NCBI GenBank assembly: GCA_025499705.1
Contig: JAFMVE010000005.1
Span: 1-64,000 of the forward strand
Source of the DNA: Carboxylicivirga caseinilyticus
Lineage (GTDB): Bacteria > Bacteroidota > Bacteroidia > Bacteroidales > Marinilabiliaceae
Length of the DNA: 64,000 bases
Direction: 5' to 3'
How positions within the stretch are numbered: the first letter of the stretch is position 1; every line of letters begins with the position of its first letter. The notes under the pieces were generated by a model. That model had not been told where the DNA came from and ran no database searches. It saw only the letters and a list, made by a program, of their open reading frames with translations. Made by a program: the position numbers and the translations under genes. Below are positions 1 through 64,000 of this stretch, in pieces.

Positions 1-28
1 AGTCCCCTTCAGGGGATTTAGGGGTGAC
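1..28. repeat. GC-rich palindromic intergenic phrase
   Basis: This is a short hairpin, CCCCT-TC-AGGGG, followed by TTTAGGGG, lying downstream of rpsP at the window edge. It is much richer in G and C than its surroundings. Similar phrases occur scattered between genes in many Bacteroidota genomes (recalled, not checked), so it may be a dispersed repeat. No second copy was seen in the window. The rest of 1-124 shows no gene. Confidence 0.35.
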
Positions 29-124
29 ATAAAATGATATTTTATTACAAATTGAAACTAACGTTGTTCTGATGTTTAGTTTTTGGACACCCTCATTTCT
101 ATTTCTTGAAAAAGTTGTTCTGAA

Positions 125-703
125 TTACTCAGCTTGTGGCTCTTCAGCAGCTTCTTCAGTTCCTTCAGCTTCAGCCTCAGGAGCTTCTTCACCAGCAGCT
201 TCTGCAGCGGCAGCTTTCGCAGCAGCTTCAGCTTCAGCAGCCAACTCAGCTTTTTGTTTAGCAAGAGATTCAGCTCTGTCAGCATTAATTTTTGCCTCAC
301 GGTCCAAAGCAGCTTTATCAGCATCAGCTTTAGCACTAGCCAAACCATCTTTCTTAGCCTGGATTTTACCTTCTTTCTCAGTTAACCAAGCATTGAAGCG
401 TTTTTCAGCTTCAGCCTCATCGAAAGCACCTTTCTTAACACCTTCCAATAAGTGCTTTTTCATCATCACACCTTTGTACGAAAGAATCGCACGAGCAGTG
501 TCAGTTGGTTGAGCACCATTTGCAAGCCAAGTAAGAGCTTTGTCAAAGTTCAAATTAATAGTAGCAGGATTTGTGTTCGGATTGTAAGAACCAATTCTTT
601 CAATGAACTTTCCATCACGTGGAGCTCTGCTATCTGCAACTACGATGTGGTAGTATGCATACCTTTTACGTCCATGACGTGCCAGTCTGATTTTTACAGG
701 CAT
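125..703 (-). CDS. rpsP: 30S ribosomal protein S16 with acidic Ala/Glu tail
   Basis: This is a small-subunit ribosomal protein that helps assemble the 16S 5' and central domains. Residues 1-80 are a canonical S16, starting [14 protein letters not shown] and containing the [15 protein letters not shown] block. The protein is 192 residues, about twice the length of the E. coli protein. The extra C-terminal 110 residues are charged and then almost wholly Ala, Glu and Pro, which looks helical or disordered. Tails of this kind are usual in Bacteroidota S16. It has its own consensus promoter upstream and is divergent from dnaE. The usual next gene in this phylum, rimM, would lie beyond the left edge. 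Confidence 0.97.
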
Positions 704-753
704 AGTATTACGTTTTAATATTTAAACAATTGCAAAAACTCGTTTTGCGGCTG

Positions 754-784
754 CAAAGATACACTATAAAAATATTTCCACAAA
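754..784 (-). promoter_or_regulatory. Promoter of rpsP
   Basis: Read on the minus strand, TTTG (784-781), 19 bases and TATCTTTG (761-754) match the Bacteroidota sigma-A consensus TTTG-N19-21-TAnnTTTG exactly. It lies 51 bases upstream of the rpsP start codon. Confidence 0.8.
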
Positions 785-889
785 GCCCTCATTCACAATA
801 ATTCATTAAAATATAGTTTTATACAGCTCTTGTGAATAAACTGTTGACTAAATGGAAGAATATAAACTTCCTTTTCCAGCCTAAAAACG

Positions 890-897
890 TAACTTCG
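890..897 (+). promoter_or_regulatory. Possible -7 box of dnaE
   Basis: TAACTTCG differs at one base from TAnnTTTG and lies 50 bases before the dnaE start. No clear TTTG sits at the expected -33 position. It is the best candidate in the 244-base divergent rpsP/dnaE spacer. Confidence 0.35.
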
Positions 898-947
898 CAG
901 TATGGCTATAAAGCCAATCAGGTTGGATTTTTAATAAGTGTAGTTGC

Positions 948-3900
948 ATGTATTTTTTAGTATTCGATACCGAAACCACAGGTTTACCCAAGAAGTTTAA
1001 AGCTCCGTTAAACGATTTTGACAACTGGCCCAGAATGATTCAACTGGCCTGGCAATGTCACGATCTAGAAGGAAATCTGTTGTTTGCCAAAAACCATGTG
1101 ATCACACCCGATGGCTTTACCATTCCTGAAGATGTCATAGCTGTACATGGCATCAGCAATGAGATTGCTCATGAAAAAGGGGTTCCTCTTAAACAGGCTC
1201 TCGAAGATTTTATTACAGACATTAAACAAGCTAAATTCATCATAGGGCACAACGTTGAGTTTGATATCAACATAGTTGGTTCAGAACTGCTTCGTTGCGA
1301 AATGGAGGAGATAATGACTACTTCACCCAGCTTGTGTACCAAGGATGAGAGTACTGAGTATTGTGGACTTCGCAATAAAAGCGGATCGATTAAACCCCCG
1401 ACATTAACTGAATTACATATTAAGCTCTTTAATGAGCCATTTCCTGAGGCCCACAATGCTGCTGCCGACGTTGAATATACTACCCGATGTTTTCTTGAAC
1501 TGGTAAGAATTGGTGCTATTTCAAACCAAAGACTACAGATGTCTGAAGGTCAGATTCAGGCTTTCAAACAAAACAACCCGGCCCCCATTCAACCAGCAGG
1601 AATTAAATATGAGTCATTCAAGATTAATACCTTTGATGACATCTCCATCGAAGAGGAAGAACGAAAATTAAAAGAAGCTGCAGCTAATGCTCAGTCACAT
1701 TCTTTCGTCCATCTTCATGTTCACTCACAATATTCCATCCTTGATGGTGCTGCCAAAACAGCTGATCTGGCCGCCAAGGCTGTGGAAGATAACATGCCTG
1801 CTGTGGCACTAACAGATCATGGAGGCATGTTCGGCATTAAAGAATTTCATGTTGCCTGCACAAAAGCCGGAGTAAAGCCTATTTTAGGAGTGGAAGCTTA
1901 TGTTGCCCGAAGAGGTCATTTGCGCAAAGATGACAAGACAGATGCCGGTGGACACCACATAATACTGCTGGCAAAAAACTACAAAGGATATCAAAATCTT
2001 TTAAAACTGACATCCATTGCGCATACTACAGGTATGTATTACAAGCCACGTATCGATAAAGAACTGATTGAAAAATATCACGAAGGAGTAATTGCTTTAA
2101 GTGCCTGCCTGGGTGGCGAAGTAGCCCAGAATATAATGGCCGGAAATTTTGATAAGGCAAAAGAAATAATCCTTTGGTATAAAAATATTTTTGGCGACGA
2201 TTATTACCTCGAAATGATGCGTCATAAAAACGATGATCCTCGTTTACGAATTGACGTATGGGAAAATCAGGTTAAAGTAAATAAAATGCTTCGCGAGTTT
2301 GCAGAGGAACTTAATGTTAAGCTGGTTGCCACTAACGATGTTCATTTTGTTGAACCTGGTCATGCCGAAGCACACGACGTATTGGTTTGTTTAAGCACTG
2401 GTCGTGATTATGATGACCCAACACGCATGCGTTACACCAAACAGGAATGGTTCAAAACCACTCAGGAAATGAACGAACTGTTTGCCGATATACCGGAAGC
2501 TTTGTCTAATACCATTGAGATTGCCAATAAAGTTGAAAACTTTGAGTTAAATGCCAATCCTATCATGCCACCTTTCGATATCCCAAAAGAATTTGGAACA
2601 CTCGAAAGCTATGGCAAAAAATATACTGAAGAGAATTTAATTGAAGAATTTGGTGCTGAAAGATATGAGAAGTTAGGTGGTTACGACAAAGTCCTTCCAA
2701 TTAAGCTGGAATCCGATTATCTTGAATACCTGACATTTGAAGGATGTAAAATAAGATATGGTGATAACCCGGAGGAGCATGTAACAGACCGGCTTAAATT
2801 TGAGTTGGAAACGATCAAGACGATGGGTTTCCCTGGTTACTTCCTGATTGTTCAGGATTTCATCAACTGGGCAAAAAACAATGGTGTACTGGTTGGTCCG
2901 GGGCGTGGTTCGGCAGCCGGTGCAGCCGTAGCATACTGCGTAGGAATTACTGATGTTGACCCCATTAAATACGACTTACTGTTTGAGCGCTTCCTGAATC
3001 CGGATCGAATATCAATGCCCGATGTCGATATCGACTTTGATGACGATGGTCGGCAGGCTGTACTGGATTACGTAACCCATAAATACGGACAGGATAAGGT
3101 AGCTCATATTTGTACCTTCGGTACCATGGCTACCAAAAGTTCGATAAAGGATGTTGCCCGTGTTCTTCGTTTGGACTTGTCGGAAGCAAACAGACTGGCC
3201 AAGATGGTACCGGAAGCACCCAAAATGAGTTTCAAAAAAGCTTATAAAGAGGAGCCTGAATTACTAAAAGAAAAAGATTCACCCAACCCATTGATTGCAA
3301 AAACCATGCAGTTTGCAGAGGCTCTGGAAGGGTCTGTTCGGCAAACCGGTGTGCATGCCTGTGGTGTTCTGATTGGCAAAAACCCTCTGGAAGAACATCT
3401 CCCGGTAATGCCAACAAAAGGTGAAGAGTTGCTTACCACCCAATACGACGGCCGTTTTGTTGAAGACATTGGCCTGTTGAAAATGGACTTTCTGGGCCTA
3501 AAAACACTTTCTATCATTAAGGAAGTTCTGGGAAATATTAAACTATCGAAGGGAATTGATGTTGACATCAATCATGTGGATCTGGAAGATGAAGAAACAT
3601 TTAAACTTTTCAGTCGAGGTGAGACAACAGCCATTTTCCAGTTTGAGTCTCCGGGGATGAAAAAGCACCTTCGTGCTCTTCAACCTAACCGGTTTGAAGA
3701 CCTGGTTGCCATGAACGCATTATACCGCCCGGGTCCGATGGAATATATCCCATCATTTATTGCCCGTAAGCATGGCAGGGAAGAGATTGTTTACGATCAC
3801 CCAATGATGGAACCGTATCTGAAGGATACATACGGTATTACAGTTTACCAGGAACAGGTAATGCTTCAGTCGAGAGCACTAGGTGGATTTACCCGTGGTG

Positions 3901-5339
3901 ATTCCGACTCACTGCGTAAAGCCATGGGTAAAAAGATCATGGCCATGATGGATAAACTAAAAACCAAGTTTATCGATGGCTGTCTGGGCAGTGAAGAATT
4001 TGTTCAGGCATGTAAAGATGGCAAGACCACCAATAAAGATCCACAAAAGCTTATCGATAAGATCTGGTCTGACTGGGAAGCCTTCGCCAGTTATGCTTTT
4101 AATAAATCACACTCCGTTTGTTATGCTTATGTAGCATACCAGACCGGTTATTTAAAAGCACACTATCCTGCTGAATTTATGGCTGGTGTATTAAGTCGCA
4201 ACCTTAGCGACATCACCAAGATTACTAACTTCATGGAGGAGTGCCGTAATATGGGGATGGAGGTTCTTGGTCCGGATGTAAATGAAAGTTACCGTAAATT
4301 TACTGTAAACAAAAGCGGAGCCATTCGATTTGGAATGGCCGGTATCAAAGGCGTTGGTGAAGGTGCTGTAGAAGCCATTATCAAAGAACGAGAACAGAAT
4401 GGCCCATTTAAGGATATATATGATTTTGTAGAACGTCTTCCTCTTACAACTGTTAATAAAAAGAACATAGAAGCTCTGGCTTATGCAGGTGCATTTGATA
4501 ACCTGGGCAATTATCACAGGGCTCAGTTTTTTGTTCCTCTTCCTAACGAAGATACCGCTTTTATTGAGAATTTAATTCGTTACGGGAACCGATATCAAGC
4601 TGATTTAGCAACTTCGCAAAACTCATTATTTGGAGCTATCGGTGGTGCGGTGGAGATCAAAAAACCTGATATGCCAAATTGTGAACCCTTCTCCAACATT
4701 GAAAAGCTCAACAAGGAGAAAGACTTTATTGGCATTTACCTCTCAGCCCATCCACTCGACGACTACAAGTTGGAACTAACTCATTTCATCCAGAACAACC
4801 TAAAGCAACTGGAAGATCTGGAAGCAATGAAAGGTCGTGACATAAGCCTTGGAGGAATGGTTGTTAACATGCGCAGAGGAACAACCAAAAAAGGAAATCC
4901 ATTTGGCATTATGACTCTTGAAGATTATAGCGGCTCTTATGAATTTGCCTTTTTTGGTCAAGATTTCACCGAGTACATGCCATATCTGGAGATAGGTTAT
5001 TTTATTATACTGAAAGGCCGCGTGCAAGAGCGTAAGTTCAACAAAGACGAATTAGAAGTTAAGATCAACCATATATCTTTTTTAAGCGAATTGCGTGAGA
5101 AAATGGTAAGTACCATTACTTTACAGGTCCCTTTAAAGTCCATCACTCAGGAATTAATTACTGAAATGTCGGCTCTTTTGAATAAGAATGAAGGAAATGT
5201 GACGCTTAAATTCCAGGTAATTGATAACGAAAGTAAAAACAGTGTTCAACTTCTGTCTCGAACAATGAGAATTGATTTATCCGATGAATTGGTTCGGTAT
5301 ATTGAAGAACATCCCGACGTCACAATGAACATTGCATAG
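948..5339 (+). CDS. dnaE: DNA polymerase III alpha subunit with fused N-terminal 3'-5' exonuclease
   Basis: This is the replicative polymerase catalytic subunit, 1463 residues against about 1160 in E. coli. The extra length is an N-terminal DnaQ-like DEDDh exonuclease at about 1-185. Its motifs are FDTETTG (D7, E9), HNVEFD (D106) and HNAAADVEYT (H169, D174), all intact. A PHP domain begins near residue 255 with HLHVHSQYS and TDHGG. The polymerase core follows, with the catalytic aspartate motif PDVDIDFDDDGR (D692, D694, D696) and the NKSHSVCYAYVAYQTGYLK region. A helix-hairpin-helix (GIKGVGEGA) and an OB fold (GGMVVNMRRG) end the protein. The order differs from Firmicutes PolC, where the exonuclease is inserted inside the PHP domain. 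The same N-terminal fusion is known in flavobacterial DnaE, so it is phylum-typical. Confidence 0.96.
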   Translation: MYFLVFDTETTGLPKKFKAPLNDFDNWPRMIQLAWQCHDLEGNLLFAKNHVITPDGFTIPEDVIAVHGISNEIAHEKGVPLKQALEDFITDIKQAKFIIGHNVEFDINIVGSELLRCEMEEIMTTSPSLCTKDESTEYCGLRNKSGSIKPPTLTELHIKLFNEPFPEAHNAAADVEYTTRCFLELVRIGAISNQRLQMSEGQIQAFKQNNPAPIQPAGIKYESFKINTFDDISIEEEERKLKEAAANAQSHSFVHLHVHSQYSILDGAAKTADLAAKAVEDNMPAVALTDHGGMFGIKEFHVACTKAGVKPILGVEAYVARRGHLRKDDKTDAGGHHIILLAKNYKGYQNLLKLTSIAHTTGMYYKPRIDKELIEKYHEGVIALSACLGGEVAQNIMAGNFDKAKEIILWYKNIFGDDYYLEMMRHKNDDPRLRIDVWENQVKVNKMLREFAEELNVKLVATNDVHFVEPGHAEAHDVLVCLSTGRDYDDPTRMRYTKQEWFKTTQEMNELFADIPEALSNTIEIANKVENFELNANPIMPPFDIPKEFGTLESYGKKYTEENLIEEFGAERYEKLGGYDKVLPIKLESDYLEYLTFEGCKIRYGDNPEEHVTDRLKFELETIKTMGFPGYFLIVQDFINWAKNNGVLVGPGRGSAAGAAVAYCVGITDVDPIKYDLLFERFLNPDRISMPDVDIDFDDDGRQAVLDYVTHKYGQDKVAHICTFGTMATKSSIKDVARVLRLDLSEANRLAKMVPEAPKMSFKKAYKEEPELLKEKDSPNPLIAKTMQFAEALEGSVRQTGVHACGVLIGKNPLEEHLPVMPTKGEELLTTQYDGRFVEDIGLLKMDFLGLKTLSIIKEVLGNIKLSKGIDVDINHVDLEDEETFKLFSRGETTAIFQFESPGMKKHLRALQPNRFEDLVAMNALYRPGPMEYIPSFIARKHGREEIVYDHPMMEPYLKDTYGITVYQEQVMLQSRALGGFTRGDSDSLRKAMGKKIMAMMDKLKTKFIDGCLGSEEFVQACKDGKTTNKDPQKLIDKIWSDWEAFASYAFNKSHSVCYAYVAYQTGYLKAHYPAEFMAGVLSRNLSDITKITNFMEECRNMGMEVLGPDVNESYRKFTVNKSGAIRFGMAGIKGVGEGAVEAIIKEREQNGPFKDIYDFVERLPLTTVNKKNIEALAYAGAFDNLGNYHRAQFFVPLPNEDTAFIENLIRYGNRYQADLATSQNSLFGAIGGAVEIKKPDMPNCEPFSNIEKLNKEKDFIGIYLSAHPLDDYKLELTHFIQNNLKQLEDLEAMKGRDISLGGMVVNMRRGTTKKGNPFGIMTLEDYSGSYEFAFFGQDFTEYMPYLEIGYFIILKGRVQERKFNKDELEVKINHISFLSELREKMVSTITLQVPLKSITQELITEMSALLNKNEGNVTLKFQVIDNESKNSVQLLSRTMRIDLSDELVRYIEEHPDVTMNIA

Positions 5340-5390
5340 CCCTAAATGTTGTTCTTTGCATATTAGGCACATATGGAAAAAAAGTATATT

Positions 5391-5424
5391 TTTGGAATGA
5401 AAGAACTTATTTTTGATAACTTTG
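5391..5424 (+). promoter_or_regulatory. Promoter of trxA
   Basis: TTTG (5391-5394), 22 bases and TAACTTTG (5417-5424) match the Bacteroidota promoter, with spacing one base above the usual range. The start codon of trxA is 62 bases further on. Confidence 0.55.
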
Positions 5425-5486
5425 TGCTTTCATACACATACGAGAATAGTTAAAATTATTAATCATATTAAGAAAACAGATTTGCT

Positions 5487-5804
5487 ATGTTGATTGAAGT
5501 TACTGATGCGAATTTTGAAGAGGTTGTCTTGAAATCAGACAAGCCTGTTTTGGTTGATTTCTGGGCTGAATGGTGTGGCCCTTGTAGGATGATTACTCCA
5601 ATTGTTAAAGAATTATCTGAAGAATATGCAGAAACTGCAGTTATCACCAAAATGGATGTAGATAATAATCCTGAAACTTCAGTGAAGTTTGGCATCCGAA
5701 ATATCCCAACCATTCTATTTTTCAAAAACGGAGAGGTTGTTGATAAACAAGTTGGCGCAAGCCCAAAAACAATACTGGCATCTAAATTAGATGCTCTGGT
5801 ATAG
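5487..5804 (+). CDS. trxA: Thioredoxin
   Basis: This is a cytoplasmic disulfide reductase of 105 residues, the usual size. The active site WCGPC lies within FWAEWCGPCRM, and the cis-proline loop NIPT is present. There is no signal peptide, so it is the general thioredoxin and not a periplasmic TlpA/DsbE type. It has its own promoter and terminator and is therefore monocistronic. It lies just after dnaE on the same strand. Confidence 0.96.
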   Translation: MLIEVTDANFEEVVLKSDKPVLVDFWAEWCGPCRMITPIVKELSEEYAETAVITKMDVDNNPETSVKFGIRNIPTILFFKNGEVVDKQVGASPKTILASKLDALV

Positions 5805-5824
5805 TTCGACATAAAAGAAATATG

Positions 5825-5850
5825 GGCTGTCAGAACTGGCAGCCTTTTTT
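5825..5850 (+). terminator. Rho-independent terminator of trxA
   Basis: GGCTGTCA, loop GAAC and TGGCAGCC form an 8-base-pair stem with one G-T pair, followed by six T. It lies 20 bases after the trxA stop. Confidence 0.9.
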
Positions 5851-5873
5851 ATATCCACACAAGACAAACTATC

Positions 5874-6662
5874 ATGAAAAACCTATCAATTATTTTAACA
5901 CTGAGTATTTTTGTTCTTTCCGGGTGTCAGTTTTTTGCCCCTGAAACTTCAACAAATACATCGGGAAATAAAAATCCTGATGGTACAGTCATCAAGAAAA
6001 CAAACTTTAACAACGATCCATCTGCACCAGTAGAATGGGAAACGACCTATAAATTAATGGAAGATGGTCCGGCTGTTAAACATGGTTTAGCAAAGAGATA
6101 CTACAAAACAGGTAAACTTGCCGAAACATTTAATTACGTAAACAATAAAAAAGAAGGTTTACGCACCACCTATCATGGTAATGGTAAAGTGTACAAAGAA
6201 CAAATGTACAAAAACGATCGTTTGGACGGCATTTGTAAACGTTACGACAGAGATGGAAACCTGGTGGCTGAATACCCATATAAAGGTGGACTTCCTGGAG
6301 TTGGATTAAAGGAATACACCAACCTAGGTGTTGAACGTCCTGCACCAGTTCTTTCAATAAAAGAAGAAAATAACATTCGAACAAGTAACAACTACATTAT
6401 TACATGTTCGCTTGTTGGAGAGGCCGCAAGTAAAATCAAATCAGTTGATTTCTACCACGGAGACTTAATTGAAGGAAAATACTACCACAAAAACCTAACT
6501 CCACTACGTCCAATTTCTGACACTAAAGGTCAGTTAACGATTAATGTTCCTAAAGGAGCATCGTTAAATAAATCATTGAACTTTGTTGCTGTTGCAAAAA
6601 CAAAAGACGGATTAACATACATACTTCAAAAGAAAATTGCTGTTGATGTTCGTGGAGTTTAG
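5874..6662 (+). CDS. Lipoprotein with MORN_2/YwqK-type repeats
   Basis: This is an exported lipoprotein of 262 residues. The N-terminus is a lipoprotein signal peptide ending in the lipobox LSGC (C18). Residues about 60-140 carry three to four degenerate MORN_2 repeats of the GxxxxYYxxGKLxxxxxYxNxxKEG type, seen as KRYYKTGKLAETFNYVNNKK, YHGNGKVYKEQMY and KRYDRDGNLVAEYPYKGG. The C-terminal 100 residues are predicted beta-rich and unassigned. Databases often label this family YwqK-family antitoxin, but no toxin gene is adjacent, so that name should not be taken as a function. It stands alone between two terminators. Confidence 0.75.
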   Translation: MKNLSIILTLSIFVLSGCQFFAPETSTNTSGNKNPDGTVIKKTNFNNDPSAPVEWETTYKLMEDGPAVKHGLAKRYYKTGKLAETFNYVNNKKEGLRTTYHGNGKVYKEQMYKNDRLDGICKRYDRDGNLVAEYPYKGGLPGVGLKEYTNLGVERPAPVLSIKEENNIRTSNNYIITCSLVGEAASKIKSVDFYHGDLIEGKYYHKNLTPLRPISDTKGQLTINVPKGASLNKSLNFVAVAKTKDGLTYILQKKIAVDVRGV

Positions 6663-6687
6663 TAAGAAAAGTAAAAAATAACTACAT

Positions 6688-6719
6688 AAAAAAAGCGTCC
6701 AAAATTGGACGCTTTTTTA
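6688..6719 (+). terminator. Terminator after the MORN lipoprotein gene
   Basis: The stem AAAAAGCGTCC...GGACGCTTTTTT closes over AAAATT, with flanking A and T runs that would let it work in both directions. Apart from this the 260-base gap 6663-6922 shows no gene. Confidence 0.88.
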
Positions 6720-6922
6720 TGTAATTATTTAATTACAAAATCATATTTACCCCATCTACATTTGCTATATTATGCAATCCGCAACATCCAACAAGCCTTT
6801 CTCTAATACTTCTCGCATAATCTCATTATAAGCATTAATAAAGGTTTTTGAGCTCTCGTAAAATATTCGGCAGCAATCTATCAAACTACTGCCTTCTTAC
6901 TAATAACGAACAAACTTATAAC

Positions 6923-8314
6923 CTATCCTAATATCATTCCAACAATAGTAGCAGAAAGAAGCGAAGCAAGTGTACCCGCTAATAAAGCTCTGAAACCATA
7001 TTTTGACAAGAACTCTCTTTTATTTGGAGCTAATCCTCCAATTCCACCAATCTGAATACCAATAGAAGCAAAATTGGCAAATCCACACAACATATATGTT
7101 GCCATTAATATTGATTTTGTATCAGTAAGAACGCCTGATGTTTTAAACTCTGCCAAACTGGTATAACCCACAAATTCACTGGCAATTAATTTCTCTCCCA
7201 ATAACTGCCCCACTAATGCTATATCCTGCGATGGAACACCAATCAACCACATTAATGGCGCCAATCCATATCCGAGAATAAATTCAAGATTAAAATGCTG
7301 GTATTGACCATTAGTCATTTCAGCAATTGCAGTATTTAAACTGGTCCACTGTCCCACTTTATCAAAACCGTAGTTAATCAAGGCTATAAAAGCAAAGAAC
7401 ACCAACAACATGGCACCTACATTGGCTGCAAGCTTCAAGCCTTCAGTAGTTCCGTTACTCATTGCATCAAGTATGTTGCTACCAATTTTATCCATTGATA
7501 TTTTTACTTCCGACTCAATTTCTTCTGTTTGAGGAACCAATACTTTGGCTACCACAATAGCTCCAGGAGCAGCCATCACTGAAGCAGTTAATAAATGCTT
7601 GGCAAACATCAATCGTTGTACAGGATCATCTCCACCTAAGAATCCGATGTATGCAGCCAAAACCCCACCGGCAACCGTTGCCATACCACCGACCATCACC
7701 AAAAACATTTCAGATGTATTCATCTTTGGCAAATAGGCTTTAATCATAAGAGGAGCCTCTGTCTGTCCTAAAAAGATATTACCTGCAACAGACAAACTCT
7801 CAGCACCTGATAATTTTAATGCCCGAGTCATCAACCAGGCTAAAGCCCAAACAATTTTTTGTATCACCCCTAAATAAAACAAAACACTGGTTAGTGCTGA
7901 AAAGAATATGATGGTTGGTAAAATCTGGAATGCGAAAATATATCCAAAGGATGATGAATCTAGTAAGCCTCCTAATAAAAACTCAGCTCCTACTTTGGTA
8001 AAATCAAGAACCAACGTAAATAACTTCCCAAAAAATTCAAACATGCTTTGAACAAAAGGCACATATAAAACACATACAGCCAAAAGCACCTGGATCACCA
8101 AACCGATCCCTACTACTTTCCACGAAATGGCCTTTCGGTTAATACTAAACAACCAGGCGATGCCAATAATAGCAACCATTCCTAATAATCCACGAAGGAT
8201 TGTTAAAAAACTAAATGAGGCACCGGGTTCAACCACACTTTGTAAGGCAGGCGTTTGTGCCGACACTATTTGCATAGCAACCAGTGCCAACAAGGTAAAA
8301 ATCACTTTCTTCAT
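6923..8314 (-). CDS. Concentrative nucleoside transporter (CNT/NupC family)
   Basis: This is an inner-membrane ion-coupled nucleoside importer of 463 residues. It has the CNT core motifs GQTEAPLMIK (substrate-binding loop) and GFANFASIGIQIGGIGGLAP near the C-terminus, with about ten hydrophobic segments. The N-terminus is a cleavable signal-like stretch, MKKVIFTLLALVAMQIVSAQ, followed by a short exported segment before the first membrane helix. This extra N-terminus is common in Bacteroidota CNT proteins. The gene lies 71 bases downstream of the bifunctional nuclease gene on the same strand, suggesting joint expression. The exact substrate (uridine, adenosine or broad) cannot be told from the sequence. 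Confidence 0.9.
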   Translation of the reverse strand: MKKVIFTLLALVAMQIVSAQTPALQSVVEPGASFSFLTILRGLLGMVAIIGIAWLFSINRKAISWKVVGIGLVIQVLLAVCVLYVPFVQSMFEFFGKLFTLVLDFTKVGAEFLLGGLLDSSSFGYIFAFQILPTIIFFSALTSVLFYLGVIQKIVWALAWLMTRALKLSGAESLSVAGNIFLGQTEAPLMIKAYLPKMNTSEMFLVMVGGMATVAGGVLAAYIGFLGGDDPVQRLMFAKHLLTASVMAAPGAIVVAKVLVPQTEEIESEVKISMDKIGSNILDAMSNGTTEGLKLAANVGAMLLVFFAFIALINYGFDKVGQWTSLNTAIAEMTNGQYQHFNLEFILGYGLAPLMWLIGVPSQDIALVGQLLGEKLIASEFVGYTSLAEFKTSGVLTDTKSILMATYMLCGFANFASIGIQIGGIGGLAPNKREFLSKYGFRALLAGTLASLLSATIVGMILG

Positions 8315-8385
8315 CGGAAGATTTTATAAATGTAAAAAGGGTGAACAATTCACCCTGCTTTATTCTTAAAACTTAATAATTATCG

Positions 8386-8982
8386 TTATTCTTCTTCTCG
8401 GGAATTAATTTCATCCCTAATATCAGAAGCTCTTTCATAGTCCTCCCCTTCAATGGCTTCCTGCAATAGTTTTTTTAGCTCCTCAATACTTTTCTCTTTG
8501 TATTTTTCAGCTGAAACAGGCTTTGTAGTAGAGGTCTTTTTTACAGGTTGTTCTTCTTTACTATCAAAATCAAGTACTATACCTGCTTTTTCAATTATGC
8601 TCTCGTAAGTGTAAATCGGGCACTCAAAACGAAGAGCCAAGGCAACAGCATCAGAAGTTCTTGAATCAATATGCAACTGCTCTTCTCCTCTTTGACAAAT
8701 CAATTCAGAATAAAATATACCTTCTTCCAGTTTATAAATTACTACCTCAAGTATTTCTATTTCGAACGATTTTGAAAAATTTAAAAACAGATCGTGTGTC
8801 AAAGGACGAGGCGGCTCAAGGCCTTCTAATTTAATTGCTATTGATTGCGCTTCTACACCCCCAATTATTATAGGAATTCTTCGGTCTCCTTCCTCCTCTG
8901 CCAACACTAACGCATAGGCTCCCGATTGAGTTTGACTGTATGATAATCCTAAAATATTGAGCTTAACCTTTTTATTACTCAT
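8386..8982 (-). CDS. Bifunctional nuclease family protein (DUF151) with UVR motif
   Basis: The 198-residue protein has a DUF151/BFN domain at about 5-135, including RRIPIIIGGVEAQSIAIKLE and SRTSDAVALALRFECPIY. A C-terminal UVR-like coiled coil, LLQEAIEGEDYERASDIRDE, resembles the UvrB/UvrC contact motif. Family members have been reported to act as DNase/RNase in plants and are widespread in bacteria with unclear function. A link to nucleotide salvage is only suggested by the adjacent CNT transporter. A TATATTTG box on this strand (9060-9053) lies 71 bases upstream. Confidence 0.85.
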   Translation of the reverse strand: MSNKKVKLNILGLSYSQTQSGAYALVLAEEEGDRRIPIIIGGVEAQSIAIKLEGLEPPRPLTHDLFLNFSKSFEIEILEVVIYKLEEGIFYSELICQRGEEQLHIDSRTSDAVALALRFECPIYTYESIIEKAGIVLDFDSKEEQPVKKTSTTKPVSAEKYKEKSIEELKKLLQEAIEGEDYERASDIRDEINSREEE

Positions 8983-9052
8983 AAAACAATTGTTTCTTCA
9001 CCTTAAAAACCACTAAACAAGGCGAATTCTAAATACAAATGGTATACCAAAA

Positions 9053-9060
9053 CAAATATA
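9053..9060 (-). promoter_or_regulatory. -7 box for the DUF151-CNT transcript
   Basis: The minus strand reads TATATTTG, a perfect TAnnTTTG. No exact TTTG is seen at -33. It shares the 303-base spacer 8983-9285 with the divergent rplU promoter; no small gene is seen there. Confidence 0.5.
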
Positions 9061-9165
9061 GTAATTACTTTTAAACTAAAGGAGGTTAGATTTTGAATTA
9101 AAAACCTGATATATGTGTTTGAATATTATAAAAATCTAATTTTCAGCATAAGTAAAGTAAATTTG

Positions 9166-9197
9166 TTTGTGTGATGCAATATTTTTTTATACTTTTG
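9166..9197 (+). promoter_or_regulatory. Promoter of rplU-rpmA
   Basis: TTTG (9166-9169), 20 bases and TACTTTTG (9190-9197) match the Bacteroidota consensus exactly. Transcription would start near 9201, giving a leader of about 85 bases before rplU. Confidence 0.8.
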
Positions 9198-9200
9198 CAC

Positions 9201-9285
9201 TCCATTGAATCTTGCGGGGTAGAAAAAGTGGCTGATTTTAGTGTTAAAGCCCACCTCCTGGATAGAACCATAAATAATTGGTGAT
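9201..9285 (+). promoter_or_regulatory. rplU leader, possible autoregulatory RNA
   Basis: The predicted 5' untranslated region contains the hairpin GTGGCT...AGCCCAC (9228-9254, one bulged C). Ribosomal protein operons often carry such leaders for feedback by one of their products, and an L21 leader is known in Firmicutes. That this one works likewise is inference. Confidence 0.3.
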
Positions 9286-9597
9286 ATGTACGCAGTTGTT
9301 GATATTGCTGGACAGCAATTCAAAGTAGAAAAAGACAGAAAGATCTTTGTGCATCGATTGAGTGCAGAGGAAGGTTCCTCTGTAGAATTTGAAAAAGTAC
9401 TTTTGCTTGACAATGAAGGAGATGTTAAAATTGGCGCTCCGGTGTTGGAAGGTGCAAAAGTAACAGCTAAAGTATTATCTCACGTAAAAGGAGATAAAGT
9501 GATCGTTTTCAAAAAGAAACGTAGAAAAACTTTCAAGAAGAAAAACGGACACCGTCAGTACTTTACACAAATTCAAATCGAAGAAATCGTAGGTTGA
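9286..9597 (+). CDS. rplU: 50S ribosomal protein L21
   Basis: This is a large-subunit protein of 103 residues that binds 23S rRNA. It begins [17 protein letters not shown] and contains the conserved [21 protein letters not shown] block. It is the first gene of the usual rplU-rpmA pair, with 23 bases between them. Confidence 0.97.
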
Positions 9598-9620
9598 TAA
9601 CTCAAAAAAATTAGAATAAG

Positions 9621-9881
9621 ATGGCACATAAGAAAGGCGTCGGTAGTTCGAAGAACGGTAGAGAGTCGGAAAGTAAACGACTAGGCGTAAAAATCTATGG
9701 CGGTCAAGCTGCCAAAGCTGGTAACATTTTAGTTCGTCAGCGCGGAACTCAGCACCATCCAGGCGAAAACGTTGGTATTGGTAAAGACCACACTTTATTC
9801 GCTTTGATCAACGGTAAAGTTGAGTTCACAAAGAAAAGAAACAACCGATCTTACGTATCAGTAGTTCCATTTGCTGAATAA
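9621..9881 (+). CDS. rpmA: 50S ribosomal protein L27
   Basis: This is a large-subunit protein of 86 residues whose N-terminus reaches the peptidyl transferase centre. It starts [16 protein letters not shown] and contains LGVKIYGGQ and [22 protein letters not shown]. There is no N-terminal extension of the cleaved Firmicutes type. It forms an operon with rplU and is followed by a terminator. Confidence 0.97.
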
Positions 9882-9901
9882 GATCGCTGAAAGCACAATT
9901 A

Positions 9902-9948
9902 AATCTCCTGTTTTTATTACTTTCGTGATGAATTCAGGAGATTTTTTT
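9902..9948 (+). terminator. Terminator of rplU-rpmA
   Basis: AATCTCCTG (9902-9910) pairs with CAGGAGATT (9935-9943), with a weaker inner stem ATTAC/GTGAT in the loop, and a T run follows. Confidence 0.88.
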
Positions 9949-9968
9949 ATCCAATTAATTGAAGAAGT

Positions 9969-11240
9969 ATGTTGACCTTAAAATTCATTCAAGAACAAAA
10001 GGATGAAGTCATCAAACGTCTTAAAGTAAAGCGTTTTGATGCAACCGAAATTATAGAGGAAATAATCCGTCTCGATAACGAGCGTAAATCCACCCAGGCT
10101 CAGGTGGAAACCTTACAAGCTGAAATGAACAGCTTATCTAAGGAAATTGGACAACTTTTTAAGAGCGGGCAAGTTGAAGAGGCAAACAAGGCTAAAGCCA
10201 AAACCGGTGAATTAAAGGATAGTATCAAAGAATTGGATAATAAACTTTCCGAAACCACAACCCAGCTTAACAACCAGTTGGTTCAATTACCAAATGTACC
10301 CAATGAATTGGTTCCGGAAGGGAAAGGAGAGGAAGACAATGTTGAAGTAAAAAACGGTGGTAAGATTCCTGAATTACACAATGCCGTTCCTCACTGGGAT
10401 TTAATTAAGCAATACGACCTGATTGATTTTGAATTAGGCACCAAAATAACCGGTGCGGGTTTTCCAGTATACAAAGGCAAAGGAGCACGTTTACAACGTG
10501 CATTAATCAACTTCTTTTTAGATGAAGCTGTTAAAGCCGGATATATGGAAGTTCTGCCTCCATTAGTTGTAAACGAGGATTCAGGTTTTGGAACAGGACA
10601 GTTGCCTGACAAGGAAGGTCAGATGTATCATGTTACGGCTGATAATCTTTACCTGATCCCTACTGCCGAAGTACCGGTAACCAACCTTTATCGCGATGTA
10701 ATTCTAAAGGCTTCTGAAATGCCTATTAAAAACTGTGCTTATTCAGCTTGCTTCCGACGTGAAGCAGGTTCATGGGGAGCACACGTTCGTGGATTGAATC
10801 GTTTACATCAATTCGACAAAGTAGAGATTGTTCAGGTTGCCCATCCTTCTAATTCATATGAAGTATTGGAACAGATGGTTGCTCATGTACAAACATTAGT
10901 AGAAAAGCTTGAATTACCTTGGCGCATTCTTCGTCTATGTGGTGGCGACATCAGTTTCACTTCTGCTTTAACATACGATTTTGAAGTATATTCTGCAGCC
11001 CAGGAACGCTGGCTGGAAGTTAGCTCTGTCTCAAATTTTGAAAGTTACCAGGCAAATCGCTTGAAGCTTCGATATAAAGAAGATGGAGAAAAGAAAACTC
11101 AGCTGGCTCACACATTAAACGGAAGTGCATTGGCATTGCCGCGTATTATGGCTGCCTTGCTTGAAAACAACCAAACAGAAGAAGGCATTCGTATTCCTGA
11201 AGTACTTGTGCCATATACTGGCTTCGATATCATTAAGTAA
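9969..11240 (+). CDS. serS: Seryl-tRNA synthetase
   Basis: This cytoplasmic class II synthetase of 423 residues is the usual length. Residues about 1-110 form the long antiparallel coiled coil that binds the tRNA extra arm. The catalytic domain shows LIPTAEVPVTNLYRD (motif 1 region), CFRREAGSWGAHVRGLNRLHQFDKVE (motif 2, split here only for description) and motif 3 NGSALALPRIMAALLEN. All landmark residues look intact. It follows the rpmA terminator by 20 bases, so its own promoter must lie in or near that terminator. Confidence 0.96.
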   Translation: MLTLKFIQEQKDEVIKRLKVKRFDATEIIEEIIRLDNERKSTQAQVETLQAEMNSLSKEIGQLFKSGQVEEANKAKAKTGELKDSIKELDNKLSETTTQLNNQLVQLPNVPNELVPEGKGEEDNVEVKNGGKIPELHNAVPHWDLIKQYDLIDFELGTKITGAGFPVYKGKGARLQRALINFFLDEAVKAGYMEVLPPLVVNEDSGFGTGQLPDKEGQMYHVTADNLYLIPTAEVPVTNLYRDVILKASEMPIKNCAYSACFRREAGSWGAHVRGLNRLHQFDKVEIVQVAHPSNSYEVLEQMVAHVQTLVEKLELPWRILRLCGGDISFTSALTYDFEVYSAAQERWLEVSSVSNFESYQANRLKLRYKEDGEKKTQLAHTLNGSALALPRIMAALLENNQTEEGIRIPEVLVPYTGFDIIK

Positions 11241-11289
11241 TTAATATATACATGGCGGGATAAATTTATTCCGCCTATATTTTTATTTT

Positions 11290-11589
11290 ATGTTTATTTT
11301 CAACACTACTTTTTCTGTACAAAACACAGCCATTAATAACTGGCGAACATGGATGGACAGAAACTATTTACCAACCATGCAGGATATGATTCAAGGAATT
11401 CGGGTTGAATTATACGAAGTAATGGCTGTGATTCATGATGACAGCACCAACTTCTCCTGTCAACTACTTTGTAAATCACCAGAGGAGCTGGAAACGATTA
11501 ATAAATACAATACTATTTTAATGGATAATCTATCAGGTCATCTGGGAGAGAAATGTCTTCATTTTAGCTCTATCCTAAAAGAAATTTAG
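11290..11589 (+). CDS. DUF4286 family protein
   Basis: A 99-residue soluble protein starting [20 protein letters not shown]. It matches the recalled pattern of DUF4286, a small ferredoxin-like (dimeric alpha-beta barrel type) family found mainly in Bacteroidota and often next to ruvC. No catalytic motif is evident and the role is unknown. Its stop codon is only two bases before the ruvC start, so the two are almost certainly translated from one message. Confidence 0.65.
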
Positions 11590-11591
11590 GC

Positions 11592-12146
11592 TTGCCACAA
11601 GAACGAATCATATTAGGTATTGACCCGGGAACAACTGTAATGGGTTACGGAGTTATTAAGGTTGAAGGTAAATCAGCCCACCTGGTAACATTAGGAGTTC
11701 TTGAACTACATAAATATACCGATCACTATCTTAAACTTCAAAAGATTTTTGAGCGTGTAGTTGGACTGGTTGACAGCTACCACCCTGATGAATTGGCCAT
11801 TGAAGCACCTTTCTATGGTAAAAATGTTCAATCGATGCTGAAGCTTGGGCGTGCCCAGGGAGTTGCTATGGCAGCCGCCTTATCACGATCGGTGCCCATC
11901 TTTGAATATGCTCCTCTTAAAATTAAACAGGCAATTACCGGTAATGGGCGTGCATCAAAAGAACAGGTGGCAATCCTACTTAAACAAATGCTCAAATTAA
12001 AAGAAATTCCCGAATATCTGGATGCAACTGATGGACTCGCAGCTGCCTATTGCCACTTTCTTCAAAATCAGAAGTTACAACTTACAGGTGGCGTCAAAAG
12101 CTGGAAAGAATTTATTAACAAAAATCCAGGCAGGATAAAAAAATAG
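11592..12146 (+). CDS. ruvC: Holliday junction endonuclease RuvC
   Basis: This nuclease resolves Holliday junctions with RuvAB. The 184-residue protein keeps the acidic active site: D in LGIDPGTT, E in [11 protein letters not shown], and the paired aspartates in [14 protein letters not shown]. The start is TTG at 11592. The only ATG upstream in this frame is followed by a stop at 11565, so TTG is the only reasonable choice. It is tightly coupled to the preceding DUF4286 gene. The final codons overlap the U-tract-encoding A run of a minus-strand terminator (12136-12170). Confidence 0.94.
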
Positions 12147-12170
12147 GGCTGCTTCAAAAGAAACAGCCCT
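12136..12170 (-). terminator. Terminator of the greA-HIT transcript
   Basis: On the minus strand AGGGCTGTTTC, TTTT and GAAGCAGCCCT form a hairpin followed by seven T. The T run lies within the last codons of the convergent ruvC gene. Confidence 0.85.
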
Positions 12171-12190
12171 CTATATCATAACACCTTAAT

Positions 12191-12583
12191 TTACAAGGCT
12201 TCTTTTATCTTCTCTGCAATTACAATAAATTCTTCCTGCGAGTATTTAAGTTTAGGCTTTGAGAAACTAAGATCTGTCTCTGCCTGCAAAGGAACAAGAT
12301 GAATGTGTGCATGAGGAACTTCCAATCCTAATACAGCCACACCAACACGTTTACATTCAATCACTTTTTTCTGAGCCAATGCAATCTTTTTAGCAAACAC
12401 CATCATATCTGCTAGAAGCTCATCTTCCAAATCAAACAAATAATCAGTTTCCTGCTTTGGAATAACTAAAGTATGACCTTCAGACAGTGGATTAATGTCT
12501 AAAAACGCAAAAAAGCGATCATCTTCAGCTATCTTGTAACAAGGAATTTCTCCGTTTATAATGCGAGTGAAAATTGTTGGCAT
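12191..12583 (-). CDS. HIT family protein (HinT-like nucleotide hydrolase)
   Basis: A 130-residue histidine-triad protein. The N-terminus MPTIFTRIINGEIPCYKIAEDD and the C-terminal triad HAHIHLVPL are classic for the HinT branch, which hydrolyses AMP-lysine and other purine phosphoramidates. The protein is cytoplasmic. It lies 11 bases after greA on the same strand and ends at a shared terminator. Confidence 0.92.
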   Translation of the reverse strand: MPTIFTRIINGEIPCYKIAEDDRFFAFLDINPLSEGHTLVIPKQETDYLFDLEDELLADMMVFAKKIALAQKKVIECKRVGVAVLGLEVPHAHIHLVPLQAETDLSFSKPKLKYSQEEFIVIAEKIKEAL

Positions 12584-12594
12584 GCCTAATCTTT

Positions 12595-13065
12595 TTACAA
12601 TGAAATTTCAATCACCTCAAAAGTCATCAAACCTGATGGCACCTGAATATCAACCTGATCTCCAACTTTCTTACCAAGTAATCCTTTAGCAATTGGGGTC
12701 TCAATTGAGATTTTACCTTCTTTCAGGTTTGCTTCACTTTCAGGAACCAGCGTATACGTCATGGTAGCATTATTCTTAAGGTTCTTAATTTTAACCTTAT
12801 TCAAAAGCTGAACCTTTGAAGTGTCCAGTTTTGATTCATCCAAAATACGGCTGTTTGCAATAGTATCTTTCAGTTTTGCAATTCGCATTTCCAACAATCC
12901 CTGTGCTTCTTTGGCTGCATCATATTCGGCATTCTCAGACAAATCACCTTTATCTCTGGCTTCAGCAATCTGCCTTGAGATAGATGGACGTTCAACAGTT
13001 TCCATATGGTGCAACTCTTCCCTAAGTTTCTTTAAACCTGATTCGGTTACATATTGTATTGACAT
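12595..13065 (-). CDS. greA: Transcription elongation factor GreA
   Basis: This 156-residue factor rescues backtracked RNA polymerase by stimulating transcript cleavage. It has the N-terminal coiled coil with the catalytic acidic tip (ARDKGDLSENAEYDAAKE) and the C-terminal FKBP-like domain (ISIETPIAKGLLGKKVGD). It is the first gene of a two-gene operon with the HIT gene and has a perfect promoter. Confidence 0.96.
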   Translation of the reverse strand: MSIQYVTESGLKKLREELHHMETVERPSISRQIAEARDKGDLSENAEYDAAKEAQGLLEMRIAKLKDTIANSRILDESKLDTSKVQLLNKVKIKNLKNNATMTYTLVPESEANLKEGKISIETPIAKGLLGKKVGDQVDIQVPSGLMTFEVIEISL

Positions 13066-13138
13066 TTTTTCTTTTTTAAAGTTTTCAGTATGACCTAAAA
13101 AAACAAAAGAATCCCGATTACCTCAGAACTCTTTCGTA

Positions 13139-13169
13139 CAAATATACGAAAGTTTAGCTCAACCACAAA
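13139..13169 (-). promoter_or_regulatory. Promoter of greA-HIT
   Basis: On the minus strand TTTG (13169-13166), 19 bases and TATATTTG (13146-13139) match the consensus exactly. It lies about 75 bases upstream of greA. Confidence 0.8.
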
Positions 13170-13217
13170 TTAAAATATTATCGACAACTTTTTAATTAAC
13201 TGCTAAATAGCTCATTG

Positions 13218-13622
13218 TCATTGGTAGGGACGATTGAGTATTTCGGAGTAGATAACAGCCTTTCTCATATCTACCTCCTCAACATCAAAGATAAAAGGAT
13301 CGTGCTCTTCTTCGGTATTTATCACCTCCAAGGGCTCTATACTTCTTTTAACAATCGGTTTAGCAACGTTTTTAGCAAATGGCTTTATTTCTGTTTTTGG
13401 CTTTTCAAAGACCGGCTGGGGTTTTGGAACTTTGGGTTTAGAAAACATTTCCCGAATCTCTTCCATCAATGGCTCCTCTTCATCCAATGGATCATATGGA
13501 TTGGACGATTCAGAACCAGGCCTTGGCACATTCTTCTTGGCTTGTTGTGCTTTACGAATCACACTAAAAACCAATGCGCCTAACATCACCAGTACATATA
13601 ATATATCACCAAAATCATCCAT
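13218..13622 (-). CDS. Membrane-anchored conserved protein of unknown function
   Basis: A 134-residue protein with one N-terminal membrane segment (about residues 5-21, ILYVLVMLGALVFSVI), then a Lys/Pro/Glu-rich, probably disordered cytoplasmic region. It ends in the tail AVIYSEILNRPYQ. I recall this C-terminal tail as shared by small membrane proteins throughout Bacteroidota, which suggests that the tail is the working part, perhaps a docking peptide. No enzymatic motif is seen. It stands alone between greA and a divergent lipoprotein gene. Confidence 0.7.
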   Translation of the reverse strand: MDDFGDILYVLVMLGALVFSVIRKAQQAKKNVPRPGSESSNPYDPLDEEEPLMEEIREMFSKPKVPKPQPVFEKPKTEIKPFAKNVAKPIVKRSIEPLEVINTEEEHDPFIFDVEEVDMRKAVIYSEILNRPYQ

Positions 13623-13809
13623 AACTAATCAATATAAGCATCTACTATTCTAAAGCATGATTGCATATGCTTTTTGATAACTGAACAGAATTTCTCTAAC
13701 AATTACAAAAAAGCAAGCTTAAATTTAAGAGGGTTAAGATGATTCTCAAAATTTATTTGATGATTTCTTTAACTAATCTTAATTTTTTAGTGATTTACAA
13801 CATAAAAGA

Positions 13810-13817
13810 TATATTTG
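13810..13817 (+). promoter_or_regulatory. -7 box of the Rieske-like lipoprotein gene
   Basis: TATATTTG is a perfect TAnnTTTG. TTAG, 19 bases upstream (13787-13790), is a near match to TTTG. A transcript starting near 13821 supports the start codon at 13853 over upstream in-frame codons. Confidence 0.6.
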
Positions 13818-13852
13818 CACGTTTAATACTCATCAGGGTAAAAAATATAAAA

Positions 13853-14284
13853 ATGAGAAAGTTCTGGATAGTTGGGGTAATGTTATTGATATCTATTGCA
13901 TGCAACAAGGATCGTTATAATCCTATTCCCAATATTTCGTTTTACGGAACCATTAATCTTGAATTACCACAATATAACTACACCTCATTTGTAGTTAAAT
14001 ATGCAGGCAATGTTAAATTAGGGCATAATGGAGTTGTTGTATTGAAGCTTTCGAATTCGAACTACGACATTTCTGCTTTTGATTTGATGTGCCCACATGA
14101 ACACGATGTTCCCGGATACTTTTACACCGAATTAGAAACTAATGGTGATGTGGAAGTTACTTGTCCACATTGTGGTTCTGTTTTTAGTTTAGCCAGTGGA
14201 AACCCGATTGAAGGTCCTGCTCAATACGGTTTGAGGCAATACCAAACAAACTTAAATGGCAACTACCTCACTATCTCCAACTAG
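13853..14284 (+). CDS. Rieske-like lipoprotein with variant metal-ligand motif
   Basis: An exported lipoprotein of 143 residues with lipobox ISIAC (C17). The C-terminal half resembles a Rieske [2Fe-2S] domain: a first motif C80-P-H82-E-H84, a second motif C104-P-H-C107-G-S, and the typical trailing GNPIEGPAQYGLRQY. Classical Rieske proteins have C-x-H and C-x-x-H. Here the second motif reads CPHCGS where CPCHGS or CPLHGS is expected, so the second histidine ligand is replaced by cysteine and a histidine sits one place earlier. It may bind a 3Cys-1His cluster, zinc, or nothing. The start is chosen from the signal peptide and the promoter position. No electron-transfer partner gene is adjacent. 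Confidence 0.72.
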   Translation: MRKFWIVGVMLLISIACNKDRYNPIPNISFYGTINLELPQYNYTSFVVKYAGNVKLGHNGVVVLKLSNSNYDISAFDLMCPHEHDVPGYFYTELETNGDVEVTCPHCGSVFSLASGNPIEGPAQYGLRQYQTNLNGNYLTISN

Positions 14285-14301
14285 GATTTTCATAGAATAA
14301 A

Positions 14302-14325
14302 AAAGCCCATCTTCCGATGAGCTTT
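14302..14325. terminator. Bidirectional terminator between Rieske-like gene and ahcY
   Basis: AAAGC-C-CATC, loop TTCC and GATG-A-GCTTT form a stem with one mismatch. The A run on the left gives six T for the minus-strand ahcY transcript; the right side is T-rich for the plus strand. Confidence 0.75.
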
Positions 14326-14346
14326 ATTGATAATATCTTTATACAA

Positions 14347-15771
14347 TTAGTATCTGTAATGTTCAGGTTTGAATGGACCATCTGCACTTATTCCCAAATA
14401 GGAAGCCTGCTCATCAGTTAATCGAGTTAATTTAACTCCTAATTTACCAAGATGTAATCGGGCTACTTCCTCATCTAAATGTTTAGGAAGTGTATAAACC
14501 CCTACTTCATAATCATTTTGCCACAATTCCAATTGGGCCAATGTTTGGTTTGTAAATGAATTACTCATTACAAAACTTGGATGACCAGTTGCATTACCAA
14601 GATTCACCAAACGACCACGTGACAATAAAATAATTGCGTGACCATCAGGGAAACGGAACATATCAACCTGAGGCTTGATATTGATCTCTTCAATTCCCGG
14701 GAATTTCTCAAGTTTCTCAACCTGAATTTCGTTATCGAAGTGACCTATATTACATACAATAGCCTGATCTTTCATTCCTTCAAGATGCTCAATACGGATC
14801 ACATCTTTATTTCCTGTTGTTGTAACATAAATATCTCCTTCTGCCAAGGCATCTTCAACAGTTGAAACTTCGTAACCTTCCATAGCTGCCTGCAAAGCAC
14901 AGATCGGATCAATTTCGGTAACAATTACTCGCGCACCAAAACCACGCATACTTTGCGCACAACCTTTACCTACATCACCGTAACCACAAACAACAACTGT
15001 TTTACCGGCTACCATCACATCAGTACCACGCTTAATTCCATCAGCCAAACTCTCGCGACAACCATACAAGTTATCAAACTTCGATTTTGTAACAGAGTCA
15101 TTAACATTTATAGCAGGAAAAAGCAACTCACCTTTTTCCTTCATCTGGTACAAACGATGAACTCCTGTAGTAGTTTCTTCACTTACTCCTTTTAGTCCTT
15201 TGGCTACATTTGACCAACGTTGAGGATCTGCTTCGAATGTGCTTTTTACAATTGCGATTAATTCTTTGTAATCTTCACCTTCGTTACTGTAATCGGCATC
15301 AAGGAAAGAAGCATCATTTAAAGCCTGAGCTCCTTTGTGAATCATTAAAGTAGCATCACCACCATCGTCTACGATCAAATCAGGTCCTTGTCCGTTACCA
15401 AAATCCAAAGCACGCTCGGTACACCACCAGTACTCTTTTAATGTTTCACCTTTCCAGGCAAAAACCGGCACTCCGGCCTTAGCAATGGCAGCAGCAGCAT
15501 GATCTTGAGTACTATATATATTACAGCTGCACCATCTTACTGATGCGCCTAAATCAACTAAAGTTTCGATAAGAACAGCAGTTTGAATAGTCATATGTAA
15601 CGACCCCATCACTTTAGCACCCTTCAAAGGCTTTTCTTTACCGTATTTGTCGCGCAGAGCCATCAATCCCGGCATTTCCTTCTCTGCAATTTCAATTTCT
15701 TTACGGCCATAATCGGCCTGACTAAGGTCAGCAACCTTAAAGTCTACTTTATCTGTTACTATATCTGCCAT
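14347..15771 (-). CDS. ahcY: Adenosylhomocysteinase
   Basis: This cytoplasmic NAD-dependent enzyme splits S-adenosylhomocysteine to homocysteine and adenosine and keeps methylation reactions running. At 474 residues it is the usual bacterial long form. It shows the substrate region ([15 protein letters not shown]), the NAD-binding [20 protein letters not shown] and the C-terminal PFKPEHYRY that closes the neighbouring active site. It is monocistronic with a TAATTTTG box at 15798-15791. There is no room for a SAH riboswitch in the 89-base spacer upstream. Confidence 0.97.
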
Positions 15772-15790
15772 CTTTCTATTTTTAGGACTG

Positions 15791-15798
15791 CAAAATTA
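15791..15798 (-). promoter_or_regulatory. -7 box of ahcY
   Basis: The minus strand reads TAATTTTG, a TAnnTTTG match 19 bases before the start codon. No good -33 element was found. Confidence 0.5.
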
Positions 15799-15860
15799 CA
15801 AAATAATTGCGAATTAACTATTTAGAAACACTTTAAGAAGTCAATTGAAAACGTAACAAC

Positions 15861-16805
15861 TTACAAAGTCTCCGTTTTATTTACAATTGACCGGATGGTT
15901 TGTTCATCTTTTTTTAACTGATTGATGAGGGCTTCAACATTTTCAAACTTCATTTCATCACGAACCCTTTGGATAAATTCAATCTGAATCTCCTCAGAAT
16001 AAATATCACGATGAAAATCAAAAATATGCACTTCCAGAGAGCGGTGATCAACATTATGATTGACCGTAGGACGAAAACCTATATTAAGCATCCCTCCAAA
16101 TAGCTTACCTTCAACATGCACTGAGCAAGCATAAACACCATCGGGTGGTATAAGCTTAAACGATTCGTTGACTTCAATATTGGCGGTCGGATAACCAATT
16201 CGCCTTCCCAACTGCTGACCTCCCATCACACGACCACTTAACAGATAAGGATAGCCTAATATCTGGTTGGCTTTTTCGATATTACCATTCAATAAATGAT
16301 TACGAATATCGGTTGAACTGGTTTTTAACCCTGCTGTTTCAACAGCCTCAACCTGAGAAATACCAAAGTTATATTTCTCAGCTAATTCGGTATATTTTTC
16401 AAATCTTGATTCGCGATCTTTTCCAAAACGATGGTTATAACCCATTAAAAGATGATAAATTCCAATCTTCTGAACCAGAAACTCACTAATAAATTCTTCG
16501 GATGTAAGATTCGCCAGTTCTTTTGTGAATGGTATTAAAAGCAGGTGATCAATACCTAACTGACTGAATAATATTGTTCGTTCCTCAGGTGAAGTTAAAA
16601 AGCGAAGACTTTCTTTATCCTGGTTTAATACCATTCTTGGATGAGGCCAAAAAGTAATTACCACTGCTTCACCCTTTGACGCCTTTGCTTTTTCAACAAG
16701 CTGAGCCAGCAACATACGATGCCCTGTATGCACTCCGTCGAACATACCAATAGTTACAACTGGCCTTGTTGCTTTAAATGTGGATAAATCAGAATGGACT
16801 TTCAC
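15861..16805 (-). CDS. ribF: Bifunctional riboflavin kinase/FAD synthetase
   Basis: This enzyme makes FMN and FAD from riboflavin. The N-terminal nucleotidyltransferase shows TIGMFDGVHTGHRMLL and the C-terminal riboflavin kinase shows GRRIGYPTANIEV and PPDGVYACSV. I place the start at GTG 16805 (VKVHSDLSTFK...), giving 314 residues. An ATG at 16844 in the same frame is possible, but a consensus -7 box (TATTTTTG, 16828-16821) lies between the two, so the longer form would begin before its own promoter. The upstream LytTR gene is on the same strand. Confidence 0.92.
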   Translation of the reverse strand: MKVHSDLSTFKATRPVVTIGMFDGVHTGHRMLLAQLVEKAKASKGEAVVITFWPHPRMVLNQDKESLRFLTSPEERTILFSQLGIDHLLLIPFTKELANLTSEEFISEFLVQKIGIYHLLMGYNHRFGKDRESRFEKYTELAEKYNFGISQVEAVETAGLKTSSTDIRNHLLNGNIEKANQILGYPYLLSGRVMGGQQLGRRIGYPTANIEVNESFKLIPPDGVYACSVHVEGKLFGGMLNIGFRPTVNHNVDHRSLEVHIFDFHRDIYSEEIQIEFIQRVRDEMKFENVEALINQLKKDEQTIRSIVNKTETL

Positions 16806-16820
16806 TTCTTTTGTTTTGCA

Positions 16821-16828
16821 CAAAAATA
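16821..16828 (-). promoter_or_regulatory. -7 box of ribF
   Basis: The minus strand reads TATTTTTG, matching TAnnTTTG, 15 bases before the GTG start. It helps decide that start. Confidence 0.5.
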
Positions 16829-16876
16829 ACAAAAACAACTGCAAGCATAAAAGAAAACAGGTTTGAAACTGGCAAT

Positions 16877-17629
16877 CTAGAAATCCAGCAGTTCTTTAAG
16901 CTTCTTATAACCTGTACGACTAACCTTTAATTTACAATCTTTACTGATTACTGCAAGCTGTGTATCTTTATTATATGGTTCCAGCTGCTTTATCTTTTCA
17001 ACATTTACCACATAGCTTCGATGTATACGAATAAAGTTCTCAGGAGGCAGGTGATCCTCAAAATACTTCATGGTTTTAGCTTTCAGGAAATGCGCATCTG
17101 AAGTATATATCATTACATAATCATCCTGAGCTTCAATATACAATATATCTTCCAAAGGAATAACTTCCAGCTTATTGCCTTTCTTAACCACGATACGCTC
17201 CAGCTTTTCTTCTGATTGCTCCTGTATTGAATTAATTTGCTGTTGATTACTTTTCTCACCTGTCTCAAGTTTTTGAATCAACTTCTTAACAGCATCTCCA
17301 AAACGCTTCTCATTAAAAGGTTTTAACAAATAATCAACCGCATTCAATTCAAAAGCTTTTAATGCATACTGATCGTATGCAGTTGAGAAAACAACCAATA
17401 CAGGATCGTCAATCACTTCCATTAACTCTAATCCTGTCACTTTTGGCATCTGAATATCCAGGAACATCAAATGAGGTTTATATTCCTTTACTGACTTTAA
17501 TGCTTCAAAACCATTAGAACACTCATCAACCACTTCAATATTTTCCCATCTTTTGAGATAAGATTTAATGATATTCCTTGCCAATGGTTCATCATCAACA
17601 ATTAAAGCTCTATAAATATTACTCATCAA
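16877..17629 (-). CDS. LytTR-family response regulator
   Basis: A two-component response regulator of 250 residues. The receiver domain (about 5-125) has VDDEP, the phospho-acceptor D in LMFLDIQMPKVTGLELM, the FSTAYDQYALKAFELNAVDYLLKPF block and its conserved lysine. A LytTR DNA-binding domain (about 150-250) has VKKGNKLEVIPLEDILYIEAQDDYV (described in part) and the conserved FIRIHRSYVVN. It lies 9 bases after its sensor kinase gene. The likely target is the LiaF-like operon it sits in, but no LytTR repeat was identified. Confidence 0.93.
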   Translation of the reverse strand: MMSNIYRALIVDDEPLARNIIKSYLKRWENIEVVDECSNGFEALKSVKEYKPHLMFLDIQMPKVTGLELMEVIDDPVLVVFSTAYDQYALKAFELNAVDYLLKPFNEKRFGDAVKKLIQKLETGEKSNQQQINSIQEQSEEKLERIVVKKGNKLEVIPLEDILYIEAQDDYVMIYTSDAHFLKAKTMKYFEDHLPPENFIRIHRSYVVNVEKIKQLEPYNKDTQLAVISKDCKLKVSRTGYKKLKELLDF

Positions 17630-17638
17630 ACACCATAT

Positions 17639-18697
17639 TTATTTTGAATTCTTCTGTGGAATTCTGAGTGAAACTTCAAAATAACCATTTTCTTTATTTA
17701 CTGTCAATAAATCAGTCCGCCCGTATACCAATCGAAGCCGATCCCTGACATTATCCAACCCTACACCTTCACCTTTTCTGCTTCTCAGGGCCTCTTCATC
17801 AAAATTATTAACCACACTAATCTCAAGATCTCCTTCAAGACATCTGCAGAAAGTACGAATCTCAACAGGCTCAACACTTTCATAAACACCATACTTCACT
17901 GCATTCTCATATAATGGCTGAAGAATCATGACTGGCAAAACCATATCGTAACAGGTTGAAGGCACATCTGAAGTACTTGTTAATCTATCTCCAAACCTTA
18001 CCTTTTCAATCTCCAGATATCTTTCTACATTTTTCAATTCCTCTTTGAGCGGAAGAACTTTCTCTTCATTTTTCTTTAATGAATAACGAAGAAATTCAGA
18101 AAGCTTATTAATCATTTCCCTTGCATCATCTGAATTGGATATGGTAAGAGCACTTATGCTATTTAAGCTGTTAAACAGGAAATGAGGATTCAGTTGAGAT
18201 TTTAAAGCTTTCAGTTCTGATTCGCGTAGCAAACGATTCAATTTTTCCTGACTTCTGTTCTTCTCATCCAACTCTTCGTAGAACTTAAACATATAATAAA
18301 TGAGCACAAACAACAAGTATTGAAAGGCGCCAACCACTATTCTTATAATGTAAGCACGCTGATTGAAAATAATATCTAACTCCTCCTTACTAAAGCTAAA
18401 TTGTAAGATCAATTTACCCATTAACAACCATAGTCCAACAATTACAATACCTGCAATCAAAAACTGCATAAAAGTATTCCATTGCCCCTTATTTTTATCG
18501 ATATACAATACCGGATACCAGATACTCAGTCCGATAAAAAACATTAAACTATTAAATACAAGACCATCAGCAATTAGTAACTTCAGGTTCAGGTCATATA
18601 TCAGCCAATCCACAAGAGAATGAAGCACCGCGATAAGAACCCATACTACGGTATAAAATTTAAAAATTCTTGATTGACTAACTATTGGATGGATCAT
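17639..18697 (-). CDS. LytS-type sensor histidine kinase
   Basis: A membrane sensor kinase of 352 residues. It has four hydrophobic segments in residues 1-140 and no large extracellular sensor domain. A coiled coil (DEKNRSQEKLNRLLRESELK) leads to the His_kinase domain with the phospho-site LKSQLNPHFLFNSLNSISAL, followed by an ATPase with N-box LQPLYENAVKYGV and G-box GEGVGLDNVRDRL. The architecture is the LytS/YehU class common in Bacteroidota. It is paired with the LytTR regulator and lies 62 bases below the LiaF-like gene. Confidence 0.93.
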   Translation of the reverse strand: MIHPIVSQSRIFKFYTVVWVLIAVLHSLVDWLIYDLNLKLLIADGLVFNSLMFFIGLSIWYPVLYIDKNKGQWNTFMQFLIAGIVIVGLWLLMGKLILQFSFSKEELDIIFNQRAYIIRIVVGAFQYLLFVLIYYMFKFYEELDEKNRSQEKLNRLLRESELKALKSQLNPHFLFNSLNSISALTISNSDDAREMINKLSEFLRYSLKKNEEKVLPLKEELKNVERYLEIEKVRFGDRLTSTSDVPSTCYDMVLPVMILQPLYENAVKYGVYESVEPVEIRTFCRCLEGDLEISVVNNFDEEALRSRKGEGVGLDNVRDRLRLVYGRTDLLTVNKENGYFEVSLRIPQKNSK

Positions 18698-18759
18698 CAG
18701 CGTATTTATTTTACATTGATAATTAATTCATTACAACATAGGAACTCAAAGTGGTTATT

Positions 18760-19482
18760 TTAGAAATTTCTTAATTCACCTCCACCAAAAATTGCAACTC
18801 CTTTAATATACAATGTTTTTGAAGGATCTGACACTGTTTCATTATAGTAGGTTCTTTTATCAGCAAAACCACCAAAAATCGAAACCACTTCAGTTTTAAC
18901 ATTCCAACCTCGAGGTACGATCAGCTTTGCACCACCAAATATGGTTACCATCTCAAGTACAGCACCCTCATCAGAAAGTTGACATCTTTCCAAATTAATT
19001 TCACTTCCTCCGAATACAGCCGTTATTTTTCCACCTTTAAAATTATTGGATTCAATCTGACTTACTCCACCTCCAAATACATTCACCTCATCAATAATTT
19101 CATCTGAATTTGATGTAATATGGTTATGAGGTAATAATGGTTTTCGTTTAAAATAAATGCTAACTCCTATGAGTACTAATAATAATGGCCAGAACTTAAA
19201 TACATCGCGAAAATCAACAAAAGGAAATAAATCAGGAATAATAAAAAAACCACCAATCGATAACAGAATGATTGCAGAAGTAAATTCCTTTTTCAACAAA
19301 TTAAACAAACCAAAAGCAACCAAAATCATTGGCCACGTAAACAGAACACTACTTATTTCATATGGCAATATGTCTAATGTTCCTAATAATAAAACTATAC
19401 CGATAGCGATAAAAAATAACCCTACCAAACCACGATGTCCGCCTCTGCTTTTTTGGTGTTCACTATGACTAAAATCTTTCAT
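18760..19482 (-). CDS. LiaF-like membrane protein (DUF5668 + LiaF C-terminal type)
   Basis: The 240-residue protein begins with about four short hydrophobic segments (LVGLFFIAIGIVLLLGTLDI, ILVAFGLFNLLKKE, AIILLSIGGFFIIPDLF, FWPLLLVLIGVSIYF). The C-terminal 100 residues carry repeated FGGG-type beta turns (VFGGGVSQ, VFGGSEI, IFGGAKLIVPRGW, IFGGGELRNF), typical of the LiaF/cell-wall-active antibiotic response domain. In Firmicutes LiaF restrains a cell-envelope stress kinase. Its place at the head of a LytS-LytTR operon suggests a similar envelope-sensing role here, which is inference. Confidence 0.8.
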   Translation of the reverse strand: MKDFSHSEHQKSRGGHRGLVGLFFIAIGIVLLLGTLDILPYEISSVLFTWPMILVAFGLFNLLKKEFTSAIILLSIGGFFIIPDLFPFVDFRDVFKFWPLLLVLIGVSIYFKRKPLLPHNHITSNSDEIIDEVNVFGGGVSQIESNNFKGGKITAVFGGSEINLERCQLSDEGAVLEMVTIFGGAKLIVPRGWNVKTEVVSIFGGFADKRTYYNETVSDPSKTLYIKGVAIFGGGELRNF

Positions 19483-19647
19483 GATATTTTTTTTAAAATG
19501 TTTATACTAAAATATCAGGTTGTTACGTTATAAAAAACGAATAATCGGCCAACTACGAATTTAATGCGGTGAGTTACGAAAGGGGTATAATAATTCTTTC
19601 ATTTTAGTTGGCAATTCCTTAAATTTATTCGTCAATTATAGTAACAT

Positions 19648-20289
19648 ATGGAAAATTTTGACTATCCAAAATCTTCAAACACCCTATCCATCGCCGGACT
19701 CGCCCTCTCCGTTATGGCTTTCGTTATAGCCTTAATTCCTTGTTTTGGAATGATCGCTTTTTTACCGGCATTGTTAGGTTTAGTTTTTGCATTAATTGGT
19801 TTAGCCCAACAGGAAAAACACAGAACCCCCAAAAGCATTGCCATTGTTGGTATTGTGATGAGCACAACTTCATTGCTTATTGCCGGGGCCTGGACCGGAA
19901 TCATCTCCTCTCTTTCGGAACATGCCGATGATCGCGTTAAAGAACATGTTGAGTTTATTATCGATGACATCAAAAAGGATCTGAAAGATGCCAACATTCA
20001 CATTAAAATAGAAGAGCACAGCTTAAGTGATGAAGAAATCGATCAAATTGCTGAAGATGCCGAAGCTGCAGGTGAAGTTGCAAAAGAAATTGTTACCGAA
20101 ATTTTAAAAGGATTTAGGTCAATTGATATTAAATCCAATAACAAAACCATCACCATAAAGATTCCCCGAGACGAATTGACTTTAGAAGAACTGGATGAAC
20201 TTGAGCATGAACTGGATAAACTGGAAAAGGAAATGCAAGAGCTCATCGAAGATTTTTCTATAACTCTCGAAGTCAGAAAGAATGAATAA
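19648..20289 (+). CDS. DUF4190-type membrane protein with acidic coiled-coil tail
   Basis: A 213-residue protein. Residues about 12-90 form two or three membrane segments of DUF4190 type (IAGLALSVMAFVIALIPCFG and IAIVGIVMSTTSLLIAGAW). The C-terminal 115 residues are strongly acidic and helical, with the heptad-like ELDELEHELDKLEKEMQEL near the end. No enzymatic motif is seen. Its stop overlaps the start of the next gene by 8 bases, so the two are translationally coupled. It is divergent from the LiaF-like operon. Confidence 0.75.
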   Translation: MENFDYPKSSNTLSIAGLALSVMAFVIALIPCFGMIAFLPALLGLVFALIGLAQQEKHRTPKSIAIVGIVMSTTSLLIAGAWTGIISSLSEHADDRVKEHVEFIIDDIKKDLKDANIHIKIEEHSLSDEEIDQIAEDAEAAGEVAKEIVTEILKGFRSIDIKSNNKTITIKIPRDELTLEELDELEHELDKLEKEMQELIEDFSITLEVRKNE

Positions 20290-20692
20290 AGGCAGCAATA
20301 TTGGAGATTGGAGACTTTTTCAGTTCTTTTTACTGATTGGATTGAGTATTGGCCTCTTATATCCCTTGTTAAGCTTCAAAGGCATAACGGAAGTAAGTTG
20401 CCCTTTTAATCATCTAACCTCCGAACCGTGTCCTTCATGCGGCCTATCCAGAGCATGGAACCTGCTTTATAACGGGCAGTTTGAGCAGGCATTGGAAGCT
20501 AATCCCAATGCCTACCGATTACTAATGCTTTTAATTCTTCAAATAATATGGAGAGGCTATCTGATTGTTAAAGCCGTAAGTGGAAAACCAATTATAATCT
20601 GGGATTTTATCATCACTATTTCATCTGTTGCCTTACTTGCCGGCCCTTATTTAAAGGACCTTCTTCGATTTGTTATCAGTAATTACTCCTGA
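20282..20692 (+). CDS. DUF2752 membrane protein
   Basis: A 136-residue inner-membrane protein with the DUF2752 signature CPFNHLTSEPCPSCGLSRAW followed by GQFEQALEANPNAY, and about three membrane segments. The CPSCGLSRA motif looks like a conserved thiol site but its function is unknown. It overlaps the DUF4190-type gene by 8 bases; these families often occur together in Bacteroidota (recalled). Its stop codon directly abuts the convergent cobalamin adenosyltransferase gene. Confidence 0.83.
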   Translation: MNKGSNIGDWRLFQFFLLIGLSIGLLYPLLSFKGITEVSCPFNHLTSEPCPSCGLSRAWNLLYNGQFEQALEANPNAYRLLMLLILQIIWRGYLIVKAVSGKPIIIWDFIITISSVALLAGPYLKDLLRFVISNYS

Positions 20693-21265
20693 TTACTTCT
20701 CTTCTCGATTATACATAAAGGCTCTCCACCTTTCTTCAGGTAAATTAGCTTCTTCGAGTGCTGCACGCGAAAGACTAAAAAACAAATCAGACAAACGATT
20801 GATGAATAATAGTATCGATCGCTCTACTTTATGTTGATTATGCAAACCAATCAGCTTACGTTCACCTCTTCTCAACTGAGTTCGAACAACATGACAAAGA
20901 GCCGAAATTTCATTGCCCCCAGGTAAAATAAAATAATCTGATTTACTGCTTAATGAATTCTCTATTTCATCAATCCATTTCTCACAAAAAACATCCATCC
21001 CATCTGGTAATGGCATTTTATTTTTTCCTTTCAATTCCTCAGGTGTTGCCAGATGCGACATGGTATTCATTAACTCAACCTGTATTTGGTGCAGTTTATC
21101 CTGCCAGCTGTGATTCGAATCCAATCTGGTTCGAAGTAATCCAATGAATGAATTCACCTCATCAAAGGTTCCGTAGGTATCTACCCTGATATCATCTTTA
21201 CTTACTCTTACTCCTCCAAGTAATCCCGTCTGACCTCTGTCTCCTGTTTTAGTATATATCTTCAT
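20693..21265 (-). CDS. Cob(I)yrinic acid a,c-diamide/ATP:cob(I)alamin adenosyltransferase, PduO type
   Basis: This cytoplasmic enzyme of 190 residues transfers the adenosyl group of ATP to reduced corrinoid to make adenosylcobalamin. The N-terminal ATP-binding motif KIYTKTGDRGQTGLLGG and the helical core with VVRTQLRRGER and LFINRLSDLFFSLSR are diagnostic of the PduO family. No cobalamin riboswitch fits in the 53-base spacer before the divergent pdxH gene. No other B12 gene is in the window. Confidence 0.93.
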   Translation of the reverse strand: MKIYTKTGDRGQTGLLGGVRVSKDDIRVDTYGTFDEVNSFIGLLRTRLDSNHSWQDKLHQIQVELMNTMSHLATPEELKGKNKMPLPDGMDVFCEKWIDEIENSLSSKSDYFILPGGNEISALCHVVRTQLRRGERKLIGLHNQHKVERSILLFINRLSDLFFSLSRAALEEANLPEERWRAFMYNREEK

Positions 21266-21390
21266 AATGTAATTATTTCTTCAAAGTCCTCGTCAATGCA
21301 AACAACCCATTTGAATAAATGTTGAGTAATTTTTTAAAACTTCAACAAATACAACAAGCCATTGTTATGGTATCAGAAAAACTGAAGAGC

Positions 21391-22026
21391 ATGAATAATC
21401 TGGCAGACATTAGAGATGAATACACAAAAAACTCACTCGAAAGAAAAGACCTTAATGACAGTCCGTTTGAACAGTTTCATAAATGGATGAATGAGGCCAT
21501 AGAGAGTCAATGCCTTCATCCTAATGCAATGAGTCTGGCCACTGCCGATAATGAAGGCATGCCCGACGTTAGAATAGTATTATTAAAAGATGCCAGTGTT
21601 AAGGGTTTTACTTTTTTCACTAACTACCAGAGTCAAAAAGGAAATGAACTGGCTGAAAACAATAAAGCTTGTCTTAATTTCTTCTGGGGTGAATTGGAAC
21701 GCCAGGTGAGGATTAGTGGAAGTATCGAAAAAATCAATAAGCAACTGTCTGACGAATATTTTCAATCACGTCCAAGAGAAAGTCAGATCGGCGCAATTGT
21801 TTCTCCACAAAGTCAGGTTATTGCAGAAAATTTTCTGACAAATAAATACAACGAACTCAAAAATACATACGAAAATCAACCTATTCCACGACCGGAACAC
21901 TGGGGAGGATACATTTTGAATCCTCATAAAATTGAGTTCTGGCAGGGTAGAACCAGTCGGCTTCACGATCGGTTTGTTTATACCAAACAAGCCGATGCAT
22001 GGAAAATTGATCGGCTTGCTCCTTAA
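21391..22026 (+). CDS. pdxH: Pyridoxamine/pyridoxine 5'-phosphate oxidase
   Basis: This FMN enzyme makes pyridoxal 5'-phosphate. It shows FEQFHKWMNEAI, RIVLLKDASVKGFTFFTNYQS, the FWGELERQVRISG block, RPRESQIGA and the C-terminal FWQGRTSRLHDRF and DAWKIDRLAP motifs. The start at ATG 21391 gives 211 residues, the usual size. In-frame ATG codons at 21319 and 21367 would add 24 or 8 residues not seen in typical PdxH. It is convergent with the large ABC gene, 13 bases apart. Confidence 0.94.
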   Translation: MNNLADIRDEYTKNSLERKDLNDSPFEQFHKWMNEAIESQCLHPNAMSLATADNEGMPDVRIVLLKDASVKGFTFFTNYQSQKGNELAENNKACLNFFWGELERQVRISGSIEKINKQLSDEYFQSRPRESQIGAIVSPQSQVIAENFLTNKYNELKNTYENQPIPRPEHWGGYILNPHKIEFWQGRTSRLHDRFVYTKQADAWKIDRLAP

Positions 22027-22039
22027 TTTATTTATAATT

Positions 22040-25000
22040 TTATGGTCTGATGTTCTGTAAACGCTTGTTGAGTCTTCGTAATTTGAAAGTTTCGAAGTAT
22101 TGTATTATACCTCTTAATACATCAAAGTACAGTGTGAAATAAAAAATTATAATCCCTAGCCAAATCACAAGCGTATTAAAAAATGGAGTCGTAATGCTAA
22201 TCCCCATCACACGTTTACTGGCCGAATAAAAATGCGCCCTTCCCCAATTTGAAACTGGTTCCTTAAAAATTGGATGTCGTTTTCTGATAATTAACCGATC
22301 AGTTATCTCAATTTGCTGCAGTTCACGCTTATTTAAAACCAATTCCTCTAAAGCTTCGTTTTGGTACTTCTTTTTAAAATCAAGAAACTTTTCTTTTGAT
22401 CCATATTTAGCGATCTGCTCTTCATATTCCCGGTCTTTTTTCTTCTTAGCTTCCTTATACTGGCTATTGTAAATTTTCTTTTCCTGCTCCAGATAGTCGT
22501 TTATCTGATCGTGCACTTCCTCTGAATATTTTACTTTACCACTTATGAAAAAAGATAAAGATGGAAAATGTGAAACAGGACTTTCTGACAGTTTTATTAT
22601 CTCCGAAATCAGAAGCTGAGATTTACCTTCGAGAGCTTCTGTATTTTGTGCATCAAGAAACTGTTTACATTGAGTATTAATATCCTTCAATTCGGGTATA
22701 AGAACACTTCCTTTAAAAGATAAATTACTTACTTCCTTTTCGATATTAAAAAATAGTTTTTCGTAATCGTTATTCATGTACTGATTCACAGCCAAGGCCT
22801 CATAGGCCCATCTGGAAGTCATCATATCACCAATTCGTGGAACATATTCTTCAGAGGCTATTGTCCGGTGCAACTTATCAAATCCTACAATTACACCACT
22901 AAACAATAACTGGGGAACCAAAATTAATGGTATGAGAATGTATATGGTAACTACTGAATTTAATCCACTACTTATATTTAATCCAAGCATATTGGCAAAA
23001 CATGATGTGCTAAACAGAATAAACCAATAGCTTAAAGTAAGCCCTTCTATTTCAAGTATATTATTCCCAATCAAAACAAAAGTCAACGATTGAATGGCAG
23101 AAATTATAAACATGATAACCACCTTGGCGTTTAAGAAACTGGATCTGCTCAAATTCAAAAATGCCTCACGCTGAAGCAGCCTTTTATCCTTAAATATCTC
23201 CTCTGCACTAACCGTCAAACCCAGAAAAAGTGATACTACAACCGACATAAACAGATAAGCCGGTAAATTCACATTTTTACTGAAGAGGTAGACATTCAGG
23301 TTTCCATCTTCACCACTGATATATTTGGTAAAAAACCCAAGAATCAAAGCTAATATAGGCGCTTCGAGCAGATTAATAAAAATATATTGCCTATTCTTAA
23401 TCTTCGATAAAACATCGCGTTTAAAATAGATTTTAAACTGTTCAAAACGGCCTGGAATATTATATAAGTTAGGGGGTAATTTTTCTTTTTTATCAGCAAC
23501 GGGTTTTATTTTCCACTCGAATTTACTTTCGAATTTCTCCAGATAATGATTATACCATTCTTCAGGCGAGACTTTTCTTCTACGAATTAATTTACCATTC
23601 GGATTAACCATACGAGCCTCAATAATTCTTAATGGCTGCTCAGTATGAATATTTCCACAGGCATAACATTCACTTTCCTCAGGGTTCACATAGTGAGCCA
23701 TCTGTTTGAAATAAGTGATGGCATTGGTTGGATTACCATTGTAAATGATACGACCACCCTTATCGATAATTAAAAGCTTATCAAGTAATTTATATAAATC
23801 ACTGCTTGGCTGATGAATATTAATGATAACCAATCTACCCTTTAAAGTTTGACGCTTTAAGAGCACCATTACTTTCTCCGAATCCATCGAAGACAAACCG
23901 GATGTTGGTTCATCAACAAATAAAATAGACGGTTCACGAATTAACTCCAGGGCTATGTTCAGACGTTTACGCTGACCACCACTGAGAATTTTATTTAAAG
24001 GCGATCCCACCACCAGATCACGAGCCTCTACTAAATCAAAATCGTGCAAAGCTCTTTCAACCACTTCAATTATTTCATCTTCGGTAAAATGGCTAAAACA
24101 TAACCTTGCATTATAAAAGAGGTTTTCAAATACTGTCAATTCCTCTTTTAATAAATCATCCTGTGGAACATATCCAATTACCCCCGCAAGTTCTTCAGGT
24201 TCGTTGTGCAGATCATAACCATTGATCGTAATCTTTCCGGTAGCCAATTGATGTTTACCATTCAACACATTAAGAAGGGTAGATTTTCCTGTGCCACTTC
24301 CTCCCATAACGCCTACCAGCTGACCAGATCGACCTGTAAAACTAAAGGGATGAATACCAACATGATTATTATTGAATTTATAAGAAATATCCAGAGCCCG
24401 ATATACGATTCTGCCACGATCGGCTCTTGCAATAAACTTTTCGGCAATGGTGCCATAATAAACAGGCGCTATCCTGGAAGTTTTAATAACTGATCCGGGT
24501 GATATGACAGTAGCTCTGTTCTGCTCAACCTTATGTCCATTCAAATATAAATTTCGGTTACCGGAATAACGGAAAATAAATTGATTGGTAGCTCTGATAT
24601 GTAAAACCCAAACAAACACCTGTTGCTTGGGATTATATAAATGCTTTATTCGTTCATCTGGCTTTTCATGCTGCCCACTGATAAGCAGTACATTTTCTTT
24701 ATGATTGACCCCTAGAGGATGATCCACTACAAATTGTCGCAGATTGAGATAATCATCTGTATCAAGCATTAGATATTCTGCCAATCGATCTGTAAACAGG
24801 CTTTCAACCTCCGATACAATTTCATCACGCATAATGAAATTGAGCATATTACTTACCAGCAAAAACTTAGTGGATAACTCAAGTTCCTGATTAAGCTCTT
24901 CACAAATGGCCTTAAGCTTGTCCATATTATAGGAAGCCTGCTTATCACGTGCTTCCTGATCATGGCTATATGAATTGGCATGATATTTTTTGATATAGAA

Positions 25001-25159
25001 ATTGTAGCGATCAAGCGCCATTTCTACATAATCGCTGTTTAGGTTTCGCGACAAGAAATTTTTAACTGCGACCACACCATTACCTGTTTCCTGCTCTTCT
25101 TTCTGGTCAGTTAACAGTGCAAAAATCTGCATTAGTGCTTCAAGCAATAATTCACTCAT
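22040..25159 (-). CDS. ABCG-type ABC transporter with N-terminal TerB-like and FHA-like region
   Basis: A 1039-residue half-transporter of the ABC2/ABCG type, which places the ATPase before the membrane domain. Residues about 1-150 are helical and resemble a TerB domain. Residues about 180-240 (FIFRYSGNRNLYLNGHKVEQ...SPGSVIKTS) look like a degenerate FHA fold. The ATPase follows with Walker A GGSGTGKST (286-294), signature LSGGQRKR (393-400) and Walker B ILFVDEPTSG (412-421). A CxxC pair (C498, C501) lies in the linker. Several membrane helices from about 590 to 780 are followed by a long charged coiled coil (about 880-960) and one last membrane segment near the C-terminus. The substrate is unknown. 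It is probably exported material or lipid, and no accessory protein is adjacent. Confidence 0.85.
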   Translation of the reverse strand: MSELLLEALMQIFALLTDQKEEQETGNGVVAVKNFLSRNLNSDYVEMALDRYNFYIKKYHANSYSHDQEARDKQASYNMDKLKAICEELNQELELSTKFLLVSNMLNFIMRDEIVSEVESLFTDRLAEYLMLDTDDYLNLRQFVVDHPLGVNHKENVLLISGQHEKPDERIKHLYNPKQQVFVWVLHIRATNQFIFRYSGNRNLYLNGHKVEQNRATVISPGSVIKTSRIAPVYYGTIAEKFIARADRGRIVYRALDISYKFNNNHVGIHPFSFTGRSGQLVGVMGGSGTGKSTLLNVLNGKHQLATGKITINGYDLHNEPEELAGVIGYVPQDDLLKEELTVFENLFYNARLCFSHFTEDEIIEVVERALHDFDLVEARDLVVGSPLNKILSGGQRKRLNIALELIREPSILFVDEPTSGLSSMDSEKVMVLLKRQTLKGRLVIINIHQPSSDLYKLLDKLLIIDKGGRIIYNGNPTNAITYFKQMAHYVNPEESECYACGNIHTEQPLRIIEARMVNPNGKLIRRRKVSPEEWYNHYLEKFESKFEWKIKPVADKKEKLPPNLYNIPGRFEQFKIYFKRDVLSKIKNRQYIFINLLEAPILALILGFFTKYISGEDGNLNVYLFSKNVNLPAYLFMSVVVSLFLGLTVSAEEIFKDKRLLQREAFLNLSRSSFLNAKVVIMFIISAIQSLTFVLIGNNILEIEGLTLSYWFILFSTSCFANMLGLNISSGLNSVVTIYILIPLILVPQLLFSGVIVGFDKLHRTIASEEYVPRIGDMMTSRWAYEALAVNQYMNNDYEKLFFNIEKEVSNLSFKGSVLIPELKDINTQCKQFLDAQNTEALEGKSQLLISEIIKLSESPVSHFPSLSFFISGKVKYSEEVHDQINDYLEQEKKIYNSQYKEAKKKKDREYEEQIAKYGSKEKFLDFKKKYQNEALEELVLNKRELQQIEITDRLIIRKRHPIFKEPVSNWGRAHFYSASKRVMGISITTPFFNTLVIWLGIIIFYFTLYFDVLRGIIQYFETFKLRRLNKRLQNIRP

Positions 25160-25213
25160 TTATCAGGATTTTGAGTTGGATTTGAAGTTAATAATTTTTG
25201 CTTTATCGAGGCA

Positions 25214-25241
25214 CAAAAAAAGGGAAACCCACAGGCTTCCC
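25214..25241 (-). terminator. Terminator of the lipoprotein gene at 25.3 kb
   Basis: On the minus strand AGGGAAGCC, TGTG and GGTTTCCCT form a stem followed by a run of T. It lies 24 bases after the stop of the lipoprotein gene. Confidence 0.88.
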
Positions 25242-25264
25242 TATATATAACTTTGCCTTAACAG

Positions 25265-26080
25265 TTACGAAACAAACTTTTCACGAACCACTGCAACGTT
25301 TTCAACAATAGCAGTTAATTGATCCTCTGTAATACTACCTGCATCAATACTATTATAAATCTCATGAAGAATCTTCAAATCTTCAATGGTCTCCATAATA
25401 TCAGTATTATCTTCTTTTTGATTTAGAAGAGTCATCAACTTATTTAATGGTTCTTTTTGATTCATAATGATAGAAACCATCTCTTTGTTGTTAAATGTAT
25501 CTTCCGAAATATGAGTAGAAATATAAAGTGCTTCCACCCAGCTTCCACTAACTACTAACAAAGAAACAGACTCTCTTTCACTCTTATTTAAATACTCGTA
25601 AGTATCGTAAAATGAATCAGTGATTAAGTCAACCAAAGCCTCTTTATTATCAAGATTGCTTTCAATTTTTTGTAAAAGATCATTATCCAAAGCAGCTGCA
25701 ATATCCAATTCTTCAATCAGACTTTTAGATGCACTCATAAAATCAACTGTTTCCTGCTTTTGGTTATAAGTACTGGCATAACTTAGATCAGCACTGTAGA
25801 TACCCAGGTTCAATGCCTGACTTTTTTCTGTCAGATACTTTTCTACGTTAGAAACAGGGTTACTTAATGAAAGAATATAGGCTGCTTCAATACGGTTAAG
25901 CATTTCTGTCACCTCAAAAGATGTTGGTAACGGATACACAAATTCCCTAACCTCTTTTTCAACATTTTCTTTTTTAATTTCAGGAGCACTACTTGTTGTA
26001 GACGACTTACTTCCCATGTTGCATGAAGCAAATATTACAGTTGCAATAATCAATGATACTACCGGAAAAATGCTTTTCAT
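25265..26080 (-). CDS. Lipoprotein of unknown function, helical
   Basis: A 271-residue exported lipoprotein with lipobox IFASC (C20). The mature part is strongly helical and rich in Glu, Leu and Ser, without Cys or an enzymatic motif. Segments such as YILSLSNPVSNVEKYLTEKS and LGIYSADLSYASTYNQKQET recall a conserved Bacteroidota lipoprotein family without a named function. It is monocistronic, with its own terminator. A possible Crp/Fnr site lies about 60 bases upstream of its predicted transcription start. Confidence 0.7.
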   Translation of the reverse strand: MKSIFPVVSLIIATVIFASCNMGSKSSTTSSAPEIKKENVEKEVREFVYPLPTSFEVTEMLNRIEAAYILSLSNPVSNVEKYLTEKSQALNLGIYSADLSYASTYNQKQETVDFMSASKSLIEELDIAAALDNDLLQKIESNLDNKEALVDLITDSFYDTYEYLNKSERESVSLLVVSGSWVEALYISTHISEDTFNNKEMVSIIMNQKEPLNKLMTLLNQKEDNTDIMETIEDLKILHEIYNSIDAGSITEDQLTAIVENVAVVREKFVS

Positions 26081-26104
26081 TATTTTAGGTCTTTATAATT
26101 TCCA

Positions 26105-26112
26105 CAAATATA
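26105..26112 (-). promoter_or_regulatory. -7 box of the lipoprotein gene at 25.3 kb
   Basis: The minus strand reads TATATTTG, a perfect TAnnTTTG. There is no TTTG at -33, as expected for a promoter that needs an activator. Confidence 0.5.
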
Positions 26113-26151
26113 ATCGAAATTAAAAATAATTTGTTTTGATGTCTCTTATTT

Positions 26152-26168
26152 TTGTGACAATTATCAAT
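26152..26168. promoter_or_regulatory. Candidate Crp/Fnr-family site upstream of the lipoprotein gene
   Basis: TTGTGACAATTATCAAT contains the core TGAC-N4-ATCA (26155-26166). Its centre is about 59.5 bases upstream of the start predicted from the -7 box at 26112-26105, the same distance as the palindrome before argH. Confidence 0.4.
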
Positions 26169-26304
26169 AAAGCATGATTAAATTAAAAATCCACTCATCC
26201 ATTTCAGGGTTGATTTGTTACTATCCGGAAGTCATTCAATTTAAATGTCTTTCCATAAACATTAAATTACCATAATTTATCTGTTGTATATTATTGTTAT
26301 TTCA

Positions 26305-27207
26305 ATGAATAATCAAACAAAAGGTGTTTTACTGGCTGCAACAACAGCATTGCTTTGGGGTATGCTGGCCATCGGTTTAAAAGTTTCACTTAATTATTTT
26401 GACTCTTATACAGTTGTTTGGTTTCGATTTTTTATAGCCACTGTTAGTTTGATCTCCATTTTCTCAATTAAAAAACCTTCATTCCTTAATGTATTGAAGA
26501 AACCTCCAAGGCTGATGTTACTGGCTGGTTTATTTTTAGGATTTAACTACATTGGTTACATGCAGGGAATTAAGCTGGCTGGTCCTGCTGCTACCCAAAT
26601 TATTATTCAAACCGGTCCGATTGTTTTAGGTTTGGTAGGCTTTATCATCTTTAAAGAGAAAATAAATCTGATACGGGGAATAGGTTTTTTAATTGCCGCT
26701 CTTGGATTCAGTGTTTTTTATTTTTACCAAATTAGTGAATTTGGAACCGAAAAGACAGAATTCACCAAAGGAGTGGCATGGATTCTATTTGGAGCCTTAT
26801 CATGGGTAAGCTATGCCGTTACCAACAAAAAACTGGTGACACAATGGCATCCACAACAAGTTAATCTAATCGTTTTTGCCTTGCCGGTAATATTATTTCT
26901 TCCAATGGCTGATTTCTCGGCTTTGACTTCTAATCACGAATGGTGGATATGGCTTTTAATGATTGCTTTAGGCATTAATACTGTTGTAGCTTATGGCACG
27001 CTTGCTGCTTCATTCAAATATGCCGAAGCGAACCGTATCAGCATTGTTATTACTCTCAATCCGATTATCACATTTATCTTTTTGGAGATAATGATGACTA
27101 TGAATGTACAATGGTTCGAAATAAAACCTGTTCCAACCATGGCATTTGCAGGAGCCGCCCTTGTTTTACTTGGTGCCATACTCGCTGTTGGAATTAAAAG
27201 ACGATAA
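26305..27207 (+). CDS. DMT/EamA family exporter
   Basis: A 300-residue inner-membrane protein with ten predicted helices in two EamA repeats (about 5-140 and 155-295). It begins MNNQTKGVLLAATTALLWGM, a typical EamA start. An in-frame TTG 21 bases upstream is less likely. Members export amino acids or other metabolites; the substrate cannot be read from the sequence. It is convergent with the following lipoprotein gene, with no bases between the two stop codons. Confidence 0.9.
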   Translation: MNNQTKGVLLAATTALLWGMLAIGLKVSLNYFDSYTVVWFRFFIATVSLISIFSIKKPSFLNVLKKPPRLMLLAGLFLGFNYIGYMQGIKLAGPAATQIIIQTGPIVLGLVGFIIFKEKINLIRGIGFLIAALGFSVFYFYQISEFGTEKTEFTKGVAWILFGALSWVSYAVTNKKLVTQWHPQQVNLIVFALPVILFLPMADFSALTSNHEWWIWLLMIALGINTVVAYGTLAASFKYAEANRISIVITLNPIITFIFLEIMMTMNVQWFEIKPVPTMAFAGAALVLLGAILAVGIKRR

Positions 27208-27621
27208 TTATCTGACAGCCTGCCCTCTTCTTGCAATCAAAACAATTCCATATTCCTTTTCGATGAACTGGAAATAATGGTAAAGTCGAAAATTAAAATC
27301 GATGCCATAGTCAGTATTGCTTTCGTATGGAATGTTAGTTTCATAAAAATCTCCATACCTGAATGGATTCGCGTGCCTGATATTCCATTCGGTACAATAC
27401 TGAAGATTCCATTGTTTGTAATATTCATTTGAATAAAACTCTTTGGAATAAGGCTGTGATATCAGGTAGCTTTCGAATCGGGGATCAAGAACAATTAATT
27501 CGTATTCGGTACTGTCGGCAGCTAATTCAATTTCAGCCTTTGATTGGTTCTGAATGTCTTTGGTAGTTGAACAGGCCACAATTACGCCAATGACAAGAAT
27601 AATAAAGAAATACTTTTTCAT
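27208..27621 (-). CDS. DUF6146-like lipoprotein
   Basis: A 137-residue lipoprotein with lipobox VIVAC (C17). The mature part has the pattern YELIVLDPRFESYL, YCTEWNIRHANPFRYGDFYE and YHYFQFIEKEYGIVLIARRG, which I recall as the Bacteroidota family DUF6146. The many aromatic and Arg residues suggest a compact soluble domain on the membrane surface. The function is unknown. Its stop abuts the convergent EamA gene. Confidence 0.7.
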   Translation of the reverse strand: MKKYFFIILVIGVIVACSTTKDIQNQSKAEIELAADSTEYELIVLDPRFESYLISQPYSKEFYSNEYYKQWNLQYCTEWNIRHANPFRYGDFYETNIPYESNTDYGIDFNFRLYHYFQFIEKEYGIVLIARRGQAVR

Positions 27622-27811
27622 GACATTTTTGTTTGGTTACAAGCAATTTACAACAAAAAACATTCCAATCAATTATTTACTACTACATAAATCACTCTAC
27701 CAATTTAATTACTATTGACCAAATATCACTCTTAGTCTTTTAAATTTCAAAATTGATGGGAAAGTACTATTCAAACTTAAAAGACAATAGAATTATGACC
27801 TGAACACAAAA

Positions 27812-27843
27812 CAAAAGGCCATTTCAAAACGAAACGGCCTTTA
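27812..27843 (-). terminator. Terminator of the CoA-transferase gene
   Basis: AAAAGGCC, an inner TTTC/GAAA pair and GGCCTTTA form a stem in the 258-base gap 27622-27879; the A run gives T on the minus strand. The stem could act in both directions. The rest of the gap shows no gene. Confidence 0.82.
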
Positions 27844-27879
27844 TTTATTATTTATTAAATAGCTAATTCAAGAATTAAA

Positions 27880-29367
27880 CTACTCCCATTTAGTATTTTT
27901 CATGTCACCCGAAGTTAAAAGTTCGATGTGCATTTTAAATGCTGCGTTTAATGCAGTTGGAGTTTGCGGAGCACCTTCGGTTAATTTCAGGTATCCTCTT
28001 AAAATATCTTTATAATCAGGGTGAACACAATTTTCAATAATTGCCTCAGCACGCTGACGTGGAGACTTGCCCCTTAAATCGGCAACCCCTTGTTCTGTAA
28101 TTATAACTTTAACAGAGTGCTCTGAGTGATCCTGGTGCGATACCATAGGAACAATAGCCGAAATAGCTCCACCTTTAGCAACAGAAGGACAAGTAAAAAT
28201 TGACAGGAACGAGTTACGCGTAAAGTCACCCGAACCACCAATACCATTCATCATTTTTGTTCCTAATATGTGAGTAGAGTTAATGTTACCAAAAATGTCA
28301 GCCTCAATAGCCGTGTTAATGGTAATCAAACCTAACTGACGAACTAACTCAGGATTATTAGAAATTTCTTGCGGACGAAGAACCAATTTATCTTTAAAGA
28401 AATCATAATCTTCATAAATACCTTCTAGTACCGGAGGCGAAACAGTTAACGAACAACCCGAAGCAAATGTGATTTGACCCTTACGCATTAATTCAATTAC
28501 TGACTCCTGAATAACCTCAGTATACATTTTAAACGGAGGAATTTCAGGGTTAGAACCCAACGAACCTAATACTGCATTTGCAATGTTTCCAACACCCGAT
28601 TGAATTGGTAAAAACTCTTTTGGTATAATGCCTTTTCCGATTTGTCCGGCTAAGAAAGCAGCAACATTATCACCAATCTTTTGAGTTACCTCGTCAACAG
28701 GAGAAAAACCGCCTGTTTCATCAGGTGCATCGGTTTCAACAATACCCATAATTTTGGCAGGTGCAATTCTAAGTACTGGATCACCAATGCGCATTTCAGG
28801 TGTGTGAACCGGAATCGACTTTCTGTAAGGAGGATCTAACGGTTCATAAATATCATGAAGCCCCTTAATCTTTGCAGGGTGCTTTTTATTTAATTCAATA
28901 ATAACTCTCTTAGCCAAACGAACAGCAGTGGGAGAAATACCAACACCCGAAGTTAGTACCACCTCACCATTTGGAGAAACATCAGCAGCTTCAATAACAG
29001 CCACATCAATATCACCAAAAAAGCCGTAACGCATCTCCTGAGCTAAAGCCGATAAGTGCATATCAAAGTACTCTACACCACCACTATTAATAGAGTTTCG
29101 AAGGTCTTTATTCGACTGATACGGAGTACGGAATTTTACCGCGTTAGCACGAGCTAATGAACCGTCAAGCGAGTCGCCTGTTGATGCACCCGAGATGACA
29201 CCAATTTTAAATTCCCTACCTGCAGCATGTTCAGCTTCTGCTTTTGCTGCAATTGCTTTAGGTACAACCTTAGGAGACCCTGCCGGAGTAAAACCGCTGA
29301 AGGCCACATTTGCATCATGATGGATATATGATGCAGCTTCTTCTGGAGTTAATATTCTAAATGACAT
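27880..29367 (-). CDS. Acetyl-CoA hydrolase/succinyl-CoA:acetate CoA-transferase family
   Basis: A 495-residue class I CoA-transferase of the Ach1/ScpC/Cat1 group. The N-terminal oxyanion region is FSGFTPAGSPKVVPKAIA. The C-terminal half has the glutamate motif NTAIEADIFGNINSTH, GTKMMNGIGGSGDFTRNS, and the SVKVIITEQGVADLRGKSPR block. Such enzymes move CoA between acetate and succinate or propionate, forming acetate with energy saved in fermenters or activating acetate. The succinyl-CoA:acetate reaction is the likeliest in this phylum (inference). It is monocistronic, with a TATATTTG box at 29394-29387 and a terminator. Confidence 0.92.
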   Translation of the reverse strand: MSFRILTPEEAASYIHHDANVAFSGFTPAGSPKVVPKAIAAKAEAEHAAGREFKIGVISGASTGDSLDGSLARANAVKFRTPYQSNKDLRNSINSGGVEYFDMHLSALAQEMRYGFFGDIDVAVIEAADVSPNGEVVLTSGVGISPTAVRLAKRVIIELNKKHPAKIKGLHDIYEPLDPPYRKSIPVHTPEMRIGDPVLRIAPAKIMGIVETDAPDETGGFSPVDEVTQKIGDNVAAFLAGQIGKGIIPKEFLPIQSGVGNIANAVLGSLGSNPEIPPFKMYTEVIQESVIELMRKGQITFASGCSLTVSPPVLEGIYEDYDFFKDKLVLRPQEISNNPELVRQLGLITINTAIEADIFGNINSTHILGTKMMNGIGGSGDFTRNSFLSIFTCPSVAKGGAISAIVPMVSHQDHSEHSVKVIITEQGVADLRGKSPRQRAEAIIENCVHPDYKDILRGYLKLTEGAPQTPTALNAAFKMHIELLTSGDMKNTKWE

Positions 29368-29386
29368 ATTTTTTAAAAAATTTTCG

Positions 29387-29394
29387 CAAATATA
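29387..29394 (-). promoter_or_regulatory. -7 box of the CoA-transferase gene
   Basis: The minus strand reads TATATTTG, 20 bases before the start codon. The -33 region has only a weak match. Confidence 0.55.
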
Positions 29395-29538
29395 ACTGAT
29401 GCCTGAAACATTCCATATTAAAATGGATACTTTATGGGTAAAAGTGTTGTATAGCAGGTAAATTTGTGGCAGTCTGTTTAAAGTTTTAGCAAAATACTAA
29501 ACATTACTTTCGCAAATACCTTTAATGTTAAGTTCCGA

Positions 29539-29570
29539 TTTGGGGCTTCAATTACGAATTGGTATTTTTG
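29539..29570 (+). promoter_or_regulatory. Perfect promoter close to a start codon
   Basis: TTTG (29539-29542), 20 bases and TATTTTTG (29563-29570) match the consensus fully. Transcription should start near 29574, three bases before the ATG at 29577. Confidence 0.75.
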
Positions 29571-29576
29571 AAAACT

Positions 29577-29933
29577 ATGAATAATATGACAGGCGAAGAG
29601 TTTGAGATGGAATGGGATAAACTGATATTGCGGCTAAGCAAGCACTTTAAAGTAACTGCCGAGTACGAGTTTATTCTTTTTATGATGGGTATTCAGGAAA
29701 TGGGTATTGGTTTTAAAGAGTTTAGTAAAACCGAAAAGATGGATTTGATTAATGTGGCCCGATGTCGCATACTGGCTCGTCAGGGTTACATTAAAGAAAC
29801 AGGTCTCGACCCCGACGGATGGCCTATTTTTAATGCTGACCCAAAACTAAAATCAATGATGCCATCCTATCAGAACCAACTGATTAAGAAAGGAATCATT
29901 GAATATTTTAAAAACGTAGAATTCAATAATTAA
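29577..29933 (+). CDS. Small conserved protein of unknown function, possibly leaderless
   Basis: A 118-residue soluble protein, mainly helical, with segments EFEMEWDKLILRLSKHF, EYEFILFMMGIQEMGIGF and LDPDGWPIFNADPKL. I recall similar unnamed proteins in Bacteroidota but no function. The start could be ATG 29577 or ATG 29586; both lie 3-12 bases after the transcription start predicted from a perfect promoter, so the message is leaderless or nearly so. A TTG at 29559 in the same frame lies inside the promoter and is excluded. Confidence 0.72.
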   Translation: MNNMTGEEFEMEWDKLILRLSKHFKVTAEYEFILFMMGIQEMGIGFKEFSKTEKMDLINVARCRILARQGYIKETGLDPDGWPIFNADPKLKSMMPSYQNQLIKKGIIEYFKNVEFNN

Positions 29934-30028
29934 GAGTTATATATACAATCAATTCTTTTGATTCTTATCAATTAATAACAAAGTTTCAATTGAATTTAAT
30001 TGTTTAATCAGACAAAAATAATTGACAT

Positions 30029-30841
30029 ATGAATAAAGTAGTAGCCTTACTAGCTGTTGCATTGCTTTTTGCTTCATGCTCTCCCCGATTAAAGCCTAAC
30101 CAGGTTCTGTTTAAAACCAACAAAGGCGATATTTTAATTGAATTATATGATGAAACACCTAAACATCGGGATAATTTTAAAAAGCTTGCAAGCGAAGGAT
30201 TCTATGATCAGTTATTATTTCATCGTGTCATTAAGGAATTTATGATACAGGGAGGAGATCCTGAATCCAAAGGTGCTGAAGCCGGAAAGCAGTTGGGGAA
30301 CGGTGGTCCGGGTTATACTATTGATGCGGAGATCGATTTTCCGAAATTATTTCATAAAAAAGGAGCATTGGCCGCAGCTCGTATGGGTGATAACGTCAAT
30401 CCAGAGAAGAAATCTTCAGGTTCGCAATTTTATATTGTACAAGGTAAAACATTTACTGATGAAGAATTTGTAAAGGTTGAAAACCGCTTGAAATCAATGC
30501 AGCGTCAGGGAATATTCTATCAGACATTAGAAGGATATAAGGATACTCTTATGAGTTTGCGTCAGGCAGGCGATCAGCAAGCCGTTATGGATATGCAAAT
30601 GAAAATTAATGAACTGGTAGAAGAAAAAGTGGCAGCTGCTCCTGATGTTACAATCCCGGAAAACATTAAAGAGGTTTACCGAACTATTGGTGGTGTACCT
30701 CATTTAGATGGAAACTACACTGTTTTTGGTGAAGTAATTGAAGGTTTGGATATTGTTGATTCCATTGCTGCCGTTGAATGCGATAATAATGATCGTCCAA
30801 TTGAGGATGTTGTTATTGAAAAAGTATTCACCGGGAAATAA
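30029..30841 (+). CDS. Cyclophilin-type peptidylprolyl isomerase lipoprotein
   Basis: A 270-residue exported lipoprotein (lipobox LLFASC, C17) with a cyclophilin domain. It keeps the catalytic block LLFHRVIKEFMIQGGDPES, GSQFYIVQG and the closing DGNYTVFGEVIEGLDIVD. About 65 charged helical residues are inserted between QFYIVQG and the last strands, a feature of Bacteroidota cyclophilins. It is the first of three tandem cyclophilin genes, 15 bases before the next. It probably helps fold envelope proteins. Confidence 0.92.
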   Translation: MNKVVALLAVALLFASCSPRLKPNQVLFKTNKGDILIELYDETPKHRDNFKKLASEGFYDQLLFHRVIKEFMIQGGDPESKGAEAGKQLGNGGPGYTIDAEIDFPKLFHKKGALAAARMGDNVNPEKKSSGSQFYIVQGKTFTDEEFVKVENRLKSMQRQGIFYQTLEGYKDTLMSLRQAGDQQAVMDMQMKINELVEEKVAAAPDVTIPENIKEVYRTIGGVPHLDGNYTVFGEVIEGLDIVDSIAAVECDNNDRPIEDVVIEKVFTGK

Positions 30842-30856
30842 AAAACAATAAAAAAA

Positions 30857-31678
30857 ATGAATATCTCAGTTGGAAGAAAATACCTTGCATTATTATTAGT
30901 ATACCTAATTGGTAGTTTTAGTTCGATGGCACAAGAGCCAGTATTCTATGTAACGATATCCACCAATATGGGTAATATGAAAATAAAGCTCTACAACGAA
31001 ACACCAAATCACCGCGATAACTTTTTAAAGCTTGCCGGTGAACAACATTTCGATGGCACTTTGTTTTATCGGGTTGTTAAAGGGTTTGTTATTCAAGGTG
31101 GTTCTTCCGACTCCAGAAATGCAGCTCCGGGGCGAGCTATTGGTTATGGAAAAGCAATTAATATCGACTCGGAATTTAACCATGAGTGCTTTCATAAGAA
31201 AGGAGCCATCTGCGCTCCTCGCCAGCCCGAAGATGTGAATCATTTTAAGATGTCAGACATTTCTCAGTTTTACATTGTTCAGGGCCGAAAATACACCAGT
31301 GAAGAATTAGATTTAATTGAAAAAGCGACCAATAATCCGATTAAGAAAGAACTCAAAACACAATTTTATCTTCCTCATAAAGAAGAACTGGCTCGTTTAA
31401 AAGAAGAAAATCCGAAAGAATTTAATCGATTATTACGCGATATTAAAGATAAGATTGCCTTTCATTACGGCATCTCTGATAAAAAAGAATTTACTGAGGA
31501 ACAACGTAGAGCTTATACCAGCATAGGAGGAACTCCTGAGTTGGATGGCGACTATACTGTTTTTGGTGAGATTGTAGAAGGTTTGGATGTACTCAATAAA
31601 ATTGCAGCAATGGAAGTTGACAAAGCCAATCGTCCTTATACTGACGTTAAAATTAAAGTAACTGTAGATAAACTTTAA
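30857..31678 (+). CDS. Secreted cyclophilin-type peptidylprolyl isomerase
   Basis: A 273-residue protein with a cleavable signal peptide ending near SSMAQ, so it is periplasmic and not a lipoprotein. The cyclophilin core is TLFYRVVKGFVIQGGSSDS, ISQFYIVQGRKYT and DGDYTVFGEIVEGLDVL. Two catalytic-region positions differ from the first copy (Met to Val after the Phe, Asp to Ser after GG), so activity or substrate choice may differ. A Lys/Glu-rich insert of about 70 residues lies in the same place. The next gene begins 4 bases later. Confidence 0.92.
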   Translation: MNISVGRKYLALLLVYLIGSFSSMAQEPVFYVTISTNMGNMKIKLYNETPNHRDNFLKLAGEQHFDGTLFYRVVKGFVIQGGSSDSRNAAPGRAIGYGKAINIDSEFNHECFHKKGAICAPRQPEDVNHFKMSDISQFYIVQGRKYTSEELDLIEKATNNPIKKELKTQFYLPHKEELARLKEENPKEFNRLLRDIKDKIAFHYGISDKKEFTEEQRRAYTSIGGTPELDGDYTVFGEIVEGLDVLNKIAAMEVDKANRPYTDVKIKVTVDKL

Positions 31679-31682
31679 TACT

Positions 31683-32963
31683 ATGATCCGTATCCTGCTG
31701 ATTACGATACTTTCAATGATATTTATCGGTTGTCAATCAGGTTCCGATAAATCAAAGAAAGACCAGAAAGCCCCGTTTAAAGGGTCATTTACCGATAATG
31801 CCCAGGGAATTGTCAGCCTACGTACTTTTGACCATTACACCCGCCGGCTTGATGATGGATATGGATTTTATGTTGGTCCTAACCTCGTTGTAACAAACCT
31901 TAGTTGGTTAAAAGGTGCATACAAAGTGCAAAGTTCACCACTCGATCTGGAAGACTTTTCATCGGTGCAGGGGTATCTTGCATATGATCTGAATCTTGAC
32001 CTTGTGTTATTAAAGGCAACCCGTCGCAACCTTAATTACATCAAAATCAAGGAGTCAGAACAAAGTCCTGATTCAATCTACAGTTTGTTCCGTAAAAACA
32101 GTAAACTTTATGCAAACAATGGTACAATACTCAGTAAAGAAGTAAGTGACACCATTTCATTCGGACTATCTGATATCAATGCCCGCATTGGAGAGCCTGT
32201 ATTTGCTGATAATCACCGGCCTGTTGGCATTGTACAATCGATAGATGAAAATACACAGATACTATTTTCCAAATGGATCGAAAAACTATTGAAAGATCAT
32301 AGTAAAACAGCTCAATCGATCTATAACTTAAGAGATAAAACCAACAAGGTCTATATTTCGCACACCAAAGTTAAAGGGTTCAGAATCATCACCAACAAAG
32401 GAAATATCGAAATTGCCTTATCAGATCAAACACCTAAGTACCGTGATAATTTCATCAAGCTTGTCAGCGATCACTTTTACGATAGCTTACTGGTACATCG
32501 TGTTATCAAAGACTTTTTAATACAGACAGGGGCATCTGATACCAAATACGCAAAGAAAGATGATGTAGTTGGGTGGAAAGGACCCGGTTACACGCTTCCG
32601 ATGAATGTGGTACCCGGATTATTTCATAAAAGAGGTATGATTGCAGCATCCAAACTACCGGCTGACCGAAATAAACACAATAGAAGTGATGGGTCGCAAT
32701 TTTACATTGTTGCCGGTCGCATTTTCACCAACCAGGAGCTGGACGATCTGGAAAAAGAAAAAAATATTAAATACACTGCCGAACAACGACAGGTGTATAC
32801 AACTATTGGCGGTGCGCCTTATTTGGATGGTGAATATACCGTTTTCGGATGGGTAACCAAAGGTATGGATGTAGTTGACAAATTAGCTGCGTCAAAAACG
32901 TATGCCATCGACAGGCCTGTTGACGAAATAAGAATCCAGACCATTGAAATATTGAAAAAATAA
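31683..32963 (+). CDS. Lipoprotein fusing an inactive trypsin-like domain to a cyclophilin
   Basis: A 426-residue lipoprotein (lipobox IFIGC, C17). Residues about 40-200 follow the trypsin/HtrA pattern: GYGFYVGPNLVVTN, DLNLDLVLLKA and ARIGEPVFADNHRPVGIV. The aspartate (D106) is present. The catalytic His position is S74 (TNLSW where TNNHV is expected) and the nucleophile position is I169 (RIGEPV where NSGGPL is expected), so it should not cleave peptides. Residues about 233-426 are a cyclophilin with LLVHRVIKDFLIQTGASDT, SQFYIVAGR and DGEYTVFGWVTKGMDVVD; Gly-Gly after the Gln is changed to Thr-Gly. It is third in the cyclophilin operon. Confidence 0.85.
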   Translation: MIRILLITILSMIFIGCQSGSDKSKKDQKAPFKGSFTDNAQGIVSLRTFDHYTRRLDDGYGFYVGPNLVVTNLSWLKGAYKVQSSPLDLEDFSSVQGYLAYDLNLDLVLLKATRRNLNYIKIKESEQSPDSIYSLFRKNSKLYANNGTILSKEVSDTISFGLSDINARIGEPVFADNHRPVGIVQSIDENTQILFSKWIEKLLKDHSKTAQSIYNLRDKTNKVYISHTKVKGFRIITNKGNIEIALSDQTPKYRDNFIKLVSDHFYDSLLVHRVIKDFLIQTGASDTKYAKKDDVVGWKGPGYTLPMNVVPGLFHKRGMIAASKLPADRNKHNRSDGSQFYIVAGRIFTNQELDDLEKEKNIKYTAEQRQVYTTIGGAPYLDGEYTVFGWVTKGMDVVDKLAASKTYAIDRPVDEIRIQTIEILKK

Positions 32964-33015
32964 GTTTAACGGTATAAAAATAGTAGCAAAGACTGCCCTA
33001 AACCAATGCTTTTAT

Positions 33016-33023
33016 TAATTTTG
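33016..33023 (+). promoter_or_regulatory. -7 box of pheS
   Basis: TAATTTTG matches TAnnTTTG, 32 bases before the pheS start codon. No TTTG is seen at -33. Confidence 0.5.
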
Positions 33024-33055
33024 CAAGTCGCTATAATAAAGTAAATAAAGAAACA

Positions 33056-34078
33056 ATGTTAGATAGGATCAATCAATTAGTTGAGGAAATTAAAAGTCTG
33101 GCTGCCAGTTCTGCAGAAGAGGCTGAAAAACTGAGGATAAAGTATTTGAGTAAGAAAGGTTTGGTTTCCCAATTATTTGATGAGTTTAAAACTATACCCA
33201 ACGATCAGAAACGTGAAGTAGGTAAGGTGCTTAACATCTTAAAAACACAGACTCTCGACAAAATCAACGAATTGAAAGATTCATTTGCCGCATCAACCAA
33301 TAGTTCAGTTGGTGTAGATTTAACGCTACCTGGCACATCAGCTGAACTAGGTAGTCGTCATCCACTTTCAATTGTGAAAAACGAGATTGTTGAGATTTTC
33401 GCAAGATTGGGATTCAATGTTGCTGAAGGTCCGGAAATAGAAGATGATTACCATGTGTTTACTGCACTTAATTTCCCACCAGAACATCCGGCAAGGGATA
33501 TGCAGGATACTTTTTTCATTGCAACCAATCCTGATGTCTTACTTCGTACACATACCTCATCGGTTCAGGTACGTGTAATGGAAAAAACACAGCCTCCAAT
33601 TCGAGCTATTTTCCCTGGTAGAGTATTTCGTAACGAAGCCATTTCGGCTCGTGCACACTGTATCTTCCACCAGGTAGAAGGTTTATATATTGACGAAAAC
33701 GTTTCGTTTGCCGATTTGAAGCAAACCTTATTGTATTTTGCCAAAGAAATGTTCGGACCTGAAACAAAGATCAGACTTCGTCCGTCGTATTTCCCTTTTA
33801 CTGAACCTTCAGCTGAGATGGACATCTCATGTTCGTTATGTGGTGGCAAAGGATGTAACGTTTGTAAATATACCGGATGGGTTGAAATTCTGGGTTGTGG
33901 AATGGTTGATCCTGAGGTATTGGAAGCAAGTAACATCGACAGTAAGAAATATACCGGATTTGCTTTTGGCATGGGAATCGAGCGTATTACAATGCTAAAA
34001 TACCAGATCAAGGATATCAGACTGTTTTTTGAGAATGATAAAAGATTTCTTGATCAGTTCAAATCTGCTCAGATATAA
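33056..34078 (+). CDS. pheS: Phenylalanyl-tRNA synthetase alpha subunit
   Basis: This is the catalytic subunit of the alpha2-beta2 enzyme, 340 residues. An N-terminal coiled coil (about 1-90) leads to the class II core with FNVAEGPEIEDDYHVF, HPARDMQDTFF, motif 2 GRVFRNEAISARAH and motif 3 GFAFGMGIERITMLKYQI. A four-cysteine insertion CSLCGGKGCNVCKYTGW, known in one branch of PheS, probably binds zinc. pheT is not adjacent, as is usual in this phylum. It is followed by a strong terminator. Confidence 0.96.
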   Translation: MLDRINQLVEEIKSLAASSAEEAEKLRIKYLSKKGLVSQLFDEFKTIPNDQKREVGKVLNILKTQTLDKINELKDSFAASTNSSVGVDLTLPGTSAELGSRHPLSIVKNEIVEIFARLGFNVAEGPEIEDDYHVFTALNFPPEHPARDMQDTFFIATNPDVLLRTHTSSVQVRVMEKTQPPIRAIFPGRVFRNEAISARAHCIFHQVEGLYIDENVSFADLKQTLLYFAKEMFGPETKIRLRPSYFPFTEPSAEMDISCSLCGGKGCNVCKYTGWVEILGCGMVDPEVLEASNIDSKKYTGFAFGMGIERITMLKYQIKDIRLFFENDKRFLDQFKSAQI

Positions 34079-34100
34079 AAAAGAAATAACCAACACAAAA

Positions 34101-34127
34101 AATCCCGCTATTGAGCGGGATTTTTTT
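34101..34127 (+). terminator. Terminator of pheS
   Basis: AATCCCGCT, loop ATTG and AGCGGGATT form a perfect 9-base-pair stem followed by T, 22 bases after the stop. Confidence 0.92.
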
Positions 34128-34169
34128 ATGACATTTATCATCTTACAGATGTTTAAAAACATATTTTGC

Positions 34170-34586
34170 TTATTCCACAATCCGTATTTCGGTTGTAAGC
34201 GGAATGGCTTTTTTGTATAAAGCAGATACTCCACAATATTTTTCTTCCGACAATCCAACTGCCTTTTGTAATTTATCTAATGGTAAATCTTTACCCTTAA
34301 ACTGATAAATCACATGCATTTTCTCGTAGTATTTTGGATGTTCTTCAGTCATATCTCCTTCTACAATCACTTGTAGATCTTCAAATTCCACACGCATCTT
34401 CTTTAAAATACTAACCACATCCATACCAGTGCAACCAGCCAAAGCAGTTAACATAAGAGGCTTTGGTCGTGGCCCCTTATCTTCACCTCCATTTTCAGGA
34501 GCGGCATCCAAAACCAATTTATGACCAAACAATTCTGTTTCCCAGGACATGTTACCTGTCCATTTTAAATTTACCGTACTTTTCAT
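34170..34586 (-). CDS. OsmC family peroxide-detoxifying protein
   Basis: A 138-residue cytoplasmic protein of the OsmC/YhfA family. The two redox cysteines are in ALAGCTGMDV and EEKYCGVSAL, and an acidic substrate-site stretch precedes the first. These enzymes reduce organic hydroperoxides with thiols. It is divergent from a Crp/Fnr regulator, with a TATATTTG box at 34626-34619 and a candidate regulator site about 46 bases upstream of the predicted start. That arrangement suggests that the neighbour regulates it. Confidence 0.9.
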   Translation of the reverse strand: MKSTVNLKWTGNMSWETELFGHKLVLDAAPENGGEDKGPRPKPLMLTALAGCTGMDVVSILKKMRVEFEDLQVIVEGDMTEEHPKYYEKMHVIYQFKGKDLPLDKLQKAVGLSEEKYCGVSALYKKAIPLTTEIRIVE

Positions 34587-34618
34587 ATATCAATGCTTTT
34601 AGATATTTCCATGTATTA

Positions 34619-34626
34619 CAAATATA
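34619..34626 (-). promoter_or_regulatory. -7 box of osmC-family gene
   Basis: The minus strand reads TATATTTG. The -33 position lacks TTTG, consistent with activator dependence. Confidence 0.55.
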
Positions 34627-34637
34627 ATCTCTTTTTA

Positions 34638-34645
34638 TATCTTTG
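34638..34645 (+). promoter_or_regulatory. -7 box of the Crp/Fnr gene
   Basis: TATCTTTG is a perfect TAnnTTTG match. The predicted start near 34649 is immediately before the candidate operator at 34653. Confidence 0.55.
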
Positions 34646-34652
34646 TGCAGTT

Positions 34653-34670
34653 TTATGACATTTATCACTT
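34653..34670. promoter_or_regulatory. Candidate operator of the adjacent Crp/Fnr regulator
   Basis: TTATGAC-ATTT-ATCACTT has the half-site core TGA-N6-TCA typical of the Crp/Fnr family. It covers about +4 to +21 of the regulator transcript, where binding would repress, and about -46 of the divergent osmC transcript, where binding could activate. The role is inferred from position. Confidence 0.45.
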
Positions 34671-34696
34671 TTTATAATCTTTAAGTTGTTCTTGTT

Positions 34697-35404
34697 ATGA
34701 AAAGCATACAAAATGTGCCTTTTAACGAAGATATTGACCTTCTTTCATATGATATCTTTCACGGATTGAATGAAGAAGAGCTTGAGATGTTATCTCAATC
34801 AATGAGTTGCTCTCACCATAAACGCGGTAATATTCTTTATCACGAAGGAAGCCGGATCAATGGTACTTACATTGTGATTAAGGGAATATTGAAGATTTAT
34901 AAAACCGGTTTTGATGGGAAAGAGCAAATTATTCGTTTTGCAAAAAACGGTGATTTAATAGGATTTCGCTCAATCATCAGTGATGAGTTGGCTTGTACAA
35001 CTGCCAAAGTGGTAAATGAAGCTCTTTTATGTTACCTGCCGGGAGAATTACTAACCAATTTAATTAAGGTTAATTCTGAATTTGCAATGTCGTTAATGAA
35101 ACTGACATGCCGCGAGTTGGGAGAATCCAATAAATTCCTTACTGATATTGCTCAGAAAACAGTAAGAGAACGATTGGCCGAAGTATTATTGCTTTTGATG
35201 GATACTTTTGATCTGGATGAAGACCATACCCTTCAAATCTCATTGACTCGTGAAGAATTGGCTAATATGGTTGGTACAGCTACCGAATCTGTCATTCGTT
35301 TACTTTCGGAGTTTAAAACCGATAAATTAATTGAACTAAACGGACGTAAAATCAAGCTTTTGAATATTCCTAAGTTGATTAAGATTGGTAATGTATACAT
35401 TTAA
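34697..35404 (+). CDS. Crp/Fnr family transcriptional regulator
   Basis: A 235-residue regulator. Residues about 20-140 are a cyclic-nucleotide-binding-type domain (GNILYHEGSRINGTYIVIKG, KEQIIRFAKNGDLIGFRS). Residues about 160-225 are the helix-turn-helix, with recognition helix LANMVGTATESVIRLLSEFK. It lacks the Fnr N-terminal cysteine cluster and the Crp cAMP-binding RSS motif, so the ligand is unknown. The cysteines C39, C93, C105 and C136 are scattered. It is divergent from osmC and monocistronic, with a bidirectional terminator after it. Confidence 0.9.
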   Translation: MKSIQNVPFNEDIDLLSYDIFHGLNEEELEMLSQSMSCSHHKRGNILYHEGSRINGTYIVIKGILKIYKTGFDGKEQIIRFAKNGDLIGFRSIISDELACTTAKVVNEALLCYLPGELLTNLIKVNSEFAMSLMKLTCRELGESNKFLTDIAQKTVRERLAEVLLLLMDTFDLDEDHTLQISLTREELANMVGTATESVIRLLSEFKTDKLIELNGRKIKLLNIPKLIKIGNVYI

Positions 35405-35422
35405 AAATTGTTTACGATAAAA

Positions 35423-35455
35423 AAAATGCTGATCCAATGGGTCAGCATTTTTTTA
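35423..35455. terminator. Bidirectional terminator between Crp/Fnr and LarC1-like genes
   Basis: ATGCTGATCC, loop AAT and GGGTCAGCAT pair over 10 bases with one G-T pair, flanked by A and T runs on either side. It serves both convergent genes. Confidence 0.9.
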
Positions 35456-35457
35456 TT

Positions 35458-36273
35458 TTATTTCCAGATCTCAATTTTCAATGGTGGAATAGGTAAGTCC
35501 TTTCCTCCTCTAGAAATTCCAGTTTTTAATATCTCACCTTTTATATCTGAATCAGTTTTTGCTTTCAGAGCAGCTAAGATGGATGAACCAGTAGGAGTAC
35601 ACAATTCAACATCAATTGGCCCCATTACTCCAGGAAGTTCATTAGTGTCAAAAATGATCTTTGTTGCAGGAGCCGGCACTGGCATATGTCCATGCGAAAA
35701 GGTTATGTGTCCACCCCCCCAGCTTACAGCATTTGTTAACACAGCTTCGGTTGGAGAGTTCAACAGCTGCAAACCATAGGCAGCACCTGTAATATCAATT
35801 AAAATATCCTGAGCTTCATGCAAATAAGCATCTTCATGAGGATGATCGTGATCGTGATGATGTGAATGACTGTGATGATGATCATGTTCATGATGATGGT
35901 GAGTATGAGAATGAATATGATCTGTCAGGAAAGTATTTTCTTTATGTGCCTTGATTTCAGCTTTCACCAAAATGTCCAATGCCTTAAAACCAAAATCACG
36001 ATAAAGACCCTCAATTTTCAAATCTTCGAATATATGCTCAAGCAAATGATACGCCTTATGTCCTGATAAATGACCATGATGGTGTTCCACCTGCATCGTC
36101 AAACGTTTTGCTCCATCGTCTGTTGTATTCACTTCAATGGTGGCATCTCCAATCTTATGAGCTGCCAAGAGCATTGCGTCAATCATTAATTTCTCGTCTG
36201 CTCCTGCCGAAATCAAAGCTGCAGCAAACATATCTCCAGCAACACCACCAGTAGGATCAATTACTAATTGCAT
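35458..36273 (-). CDS. LarC1-like nickel-binding protein with His-rich tract
   Basis: A 271-residue protein matching the N-terminal half of LarC, which inserts nickel into the pincer nucleotide cofactor of lactate racemase. Seen are the start MQLVIDPTGGVAGDMFAAAL, a long His/Asp/Glu tract at about 120-155, GGGHITFSHGHMPVPAPAT and CTPTGSSILAAL. Full LarC has a second domain of about 140 residues, in Lactobacillus made by frameshifting from larC1 into larC2. Here the gene ends at a terminator with no LarC2 after it. No larA, larB or larE is in the window. It may be a stand-alone metal chaperone or act with distant lar genes. Confidence 0.8.
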   Translation of the reverse strand: MQLVIDPTGGVAGDMFAAALISAGADEKLMIDAMLLAAHKIGDATIEVNTTDDGAKRLTMQVEHHHGHLSGHKAYHLLEHIFEDLKIEGLYRDFGFKALDILVKAEIKAHKENTFLTDHIHSHTHHHHEHDHHHSHSHHHDHDHPHEDAYLHEAQDILIDITGAAYGLQLLNSPTEAVLTNAVSWGGGHITFSHGHMPVPAPATKIIFDTNELPGVMGPIDVELCTPTGSSILAALKAKTDSDIKGEILKTGISRGGKDLPIPPLKIEIWK

Positions 36274-36291
36274 AAAATATTTTTTTACTAT

Positions 36292-36975
36292 TTATAAAAC
36301 TACTACTTCTTCCTCTTCTGCGTCGAGTCCACGATTGATAAAATCATTTAATGGTTTAACCGTCTTTATGGCCTTCGCTAAAATATCTTTGCCATTCTTA
36401 CCAGTCATCTCTTCATCTGATAAAGAATGAGACACGATATAGGATTTGTATTTTAAAAGATCAATGTCTTCAAAATCCTTTGGAAACCCCTTGGGAGCCA
36501 TCTTCAGCTTGTCCTGATACAGCTCTGGATACATTGCTTTAAACTCTTTTGAATATATGATATCCTTAAATTCATCATTAAAATTATAAACTTCTTTACG
36601 AACCTTTTTTAATTCTTCGGCAGGTGGGCAATAGATACCTCCGGCAACAAAAGACTCTCCCGGTTCGGCATGAAAATAATAACCACCTCTCGGGCTTTTG
36701 CGTCCACCTCTAACGATATAGGCTCCCATATTTGTTTTATACGGAGTCTTATTCTTCGAAAATCGGGTATCACGATATATTCTGAAAACACAATCTTTTG
36801 GCTCAATTGGGCCAATACTATCATCAATTGAATGTATTAAAGCAATCAATTCGCTTACAGATTTTTCAAATGATGCTTTCGCTTTCTGATAAAATGGCTT
36901 ATTCTCCTGAAACCAGTCTCTGGTATTGTTGCTTTTGAGCTGTGTCAAAAAATCGTATACAATTGGTTCAATCAT
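36292..36975 (-). CDS. DUF2461 family protein
   Basis: A 227-residue cytoplasmic protein of the DUF2461/TIGR02453 family. It shows the family landmarks NNTRDWFQENKPFYQKAK, FRIYRDTRFSKNKTPYKTNM and GGYYFHAEPGESFVAGGIY. The function is unknown. The start at 36975 (MIEPIVYDFL) fits the family; an in-frame ATG 33 bases upstream adds an unrelated stretch. It lies 18 bases upstream of the LarC1-like gene on the same strand, so the two are probably cotranscribed. Confidence 0.88.
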   Translation of the reverse strand: MIEPIVYDFLTQLKSNNTRDWFQENKPFYQKAKASFEKSVSELIALIHSIDDSIGPIEPKDCVFRIYRDTRFSKNKTPYKTNMGAYIVRGGRKSPRGGYYFHAEPGESFVAGGIYCPPAEELKKVRKEVYNFNDEFKDIIYSKEFKAMYPELYQDKLKMAPKGFPKDFEDIDLLKYKSYIVSHSLSDEEMTGKNGKDILAKAIKTVKPLNDFINRGLDAEEEEVVVL

Positions 36976-37112
36976 ATTAAAGGCTTTAAACGTATGAAAA
37001 GTAATCAAATCCTAAATATCAACAAAACAAAGATTGTTGTGGTTTACACTTGTTTCATTCTTTTTAGCAGTGTACATTTGACTTTAAGGAATGGAATCTA
37101 AAATAATATTGC

Positions 37113-37820
37113 ATGCTTAAATACGCTATTATTGTTGCCGGAGGTAGTGGAAAAAGAATGGGCAGTTATATTCCCAAACAGTTTTTAGAGATTGAAGGAC
37201 TTCCTGTTTTAATGCATACACTGCGTACTTTCAATCTTTTCGATCCTCAAATAAAACTGGTATTAGTATTACCGGCAACACAGGTCGATTACTGGAGAGA
37301 TCTCTGTAATAAATACAGTTTCGATATTAAACACCACATTACGACAGGAGGAGAGACACGTTTTGAAAGTGTAAAGAAAGGGCTTAGTATCATTGACACT
37401 CCGTCATTAATAGGTATTCACGATGGCGTTCGGCCATTTGTTTCTCCCGACACCTTAAAGCGTTGTTATCATCATGCAGAAGTACTGGGTAATGCTGTTC
37501 CGGTATTGGATGCATTTGAGTCTGTTCGTCAGGTTGATGAAGAAAAAAGCCGGGCTCTGGATAGAAGTACCATTAAATTGGTTCAAACTCCACAGGTATT
37601 TAAGTCTGATCTTTTATTGGCTGCCTATAATCAGGAATACAGCCCCTTATTTACCGATGATGCCTCTGTAGTTGAAGCAAATGGTGACACTATTCACCTT
37701 GTAGCCGGCAATCGTGAAAACATCAAAATCACCACACCTACTGACATGGTACTTGGCGAAGCTTTTCTGAAGGCTGGTTTCAAAGACAACTCAGATGATA
37801 GTGAAGATATCAATGAATAA
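37113..37820 (+). CDS. ispD: 2-C-methyl-D-erythritol 4-phosphate cytidylyltransferase
   Basis: This cytoplasmic enzyme of the MEP isoprenoid pathway uses CTP to make CDP-methylerythritol. The 235-residue protein has the CTP-binding IIVAGGSGKRMGSYIPKQF, the IHDGVRPFVSPDTL loop, VQTPQVFKSDLL, FTDDASVVEANG and GNRENIKITTPTDM. All are diagnostic. It stands alone on the plus strand; other MEP genes are not in the window. There is no clear terminator immediately after it. Confidence 0.95.
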   Translation: MLKYAIIVAGGSGKRMGSYIPKQFLEIEGLPVLMHTLRTFNLFDPQIKLVLVLPATQVDYWRDLCNKYSFDIKHHITTGGETRFESVKKGLSIIDTPSLIGIHDGVRPFVSPDTLKRCYHHAEVLGNAVPVLDAFESVRQVDEEKSRALDRSTIKLVQTPQVFKSDLLLAAYNQEYSPLFTDDASVVEANGDTIHLVAGNRENIKITTPTDMVLGEAFLKAGFKDNSDDSEDINE

Positions 37821-37988
37821 CCCTCATGATATAAGTACTTATAATAGATAGATTAAAGTTGTAAAACAAAAATCCTATAGAATTATATTTATCCCATCTC
37901 AATGGCATAAAAATTGCATAAAATAAGTCGTAATTCTAAGTTTTGCTTTTAAGCAAGTCTCAATTATTTACTTATTACAACTCCCAAG

Positions 37989-38020
37989 AAATGGTTCGAC
38001 TTCCCCTGGTCGAACCATTT
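37989..38020. repeat. Perfect 12-base-pair inverted repeat
   Basis: AAATGGTTCGAC and GTCGAACCATTT are separated by 8 bases, with ATTTATTTTG to the right. It could end an ispD read-through transcript, a small RNA, or the DUF2007 gene. The T tract is better on the plus strand but weak. The rest of 37821-38042 shows no reading frame. Confidence 0.6.
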
Positions 38021-38042
38021 ATTTTGTAACTATTCGGTTTAA

Positions 38043-38282
38043 TTATTTACCCAATGATGTCTTAAACTCTTCAATAATAGGCAAGGCTTTTTCTTCATCA
38101 ACTTTTTGAATGTATAAATCAACAGAAGTTGATGTTCCACCTACAAAACCGGCTGCATTACCCGATTCATAATCATTTCGTATCAATGATGTTATACCAT
38201 TATCTTCCAGAATATTCTTAAGGTGAGTTACAGTAAGTTCTGTATTACTAAATACATGAACCATATCGCTTGTATCATTCAT
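38043..38282 (-). CDS. DUF2007 family small protein
   Basis: A 79-residue cytoplasmic protein with the pattern VHVFSNTELTVTHLKNILED, then GITSLIRND, and VDLYIQKVDEEKALPIIEEF. This is the PII-like DUF2007 putative signal transducing fold. The role is unknown. It is probably transcribed alone. Confidence 0.85.
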   Translation of the reverse strand: MNDTSDMVHVFSNTELTVTHLKNILEDNGITSLIRNDYESGNAAGFVGGTSTSVDLYIQKVDEEKALPIIEEFKTSLGK

Positions 38283-38344
38283 AACGTATCTTTTTTAGTT
38301 GCACTTGTTTACTAAAGATAAACTAAATTGCTGAATTAGTTATA

Positions 38345-38375
38345 CAAAAAAGAGCCATTCGAATGAACAGCTCTT
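38345..38375 (-). terminator. Terminator of carA
   Basis: AAGAGC and GCTCTT enclose an inner CATTC/GAATG pairing; the A run on the left is a T run on the minus strand. It lies 22 bases after the carA stop. Confidence 0.78.
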
Positions 38376-38396
38376 ACTTTTTATTGTGTTGTAACT

Positions 38397-39488
38397 TTAC
38401 TTACTTTTTTCTATCAATTCGATAAAATCATCGAATAAAAACTCAGTATCAGTTGGTCCGCTTGATGCTTCCGGATGGAACTGAGTTGAGAAGAATGGTT
38501 TGCTTTTATGACGTATTCCCTCATTGGTTTTATCATTCACATTAACAAACAACGGTTCCCAATCGCTTGACAAACTATCATTATCAATAGCAAAACCATG
38601 GTTCTGGCTTGTTATATAACAAGTATCGGTTCCTACTTTAATAACCGGGTGGTTATGTGCTCTATGGCCATACTTTAACTTATAAGTATTGGCACCTGAA
38701 GCTATACCCAACAACTGATTTCCTAAACAGATGCCAAAAATAGGTTTTCCTATTTCCATGGCTTTTTGAATATGCTTCACTGTATCAGGACACATCTGAG
38801 GATCTCCGGGGCCATTAGAAAGCATTACACCATCATAATCCTCCTGAGTAAAGTCGTAATCCCAAGGCACTACTGTAACAGTTGTATCGCGCTTTAACAG
38901 GCAACGAAGAATATTATATTTTGCACCAGTATCGACCAAAACAACTTTGTTTTTACCATTACCAAATACTTTCTTCTCATTAACACTAACCTTAGCAACC
39001 AGATTCTCTTTATTAGGATCATTGAAATCAATGCTTTCTCCATCAATCTCAATCTTACCTAACATTGAACCCTTTTCGCGAAGAATCTTTGTAAGTGCGC
39101 GTGTATCAACATCAAAAATACCAGGAACTTCATTCTGAATTAACCACTCACGAAGACTGTTTTCAGCATTCCAGTGGCTGTATTCAAAAGAGTAGTCAGA
39201 AATAATTAATCCGGAGATATGAATTCGATCCGACTCATAAAACTTTGGTATACCATTTTCCTTCTCATCTTTTGGAACTCCATAGTTACCAATCAAAGGA
39301 TAGGTTGCTACCAGTATTTGCCCTTCATAAGAGGGATCAGTTAAACTTTCAGGATACCCGGTCATTGCGGTGTTAAATACCACCTCACCGGCAACCGATT
39401 TATGATATCCAAATGATTTTCCCTCGAAGACTGTTCCGTCTTCCAACACTAATTTAATCTTTTGTAATTCTGGCATACCCATTGACAA
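38397..39488 (-). CDS. carA: Carbamoyl phosphate synthase small (glutaminase) subunit
   Basis: This subunit supplies ammonia from glutamine to CarB for arginine and pyrimidine synthesis. The 363-residue protein has the N-terminal LVLEDGTVFEGKSFGYHKSV domain and a class I amidotransferase with LSNGPGDPQMC, the nucleophile region FGICLGNQLLG and FHPEASSGPTDTEFLFDDF. It lies downstream of gltA on the same strand but beyond a terminator, while carB is 15 kb away on the other strand. So the two subunits are separately expressed. Confidence 0.95.
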   Translation of the reverse strand: MSMGMPELQKIKLVLEDGTVFEGKSFGYHKSVAGEVVFNTAMTGYPESLTDPSYEGQILVATYPLIGNYGVPKDEKENGIPKFYESDRIHISGLIISDYSFEYSHWNAENSLREWLIQNEVPGIFDVDTRALTKILREKGSMLGKIEIDGESIDFNDPNKENLVAKVSVNEKKVFGNGKNKVVLVDTGAKYNILRCLLKRDTTVTVVPWDYDFTQEDYDGVMLSNGPGDPQMCPDTVKHIQKAMEIGKPIFGICLGNQLLGIASGANTYKLKYGHRAHNHPVIKVGTDTCYITSQNHGFAIDNDSLSSDWEPLFVNVNDKTNEGIRHKSKPFFSTQFHPEASSGPTDTEFLFDDFIELIEKSK

Positions 39489-39670
39489 ATAAGTCGTTTG
39501 CTTTCAATAATACAGAAAAAATGCATTTACCTCTCTTTGATAAATGCATGCATATTGTTTCGTTTTTTATGCGGTACAAATGTAATAATTATTTGTTGGT
39601 TTGGCCAATATAAAATTCTCAAATGTATAAATATTACAATATTTTCGATTTGGTGCATATATATACAAAA

Positions 39671-39707
39671 GAAGGGCTGCTCAATCTCCCCCTTGAAACA
39701 GCCCTTC
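39671..39707 (-). terminator. Terminator of the argH-gltA transcript
   Basis: GAAGGGCTG and CAGCCCTTC form a 9-base-pair stem around a 19-base loop, followed on the minus strand by CTTTTG. It lies 22 bases after gltA. The remainder of the 240-base gap 39489-39728 is AT-rich without a gene. Confidence 0.78.
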
Positions 39708-39728
39708 ATACCCAATCAACAAAATTCT

Positions 39729-41069
39729 TTATCTATGGTCCATCTCGAGATATGGAATATATTCTAATACATTTTTATACGCTGGTCGAATAATTCTTTT
39801 GCTTGAACCACATACTTCTTCCAGGCGGTGAGCACACCATCCGGCAATACGAGAAACAGCAAATATCGGAGTGTAAATTTCTTTTGGAATATTCAGACAA
39901 TCGTATACAAATCCACTGTAGAAGTCAACGTTTGCGCAAATCACCTTGGCATTTTCACCTTTAAATTGATAAAAAACTTCCGGTGCCAGTTTTTCAACTG
40001 ATGCATATAAATTAAACTCATCCAATCGACCTTTTTCTTTCGCTAAGGCCTCTGCTTTCTCTTTCAATAAAACAGCACGAGGATCAGAATAAGTATAAAT
40101 AGCATGACCAATACCATAAATCTTACCTGTATTGTCGAATGCTTTTTTATTCAGAATTTTTAAAAGATATTCAGCCACTTCCTGCTCATCAGCCCAATTG
40201 GAAACATTAGCCTTAATGTTTTCCATCATATCCATCACTTTCAGGTTAGCTCCACCATGAAGCCCCCCTTTAAGCGATCCTAGTGCAGCTGCAATAGCAG
40301 AATAGGTATCCGTTTGAGCCGAACTAACCACACGTGTTGTGAACGAAGAGTTATTACCCCCGCCATGTTCAGCATGTATTACCAGCGAAAGATCTAATAA
40401 ATCTGCTTCCAGCTTGGTATAATTCTCACCTTTCAGCATGTACAGGAAATTCTCTGCTGCACTTAACTCAGGCTGTGGATGACGAATCACCAACGATTTT
40501 CGCTGATAAGAGTGACGCATTCCAAAATAAGAATAGGCAACAATTACAGGAAACTTAGCAATTAAGCTAATAGACTGCTTAATCAGGTTAGTAGGTGACA
40601 AATCTTCAGCTTCTTCGTCGGCAGTATATAAACCCAAAACAGAACGTGCCAACATATTCATGATATCACGTCCACGAAGCGAAAGAATCATATTTTTAGA
40701 GAAGAACGGAGGTAGATCACGTTCTGCCACTAGTAAATCATCAAAAGATTTTAAATCATCGGCCGTAGGCAAATGACCAGAAAGAAGCAAATAGGCGGTT
40801 TCTTCAAACCCATGACGACCTGCACTCTGAAAGCCTTTAACAAGATCTTTCAATTCAACACCTCTATAATACAATCTTCCTTCCCTCGGAGTAATTTTAT
40901 TATCGACCCTGTCGTAGCCTACAACATCACCTATTGTAGTTAAGCCAACGAGTACTCCAGAAAAATCGGCATTACGCAATCCCCTTTTTACATTAAACTT
41001 ATCAAAAAGTTCTTTATCAATATTGCTCGATTTTACAGCACCTTCAGCTAATTTATCATATAATGACAT
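39729..41069 (-). CDS. gltA: Citrate synthase
   Basis: This enzyme condenses acetyl-CoA and oxaloacetate. The 446-residue protein is of the type II, Bacteroidota form. Active-site motifs are VIHAEHGGGNNSSF, GGLHGGANLKV, GIGHAIYTYSDPRA (catalytic His) and ANVDFYSGFVY (catalytic Asp). The start ATG 41069 (MSLYDKLAEGA) follows argH by 16 bases; an in-frame upstream start at 41111 would overlap argH. Its place at the end of the arginine/proline cluster links it to glutamate supply through 2-oxoglutarate. Confidence 0.95.
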   Translation of the reverse strand: MSLYDKLAEGAVKSSNIDKELFDKFNVKRGLRNADFSGVLVGLTTIGDVVGYDRVDNKITPREGRLYYRGVELKDLVKGFQSAGRHGFEETAYLLLSGHLPTADDLKSFDDLLVAERDLPPFFSKNMILSLRGRDIMNMLARSVLGLYTADEEAEDLSPTNLIKQSISLIAKFPVIVAYSYFGMRHSYQRKSLVIRHPQPELSAAENFLYMLKGENYTKLEADLLDLSLVIHAEHGGGNNSSFTTRVVSSAQTDTYSAIAAALGSLKGGLHGGANLKVMDMMENIKANVSNWADEQEVAEYLLKILNKKAFDNTGKIYGIGHAIYTYSDPRAVLLKEKAEALAKEKGRLDEFNLYASVEKLAPEVFYQFKGENAKVICANVDFYSGFVYDCLNIPKEIYTPIFAVSRIAGWCAHRLEEVCGSSKRIIRPAYKNVLEYIPYLEMDHR

Positions 41070-41085
41070 AGACAATGTTTTATTT

Positions 41086-42417
41086 TCAACGTACCAGTTT
41101 CTCAACAGCATCAGCTACTTCATTGAAACTGAATTCACTTATTACTAATTCTTTCTTACTCTTTATTTCACTGGTACAAAGGTTACCTATGGAACCTTCG
41201 TGCGTATGTTTTACTTTATAATCTGTCTCAAACTTTCCTGATTGAATATGCTCTCCAACCTGTTTGTAAGCATCTCTGAAAGGAATACCTTTTAATACCA
41301 ACTTATTAACTTCTTCAACGCTAAAGGCCAGCTGGTATTTTTCTTCCTTCATCACATCCTGTTTCACTTCAATGTTTTGAATTGCAAATGTTGCAATTTC
41401 CAAACAGTTAATTAACTCGTCAAATGCAGGAAGAAACTGTTCTTTTATCAATTGTAAATCCCTGAAATAACCAGTTGGTAAGTTGGCAGTTATCATTCCA
41501 ATACTTTCGGGCAATGCCTGCAATCGGTTGCATCTGGCTCTTAACAACTCGAATACATCCGGATTTTTCTTATGTGGCATAATGCTCGATCCTGTAGTTA
41601 ATTCATCAGGAAGTTTAAGGAATCCAAAATTCTGACTGGTATACATACAACCATCGATTGCAAGTTTGCCAACTGTTGTTGCAATAGACGATAATGCATA
41701 GGCCACCGTTCTCTCCGTTTTTCCTCTTCCCATTTGAGCATACACTACATTGTAGTTCAGATCATCAAACCCTAACAAACGAGTTGTTAACTTACGGTTT
41801 AATGGAAACGATGATCCATATCCTGCAGCTGCTCCTAAAGGATTTTGATTGGCTGTTTTCCAGGCTGCCACCAACATGTGCAAATCATCCACCAAACTTT
41901 CGGCAAAGGCACCAAACCATAGACCGAATGATGATGGCATCGCCACCTGTAAATGTGTATATCCTGGAATTAAGACATCCTTATGCTCTTCACTTTTTGC
42001 CTGAAGCACTTCAAACAATTTGTTAATAGCAATAACTACATCGTGTATCCGATGGCGGATGTAAAGCTTCAAATCCAGCAGAACCTGATCGTTTCTCGAT
42101 CTCCCACTGTGAACCTTTTTACCAACATCCCCGAGTTTACGTGTCAATAATAGTTCTACTTGCGAGTGAACATCCTCGATTCCTACTTCGATTTCAAATT
42201 GTCCTTCTTCAGCCTGAACATACAAATCCTTTAAAACTGGAATTAATTCATCCAGATCTGATTTACTTAATAGTCCAACACTCTCAAGCATAGTAATGTG
42301 TGCAATTGTTCCCATAATATCAAATGGAGCAAGTAACACATCCAGTTCACGATCGCGTCCCACCGTGAAGTCTTCTATCTTTTTATTTACCGAAATTCCT
42401 TTATCCCATAACTTCAT
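41086..42417 (-). CDS. argH: Argininosuccinate lyase
   Basis: This is the last step of arginine synthesis, splitting argininosuccinate to arginine and fumarate. The 443-residue protein has FTVGRDRELDVLL, the VHSGRSRNDQVLLDLKLY block, and the family signature GSSIMPHKKNPDVFE. It belongs to the fumarase/aspartase superfamily. It has its own promoter (TATATTTG, 42520-42513) with a perfect palindrome upstream, so this gene and gltA can be expressed apart from the upstream arginine genes. Confidence 0.96.
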   Translation of the reverse strand: MKLWDKGISVNKKIEDFTVGRDRELDVLLAPFDIMGTIAHITMLESVGLLSKSDLDELIPVLKDLYVQAEEGQFEIEVGIEDVHSQVELLLTRKLGDVGKKVHSGRSRNDQVLLDLKLYIRHRIHDVVIAINKLFEVLQAKSEEHKDVLIPGYTHLQVAMPSSFGLWFGAFAESLVDDLHMLVAAWKTANQNPLGAAAGYGSSFPLNRKLTTRLLGFDDLNYNVVYAQMGRGKTERTVAYALSSIATTVGKLAIDGCMYTSQNFGFLKLPDELTTGSSIMPHKKNPDVFELLRARCNRLQALPESIGMITANLPTGYFRDLQLIKEQFLPAFDELINCLEIATFAIQNIEVKQDVMKEEKYQLAFSVEEVNKLVLKGIPFRDAYKQVGEHIQSGKFETDYKVKHTHEGSIGNLCTSEIKSKKELVISEFSFNEVADAVEKLVR

Positions 42418-42512
42418 AAGTCACATAAATTAAATGGTAGATAAAAAGTAAAGAGATCATAAATAAATCGTTTCTGTTTGTTATGAAACAAACCATATTT
42501 ATTTCGATTCGT

Positions 42513-42520
42513 CAAATATA
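42513..42520 (-). promoter_or_regulatory. -7 box of argH-gltA
   Basis: The minus strand reads TATATTTG. TTTA, a three-of-four match to TTTG, lies 19 bases upstream (42543-42540). The predicted start is near 42509. Confidence 0.6.
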
Positions 42521-42559
42521 TTTACTTTTTTCTACTAATTAAAGACAACCTTCTAATAT

Positions 42560-42577
42560 TTATGACTTTTGTCATAA
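42560..42577. promoter_or_regulatory. Perfect palindrome, candidate Crp/Fnr-family site
   Basis: TTATGAC-TTTT-GTCATAA is a perfect 7-4-7 palindrome with the shape of a Crp/Fnr-family operator. Its centre is about 59.5 bases upstream of the predicted argH start, close to the class I activator position. It lies between the argE stop and the argH promoter. Confidence 0.5.
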
Positions 42578-42589
42578 TTTGTAATGCTT

Positions 42590-43654
42590 TTAAACTATTA
42601 AGCCATTTAATAGCTTAACATAGAGTTCAACTCCTTCCCGAATCTCACTTAAATAGATGTATTCATCAGGTGTATGAGAACGGGCAGAATCTCCCGGGCC
42701 CATTTTAAGAGTTGTAAAAGGCATAACTGCCTGATCGGATGTTGTTGGCGAACCATAATACGTTCGGCCTAATTCAATTCCTTTCTGAACCAATGGATGA
42801 TCCAAAGAAATGAATGAACTATTTAACCGATAAGATCTTGCAACAACATCACAGTTCACCTCCTTTTCAATTATTGAATGCAGTTCCTTATTACTATAAC
42901 ATTCATTCAATCGAATATCAACCACAAACTTACAGCTGTCTGGTACCACATTATGCTGTGTTCCGCATTGAATCTGGGTCACTGTCATTTTAACTTCTCC
43001 AAGATGAGGCGATATCTTTTCAAATTGATGAGTTCTGAACCATTCAATATCGGGCAATGCTTTATACAAAGCATTATCTCCTTCATTACGTGCTGCATGA
43101 CCTGTTTTACCATGCGCTTCACAATCCAATACCATCAATCCTTTTTCTGCAACTGCCATTTGCATTTGTGTTGGTTCTCCAACCACAGCCAAATCAATGT
43201 TACCTAATTCACTCAAAATAGAAGCAACTCCATTCTGTCCCGACACCTCTTCTTCTGCTGTGGCGGCGAAAACCAGGTTATAAGACTGATCTGTATTCTT
43301 AAGTGTGAGAAAAGTTGACAATAAAGCGACCAATGGACCTCCCGCATCATTAGTACCTAAACCTGTTAATTTATCATCCTCCAATGTTGCTGAAAAAGGA
43401 TCATAAGTCCATTTTACAGATGGCCTAACAGTATCCAAATGAGAATTAAGCAGAATGGTTGGTTTATCAGGCTCAGGCTTTTGAGCCCAACACCAAACAT
43501 TGTTACCTTGCCTGTTAACTTCACAATCCTTTGATTTCAGATACGAAGCCATCAGATCAGCAACCTTTTCCTCCTGCCTGCTTAATGATTCAATTTCAAT
43601 CAGCTTTTTTAGAAGTTCTATCGCCTCTTCTGTATTTTGTTGCAGTTGGGTCAT
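42590..43654 (-). CDS. argE: M20 deacylase, N-acyl-citrulline/ornithine type (ArgE-like)
   Basis: A zinc-dependent M20 amidohydrolase of 354 residues. Metal-site motifs are LLNSHLDTVRP, GLGTNDAGGPLVALL, AATAEEEVSGQNG and the late GPGDSARSHTPDEYI. In organisms with an N-acylornithine carbamoyltransferase, as here, this enzyme removes the acyl group from N-acylcitrulline and not from N-acetylornithine. The acyl group is probably succinyl given the P90 residue of the adjacent carbamoyltransferase (inference). It lies 7 bases after argB. Confidence 0.9.
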   Translation of the reverse strand: MTQLQQNTEEAIELLKKLIEIESLSRQEEKVADLMASYLKSKDCEVNRQGNNVWCWAQKPEPDKPTILLNSHLDTVRPSVKWTYDPFSATLEDDKLTGLGTNDAGGPLVALLSTFLTLKNTDQSYNLVFAATAEEEVSGQNGVASILSELGNIDLAVVGEPTQMQMAVAEKGLMVLDCEAHGKTGHAARNEGDNALYKALPDIEWFRTHQFEKISPHLGEVKMTVTQIQCGTQHNVVPDSCKFVVDIRLNECYSNKELHSIIEKEVNCDVVARSYRLNSSFISLDHPLVQKGIELGRTYYGSPTTSDQAVMPFTTLKMGPGDSARSHTPDEYIYLSEIREGVELYVKLLNGLIV

Positions 43655-43661
43655 TTGATTA

Positions 43662-44441
43662 TTAAAGTTTTAAAACGGTTCCGTGAGAGAAGCCATTTTT
43701 TAATCCGTCGGTATTGGAAATTACAATTTCTGCAACACCTCTTTTAAGAGCTGCAAAGCCATTATCGAGCTTTGGTATCATTCCATCGGAAATAATTCCT
43801 TCTTCTTTATACTGCTGATATAATTCTGTATCAAGCTTCTCAATAACAGAATCCTCATCCGAAGGATCTTTCAGTACTCCTTTCTTTTCAAAGCAGAAAG
43901 CCAGTTGAACTTTAAAATCCATTGCCAAGGATTTTGCCAGCTCTGATGCCATTGTATCAGCATTTGTATTTAACAGCTGACCTTTGCCATTGTGAGTAAT
44001 TGGTGCAACAACAGGTATTACATCTGCGTTGATTAAGTCCAGTAACTGCTCAACATTCACTCCAACAACATCACCTACATAACCATAGTCAATATCTTTG
44101 ACCTCACGTTTTTTAGCGCGTACAACATCCAGATCTGCACCACAAAGACCGATGGCCGATTTATTCATTGATTGTAATTGGGCTACAATATTTTTATTAA
44201 CCAATCCAGCATATACCATCACCACAACCTTCAGCGTTTCAGCATCAGTAATACGTCTTCCATCCACCATTTGAGTTTTGATACCCAAGGCTTCTGAAAT
44301 GGCTGTAGCAGATCTTCCTCCTCCATGCACCAGAATTTTCTTTCCTGCTATCTTCGAAAAATCATTAATAAAAGAAGTAAGTGTATCGGGATTCTCGACC
44401 ACTTTACCTCCTACCTTTACTATGGTTAAGCGTTCTTGCAT
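43662..44441 (-). CDS. argB: N-acylglutamate kinase
   Basis: This phosphorylates N-acetyl- or N-succinylglutamate. The 259-residue amino-acid-kinase fold shows TIVKVGGKVVENP, VHGGGRSATAISEALGI, LNTNADTMASELAKSL and a C-terminal IPKLDNGFAALKRGV. It is short, without the N-terminal helix of arginine-inhibited hexameric forms, so it may not be the feedback-controlled step. It lies 6 bases after the carbamoyltransferase gene. Confidence 0.93.
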   Translation of the reverse strand: MQERLTIVKVGGKVVENPDTLTSFINDFSKIAGKKILVHGGGRSATAISEALGIKTQMVDGRRITDAETLKVVVMVYAGLVNKNIVAQLQSMNKSAIGLCGADLDVVRAKKREVKDIDYGYVGDVVGVNVEQLLDLINADVIPVVAPITHNGKGQLLNTNADTMASELAKSLAMDFKVQLAFCFEKKGVLKDPSDEDSVIEKLDTELYQQYKEEGIISDGMIPKLDNGFAALKRGVAEIVISNTDGLKNGFSHGTVLKL

Positions 44442-44447
44442 TTGTTT

Positions 44448-45398
44448 TTACTTTAAACTTTCAAGCATTCGTTTTATAACTACCTGAGCCGAAACCACCC
44501 TATTGGCCGCTTCTTCAACTACAATACTATTCTCACTATCAATAACAGCATCGGTTACAATCATATTACGACGAACAGGCAAACAGTGCATGAACTTGGC
44601 ATTATTGGTTAAAGCCATCTTTTCTTCATCAACCGTCCAACTCATATCTTTCGACAGAATCTTTCCATATTCATTATAAGAAGCCCAGTTTTTAGCATAT
44701 ATAAAATCAGCACCTTCAAAAGCTTTTTTCTGATCGTACTCAATGGTTACTCCATTGCTGAATTCAGGTGCCAACTCATAACCTTCGGGATGCGTCACAA
44801 CCAATTCCACATCTGCTTCTTTCATCCACTCTACAAATGAGTTAGGTACTGCCTGTGGCAATGCACGGGGATGTGGTGCCCATGTAAGAACCACCTTTGG
44901 CTTAGCCTTTGTTTTATGTTCTTCTATTGTAAATAAATCAGCAAAAGCCTGTAAAGGATGACGCGTTGCACTTTCCATGCTTATAACCGGAACACCAGAA
45001 AATTCAATAAACTGATTCAGGATACGCTCCTCATAATCGGCATTTTTGTCTTCAAATGAAGCAAACGATCGAACAGCAATGATATCACAATAACGTCCGA
45101 TTACAGGAACAGCTTCACGCAAATGTTCCGGCTTATCTCCGTCCATCACCACACCGAATTCCGTTTCCAGTTTCCAGCCATCATTATTTACGTCTAACAC
45201 TATCACGTTCATACCAAGATTCATAGCTGCCTTCTGCGTACTTAAACGGGTGCGCAGGCTTGAATTGAAAAAAATCATCACAATGGTTTTATTCTTACCT
45301 AAAGTATCCCATGCATAAGGATTTTTTTTCACTTCAGCCGCTTCTTTCAAAGCCTGGCTTAAATCTCCAATATCATCAACAGTTAAATAACGTCTCAT
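44448..45398 (-). CDS. argF': N-succinylornithine (or N-acetylornithine) carbamoyltransferase
   Basis: This transferase carbamoylates N-acylornithine, the Bacteroidota and Xanthomonas variant of the pathway. The 316-residue protein has the carbamoyl phosphate loop NSSLRTRLS, the MESATRHPLQAFADLF block and FMHCLPVRRNM. The substrate-selecting position in MDGDKPEHL is Pro at residue 90. In the characterised enzymes Pro90 (Bacteroides fragilis) goes with succinylornithine and Glu92 (Xanthomonas) with acetylornithine. This predicts the succinyl form. No ordinary ornithine carbamoyltransferase is present in the window. Confidence 0.93.
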   Translation of the reverse strand: MRRYLTVDDIGDLSQALKEAAEVKKNPYAWDTLGKNKTIVMIFFNSSLRTRLSTQKAAMNLGMNVIVLDVNNDGWKLETEFGVVMDGDKPEHLREAVPVIGRYCDIIAVRSFASFEDKNADYEERILNQFIEFSGVPVISMESATRHPLQAFADLFTIEEHKTKAKPKVVLTWAPHPRALPQAVPNSFVEWMKEADVELVVTHPEGYELAPEFSNGVTIEYDQKKAFEGADFIYAKNWASYNEYGKILSKDMSWTVDEEKMALTNNAKFMHCLPVRRNMIVTDAVIDSENSIVVEEAANRVVSAQVVIKRMLESLK

Positions 45399-45496
45399 CC
45401 CTGTGTGTTTTATTTAATTTGTAAGTTTTGAGTAGTATTCAGTTGTTATCAAAAAACAAACTCTTTCTACATTAAACTTTATCATTTATAGTTTAA

Positions 45497-46741
45497 TTAA
45501 TCTCTTATGTGTCCTTCTCCTCTAACAATCCATTTATAGCTGGTTAGCTCTTTCAAAGCCATCGGACCGCGAGCATGTAGTTTTTGGGTACTAATTCCAA
45601 TCTCGGCACCTAAGCCAAATTGAGCACCATCAGTAAATGCCGTACTGGCATTGACATAAACAACAGCTGCATCCACCTCATTCAGGTAACGCTGAATTCT
45701 GTCGTCATCCTGTGAAATTATTGCCTCGCTGTGTTTGGAACTGTATTGATAGACATGATCCAAAGCTTCATCAAAGGTTCCTACCGTTTTAATTGACATT
45801 TTGTACGAGAGGAATTCAGTGCCAAAATCCTTTTCTGTAGCTTTTTTTAATAAAGCAGCTGGATATAATCCATCCAGTTTTTTATGGGATGCATCGTCTG
45901 CAAAAATCTCTACTTGCTCTTTTGCCATCGGATGTACCAATACAGGCAAATCATTTAACCTGCTTTTATGAAGAATCAAACAATCCAAGGCATTACAAAC
46001 ACTCACCCTTCGTGTTTTTGCATTAAAAATGACCTGTTGCCCCACATTTAGGTCCGCTGACTCATCGAAATAAGTATGTACTATGCCTGCACCTGTTTCA
46101 ATCACAGGAATCTTAGCATTCTCACGAACATAATTAATTAATCCCTGTGAGCCACGAGGTATCAGTACATCAACAAAACCATCTGCTTTCAACAACTCTT
46201 CGGTTGCCTTTCTATCGGCCGGCAATAGCTGTAATATATCCGGATTAACGCCATGATCGCGCAACACGTTATGAATAACCTTAACCAGCTCGAGGTTACT
46301 ATATTCGGCATCACTACCTCCTTTAAGCACACAGGCATTACCCGATCTCAAACAAAGTGCAAAAACATCAACAGTAACATTAGGCCTTGATTCATAGATA
46401 ATTCCAACAACACCCAATGCAACACGTTTCTTCTCTAATTTCAAACCATTGGGCAATACTTTTTCTTCCAGCACTTCACCTACCGGAACAGGCAATTCAG
46501 CCACACTTTCCAGATCAGAGGCAATACTCTCGAGTCTTTCAGATGTAAGTTTCAAACGATCATATCTGGGATCAGCAGGATCCATCCTGTCTAAATCAGC
46601 TTTATTAGCTTCCAAAATTCTGGTCTCATCAACCAATAATGCTTTACTCAAAGACCTTAAAATAGCCTCTGACTGCTTCTCTCCTAATGTTGCCAGGCTA
46701 CGGGCGGCGTTTTTTACTTTTTGAAAATAACTTTCGTACAT
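45497..46741 (-). CDS. proA: Glutamate-5-semialdehyde dehydrogenase
   Basis: This second step of proline synthesis reduces glutamyl 5-phosphate with NADPH. The 414-residue protein shows [52 protein letters not shown], the cysteine motif [13 protein letters not shown] and [19 protein letters not shown]. It lies 3 bases after proB. A 98-base gap separates it from argF'. Confidence 0.96.
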
Positions 46742-46744
46742 AGC

Positions 46745-47848
46745 TTAAGACTTTTGGGGCTCGTTAATTAGTTCAGGATACAAATACAAATAATCGTAAT
46801 GCACCAGAGGTTTATATCTTGAATCGCTTAAATGCTCTTCTGCTTTTTTATGATCATAGGCAGCTTTACCAATTCCGATGATCTGATTTTCTTCGTTCTT
46901 AATCCGAATCAAATCACCTTTTTTAAAGCTTCCATTAAAAGAAACTACTCCAGCCAGCAATAAACTTACTGCTTTAGGCGAATACAGTGCGTCACAAGCA
47001 CCTTTATTAATCTTTACTTCAGCCTGAGCAAAACCTTCAGAATAAGCCATCCATTGCTTAATTGCCGTTTTTGGTTCAGATGCTTCGAAATGCGTATGCT
47101 CAAGTGTTTCATTGCTTTGTAACAAATCCAGCAAAACATTATCTCTGGTTCCGTTTGCAATATGAACATCAATCCCTGACAAAGCAGTTTTCTTGGCAAT
47201 ATTGCATTTCGTCAACATACCACCTCTGCCAAAATCAGATTTTGTTGTTGAGATATATTTACTCAGATCCTCGTCGTTACTTGATATCTTTTGAATCACA
47301 ACCGATCCTGGCTCATCAGGATGACCATTGTAAATACCGTTAATATTAGATAGTATAACCAAGCCTTTACATCCCATCATAGATGCCATCATCCCACTCA
47401 ATTCATCATTATCGGTAAACATCAAAGCTGTTACAGAAACGGCATCATTTTCGTTAACGATTGGCAAAATATTGTTTTCCCAGAGTGCCGAAACACAATT
47501 CTTCATGTTCAGATAATGCTCACGGGTTCTGAAATCCTGCTTTGTCACCAATACCTGGGCAACCTGAATGTTATGCTTCGCAAATAATTCGGAGTAAAGA
47601 TTTGTGAGTTTAACCTGTCCAACCGAAGACAACACCTGCCTTTGTGAGACACGATCCAGTTTTTTATCCATCTTAATCAATCCTCTGGCTGAAGCCACCG
47701 CACCCGATGAAACCAAAACGATTTTTTTACCGGATTGATGCAATGCAGCAATCTGATCCACCAAATGACTGACTCTATCCTGATTAAGGCCGCCAGAACT
47801 ATTAGCTAATACGTTGGATCCTATTTTAATGGTTAATTTCGAGTACAT
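46745..47848 (-). CDS. proB: Glutamate 5-kinase
   Basis: This first step of proline synthesis is feedback inhibited by proline in characterised relatives. The 367-residue protein has an amino-acid-kinase domain (LTIKIGSNVLAN, VLVSSGAVASARGLI, LPIVNENDAVSV, FGRGGMLTKCNIAKKTALSG) and a C-terminal PUA domain (about 270-355), as in E. coli ProB. It overlaps proC by one base and precedes proA, an unbroken proCBA block. Confidence 0.96.
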   Translation of the reverse strand: MYSKLTIKIGSNVLANSSGGLNQDRVSHLVDQIAALHQSGKKIVLVSSGAVASARGLIKMDKKLDRVSQRQVLSSVGQVKLTNLYSELFAKHNIQVAQVLVTKQDFRTREHYLNMKNCVSALWENNILPIVNENDAVSVTALMFTDNDELSGMMASMMGCKGLVILSNINGIYNGHPDEPGSVVIQKISSNDEDLSKYISTTKSDFGRGGMLTKCNIAKKTALSGIDVHIANGTRDNVLLDLLQSNETLEHTHFEASEPKTAIKQWMAYSEGFAQAEVKINKGACDALYSPKAVSLLLAGVVSFNGSFKKGDLIRIKNEENQIIGIGKAAYDHKKAEEHLSDSRYKPLVHYDYLYLYPELINEPQKS

Positions 47849-48651
47849 TACTTCTTGCTATTCTCAATCTTATTAAACGATGTCAACAAACCTTTTATCA
47901 ATGAAGAGCTGAAACCCTGATGTTCCATCTCGTTCAATCCGGAAATTGTTACACCACGCGGGGTTGTAACTTTGTCAATCTCGTCTTCGGGGTGATTCCC
48001 TTTTTGAATAAGCAAGTCTGCAGCACCTTTTACTGTTTGGGCTGCTATCTGCAGTGCCAGTTTTGAGCCGAACCCAATTTCTATACCGCCCTGGGTAGCA
48101 GCACGGATAAAACGCATAGCAAAGGCGATACCACAAGCTGCCAATACTGTTGATGCTGCCATTAATTCTTCAGGAACAATCAGTGCCTGCCCCATTTGTT
48201 CAAACAAAGCTATGACTGTTTCTTCCTGCTTTTGGGTAGCATTGTGCGACGATACACAGGTCATTGATTCACCTATCTCAATGGCAGTATTGGGCATTGC
48301 TCTGAAAATAGGCAACGACATTCCACAATATTTCTCAATTTGTTCTGAAGATACGCCTGTTGCCAGAGAAATAACGATGGTCTCTTTTGTTAAAGCCGGA
48401 GTGATCTCATCAATCACCTCCTCTATCTGATAAGGTTTAACAGCCAGAAATACAACATCAGCATCTTTTGTAGCCAACAAATTATTATCTGTAACAACTA
48501 CGCCTTGATCAGCAAAGTTGCTTAACAACTTAATACGTCTTCGTGTAATGGTTAACTGAGATGGTTTTACTAATCCTTTATCAATAATACCAGCAGCGAT
48601 TGCTGAGCCCAGGTTGCCTCCTCCGATAATGGTTAATTTAGCTACTTCCAT
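47848..48651 (-). CDS. proC: Pyrroline-5-carboxylate reductase
   Basis: This last step of proline synthesis reduces pyrroline-5-carboxylate. The 267-residue protein has the N-terminal dinucleotide fold TIIGGGNLGSAIAAGIIDKG, then FRAMPNTAIEIGESMTC and the C-terminal signature GAADLLIQKGNHPEDEIDKV and TTPRGVTISGLNEMEHQGF. It is the first gene of the proC-proB-proA block and follows the HNH-derived gene by 126 bases. Confidence 0.96.
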   Translation of the reverse strand: MEVAKLTIIGGGNLGSAIAAGIIDKGLVKPSQLTITRRRIKLLSNFADQGVVVTDNNLLATKDADVVFLAVKPYQIEEVIDEITPALTKETIVISLATGVSSEQIEKYCGMSLPIFRAMPNTAIEIGESMTCVSSHNATQKQEETVIALFEQMGQALIVPEELMAASTVLAACGIAFAMRFIRAATQGGIEIGFGSKLALQIAAQTVKGAADLLIQKGNHPEDEIDKVTTPRGVTISGLNEMEHQGFSSSLIKGLLTSFNKIENSKK

Positions 48652-48777
48652 GTTGCGATAATTTGAGAAATCTTAGTGTTGATTTATAATTGAAAACCTT
48701 TTTAGAGATTATAAATTTACACAAAACTCCCAAATAATCGATAATCAGATCTATCAGGGCGACTATTATTAGGTCAA

Positions 48778-49374
48778 CTAATGCTTCTCGCCTTTAACTT
48801 CTTCAATATCTACTTTGATATGAGACCAGTTTTCACCTGATTTTATCCGATATAACTGCATCTCACTAATTCCAAATTGTTTGGCAATTAACTTCAGGCG
48901 GGTTTTTCGATTCGGATCAAAGATTTTCTTTTTCAATCGTATCACCTGAGTTGCAGTTAACTTATGACCTTGCTGAGTTTTCCGTGTTTTTTGTTTTTCT
49001 CTGGCTTTAAGAACCAATGGGTTTTGTTGTTGATGTTCAAACATCTCCTTTTTGGAAGCCCATTTCAGGTTATCAATGTAATTATTTGATTTATTGTAAT
49101 CTTTATGTATTACAAAGGTCTGATCATCTGAATCTTTTGGAATAAACAATTCGGCTACCAGCTTATGCACATAAAACGTTTTTGATTTACCATAAGGCCT
49201 TAAGGGTAATGTTGGATAACCTCTCAACATTCCACCTCTTATAACATCGGCATCCTCAGGTTTATCAATATAACTTATTATTCTTCCATAATTTGAAATT
49301 GAGTAACGCTTCATTAAAGCGCCTTCTCCGAATTTCAATTCCTTCCATTCTTCGTTCCAGTATGATCTAACCAT
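48778..49374 (-). CDS. NUMOD4/HNH-derived DNA-binding protein
   Basis: A 198-residue protein with a NUMOD4 motif (EEWKELKFGEG, RYSISNYGRIISY), an HNH_3-like region (H70 in VHKLVAELFIP, then FVIHKDYNKSNNYIDNLKW) and a C-terminal helix-turn-helix (KLTATQVIRLKKK, IAKQFGISEMQLYRIKSG). Homing endonucleases of this class normally have Asn or Asp before the second His; here it is Ile (I89-H90), so cleavage may be lost. It is not inside an intron and lies 15 bases after argD in the arginine/proline cluster. I recall near-identical layouts in other Bacteroidota as a fixed chromosomal gene, which suggests domestication as a regulator. Confidence 0.8.
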   Translation of the reverse strand: MVRSYWNEEWKELKFGEGALMKRYSISNYGRIISYIDKPEDADVIRGGMLRGYPTLPLRPYGKSKTFYVHKLVAELFIPKDSDDQTFVIHKDYNKSNNYIDNLKWASKKEMFEHQQQNPLVLKAREKQKTRKTQQGHKLTATQVIRLKKKIFDPNRKTRLKLIAKQFGISEMQLYRIKSGENWSHIKVDIEEVKGEKH

Positions 49375-49389
49375 CTAAATTAATATAAG

Positions 49390-50520
49390 TTAACCACTTT
49401 CAATAGCATCACCCAGGCTATTCATAAAATAGTCTACGTGACTCCTCTTGAGTGTTAGAGGAGGTAATAACCTCATTGTATTTGTGCCGGAAACGCCAGT
49501 AAAAATATGATTTTTTCTTAATAATCCACTCCTTAATTTACTTACCTCGGAAGTAAGTTCAACACCTATCATCAACCCAACACCTCTAACTTCCTTAAAT
49601 TTATTGGTTTTGATAAGTTCATTTTTTAATAAATTTCCTTGCTCAAAACTATTTTCAACCAGTTTTTCTTCCTTAATAACTTCCAAAACAGCAAGGGAAG
49701 CTGCACAAGCCAGGTGATTCCCTCCAAAAGTTGTTCCGAGAAGTCCATAGCTTGGCTCAATATCCGGGGAAATTAATACCCCACCAACAGGAAATCCATT
49801 ACCCATACCTTTAGCCATGGTTACCATATCTGGCTTTAAGCTGGTATATTGAAAGGCAAAAAACTTTCCACTTCTGCCATACCCCGATTGTATCTCATCG
49901 AGAATAAGCATTGTTCCATGTTTTTTACATAACTTTTCCAATCCTTCCATAAAACCAGCATCCGGTATAACAATACCACCAATACCCTGAATACCTTCTA
50001 TTATTACCGCTGCAACATCATTTTTTGAAAGAGATTTTTCAACTGCTTCCAAATCATTCAATGGTAAAATTTCCTTCTGATGATCAGCATTAAATGGAGC
50101 AACAATCTTTGGATTATCAGTAATGGCAACAGCTCCTGAAGTACGACCATGAAAACCTTTTTTGAAAGAAATGATCTTACTTCGTCCTGTTTTAAAAGAG
50201 GCAAGTTTTAAGGCATTTTCATTTGCCTCAGCACCCGAATTACACAAAAACAATTGATAATCGGGCATACCCGAAGCTTCGCCCAATTTTTCTGCCAGTT
50301 CGTTTTGCAAAGGATTCTGAACAGAATTACTGTAAAAGCCAATCTTATTAACCTGATCTGTTATGCGTTCTATATAATGAGGGTGACTATGTCCAATGGA
50401 AATAACAGCATGACCACCGTATAAATCAAGATATTTATTCCCCTGATCATCCCACACATAGCAGTCTAATCCTTTAACAGGAGTAATATCAAACAACGGA
50501 TAAACGTCGAAAAGTTTCAT
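49390..50520 (-). CDS. argD: N-acylornithine aminotransferase
   Basis: A PLP-dependent class III aminotransferase of 376 residues that converts N-acylglutamate semialdehyde to N-acylornithine. It has the PLP contact FLCNSGAEANENALKLA, LILDEIQSGYGRSGKFF, the Schiff-base lysine in MVTMAKGMGNGFPVGG and TFGGNHLACAASLAVLE. The acyl group is probably succinyl in this organism (inference from ArgF'). A 166-base gap with two hairpins separates it from argC. Confidence 0.94.
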   Translation of the reverse strand: MKLFDVYPLFDITPVKGLDCYVWDDQGNKYLDLYGGHAVISIGHSHPHYIERITDQVNKIGFYSNSVQNPLQNELAEKLGEASGMPDYQLFLCNSGAEANENALKLASFKTGRSKIISFKKGFHGRTSGAVAITDNPKIVAPFNADHQKEILPLNDLEAVEKSLSKNDVAAVIIEGIQGIGGIVIPDAGFMEGLEKLCKKHGTMLILDEIQSGYGRSGKFFAFQYTSLKPDMVTMAKGMGNGFPVGGVLISPDIEPSYGLLGTTFGGNHLACAASLAVLEVIKEEKLVENSFEQGNLLKNELIKTNKFKEVRGVGLMIGVELTSEVSKLRSGLLRKNHIFTGVSGTNTMRLLPPLTLKRSHVDYFMNSLGDAIESG

Positions 50521-50588
50521 AGTACTGTGTTTTATAATGAATTAACAGTATTATTAAATCGTAAAAAGTTGGAAAAGGAATGGATGTT

Positions 50589-50642
50589 GTACCACAGACT
50601 CGTTAGTCTGCAGTACAGGCAAGTATGGAGTCGTACTCTATA
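50589..50642. repeat. Tandem hairpins between argC and argD (REP-like)
   Basis: Two stems occur in a row: GTAC-CA-CAGACT, loop CGTT, AGTCTG-CA-GTAC (50589-50616) and TATGGAGT, loop CGT, ACTCTATA (50624-50642). No T run follows on either strand, so a terminator is unlikely. Palindromes of the CAGACT...AGTCTG kind resemble REP elements moved by TnpA-REP transposases (recalled). No other copy was seen in this window. Confidence 0.5.
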
Positions 50643-50686
50643 CAAAGAAGAATGAACACCTAAAAATTTAAACCAAATAAACCTGC

Positions 50687-51658
50687 CTAAAATGCGACGG
50701 GTTTGAGGAGTAGCCCCATTACTTCATCCAAACCAAAAAGAATATTCATATTTTGTACCGCCTGACCGGAAGCCCCTTTGAGCAAGTTGTCGATCACGCT
50801 TACTATATGTATTTTATTATTGTGTTTTTTAACTTGCACCACTGCCTTATTAGTATTTACTACCATTTTCACATCCGGACTTTTATCTGTAACTATGGTA
50901 AAAGGATGCGGCTCGTAATACTTTCTGTATAGTTCCTTTGCTTCAGTTTCACTTAAGTCACAATCCAAATATACCGAAGCCAAAATACCTCTAGGAAAAT
51001 TACCACGCATCGGAACAAAGTTGATTTCCTTTTCAAAACCAGACTGCAACTGAACCATGGTTTCTCCAATTTCTCCTAAATGCTGATGCGAGAATGATTT
51101 ATAAACAGATGCATTGTTGTTACGCCAGCTAAAATGAGTGGTTGCACTTGGTGCCTGTCCGGCCCCTGTAGAACCTGTTATGGCATGTATGTGAATCTCA
51201 TTTAGCAAACCTTTAGAAGCAAGTGGTAACAAAGCCAATTGTATGGCTGTTGCAAAACACCCCGGATTGGCAATTTTATCCGCTTTCTTAATTTGATCAA
51301 GGTTGCACTCCGGTAATCCATACACAAAACCATCGGCATCTTTATTCAATCTGAAATCGTTACTCAGATCGATAATTTTACCTTTGTATGATTCAGGCAT
51401 TTCATCCACAAACGATTTTGAACGCCCATGTCCCATACACAAAAACAATACATTTGCATTATCGTAATCCACTTCGGCAACAAAGTTCATATCAATATCT
51501 CCAATCAAATCAGCATGAATGCTACAAACATCCAATCCTGCCTGACTGTTACTTTGAATAAAACTAATTTCTGCCTGTGGATGATGAACCAGTAAACGAA
51601 TCAACTCACCGGCGGTATAACCGGCCCCACCAACTATGCCAACTTTAATCTTCTGCAT
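50687..51658 (-). CDS. argC: N-acyl-gamma-glutamyl-phosphate reductase
   Basis: This NADPH enzyme of 323 residues reduces N-acylglutamyl phosphate to the semialdehyde. It has the N-terminal VGIVGGAGYTAGELIRLL dinucleotide site, the catalytic cysteine in IANPGCFATAIQLAL, and FVPMRGNFPRGILASVYL. The sequence is the usual long form. Its first 14 bases overlap the end of argG, showing translational coupling. Confidence 0.95.
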   Translation of the reverse strand: MQKIKVGIVGGAGYTAGELIRLLVHHPQAEISFIQSNSQAGLDVCSIHADLIGDIDMNFVAEVDYDNANVLFLCMGHGRSKSFVDEMPESYKGKIIDLSNDFRLNKDADGFVYGLPECNLDQIKKADKIANPGCFATAIQLALLPLASKGLLNEIHIHAITGSTGAGQAPSATTHFSWRNNNASVYKSFSHQHLGEIGETMVQLQSGFEKEINFVPMRGNFPRGILASVYLDCDLSETEAKELYRKYYEPHPFTIVTDKSPDVKMVVNTNKAVVQVKKHNNKIHIVSVIDNLLKGASGQAVQNMNILFGLDEVMGLLLKPVAF

Positions 51659-52862
51659 CCTCTAAATTCAGTTCCCCTTTATTTACTGCGTTATATATTT
51701 TCATTGGAGTAGATAAGATGGTGGTAAATCCTTCAACATCTGAGGCAGACCATGCCTTATTCATTTCACCATACTCACCAAATACACTACTCATTAAATC
51801 ATGTTCTGATTCAATTCCAACCACCTGAAAGTGATAAGGTTTTAGTTTGATAATAACCTTACCAGTAACATTTCGTTGAGTACTTTCAAGGAATTTCTCA
51901 ATATCGCGCATGGATGGTTCCAGGTATTGCGACTCATGTAAAAACATTCCGTACCAGTTACCCAATTGTTCCTTCCAATGCATTTGCCACTTGGTAAGAA
52001 CATGCTTTTCCAACACATGGTGAGCTTTGATAATTACTAAAGGCGCAGCAGCCTCAAACCCTACTCTACCCTTAATTCCGATGATAGTATCACCCACATG
52101 CATGTCTCTGCCAACTGCATATGGCGCAGCAAATCCTTCAATGGCTTTTATAGCATCAATTTTATTATCGTAAGCCTGTCCATTGATTTTACTAAGTTCA
52201 CCTTTCTCAAAATCGATGGTTAAAGTTTCCTCTCCATCTTTTACCATCTGACTTGGATAAGCCGCTTCAGGTAAAGTTTGATTGGAAGTTAAAGTTTCTT
52301 TTCCTCCAATACTTGTTCCCCAAAGACCCTTATTAATGGAATATTCCATTTTGGTCCAGTCGCGATTGATTCCACGTTTTTTTAAGAAGTCAATCTCAGC
52401 TTCACGTGATAACTGCAACTCACGAATAGGTGCGATCACCTTAATTTCAGGAGCTAATACCTGAAAAGTCAGATCAAATCTAACCTGGTCGTTACCTGCA
52501 CCTGTACTACCGTGAGCAATGTATTTAGCACCAATTTTTCGTGCATACTCAACAATAGCAAGAGCCTGAAAGATACGCTCTGAGCTAACAGATAAAGGAT
52601 AAGTATTATTTTTTAACACATTGCCATAAATCATATAACGAATACAGCGCTGATAATAGCGATCGGTAACATCTAAAGCAATATGTTTGGTTACACCTAA
52701 TTCATAGGCTTTACCCTCAATATCCTTTAATTCAGTTTCAGAAAAACCACCGGTATTGGCTAAAGCCGAATACACGTCCAGTTGCCTTTCCTCGGTCAGG
52801 TACTTTACACAAAATGATGTATCTAATCCTCCGCTATACGCTAAAACTACTTTATCCTTCAT
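51645..52862 (-). CDS. argG: Argininosuccinate synthase
   Basis: This enzyme joins citrulline and aspartate with ATP. It has the N-type PP-loop VLAYSGGLDTSFCVKYL, the IAHGSTGAGNDQVRFDL motif and EYSINKGLWGTSIGGKE. The start ATG 52862 gives 405 residues. An in-frame GTG at 52889 shares a base with the upstream stop codon and is less likely. It lies 26 bases after the GNAT gene and overlaps argC. Confidence 0.95.
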   Translation of the reverse strand: MKDKVVLAYSGGLDTSFCVKYLTEERQLDVYSALANTGGFSETELKDIEGKAYELGVTKHIALDVTDRYYQRCIRYMIYGNVLKNNTYPLSVSSERIFQALAIVEYARKIGAKYIAHGSTGAGNDQVRFDLTFQVLAPEIKVIAPIRELQLSREAEIDFLKKRGINRDWTKMEYSINKGLWGTSIGGKETLTSNQTLPEAAYPSQMVKDGEETLTIDFEKGELSKINGQAYDNKIDAIKAIEGFAAPYAVGRDMHVGDTIIGIKGRVGFEAAAPLVIIKAHHVLEKHVLTKWQMHWKEQLGNWYGMFLHESQYLEPSMRDIEKFLESTQRNVTGKVIIKLKPYHFQVVGIESEHDLMSSVFGEYGEMNKAWSASDVEGFTTILSTPMKIYNAVNKGELNLEDAED

Positions 52863-52888
52863 CTTTTTAATGTTAGCTTTCTTTATCA

Positions 52889-53566
52889 CTATACAAAAAG
52901 AGCCATTGCTCTCTTAAACTTATTCAGAACGTTATCTTTGTTATTGTTATTCTTCTTCAATTGCAATGTCTCTCGCACTGATTGCCAGCGGCTTTTCATA
53001 CTTTTTGACTTCTGCTTTTCTTCGTTTACAGATTTCATTTTTTCAGGATCAAAAAGCATTCCTGTGCACAAACAGTGCTTTCTCGAAGTTCTCAGCAAAA
53101 TATCATAGTTCACACAGGTTTGACAACCTTTCCAGAACATCTCATCGTCCGTTAACTCAGAGAAAGTAACAGGTCTGTAACCTAAATCTGAATTAATCTT
53201 CATTACGGCAAGACCAGTCGTCAGACCAAATAATTTGGCCTGTGGATATCGGGTTCTTGAAAGTTCAAAGGCCTTACTTTTAATGGCTTTCGCAAGCCCA
53301 TTACCTCTAAAACGATCAACAACAATCAAACCGGAGTTAGCAACAAACTTCTCGTGTCCCCAGGTCTCTATGTAACAAAAACCTGCGAACTGTCCCTCGT
53401 GCAAAGCTAATATTGCCTTCCCCTCTTCAATTTTCTTTTGGATATATTCAGGATTTCGCTTGGCAATACCAGTGCCTCTAACCTTTGCAGCTTCTGCAAT
53501 GGTCTCCAGAATTATATCCACGTATGTGGCATGTTCTTTTTGTGCGACAAAAATGTTGAACTCCAT
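52889..53566 (-). CDS. GNAT acyltransferase, candidate N-acylglutamate synthase
   Basis: A 225-residue GNAT protein. The acyl-CoA site is VDRFRGNGLAKAIKSKAFEL, preceded by EGQFAGFCYIETWG. A cysteine-rich stretch follows (CQTC at about 149, then KHCLCTGM), and the C-terminus is a Lys/Asn-rich tail. Its fixed place between argR and argG, and the absence of argA and argJ, make it the likely first enzyme of arginine synthesis, acylating glutamate. The orthologous position in Bacteroides thetaiotaomicron has been assigned an N-succinylglutamate synthase from mutant fitness data (recalled). Succinyl-CoA use would fit Pro90 in ArgF'. Confidence 0.82.
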   Translation of the reverse strand: MEFNIFVAQKEHATYVDIILETIAEAAKVRGTGIAKRNPEYIQKKIEEGKAILALHEGQFAGFCYIETWGHEKFVANSGLIVVDRFRGNGLAKAIKSKAFELSRTRYPQAKLFGLTTGLAVMKINSDLGYRPVTFSELTDDEMFWKGCQTCVNYDILLRTSRKHCLCTGMLFDPEKMKSVNEEKQKSKSMKSRWQSVRETLQLKKNNNNKDNVLNKFKRAMALFV

Positions 53567-53592
53567 CGTCTTACTAATCTGTTCTGTTTTTC

Positions 53593-54075
53593 TTATATTG
53601 TTTTTTCTTTTAACCCTGGCATAAACAATGATAAAGCATTGATTACGTCCGTTTTACTTACTCCTTCACGACTAATGAGTAAAATTGTATCATCACCCGC
53701 GATAGTTCCTAATATCTCATATGGTCCGTGACTGTCAATAACAGATGCTATTCCGTTAGCAAATCCCGGACGTGTTTTAATAATTGCCATTTGACCTGAA
53801 AATTCCATCGATTCCACACCGCTTACCGGAAAATCTTCATTCGAAGGTAAGGAAGCTTCAACCTTTTGTCCAATATCAGGTATTACATATTTATATCCTG
53901 TTTCAACATCTGGCACTTTAGCTACCTTAAGGTATTTCAAATCACGCGATAGGGTGGCCTGAGTCAGTTTAAAACCTTCCTCTTCAAGCAAACTAACCAG
54001 CTCTTCCTGCGAACTAACTTTTCGCGAACTGACCAGATGCTTAATAGCCAATAATCGTTGCGCTTTAATTTTCAT
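53593..54075 (-). CDS. argR: Arginine repressor
   Basis: A hexameric arginine-sensing regulator of 160 residues. The N-terminal winged helix shows SQEELVSLLEEEGFKLTQ and ATLSRDLKYLKV. The C-terminal oligomerisation and arginine-binding domain shows GIASVIDSHGPYEILGT and IAGDDTILLI with the paired aspartates that bind arginine. It heads the minus-strand arginine cluster. An ARG-box-like sequence overlaps its own promoter. Confidence 0.95.
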   Translation of the reverse strand: MKIKAQRLLAIKHLVSSRKVSSQEELVSLLEEEGFKLTQATLSRDLKYLKVAKVPDVETGYKYVIPDIGQKVEASLPSNEDFPVSGVESMEFSGQMAIIKTRPGFANGIASVIDSHGPYEILGTIAGDDTILLISREGVSKTDVINALSLFMPGLKEKTI

Positions 54076-54107
54076 TCTTCTATTAATGTATATTTATTCG
54101 GTGTCGA

Positions 54108-54121
54108 TGCAAATTTATTCA
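54108..54121 (-). promoter_or_regulatory. ARG-box-like operator on the argR promoter
   Basis: The minus strand reads TGAATAAATTTGCA, matching 12 of 14 positions of the enteric ARG box core TGAATwwwwATTCA. It covers the argR -7 box completely, as expected for autoregulation. Confidence 0.5.
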
Positions 54122-54139
54122 TTAATTATTAATTTCAAA
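54110..54139 (-). promoter_or_regulatory. Promoter of argR
   Basis: On the minus strand TTTG (54139-54136), 18 bases and TAAATTTG (54117-54110) match the consensus with spacing one base short. Confidence 0.6.
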
Positions 54140-54161
54140 GCTGTTTTTTATAAAATTTATG

Positions 54162-54169
54162 TATTTTTG
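54162..54169 (+). promoter_or_regulatory. -7 box upstream of the carB leader
   Basis: TATTTTTG matches TAnnTTTG. Transcription would begin near 54173, giving a leader of about 285 bases before carB. No good -33 element is seen. Confidence 0.5.
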
Positions 54170-54208
54170 CATGACAATTTTATTTGAAAACAATAAACAG
54201 GTGGTCAA

Positions 54209-54394
54209 GTGACTATAACACTACTGAATACAAGCACTCTATCGATATTTTCTTACACATCATATCTATTCATTTTATTTTTTTTATTCATTATCAATCA
54301 AAAATTAACCTCAAATTTTAAGCTTGAGGCTTTTTTTTGCATAAAAAATGAATTTTTTCCAACAAAAAGTAAAAACAGATATACACAACTGTAA
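54209..54394 (+). CDS. Possible leader peptide of carB
   Basis: A 61-codon frame starts with GTG five bases after AGGTG, a Shine-Dalgarno-like sequence unusual for this phylum. It encodes a Phe/Leu/Ile-rich middle (YLFILFFLFII) through a U-rich tract, runs across the terminator hairpin at 54309-54338, and ends 63 bases before carB. The layout resembles the E. coli pyrBI leader, where translation coupled to UTP-dependent pausing controls termination. The peptide itself need not function. It contains a single Arg codon near its end, so an arginine-ribosome-stalling model is unlikely. No alternative gene product is suggested by the sequence. Confidence 0.35.
   Translation: MTITLLNTSTLSIFSYTSYLFILFFLFIINQKLTSNFKLEAFFCIKNEFFPTKSKNRYTQL
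54309..54338 (+). terminator. Intrinsic terminator inside the carB leader (attenuator candidate)
   Basis: CCTCAA, loop ATTTTAAGC and TTGAGG form a 6-base-pair stem, followed by C and eight T. It lies 120 bases before the carB start and downstream of the predicted promoter, so it should control read-through into carB. Confidence 0.7.
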
Positions 54395-54457
54395 GAAGAG
54401 AGGGAGTAATAAAAATTGAATTATAAGTAGCTAGCAAACAATAAACTGCATTGTAAA

Positions 54458-57400
54458 ATGAAGAAGAACGTCAAGAAGGTCGTTGTACTGGGCTCAGGAG
54501 CGCTAAAAATCGGAGAAGCAGGTGAATTTGATTATTCAGGATCTCAAGCTTTAAAAGCCCTGAAAGAAGAAGGTATTGAAACGGTATTGATCAACCCCAA
54601 CATTGCAACCGTACAAACTTCAGAAGGTATCGCTGATAAAATTTACTATCTGCCTGTTACACCGTACTTCGTTGAAGAAGTGATGAAGAAAGAAAAGCCT
54701 GAAGGTATTCTTTTGGCTTTTGGAGGACAAACTGCTTTAAATTGCGGTACTAAATTGTATGAAGCAGGTACACTTGCCAAATACAATGTGGAAGTTTTAG
54801 GAACACCTGTTCAATCGATTATCGACACAGAAGACCGTGAGATCTTCGCCAATAAATTGAAAGAAATCGATGTTAAGACCCCAATAAGTATTGCGGTTAC
54901 CAATATTGAAGATGCAGTGAAGGCATCCGATGTTATCGGATTCCCTATTATTGTGAGAGCTGCCTATACCTTAGGAGGTATGGGTTCCGGTTTTTGTTCG
55001 AACAAAGAAGAACTGATTGCCCGTGCTGAGAATGCTTTCTCTTATTCAAACCAGATTTTGGTAGAGGAATCATTAAAAGGCTGGAAAGAGGTTGAGTACG
55101 AAGTAGTGCGCGATGCATACAACAACTGTATTACGGTTTGTAACATGGAAAACTTTGACCCGCTGGGAATTCATACTGGTGAAAGTATCGTTGTTGCTCC
55201 ATCACAAACCTTATCCAATGCTGAATATCACAAACTTCGTGAGTTAGCAATTAAGATCATTCGTCACATTGGAATTGTTGGAGAATGTAACGTACAGTAT
55301 GCGTTGGATCCTTATTCAGAAGACTATCGTGTTATTGAGGTGAATGCCCGTCTTTCTCGCTCAAGTGCTTTAGCCTCTAAAGCAACTGGTTATCCATTAG
55401 CCTTTATAGCTGCTAAGTTAGGTTTGGGATATAGCCTTCACGAATTGAAGAACTCAGTAACCAAAACAACTACAGCATTCTTCGAACCTGCACTTGACTA
55501 CATTGTTTGTAAAATACCTCGTTGGGATTTAGGTAAATTTACAGGTGTATCGAAACAGATTGGTTCGAGCATGAAGAGTGTGGGTGAGATCATGGCCATC
55601 GGTCGAAACTTTGAAGAAGCTATTCAAAAAGGTCTTCGAATGGTTGGTCAGGGCATGCACGGATTTGTGGCCAATCAACCACTTAAAAACAAAGATATTA
55701 AAGAAGAGTTAGCTGAGCCAACCGATCAAAGGGTATTTGCTATCTCTGAAGCGCTTCAGGAAGGTATGTCTGTCGATGAGATTCATAACCTGACCCGCAT
55801 CGACAAATGGTTTCTTGAGAAACTTAAGAATATCACAGACCACAAAGAACTTCTTGAAAAATACAATACACTGGAAGATCTTCCAACAGAAGAACTTTTA
55901 AATGCCAAGAAAATGGGATTCTCTGATTTCCAGGTTTCTCGTTTGGTTCTAAAAACCGATGGTATAGAAATGGAAAAAGGTCTGCTTTCCGTTCGTGAAT
56001 ATCGTAAGGCAAATGGCATTTTACCTGTTGTGAAACAAATTGATACAATGGCAGGTGAGTTTCCTGCTCAAATCAATTACTTATATCTGACCTATAGTGG
56101 AACTGAACATGATATTGATTACGAAAGGGATGGAAAATCCGTAATCGTTCTTGGTTCAGGAGCCTATCGTATTGGATCATCAGTTGAGTTCGACTGGTGT
56201 AGCGTTAACTCTCTTAACACAATTAACGCTCAGGGTTACCGATCGATCATGATCAACTACAACCCTGAAACAGTGAGTACCGACTACGATATGTGTAGCC
56301 GACTATACTTTGATGAATTGACTCAGGAAAGAGTGATGGACATCATTGACCTTGAAATACCCAAAGGAGTGATTGTATCGGTTGGTGGACAGATTCCGAA
56401 TAACCTGGCAATGAAATTACATCGTCAGAATGTGCCAATTTTAGGAACCTCTCCAACTGACATTGACCGCGCTGAAAACCGGCAGAAATTCTCAAGCCTG
56501 TTGGATGACCTAGGTGTTGACCAGCCACGTTGGAGTGAATTGACTTCCATCGACGATATTTTCAAATTTGTTGATGAAGTAGGCTTCCCTGTTTTGGTTC
56601 GTCCTTCTTATGTACTTTCAGGTGCTGCGATGAATGTGGTTTCGAACAAAGACGAATTGGAACACTTCCTAACACTGGCAGCCAATGTATCCAAAGAATT
56701 CCCGGTAGTTGTTTCAGAATTTATTGAAGAAGCCAAGGAGATTGAAATCGACGCTGTAGCTAACAACGGTGAGGTAATTGCATATGCAATCAGTGAACAC
56801 ATCGAATTTGCCGGTGTACACTCTGGTGATGCAACTATTGTATTCCCTCCTCAGAAGCTATATGTTGAGACCATTCGTAGAATCAAGAAGATAGCCCGCG
56901 AGATTGCTAAAGGCTTGAATATTACAGGTCCATTCAACATGCAGTTGCTGGCAAAAGACAACGATATTAAAGTAATTGAGTGTAACTTACGTGCTTCACG
57001 AAGCTTCCCGTTTGTTTCTAAAGTATTAAAGGTGAATCTTATCGATATGGCAACCAGAGCTATGCTTGGTCTACCTGTTGAAAAGCTTACCAAAAGTTCT
57101 TTCGAACTGGATTACGTGGGTATCAAAGCTCCTCAGTTCTCTTTTGCACGTTTACAAAAAGCCGACCCTGTATTAGGTGTTGATATGTCATCAACCGGTG
57201 AGGTAGGTTGTATTGGTGAAAATTATTATGATGCTGTTCTGCAATCAATGCTATCAGTAGGATATCGTGTACCTGAAAAGAATGTGTTGATTTCTTCCGG
57301 TCCTGCGCGTTCAAAACTGGAATTATTGAAGAGTGCAGCATTATTAAAAGAACGTGGTTATAATCTTTTTGCAACAGGCGGAACTCATAAGTTCTTTGCT

Positions 57401-57679
57401 GAGAATGGAATTGAAACAACATTGGTATACTGGCCAAACCAGGATCAGAAACCAAACGTAATCGATCTCATTCGCGAAAAGAAGATTGATTTGGTAATTA
57501 ATATTCCTAAAAACTTATCTAAAGATGAGTTGAAAAATGGATACCAAATACGTCGTGATGCTATCGACTTTAACATTCCATTGATTACTAATGCACGATT
57601 AGCAAGTGCTTTCATCTATTCGTTCTGTAAATTAGGACAAGAGCACATTAGCATTAAGCATTGGGATGAATATAAATAG
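54458..57679 (+). CDS. carB: Carbamoyl phosphate synthase large subunit
   Basis: This enzyme of 1073 residues makes carbamoyl phosphate for arginine and pyrimidines. It has two homologous ATP-grasp halves: VVVLGSGALKIGEAGEFDYS in the first and VIVLGSGAYRIGSSVEFDW in the second, with VIEVNARLSRSSALASKATG and VIECNLRASRSFPFVSKVL. An oligomerisation segment lies between them, and a C-terminal MGS-like allosteric domain (LLKERGYNLFATGGTHKF) ends it. It diverges from argR, with a long leader containing a terminator. It is followed by its own terminator. Confidence 0.97.
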   Translation: MKKNVKKVVVLGSGALKIGEAGEFDYSGSQALKALKEEGIETVLINPNIATVQTSEGIADKIYYLPVTPYFVEEVMKKEKPEGILLAFGGQTALNCGTKLYEAGTLAKYNVEVLGTPVQSIIDTEDREIFANKLKEIDVKTPISIAVTNIEDAVKASDVIGFPIIVRAAYTLGGMGSGFCSNKEELIARAENAFSYSNQILVEESLKGWKEVEYEVVRDAYNNCITVCNMENFDPLGIHTGESIVVAPSQTLSNAEYHKLRELAIKIIRHIGIVGECNVQYALDPYSEDYRVIEVNARLSRSSALASKATGYPLAFIAAKLGLGYSLHELKNSVTKTTTAFFEPALDYIVCKIPRWDLGKFTGVSKQIGSSMKSVGEIMAIGRNFEEAIQKGLRMVGQGMHGFVANQPLKNKDIKEELAEPTDQRVFAISEALQEGMSVDEIHNLTRIDKWFLEKLKNITDHKELLEKYNTLEDLPTEELLNAKKMGFSDFQVSRLVLKTDGIEMEKGLLSVREYRKANGILPVVKQIDTMAGEFPAQINYLYLTYSGTEHDIDYERDGKSVIVLGSGAYRIGSSVEFDWCSVNSLNTINAQGYRSIMINYNPETVSTDYDMCSRLYFDELTQERVMDIIDLEIPKGVIVSVGGQIPNNLAMKLHRQNVPILGTSPTDIDRAENRQKFSSLLDDLGVDQPRWSELTSIDDIFKFVDEVGFPVLVRPSYVLSGAAMNVVSNKDELEHFLTLAANVSKEFPVVVSEFIEEAKEIEIDAVANNGEVIAYAISEHIEFAGVHSGDATIVFPPQKLYVETIRRIKKIAREIAKGLNITGPFNMQLLAKDNDIKVIECNLRASRSFPFVSKVLKVNLIDMATRAMLGLPVEKLTKSSFELDYVGIKAPQFSFARLQKADPVLGVDMSSTGEVGCIGENYYDAVLQSMLSVGYRVPEKNVLISSGPARSKLELLKSAALLKERGYNLFATGGTHKFFAENGIETTLVYWPNQDQKPNVIDLIREKKIDLVINIPKNLSKDELKNGYQIRRDAIDFNIPLITNARLASAFIYSFCKLGQEHISIKHWDEYK

Positions 57680-57700
57680 AGTATTTATTATCACCATAAG

Positions 57701-57730
57701 AAAGGGACTGAATTGATCAGTCCCTTTTAT
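57701..57730 (+). terminator. Terminator of carB
   Basis: AAAGGGACTGA, loop ATTGA and TCAGTCCCTTT form an 11-base-pair stem followed by T-rich sequence. Confidence 0.92.
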
Positions 57731-57806
57731 TTTTTTCAAAACAAAAAACTGGCATCACATTTGATTCAATTATTCTGGAAAGAAATATTCATAGATCCAG
57801 GGAAGG

Positions 57807-57935
57807 ATGAAATCAACCAGTAATAAAAATAATCCCCAAAAAAGAAAATTGAAGTGGACCATAGCAAGACCTGATCTTGCATTAATTGCCCGAATACTTT
57901 TGCTGGTGGGAATCCTATTTTTACTTTTTATCTAA
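57807..57935 (+). CDS. Small single-helix membrane protein (42 residues)
   Basis: A short frame starting ATG right after GGAAGG. It encodes a basic N-terminus (MKSTSNKNNPQKRKLKW) followed by ARPDLALIARILLLVGILFL, a single membrane helix, and stops at 57935. Charge arrangement (positive inside, hydrophobic C-terminal helix) is that of real small membrane proteins. It is between the carB terminator and the convergent amylase gene. No family is recognised, and support is limited to its composition and ribosome-site spacing. Confidence 0.45.
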   Translation: MKSTSNKNNPQKRKLKWTIARPDLALIARILLLVGILFLLFI

Positions 57936-57951
57936 CAAATAGACTATTGCA

Positions 57952-59817
57952 TCATAATTCGATTTCCAATAACATAAACGAACGGGCTTTTACATTGATG
58001 GATGCCCCTGTTATATCAACCTTATTGCCTGTTATCACATTAACTCCGGTAGTTGCACCACCAATCACCTCATCTTTATAATTGGTAAGATCTACTTTTT
58101 TATCCTCTGCATTTTTATTCATAATAAGCATTACAGCTTTTTCATCAGAATATCTAAAAACCGCATAAATACCAGATCCGGAAGCAGGTGCAAAATGCTT
58201 TAAACAACCTTTATGCACTTCATTACTACCTTTACGCCAGTTCAAAAGAGTTTTAACAAAATCCTGAGCATCTTTAGCATCAGCTGTTAATCCTTTACCG
58301 GTAAAAGCATTCACCTTATCACCAGCCCAACCTCCAGGAAAATCGGAACGTATCTCACCATGAGAATCCGAGTTTGGGTTGGTCATTAAAATTTCGGTCC
58401 CGTAATAAATTTGAGGAATACCCCGTGTAACAGCTATGTATGCCATTCCCATTTTAAACAAATCAAAATCTTCATTGATTTGAGTGTAGAAACGACTCAT
58501 ATCATGATTATCAGGAAATGTTACCAATTGGGTAGGATCGGCATACAGAAAATCATTCGCCAACATACCATACAAACGAATTAGACCCTGCCCCCAGTTT
58601 CTGTCATCCTCATTCAAAGCTTTGACCAAAGCTTCCTGTAATGGAAAATCAAAAACTCCGGGTAAGAAAGAAGTATAACCATCAGCATTGTGTTTTCCTT
58701 TCTGCCAATAAGAAACAATGGCAGGATTAACCGACCATTCTTCACCCACCATATTAAAATGTGGATATTCGGTCATCACTCTTTTGGTCCATTCAGCCAT
58801 AAAATCTTTATCCGGATAAGGATAGGTATCCATTCTGATACCGTCCAGATCAGCATATTCGATCCACCAGATAGTATTATAAATAAGATAATCGGCCATT
58901 AAAGGATTACTCTGATTTAAATCGGGCATAGATTCCACAAACCAACCATCGGCATGCATCTTTTTATCGTAATCCGAAGCATAAGGATCAACATTAGTTT
59001 CACGCAGGTGAGTAGTTGGTTTCCAACCATCCTGAAAATGCAACCAGTCAGATGTTGGTAAATCCTTCATCCACCAATGCTCCGAACCACAATGATTCAG
59101 AATCATATCAATAATTACCTTGATTCCTTTTTTCTTAGCTTCCTTAACCAACCTCAGATAATCATCATTGGTTCCATATCGGGCATCAGTGTTATAAAAA
59201 TCGGTAATGGCGTAACCATGATAAGATGTTCTGGTCATGTTATTTTCCATGACAGGATTTAGCCATAACGCAGTAAAACCCATCTCATCTATATAATCCA
59301 GATGAGAGATAATTCCTTCCAGATCACCACCATGACGACCATTCAAATCATTTCGGTTTGATTTTTCTGTCATCCCTTCCACATTATCGTTGTCGGGATT
59401 ACCGTTAACAAAACGATCGGGGGTAATCAGATAAATCACATCCGAAGTATTGTATCCTTCGCGAAGCGCCGATCCTTCTTGTCTCTGCTTCAACTCATAT
59501 TTATAAGTTAAAACGTTCTTTCCCTTACGGGTAAAGTTGATATCAAATGAACCGGGTTTAGTATGTTTATCAATATTCAAATAAAGAAATTGATAATTAG
59601 GTGATTCAACCAAAACAGAACGTTCTAATTGCACGCCTTCATAATTTATTTCGGCACGAAGTTCAGAGATATTCTCTCCATAAACCATAACCTGAAGTTC
59701 GGTATTTTTCATTCCTGCCCACCAAAAGGCAGGTTCTATCCGTTCTATTTTATTTTTTGCAACGATGTTAAATCCAAGAAATAACATCATTAAAAGAAGT
59801 AAAGGTGATTTTTGCAT
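57952..59817 (-). CDS. Secreted GH13 alpha-amylase/cyclomaltodextrinase
   Basis: A 621-residue glycoside hydrolase acting on alpha-glucans. A signal peptide (MQKSPLLLLMMLFLGFNIVA) is followed by an N-terminal Cyc-maltodext_N-type beta domain (about 22-125). The GH13 barrel has VIDMILNHCG, the nucleophile in GIRMDTYPYP, the acid/base in VGEEWSVNP and FPDNHDMSRF. A C-terminal beta domain ends it. It resembles the SusA neopullulanase group. The start ATG 59817 is chosen from the signal peptide; an in-frame start 48 bases upstream adds non-signal residues. No susC/susD genes are adjacent. Confidence 0.93.
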   Translation of the reverse strand: MQKSPLLLLMMLFLGFNIVAKNKIERIEPAFWWAGMKNTELQVMVYGENISELRAEINYEGVQLERSVLVESPNYQFLYLNIDKHTKPGSFDINFTRKGKNVLTYKYELKQRQEGSALREGYNTSDVIYLITPDRFVNGNPDNDNVEGMTEKSNRNDLNGRHGGDLEGIISHLDYIDEMGFTALWLNPVMENNMTRTSYHGYAITDFYNTDARYGTNDDYLRLVKEAKKKGIKVIIDMILNHCGSEHWWMKDLPTSDWLHFQDGWKPTTHLRETNVDPYASDYDKKMHADGWFVESMPDLNQSNPLMADYLIYNTIWWIEYADLDGIRMDTYPYPDKDFMAEWTKRVMTEYPHFNMVGEEWSVNPAIVSYWQKGKHNADGYTSFLPGVFDFPLQEALVKALNEDDRNWGQGLIRLYGMLANDFLYADPTQLVTFPDNHDMSRFYTQINEDFDLFKMGMAYIAVTRGIPQIYYGTEILMTNPNSDSHGEIRSDFPGGWAGDKVNAFTGKGLTADAKDAQDFVKTLLNWRKGSNEVHKGCLKHFAPASGSGIYAVFRYSDEKAVMLIMNKNAEDKKVDLTNYKDEVIGGATTGVNVITGNKVDITGASINVKARSFMLLEIEL

Positions 59818-60049
59818 AATTGAATATTTAGTTAAGTTATTTACTAACAATCTCACACAGCACAACCTTCCAACAAAATTTTAATTTCGCTGACTTTTAC
59901 TGCAATGTCAAATAAACTGCCTGAAACAGGCATCTGCAATTAATAAGGACAAAAAACAGAATCCGAATTATAAACAACAGGCTTAGTCAGAATGGTCATC
60001 CATACCTATCAAGCAGGTTTTCGTCCTGAAAAGGATGGACGTAAGACAT

Positions 60050-60057
60050 TAAGTTTG
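60050..60057 (+). promoter_or_regulatory. -7 box of the second LytS/LytTR operon
   Basis: TAAGTTTG matches TAnnTTTG, 27 bases before the kinase start. Two short stems lie upstream: GCCTG-AAA-CAGGC (59919-59931) and CGTCC...GGACG (60022-60041). The spacer 59818-60084 shows no gene. Confidence 0.5.
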
Positions 60058-60084
60058 TAATTTGCTAACCAAATAAACTGGCAC

Positions 60085-61149
60085 ATGCAAATAGTAAAAA
60101 CTAATAAAGGGTTGATGGCCCGTATTTTAAACAACCGGGTTGTTCAACATCTGACTTACTGGGTAGTTTTTACTATCTTTTTTGCTTTTGCATGGGGAAC
60201 ATATGATAACAACTTTACCAAAACCATCTTGGTTGAATTAATCAATCTTCCTGCTAAAATTCTTTTGGTTTATACTGTATTGTACTTTCTGTTTCCTCGA
60301 TATTTATATAAGGGAAAGATTTGGAAATTTATTATTTCGTTCCTTATAATCGTTTTTATTGCTTCGTTTATTCAGCGTATTACCGACTATTTCATCATTG
60401 TAGAGAATTTCTTCCCGATGTGGGAGAATGTGAGCATCCTCAGTATCTCACAATTGGTAAGAGCGGCAGTTAATTTTGGTGCTGTACTGGCAATTCCTAT
60501 GACGGTGAAACTAATGGAATATCTTGCAAAAGTAAAGCAGAATGAGCAGTCACTTATCAACGATAAACTGGAAGCTGAACTTATATTTCTGAAGAACCAG
60601 GTTCATCCACATTTCCTTTTTAATACTTTAAACAGTCTTTACTCATTAATTCTGAAAAAATCAGATCAGTCGCTCGAAGTAGTTTTAAAACTATCCGGAT
60701 TGTTACGTTATATGTTATACGAAACCAATGCTCCGGAAGTGAGTCTGGAAAAGGAACTGGAGAGCATTAAAAATTACCTGGAACTGGAGCAGATCAGATA
60801 TGGAAAGAGGGTAGAACTAAGTTTTAATGCCTGGGGTGATTTCAATTCACATCGGATTGCTCCTATGTTATTACTTCCTTTTATTGAGAACAGTTTTAAA
60901 CACAGCACCAAAGGCTTCTCGGGCATTGCGATGATTGCCATTGAGATAGGCGCAAAAGAGGATGAACTGATCCTGAAGGTTGAAAACAGCAAACCATCTG
61001 GCAATGAAAAAAGTTCGCTAGCCAGTGGTATTGGACTGCAAAATGTAAAGCGACGTTTGGATATTCTTTACCCCAATCAGCATCAGCTGAAGATAGAAGA
61101 CGAAAAAGAATCGTTTTTGGTAATTCTGAAAATAAAACTGAAAAATTAA
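60085..61149 (+). CDS. LytS-type sensor histidine kinase
   Basis: A membrane sensor kinase of 354 residues. Four hydrophobic segments occupy residues about 25-160. The His_kinase domain has the phospho-site FLKNQVHPHFLFNTLNSLYS, and the ATPase has the N-box LLPFIENSFKHST and G-box ASGIGLQNVKRRLDILY. It has the same architecture as the kinase at 17639-18697 but is clearly a separate paralogue. It precedes its LytTR partner by 4 bases. Confidence 0.93.
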   Translation: MQIVKTNKGLMARILNNRVVQHLTYWVVFTIFFAFAWGTYDNNFTKTILVELINLPAKILLVYTVLYFLFPRYLYKGKIWKFIISFLIIVFIASFIQRITDYFIIVENFFPMWENVSILSISQLVRAAVNFGAVLAIPMTVKLMEYLAKVKQNEQSLINDKLEAELIFLKNQVHPHFLFNTLNSLYSLILKKSDQSLEVVLKLSGLLRYMLYETNAPEVSLEKELESIKNYLELEQIRYGKRVELSFNAWGDFNSHRIAPMLLLPFIENSFKHSTKGFSGIAMIAIEIGAKEDELILKVENSKPSGNEKSSLASGIGLQNVKRRLDILYPNQHQLKIEDEKESFLVILKIKLKN

Positions 61150-61153
61150 GCAG

Positions 61154-61882
61154 ATGGATAAAATCAAGTGTTTAATTGTGGACGATGAGGAACTGGCTAT
61201 TGATGTACTAAAAGAATACGTGAGCCGGATAGATTACCTTGAACTGACAGGATCGTGTCGAAATGCATTGGAGGCAATGACTTTTCTGAATGAGAATAAG
61301 GTTGATCTTATCTTTCTGGATATACAAATGCCAGGACTTACGGGTCTGCAATTGTTAAAGAACATAACCAACAGACCGGAGGTAATCATGACAACCGCCT
61401 ATTCTGAATATGCATTAGAAGGCTTCGAGCTACAGGTTTTAGATTATCTGATAAAACCCATCCCTTTTGATCGCTTTATAAAAGCTATTAATCGCTTTCT
61501 TAAACTTCGCCAGCCCAATATGACTTTGACCGAAAAATCCCAGACTGACTCATATAACGATACATTTATCTTTGTAAAGTCTGACAAGATGATGATCAAA
61601 GTTTTGTTGCGTGAAATTACTTATGTAGAAAGTCTGAGAAACTATGTTGCCATTCACCTAACCAATGGCAAAATGGTTAAAACCATGAATACAATCAGTA
61701 ATATAGAAGATAAACTGCCCGAGACACATTTCTTAAGGGTGCATCGATCTTTTATTATTGCCATTGATAAAATAGATAGTTTCATGTCGGGGAGCTTCAA
61801 AATAAACTCCGAAATAATCCCCATTGGCCGGCAGTATAAAGAATTGGTTAAACGTATCTTAGATCAAAACAGTATTGATTAA
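61154..61882 (+). CDS. LytTR-family response regulator
   Basis: A 242-residue regulator with a receiver domain (IVDDEELAIDVL, phospho-acceptor in LIFLDIQMPGLTGLQLL, TTAYSEYALEGFELQVLDYL, conserved lysine in LIKP) and a LytTR DNA-binding domain (VESLRNYVAIHL, HFLRVHRSFII). It completes a two-gene operon with the upstream kinase. The divergent amylase gene is a possible target by position only. Confidence 0.93.
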   Translation: MDKIKCLIVDDEELAIDVLKEYVSRIDYLELTGSCRNALEAMTFLNENKVDLIFLDIQMPGLTGLQLLKNITNRPEVIMTTAYSEYALEGFELQVLDYLIKPIPFDRFIKAINRFLKLRQPNMTLTEKSQTDSYNDTFIFVKSDKMMIKVLLREITYVESLRNYVAIHLTNGKMVKTMNTISNIEDKLPETHFLRVHRSFIIAIDKIDSFMSGSFKINSEIIPIGRQYKELVKRILDQNSID

Positions 61883-61934
61883 ATCCGTTCCTGACTAAAG
61901 TAGTTTATCCTCTTTATAAGAATAAAGAATTGAA

Positions 61935-61965
61935 GAGACATCTATTCATATAACATAGATGCCTC
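61935..61965. terminator. Hairpin between convergent genes
   Basis: GAGACATCTAT and ATAGATGCCTC pair over 11 bases with one mismatch around a 9-base loop. No T run follows on either strand, so the terminator call is tentative. Confidence 0.4.
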
Positions 61966-61988
61966 AAACCAAATAGTTTAGCAATTGA

Positions 61989-62360
61989 TTAAATATCTTT
62001 AATATCCTTTTTAAAGCGATCAGTCAATTCATGAATAAACCGATCAATCACCTTTTGCTCGTCAGGATTGATGCCATTACTTGAATGAGCAACCTCCTCC
62101 ATCACATCAACCAGCATCTGATATTCAGGATCCGGACCATTCTCCTGGCAGATATTTAACACTTTCTGGTACAACTCTTCCACATCTGTCTGATGCAGGC
62201 GCTCGTAATCAAAAGACCATTCAATGTCCTTTCCTGAAGGGTGCTTTTTTAAGGCACTGTGTAACACCTCAAGTTCTTCGGGTTGAATAATACCATCAGC
62301 CATTGCCACAACATACAACATTTCGCCAAAAGCATCATAAAGGCGGGTTTTTACACTCAT
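61989..62360 (-). CDS. TerB-like protein
   Basis: A 123-residue helical cytoplasmic protein. The patterns MLYVVAMADGIIQPEELEVLH and LVDVMEEVAHSSNGINPDEQ are the two acidic repeats of the TerB/tellurite-resistance-like fold, which may bind metal. Such proteins occur singly in many bacteria without a tellurite function. It lies 12 bases after the asparaginase gene on the same strand, probably cotranscribed. Confidence 0.8.
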   Translation of the reverse strand: MSVKTRLYDAFGEMLYVVAMADGIIQPEELEVLHSALKKHPSGKDIEWSFDYERLHQTDVEELYQKVLNICQENGPDPEYQMLVDVMEEVAHSSNGINPDEQKVIDRFIHELTDRFKKDIKDI

Positions 62361-62372
62361 ATTATTTGTTTA

Positions 62373-63338
62373 TTAGTTTTTAAATATTGCAACTCCTTTT
62401 TCACCAAACGAATTAGCCCATCCACGGAACATGCCGGTAGAGTTCATCTCTAACACAAAATTACCGTTTTTATCAACAGCAATTACACCTCCATTTCCTG
62501 CTTCACTATTTAGTTTTCCATTTACTACTGTATGGGCAGCTTCAGAAAGACTCATACCTTTATATTCCATCAAGGCTGATATATCATGAGCAACTGTATA
62601 ACGAATAAAGTACTCACCATGACCGGTTGCCGAAACAGCACAAGTTTTGTTATTGGCATAAGTTCCGGCACCGATGATCGGCACATCTCCCACTCGTCCA
62701 TACCTTTTATTATTCATTCCGCCAGTTGATGTTGCTGCAGCCAGATTACCCTTTTTATCCATCACCACACAGCCAACAGTACCATTCTTTCCTGATTTCT
62801 GTAAAGCCTTTTGCAGGCTTTGCCATCTTTTCTCAGTATAAAAGTAACTACTATCAACCATCTCTATTCCGTTTTCAGCAGCAAACTTTGAAGCTCCTTT
62901 GCCAACCATCATCACATGAGGCGATTTATCCATAACCATTCTGGCAGCACTGACCGGATTTTTTATATCGCCAACACCCGCAATGGTTCCGGCATTCAAA
63001 TCAATACCATCCATAATAGCTGCATCCAGTTCGTTACGTCCATCGTTTGTATATACAGCACCTTTACCTGCGTTAAACAGTGGATTGTCTTCCAGAACAT
63101 TCACTACTTTCTCTACCACATCAACAGCTGAAGCTCCATTTTCAAGCATGCTAATACCCAACTCCAGTGCCACAGACAATCCTGCTTCATATTTTCTTGT
63201 TGTTTCTTCATCAAACAAATTCTTATCCAGATTTCCGGCTCCACCATGAATGGCGATCGTCCATTGAGGTTTCTGAGATTGAGTTTGGCACGAAACCATC
63301 AAAATAAGAATAAAAAGAAATACAGATAACTTTGACAT
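62373..63338 (-). CDS. Isoaspartyl peptidase/L-asparaginase lipoprotein (Ntn hydrolase)
   Basis: A 321-residue plant-type asparaginase that self-cleaves to alpha and beta chains. A lipoprotein signal peptide (lipobox LMVSC, C17) exports it. The N-terminal strand is TIAIHGGAGNLDK, and the autocleavage nucleophile is the Thr of GTVGCVVMDKKGNLAAATST, followed by GGMNNKRYGRVGD and SATGHGEYFIR. Such enzymes hydrolyse isoaspartyl dipeptides and asparagine. Location on the envelope suggests peptide scavenging. Confidence 0.92.
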   Translation of the reverse strand: MSKLSVFLFILILMVSCQTQSQKPQWTIAIHGGAGNLDKNLFDEETTRKYEAGLSVALELGISMLENGASAVDVVEKVVNVLEDNPLFNAGKGAVYTNDGRNELDAAIMDGIDLNAGTIAGVGDIKNPVSAARMVMDKSPHVMMVGKGASKFAAENGIEMVDSSYFYTEKRWQSLQKALQKSGKNGTVGCVVMDKKGNLAAATSTGGMNNKRYGRVGDVPIIGAGTYANNKTCAVSATGHGEYFIRYTVAHDISALMEYKGMSLSEAAHTVVNGKLNSEAGNGGVIAVDKNGNFVLEMNSTGMFRGWANSFGEKGVAIFKN

Positions 63339-63509
63339 ATAATAAGAATTGTGTTTTTAAGCTTATCTCAAAAGTAGTAAATTACACCTGTATTGAAAGT
63401 AATATTGAAACCTGATTATTCCTTTCAAAACGAATATTAACCCATTCATTCAAAAATAATCCATAAAAATCAACCAACACAATTATTTTTACCACATAAA
63501 CAAATAACC

Positions 63510-64000
63510 ATGAGTATTATCCAGTTTCTTAATCTTATATTGATTGTTTTAGCTGCCTCATTTGGGTTAAGCTATTTCTGGAGTTTTTACACCCATAAGT
63601 TGTTTAAACCCTTTATCTGGTTAGATCATCAGAAGAAAGATTTACTCAGTAAGATTATGCTTAAAGAAGAAAAGGCTGATAAAGATAAAATACGTTTCTA
63701 TAGTCATTGGCTACAGTTGAAACGTATCAAAGACAAGAATATTAAAGGTGATCTTGCAGAACTTGGAGTTTATAAGGGTGAAACAGCCAAACTGATTCAT
63801 CATATGTTACCTGACCGCAAACTATATTTATTTGATAGTTTTAGTGGTCTTCCTAAGCAAGTCATTCGTGAAGATTGCGATGGAACTGTTCGCCCCCAAA
63901 CGGTTAAGTTTGACAATACCACACCTACCGAAGTCATTAAACACATTGGAGGCAACGAAAACATTGAAATAAGAGAAGGCGTATTTCCTGAAACTACAAG
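63510..64000 (+). CDS. TylF/MycF-type methyltransferase with N-terminal membrane helix (partial)
   Basis: The frame starts at ATG 63510 and runs off the window after about 163 residues. Residues about 3-28 are a hydrophobic membrane segment (IIQFLNLILIVLAASFGLSY). The SAM-binding start of a TylF-like class I methyltransferase follows: GDLAELGVYKGETAKLIHHM and LYLFDSFSGLPK. Members methylate sugar or small-molecule hydroxyls. The membrane anchor suggests surface glycan work. The C-terminal half with the metal-binding aspartates is outside the window. Confidence 0.8.
   Translation, partial: MSIIQFLNLILIVLAASFGLSYFWSFYTHKLFKPFIWLDHQKKDLLSKIMLKEEKADKDKIRFYSHWLQLKRIKDKNIKGDLAELGVYKGETAKLIHHMLPDRKLYLFDSFSGLPKQVIREDCDGTVRPQTVKFDNTTPTEVIKHIGGNENIEIREGVFPETT

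Follow-up and report, generated by a model that had tools for sequence, protein, structure and literature searches.

The 64,000-nucleotide stretch of Carboxylicivirga caseinilyticus DNA analysed here (the window) raises the question of whether the long leader in front of carB operates as a translation-coupled attenuator of the kind found at pyrBI in Escherichia coli. By analogy with pyrBI, and with the sensing of UTP included in the analogy, we consider on balance that it probably does. Judged from the sequences, the case for such an attenuator is strong for pyrB of the same genus and moderate for carB itself.

The carB locus and the parts of its leader

The carB and argR genes, both named through NCBIfam matches, are divergent and the leader region sits between them (Table 1). 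carB adjoins the arginine cluster, and a search of the genome returned no second full-length match to it; carA likewise has a single match in the genome and lies in the same window. The promoter box, the GTG-initiated frame, the 63 bases between the stop of this frame and the start of carB, and the hairpin followed by eight T residues (T8) were all claimed by the original prediction and were confirmed by direct reading, as was their arrangement in the order known from pyrBI. The letters of the promoter box, TATTTTTG, are identical across the DNA alignment, which comprises 16 of the 18 leaders described below (without L012 and L018). According to the excerpted text of PMC9723704, the flavobacterial promoter box occupies positions -12 to -5; with this position, carB transcription would start near 54174 and the leader would be ~284 nt long, in agreement with the predicted length of about 285 bases. 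From 54170 up to carB the window contains no exact TAnnTTTG. The terminator hairpin consists of CCTCAA, a 9-nt loop and TTGAGG. The most U-rich 24-mer starts at GTG+56 and is 75% U, and the one Arg codon of the leader frame, at position 57, lies 3' of the terminator.

Table 1. Genes and leader parts of the carB region in the window.
Feature	Position	Strand	Basis or remark
carA	38397..39482	-	single match in genome
argR, arginine repressor	53593..54075	-	TIGR01529, E 1.3e-36, 125.8 bits, slightly below cut-off 130.45
ARG box 1, TGTATATTTATTCG	54087..54100		inferred ArgR site near argR start; 11.0 bits, seventh best in window
ARG box 2, TGCAAATTTATTCA	54108..54121		predicted; 16.6 bits, second best in 64-kb window
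-7 box of carB promoter, TATTTTTG	54162..54169	+	direct reading
Leader frame, GTG start, 61 codons, crosses terminator	54209..54394	+	direct reading and comparison
U-rich tract, candidate RNA polymerase pause region	54265..54288	+	most U-rich 24-mer of leader, inside frame
Intrinsic terminator candidate	54309..54338	+	6-bp hairpin 54309-54329, C, T8 54331-54338
carB, carbamoyl-phosphate synthase large subunit	54458..57679	+	TIGR01369, 1533.9 bits; presumed target of control

Taken alone, the window leader is within chance; it is the comparison across relatives that lifts it above chance. Promoter-like sites in 4 kb numbered 11 (11.5 expected) and terminator-like sites 3 (3.1 expected), in a motif scan whose loop limit of 8 missed the carB hairpin on the plus strand and listed only its minus-strand reading. 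Folding was likewise unremarkable against shuffles, with a z of -0.83 for the hairpin region and -1.00 for the whole carB leader. Around carB, Rfam 15 returned two matches, to a streptococcal sRNA and a snoRNA, both far below gathering scores and outside the leader; a scan of seven loci of carB, pyrB and carA gave no match to any family, riboswitches and the PyrR element included, at E values of 1 or less.

Terminator, U-rich tract and open frame in related carB leaders

Seventy carB loci were compared. From these, 18 leaders were chosen by eye from their GTGA start and the argR-carB distance, and the remaining 52 loci were scanned for TAnnTTTG, frames and terminators only; 23 of the 52 have a TAnnTTTG no more than 60 nt from carB. 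The long leader with the GTGA start is present in all 14 genus genomes (G000-G013) and in G022, G024, G032 and G039. In 17 of the 18 leaders the GTG frame runs for 49-94 codons without a stop. The exception is L017, where the frame ends after 44 codons and the next shared element follows at 128 rather than 129 nt, a frameshift. The start codon is GTG in all 18 and never ATG (GTGAC in 17, GTGAT in L018); a weaker start codon has been kept.

The chief result counting against an attenuator at carB is that the terminator is not conserved. Four of the 18 leaders have the hairpin with T8, namely those of the window (L001), L004, L005 and L006, and T8 is at GTG+122 in each. The stem of L004 is identical to that of the window, L005 has one G-U change and L006 one two-sided pair change. 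The respective free energies are -4.9, -4.9, -3.8 and -4.8 kcal/mol for the window, L004, L005 and L006, and all four fail the cut-off of -5.5 kcal/mol used in the terminator filter. The other 14 genomes keep the leader without this terminator, including L016, the sister of the four carriers in the tree. In L020, T8 occurs at GTG+158, and no hairpin there passes the filter. A hairpin near carB, AACTTGCT..AGCAAGTT, might replace the terminator in L008, L009, L011, L012 and L015; its poor tail, TTTTATT, and its absence by eye from L007, L013, L014 and L017 make this doubtful. The hairpin and T8 of the predicted intrinsic terminator are thus present in the window and recur in three relatives, but the terminator is weak and confined to the nearest relatives.

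Arginine control appears to act elsewhere. An ARG matrix was built from the 30 of 70 carB loci that match a strict tandem pattern, and its best site in the window (18.0 bits) lies at 39654, before carA. The rank of the site at 54108 is partly by construction because its letters match the training boxes, which leaves the carA site as the sole independent support; four further sites at 11.3-12.8 bits lie elsewhere in the window and are unaccounted for by the matrix. Both ARG boxes in the argR-carB gap are upstream of the carB promoter, which suggests, as far as sequence can, that arginine controls carB separately through ArgR at these predicted boxes. On the minus strand of ARG box 2, TAAATTTG is likely, by eye, to be the -7 box of argR.

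It could also be that the leader serves mainly as a host for ArgR, with the bound repressor blocking elongation or looping to the upstream boxes and with the terminator incidental. Extra ARG-box-like sites of 9.8-12.0 bits are indeed found inside 11 of the 18 leaders (L008-L015, L017, L018 and L022). However, no site of at least 6 bits occurs in the leaders of L001, L004, L005, L006, L007, L016 or L020, and the open frame is left unexplained, so that we regard this role as unlikely. The distribution hints that terminator and leader ARG box replace each other, in that the four terminator carriers lack the box; L007, L016 and L020 have neither. The conserved element TGCATAAAAATGAA was also tried as an ARG box and rejected: it scores merely 7.3 bits and also reads in frame as CIK. 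An element fitting TGYRTWAAA, mostly TGYATAAAAATGA (54338-54352 in the window), is shared by 15 of the 18 leaders at GTG+126 to +129; 14 of these 15 have it in frame, and L017 retains it despite the broken frame.

The U-rich tract predicted to precede the terminator proved to be a consistent feature. The U profile was taken over 17 of the 18 leaders (without L012). In 15 of the 17, all but L013 and L018, the most U-rich 24-mer is located at GTG+54 to +68. Within the tract the U content at codon positions 1, 2 and 3 is 0.44, 0.56 and 0.42, as compared with 0.32, 0.37 and 0.36 before it. As U is raised at all three positions, the tract is not merely a by-product of hydrophobic codons. A different reason for its maintenance would be pairing with the downstream A-rich TGCATAAAAATGA in a regulatory RNA fold, rather than polymerase pausing. 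Such pairing beats shuffles in L008, L014 and L015 (z -2.0 to -2.3), and a two-sided swap of A-U for U-A distinguishes L008 from L015. Over all 18 leaders, however, the pairing is weak (mean z -0.6; window -0.98), with z of -0.3 to +2.3 in L004, L006, L007, L010, L016, L018 and L022, and we consider this explanation quite unlikely.

Outside the GTG frame, reading offset by one meets a stop at the GTG itself in all 18 leaders and reading offset by two meets one within 5-110 nt. Among one-difference codon pairs in five colinear leaders, those involving a stop number 0 of 216 in the real frame; for the two other frames the counts are 23 of 195 and 29 of 183, with the proviso that the pairs are not independent. 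In the same five leaders synonymous changes make up no larger a share of the differences in the real frame than elsewhere. Neutral evolution was simulated for 12 of the 18 leaders on their own tree, omitting L011, L012, L017, L018, L020 and L022, in which the element spacing is not 129 or the element is missing. On average 1.4-1.9 of the 12 frames stayed open and at most 9, compared with the 12 of 12 observed, a value reached in 0 of 1500 runs. This set omits the sole broken frame; the 138 nt that were simulated also supplied the tree, and each run began from present-day leaders whose frame is open. The peptide, on the other hand, drifts. Its dN/dS is 0.42-1.49 (8 pairs), compared with 0.009-0.025 for carB codons 2-300 (5 pairs), and V1 and T2 are the sole invariant residues in an alignment of 15 of the 18 peptides (without L012, L017 and L018). 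These comparisons indicate that the carB leader frame is under selection to stay open while the peptide itself is weakly constrained, a combination that fits the profile expected of a leader peptide.

A frame kept open could also mean that its product is a functional small membrane protein, co-produced with carB, and a hydrophobic run does recur near codons 20-30 of the leader peptides. The dN/dS values, the restriction of invariance to two residues and the variation in length from 49 to 94 codons argue against such a protein, which we consider very unlikely. As to initiation, the Shine-Dalgarno-like AGGTG reported earlier is present in the window and in L004 but is not conserved among the leaders, since L005 has AGGTA, L016 has AGGTC and the other leaders compared lack it.

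Arginine attenuation, in which ribosome stalling at Arg codons would set the terminator, might be expected from the position of carB beside the arginine cluster and from late Arg codons in several leaders, such as those ending in DKRC, but the hairpin and T8 fall at codons 34-43 and are preceded by 0, 0, 1 and 0 Arg codons in L001, L004, L005 and L006, and in L007 the DNA that encodes DKRC elsewhere is still there but out of frame, so that the classic mechanism is most improbable, as the original prediction had anticipated. An arrest peptide, CIIIDKRC, was also considered and discarded as its DNA remains in L007 out of frame.

In sum, the carB comparison upheld the frame (17 of 18) and the U-rich tract (15 of 17) among relatives and found the terminator in the nearest relatives only. 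The pyrBI-like reading put forward at the outset is favoured by the order of parts, the selected open frame, the position of the tract and the parallel at pyrB described below; the weak carB terminator, present in 4 of 18 leaders, stands against it.

Leaders of pyrB, carA and other pyrimidine genes

The pyrB gene of the same genus appears from its sequence to carry the same kind of leader in a clearer form. All 14 members have an ATG frame of 83-93 codons with an internal terminator and T8, and the terminators range from -13.0 to -15.9 kcal/mol. The promoter box TATCTTTG is present in the 8 genus leaders inspected, and the stem GACCTGA..TCAGGTC is exact in 12 of the 14, the other two carrying a G-U pair. 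The frame ends from 23 nt before to 11 nt after the start of pyrB in these 14 members.

A pyrB match was obtained in 91 genomes, and the loci of 90 of these (all but G093) were analysed. A locus was testable when it had a promoter box, a strong terminator and an ATG, which left 46 of the 90; 21 were without a strong terminator, 21 had a terminator without a box upstream and 2 had no ATG near the chosen box. One of the last two, G005, shows a crossing frame in the genus-level analysis. In 33 of the 46 testable loci the leader frame extends across the terminator, compared with 3.2 expected from dinucleotide shuffles; the 33 belong to 15 genera in two families and are therefore not independent. 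In 9 of the 13 other loci the frame terminates within the hairpin or no more than 9 nt ahead of it, and in 4 it ends earlier. In the 33 crossing loci the most U-rich 24-mer lies at a variable distance, 26-85 nt before the hairpin, and is 46-75% U in 32 and 29% U in L241. When E. coli pyrL was run through the same script as a yardstick, the terminator was detected and the frame crosses it; its most U-rich 24-mer was near the start codon and not the known tract, and the shuffle expectation was high at 0.43. Across the phylum, 76 of 148 genomes gave a pyrB match, and besides the window's own the matches listed are proteins of 33-45% identity.

The ATG of the pyrB leader follows the first T of TAnnTTTG by exactly 17 nt in 37 of the 46 testable loci (L158-L276). 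If the box occupies -12 to -5, this spacing would give a 5' UTR of ~5 nt and thus a near-leaderless mRNA.

The carA leader (39515-39584 of the window, minus strand) consists of a TACATTTG box, then the hairpin ATGCATTTATC..GGTAAATGCAT (39521-39549), then six T. The hairpin was found by script in 12 of 14 genus loci (L114-L127), with stems that partly differ by G-U type changes, and by eye in L123 and L126, where the script had placed the gene start inside the hairpin. No conserved frame across it was seen in the genus carA loci. Upstream of the other pyr genes, a promoter box followed by a terminator was not found in the loci examined for pyrE (9 of 14), pyrD (7 of 16) and pyrF (7 of 14). Five hairpin calls were made there (six hairpins; L279, L293, L312, L317 and L309, the strongest at -12.1 in L309), and none has TAnnTTTG within 420 nt upstream. 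In 8 of the 9 pyrE loci examined, such as L287, TAnnTTTG begins 12 nt before the ATG, a spacing which suggests that the pyrE transcript may be leaderless.

Proposed mechanism and its relation to known systems

By analogy with pyrBI, transcription of carB would begin near 54174 and a ribosome would start at the GTG at 54209, for which the frame kept open is the one line of support. When UTP is scarce, RNA polymerase would slow in the U-rich tract and the ribosome would catch up and cover 54309-54329, allowing carB to be transcribed. When UTP is plentiful, polymerase would outrun the ribosome, the hairpin would form and transcripts would end at T8. ArgR would act separately at its two predicted boxes in the argR-carB gap, upstream of the carB promoter.

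The arrangement resembles that of E. coli pyrBI and PyrL in its promoter, leader frame, U-rich tract, T8 terminator inside the frame and frame end before the structural gene. The U-rich tract lies near codon 20 in both leaders, as read for pyrL in the E. coli sequence; the pathway is shared, and A-F-F-C is the translation of T8 in E. coli as well as in the window. The differences are that the gene is carB and not pyrB, that the start codon is GTG, that the carB hairpin is far weaker (-4.9 vs. -15.3 kcal/mol in E. coli), that the frame ends 63 nt before the gene rather than 3, and that the promoter box is of the Bacteroidota type with predicted ArgR boxes adjoining.

In E. coli, carAB is controlled by pyrimidines and arginine at two promoters. 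Here, too, the likely logic is a carbamoyl-phosphate synthase that responds to both end products. Unlike E. coli carAB, however, one carB promoter box was found, and the pyrimidine arm would be attenuation rather than promoter choice. The leader also resembles amino-acid leader-peptide attenuators in that a short frame precedes a biosynthetic gene, but it has no run of control codons and its terminator is inside the frame, while in the excerpt of PMC4824070 the terminators of amino-acid attenuators lie >20 bp after the leader gene. That excerpt also mentions the pyrBI mechanism. Short frames reminiscent of leader peptides occur in long 5' UTRs of B. thetaiotaomicron, according to the portion of PMC7366714 consulted, and the corresponding portion of PMC9723704 gives clues for leader-peptide attenuation ahead of operons for amino acids in Flavobacterium psychrophilum. 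The available parts of PMC4833913 and PMC8305728 do not treat pyr genes of Bacteroidota. No title or opening of an abstract describes such attenuation in Bacteroidota, whether as pyrBI-type or pyrimidine control, at carB or pyrB, or through coupling, within a search that subscription literature lies mostly outside.

More tentatively, pyrB, carB in one lineage and perhaps carA may form a regulon in Carboxylicivirga and related Marinilabiliaceae that reads UTP by attenuation through polymerase-ribosome coupling, apart from ArgR, with sister species having a carB leader without a terminator and often with an ARG box; we hold this possible, short of probable. Such a regulon would be evidence of working transcription-translation coupling in Bacteroidota.

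If the carB leader does act as a pyrBI-like attenuator, the regulatory logic of enteric bacteria would also be at work in Bacteroidota, which requires ribosomes close behind RNA polymerase. Coupling in this phylum would then become testable by uracil limitation. The related species would provide a natural comparison series, the carB switch being present in some, missing in others and perhaps replaced in others still.
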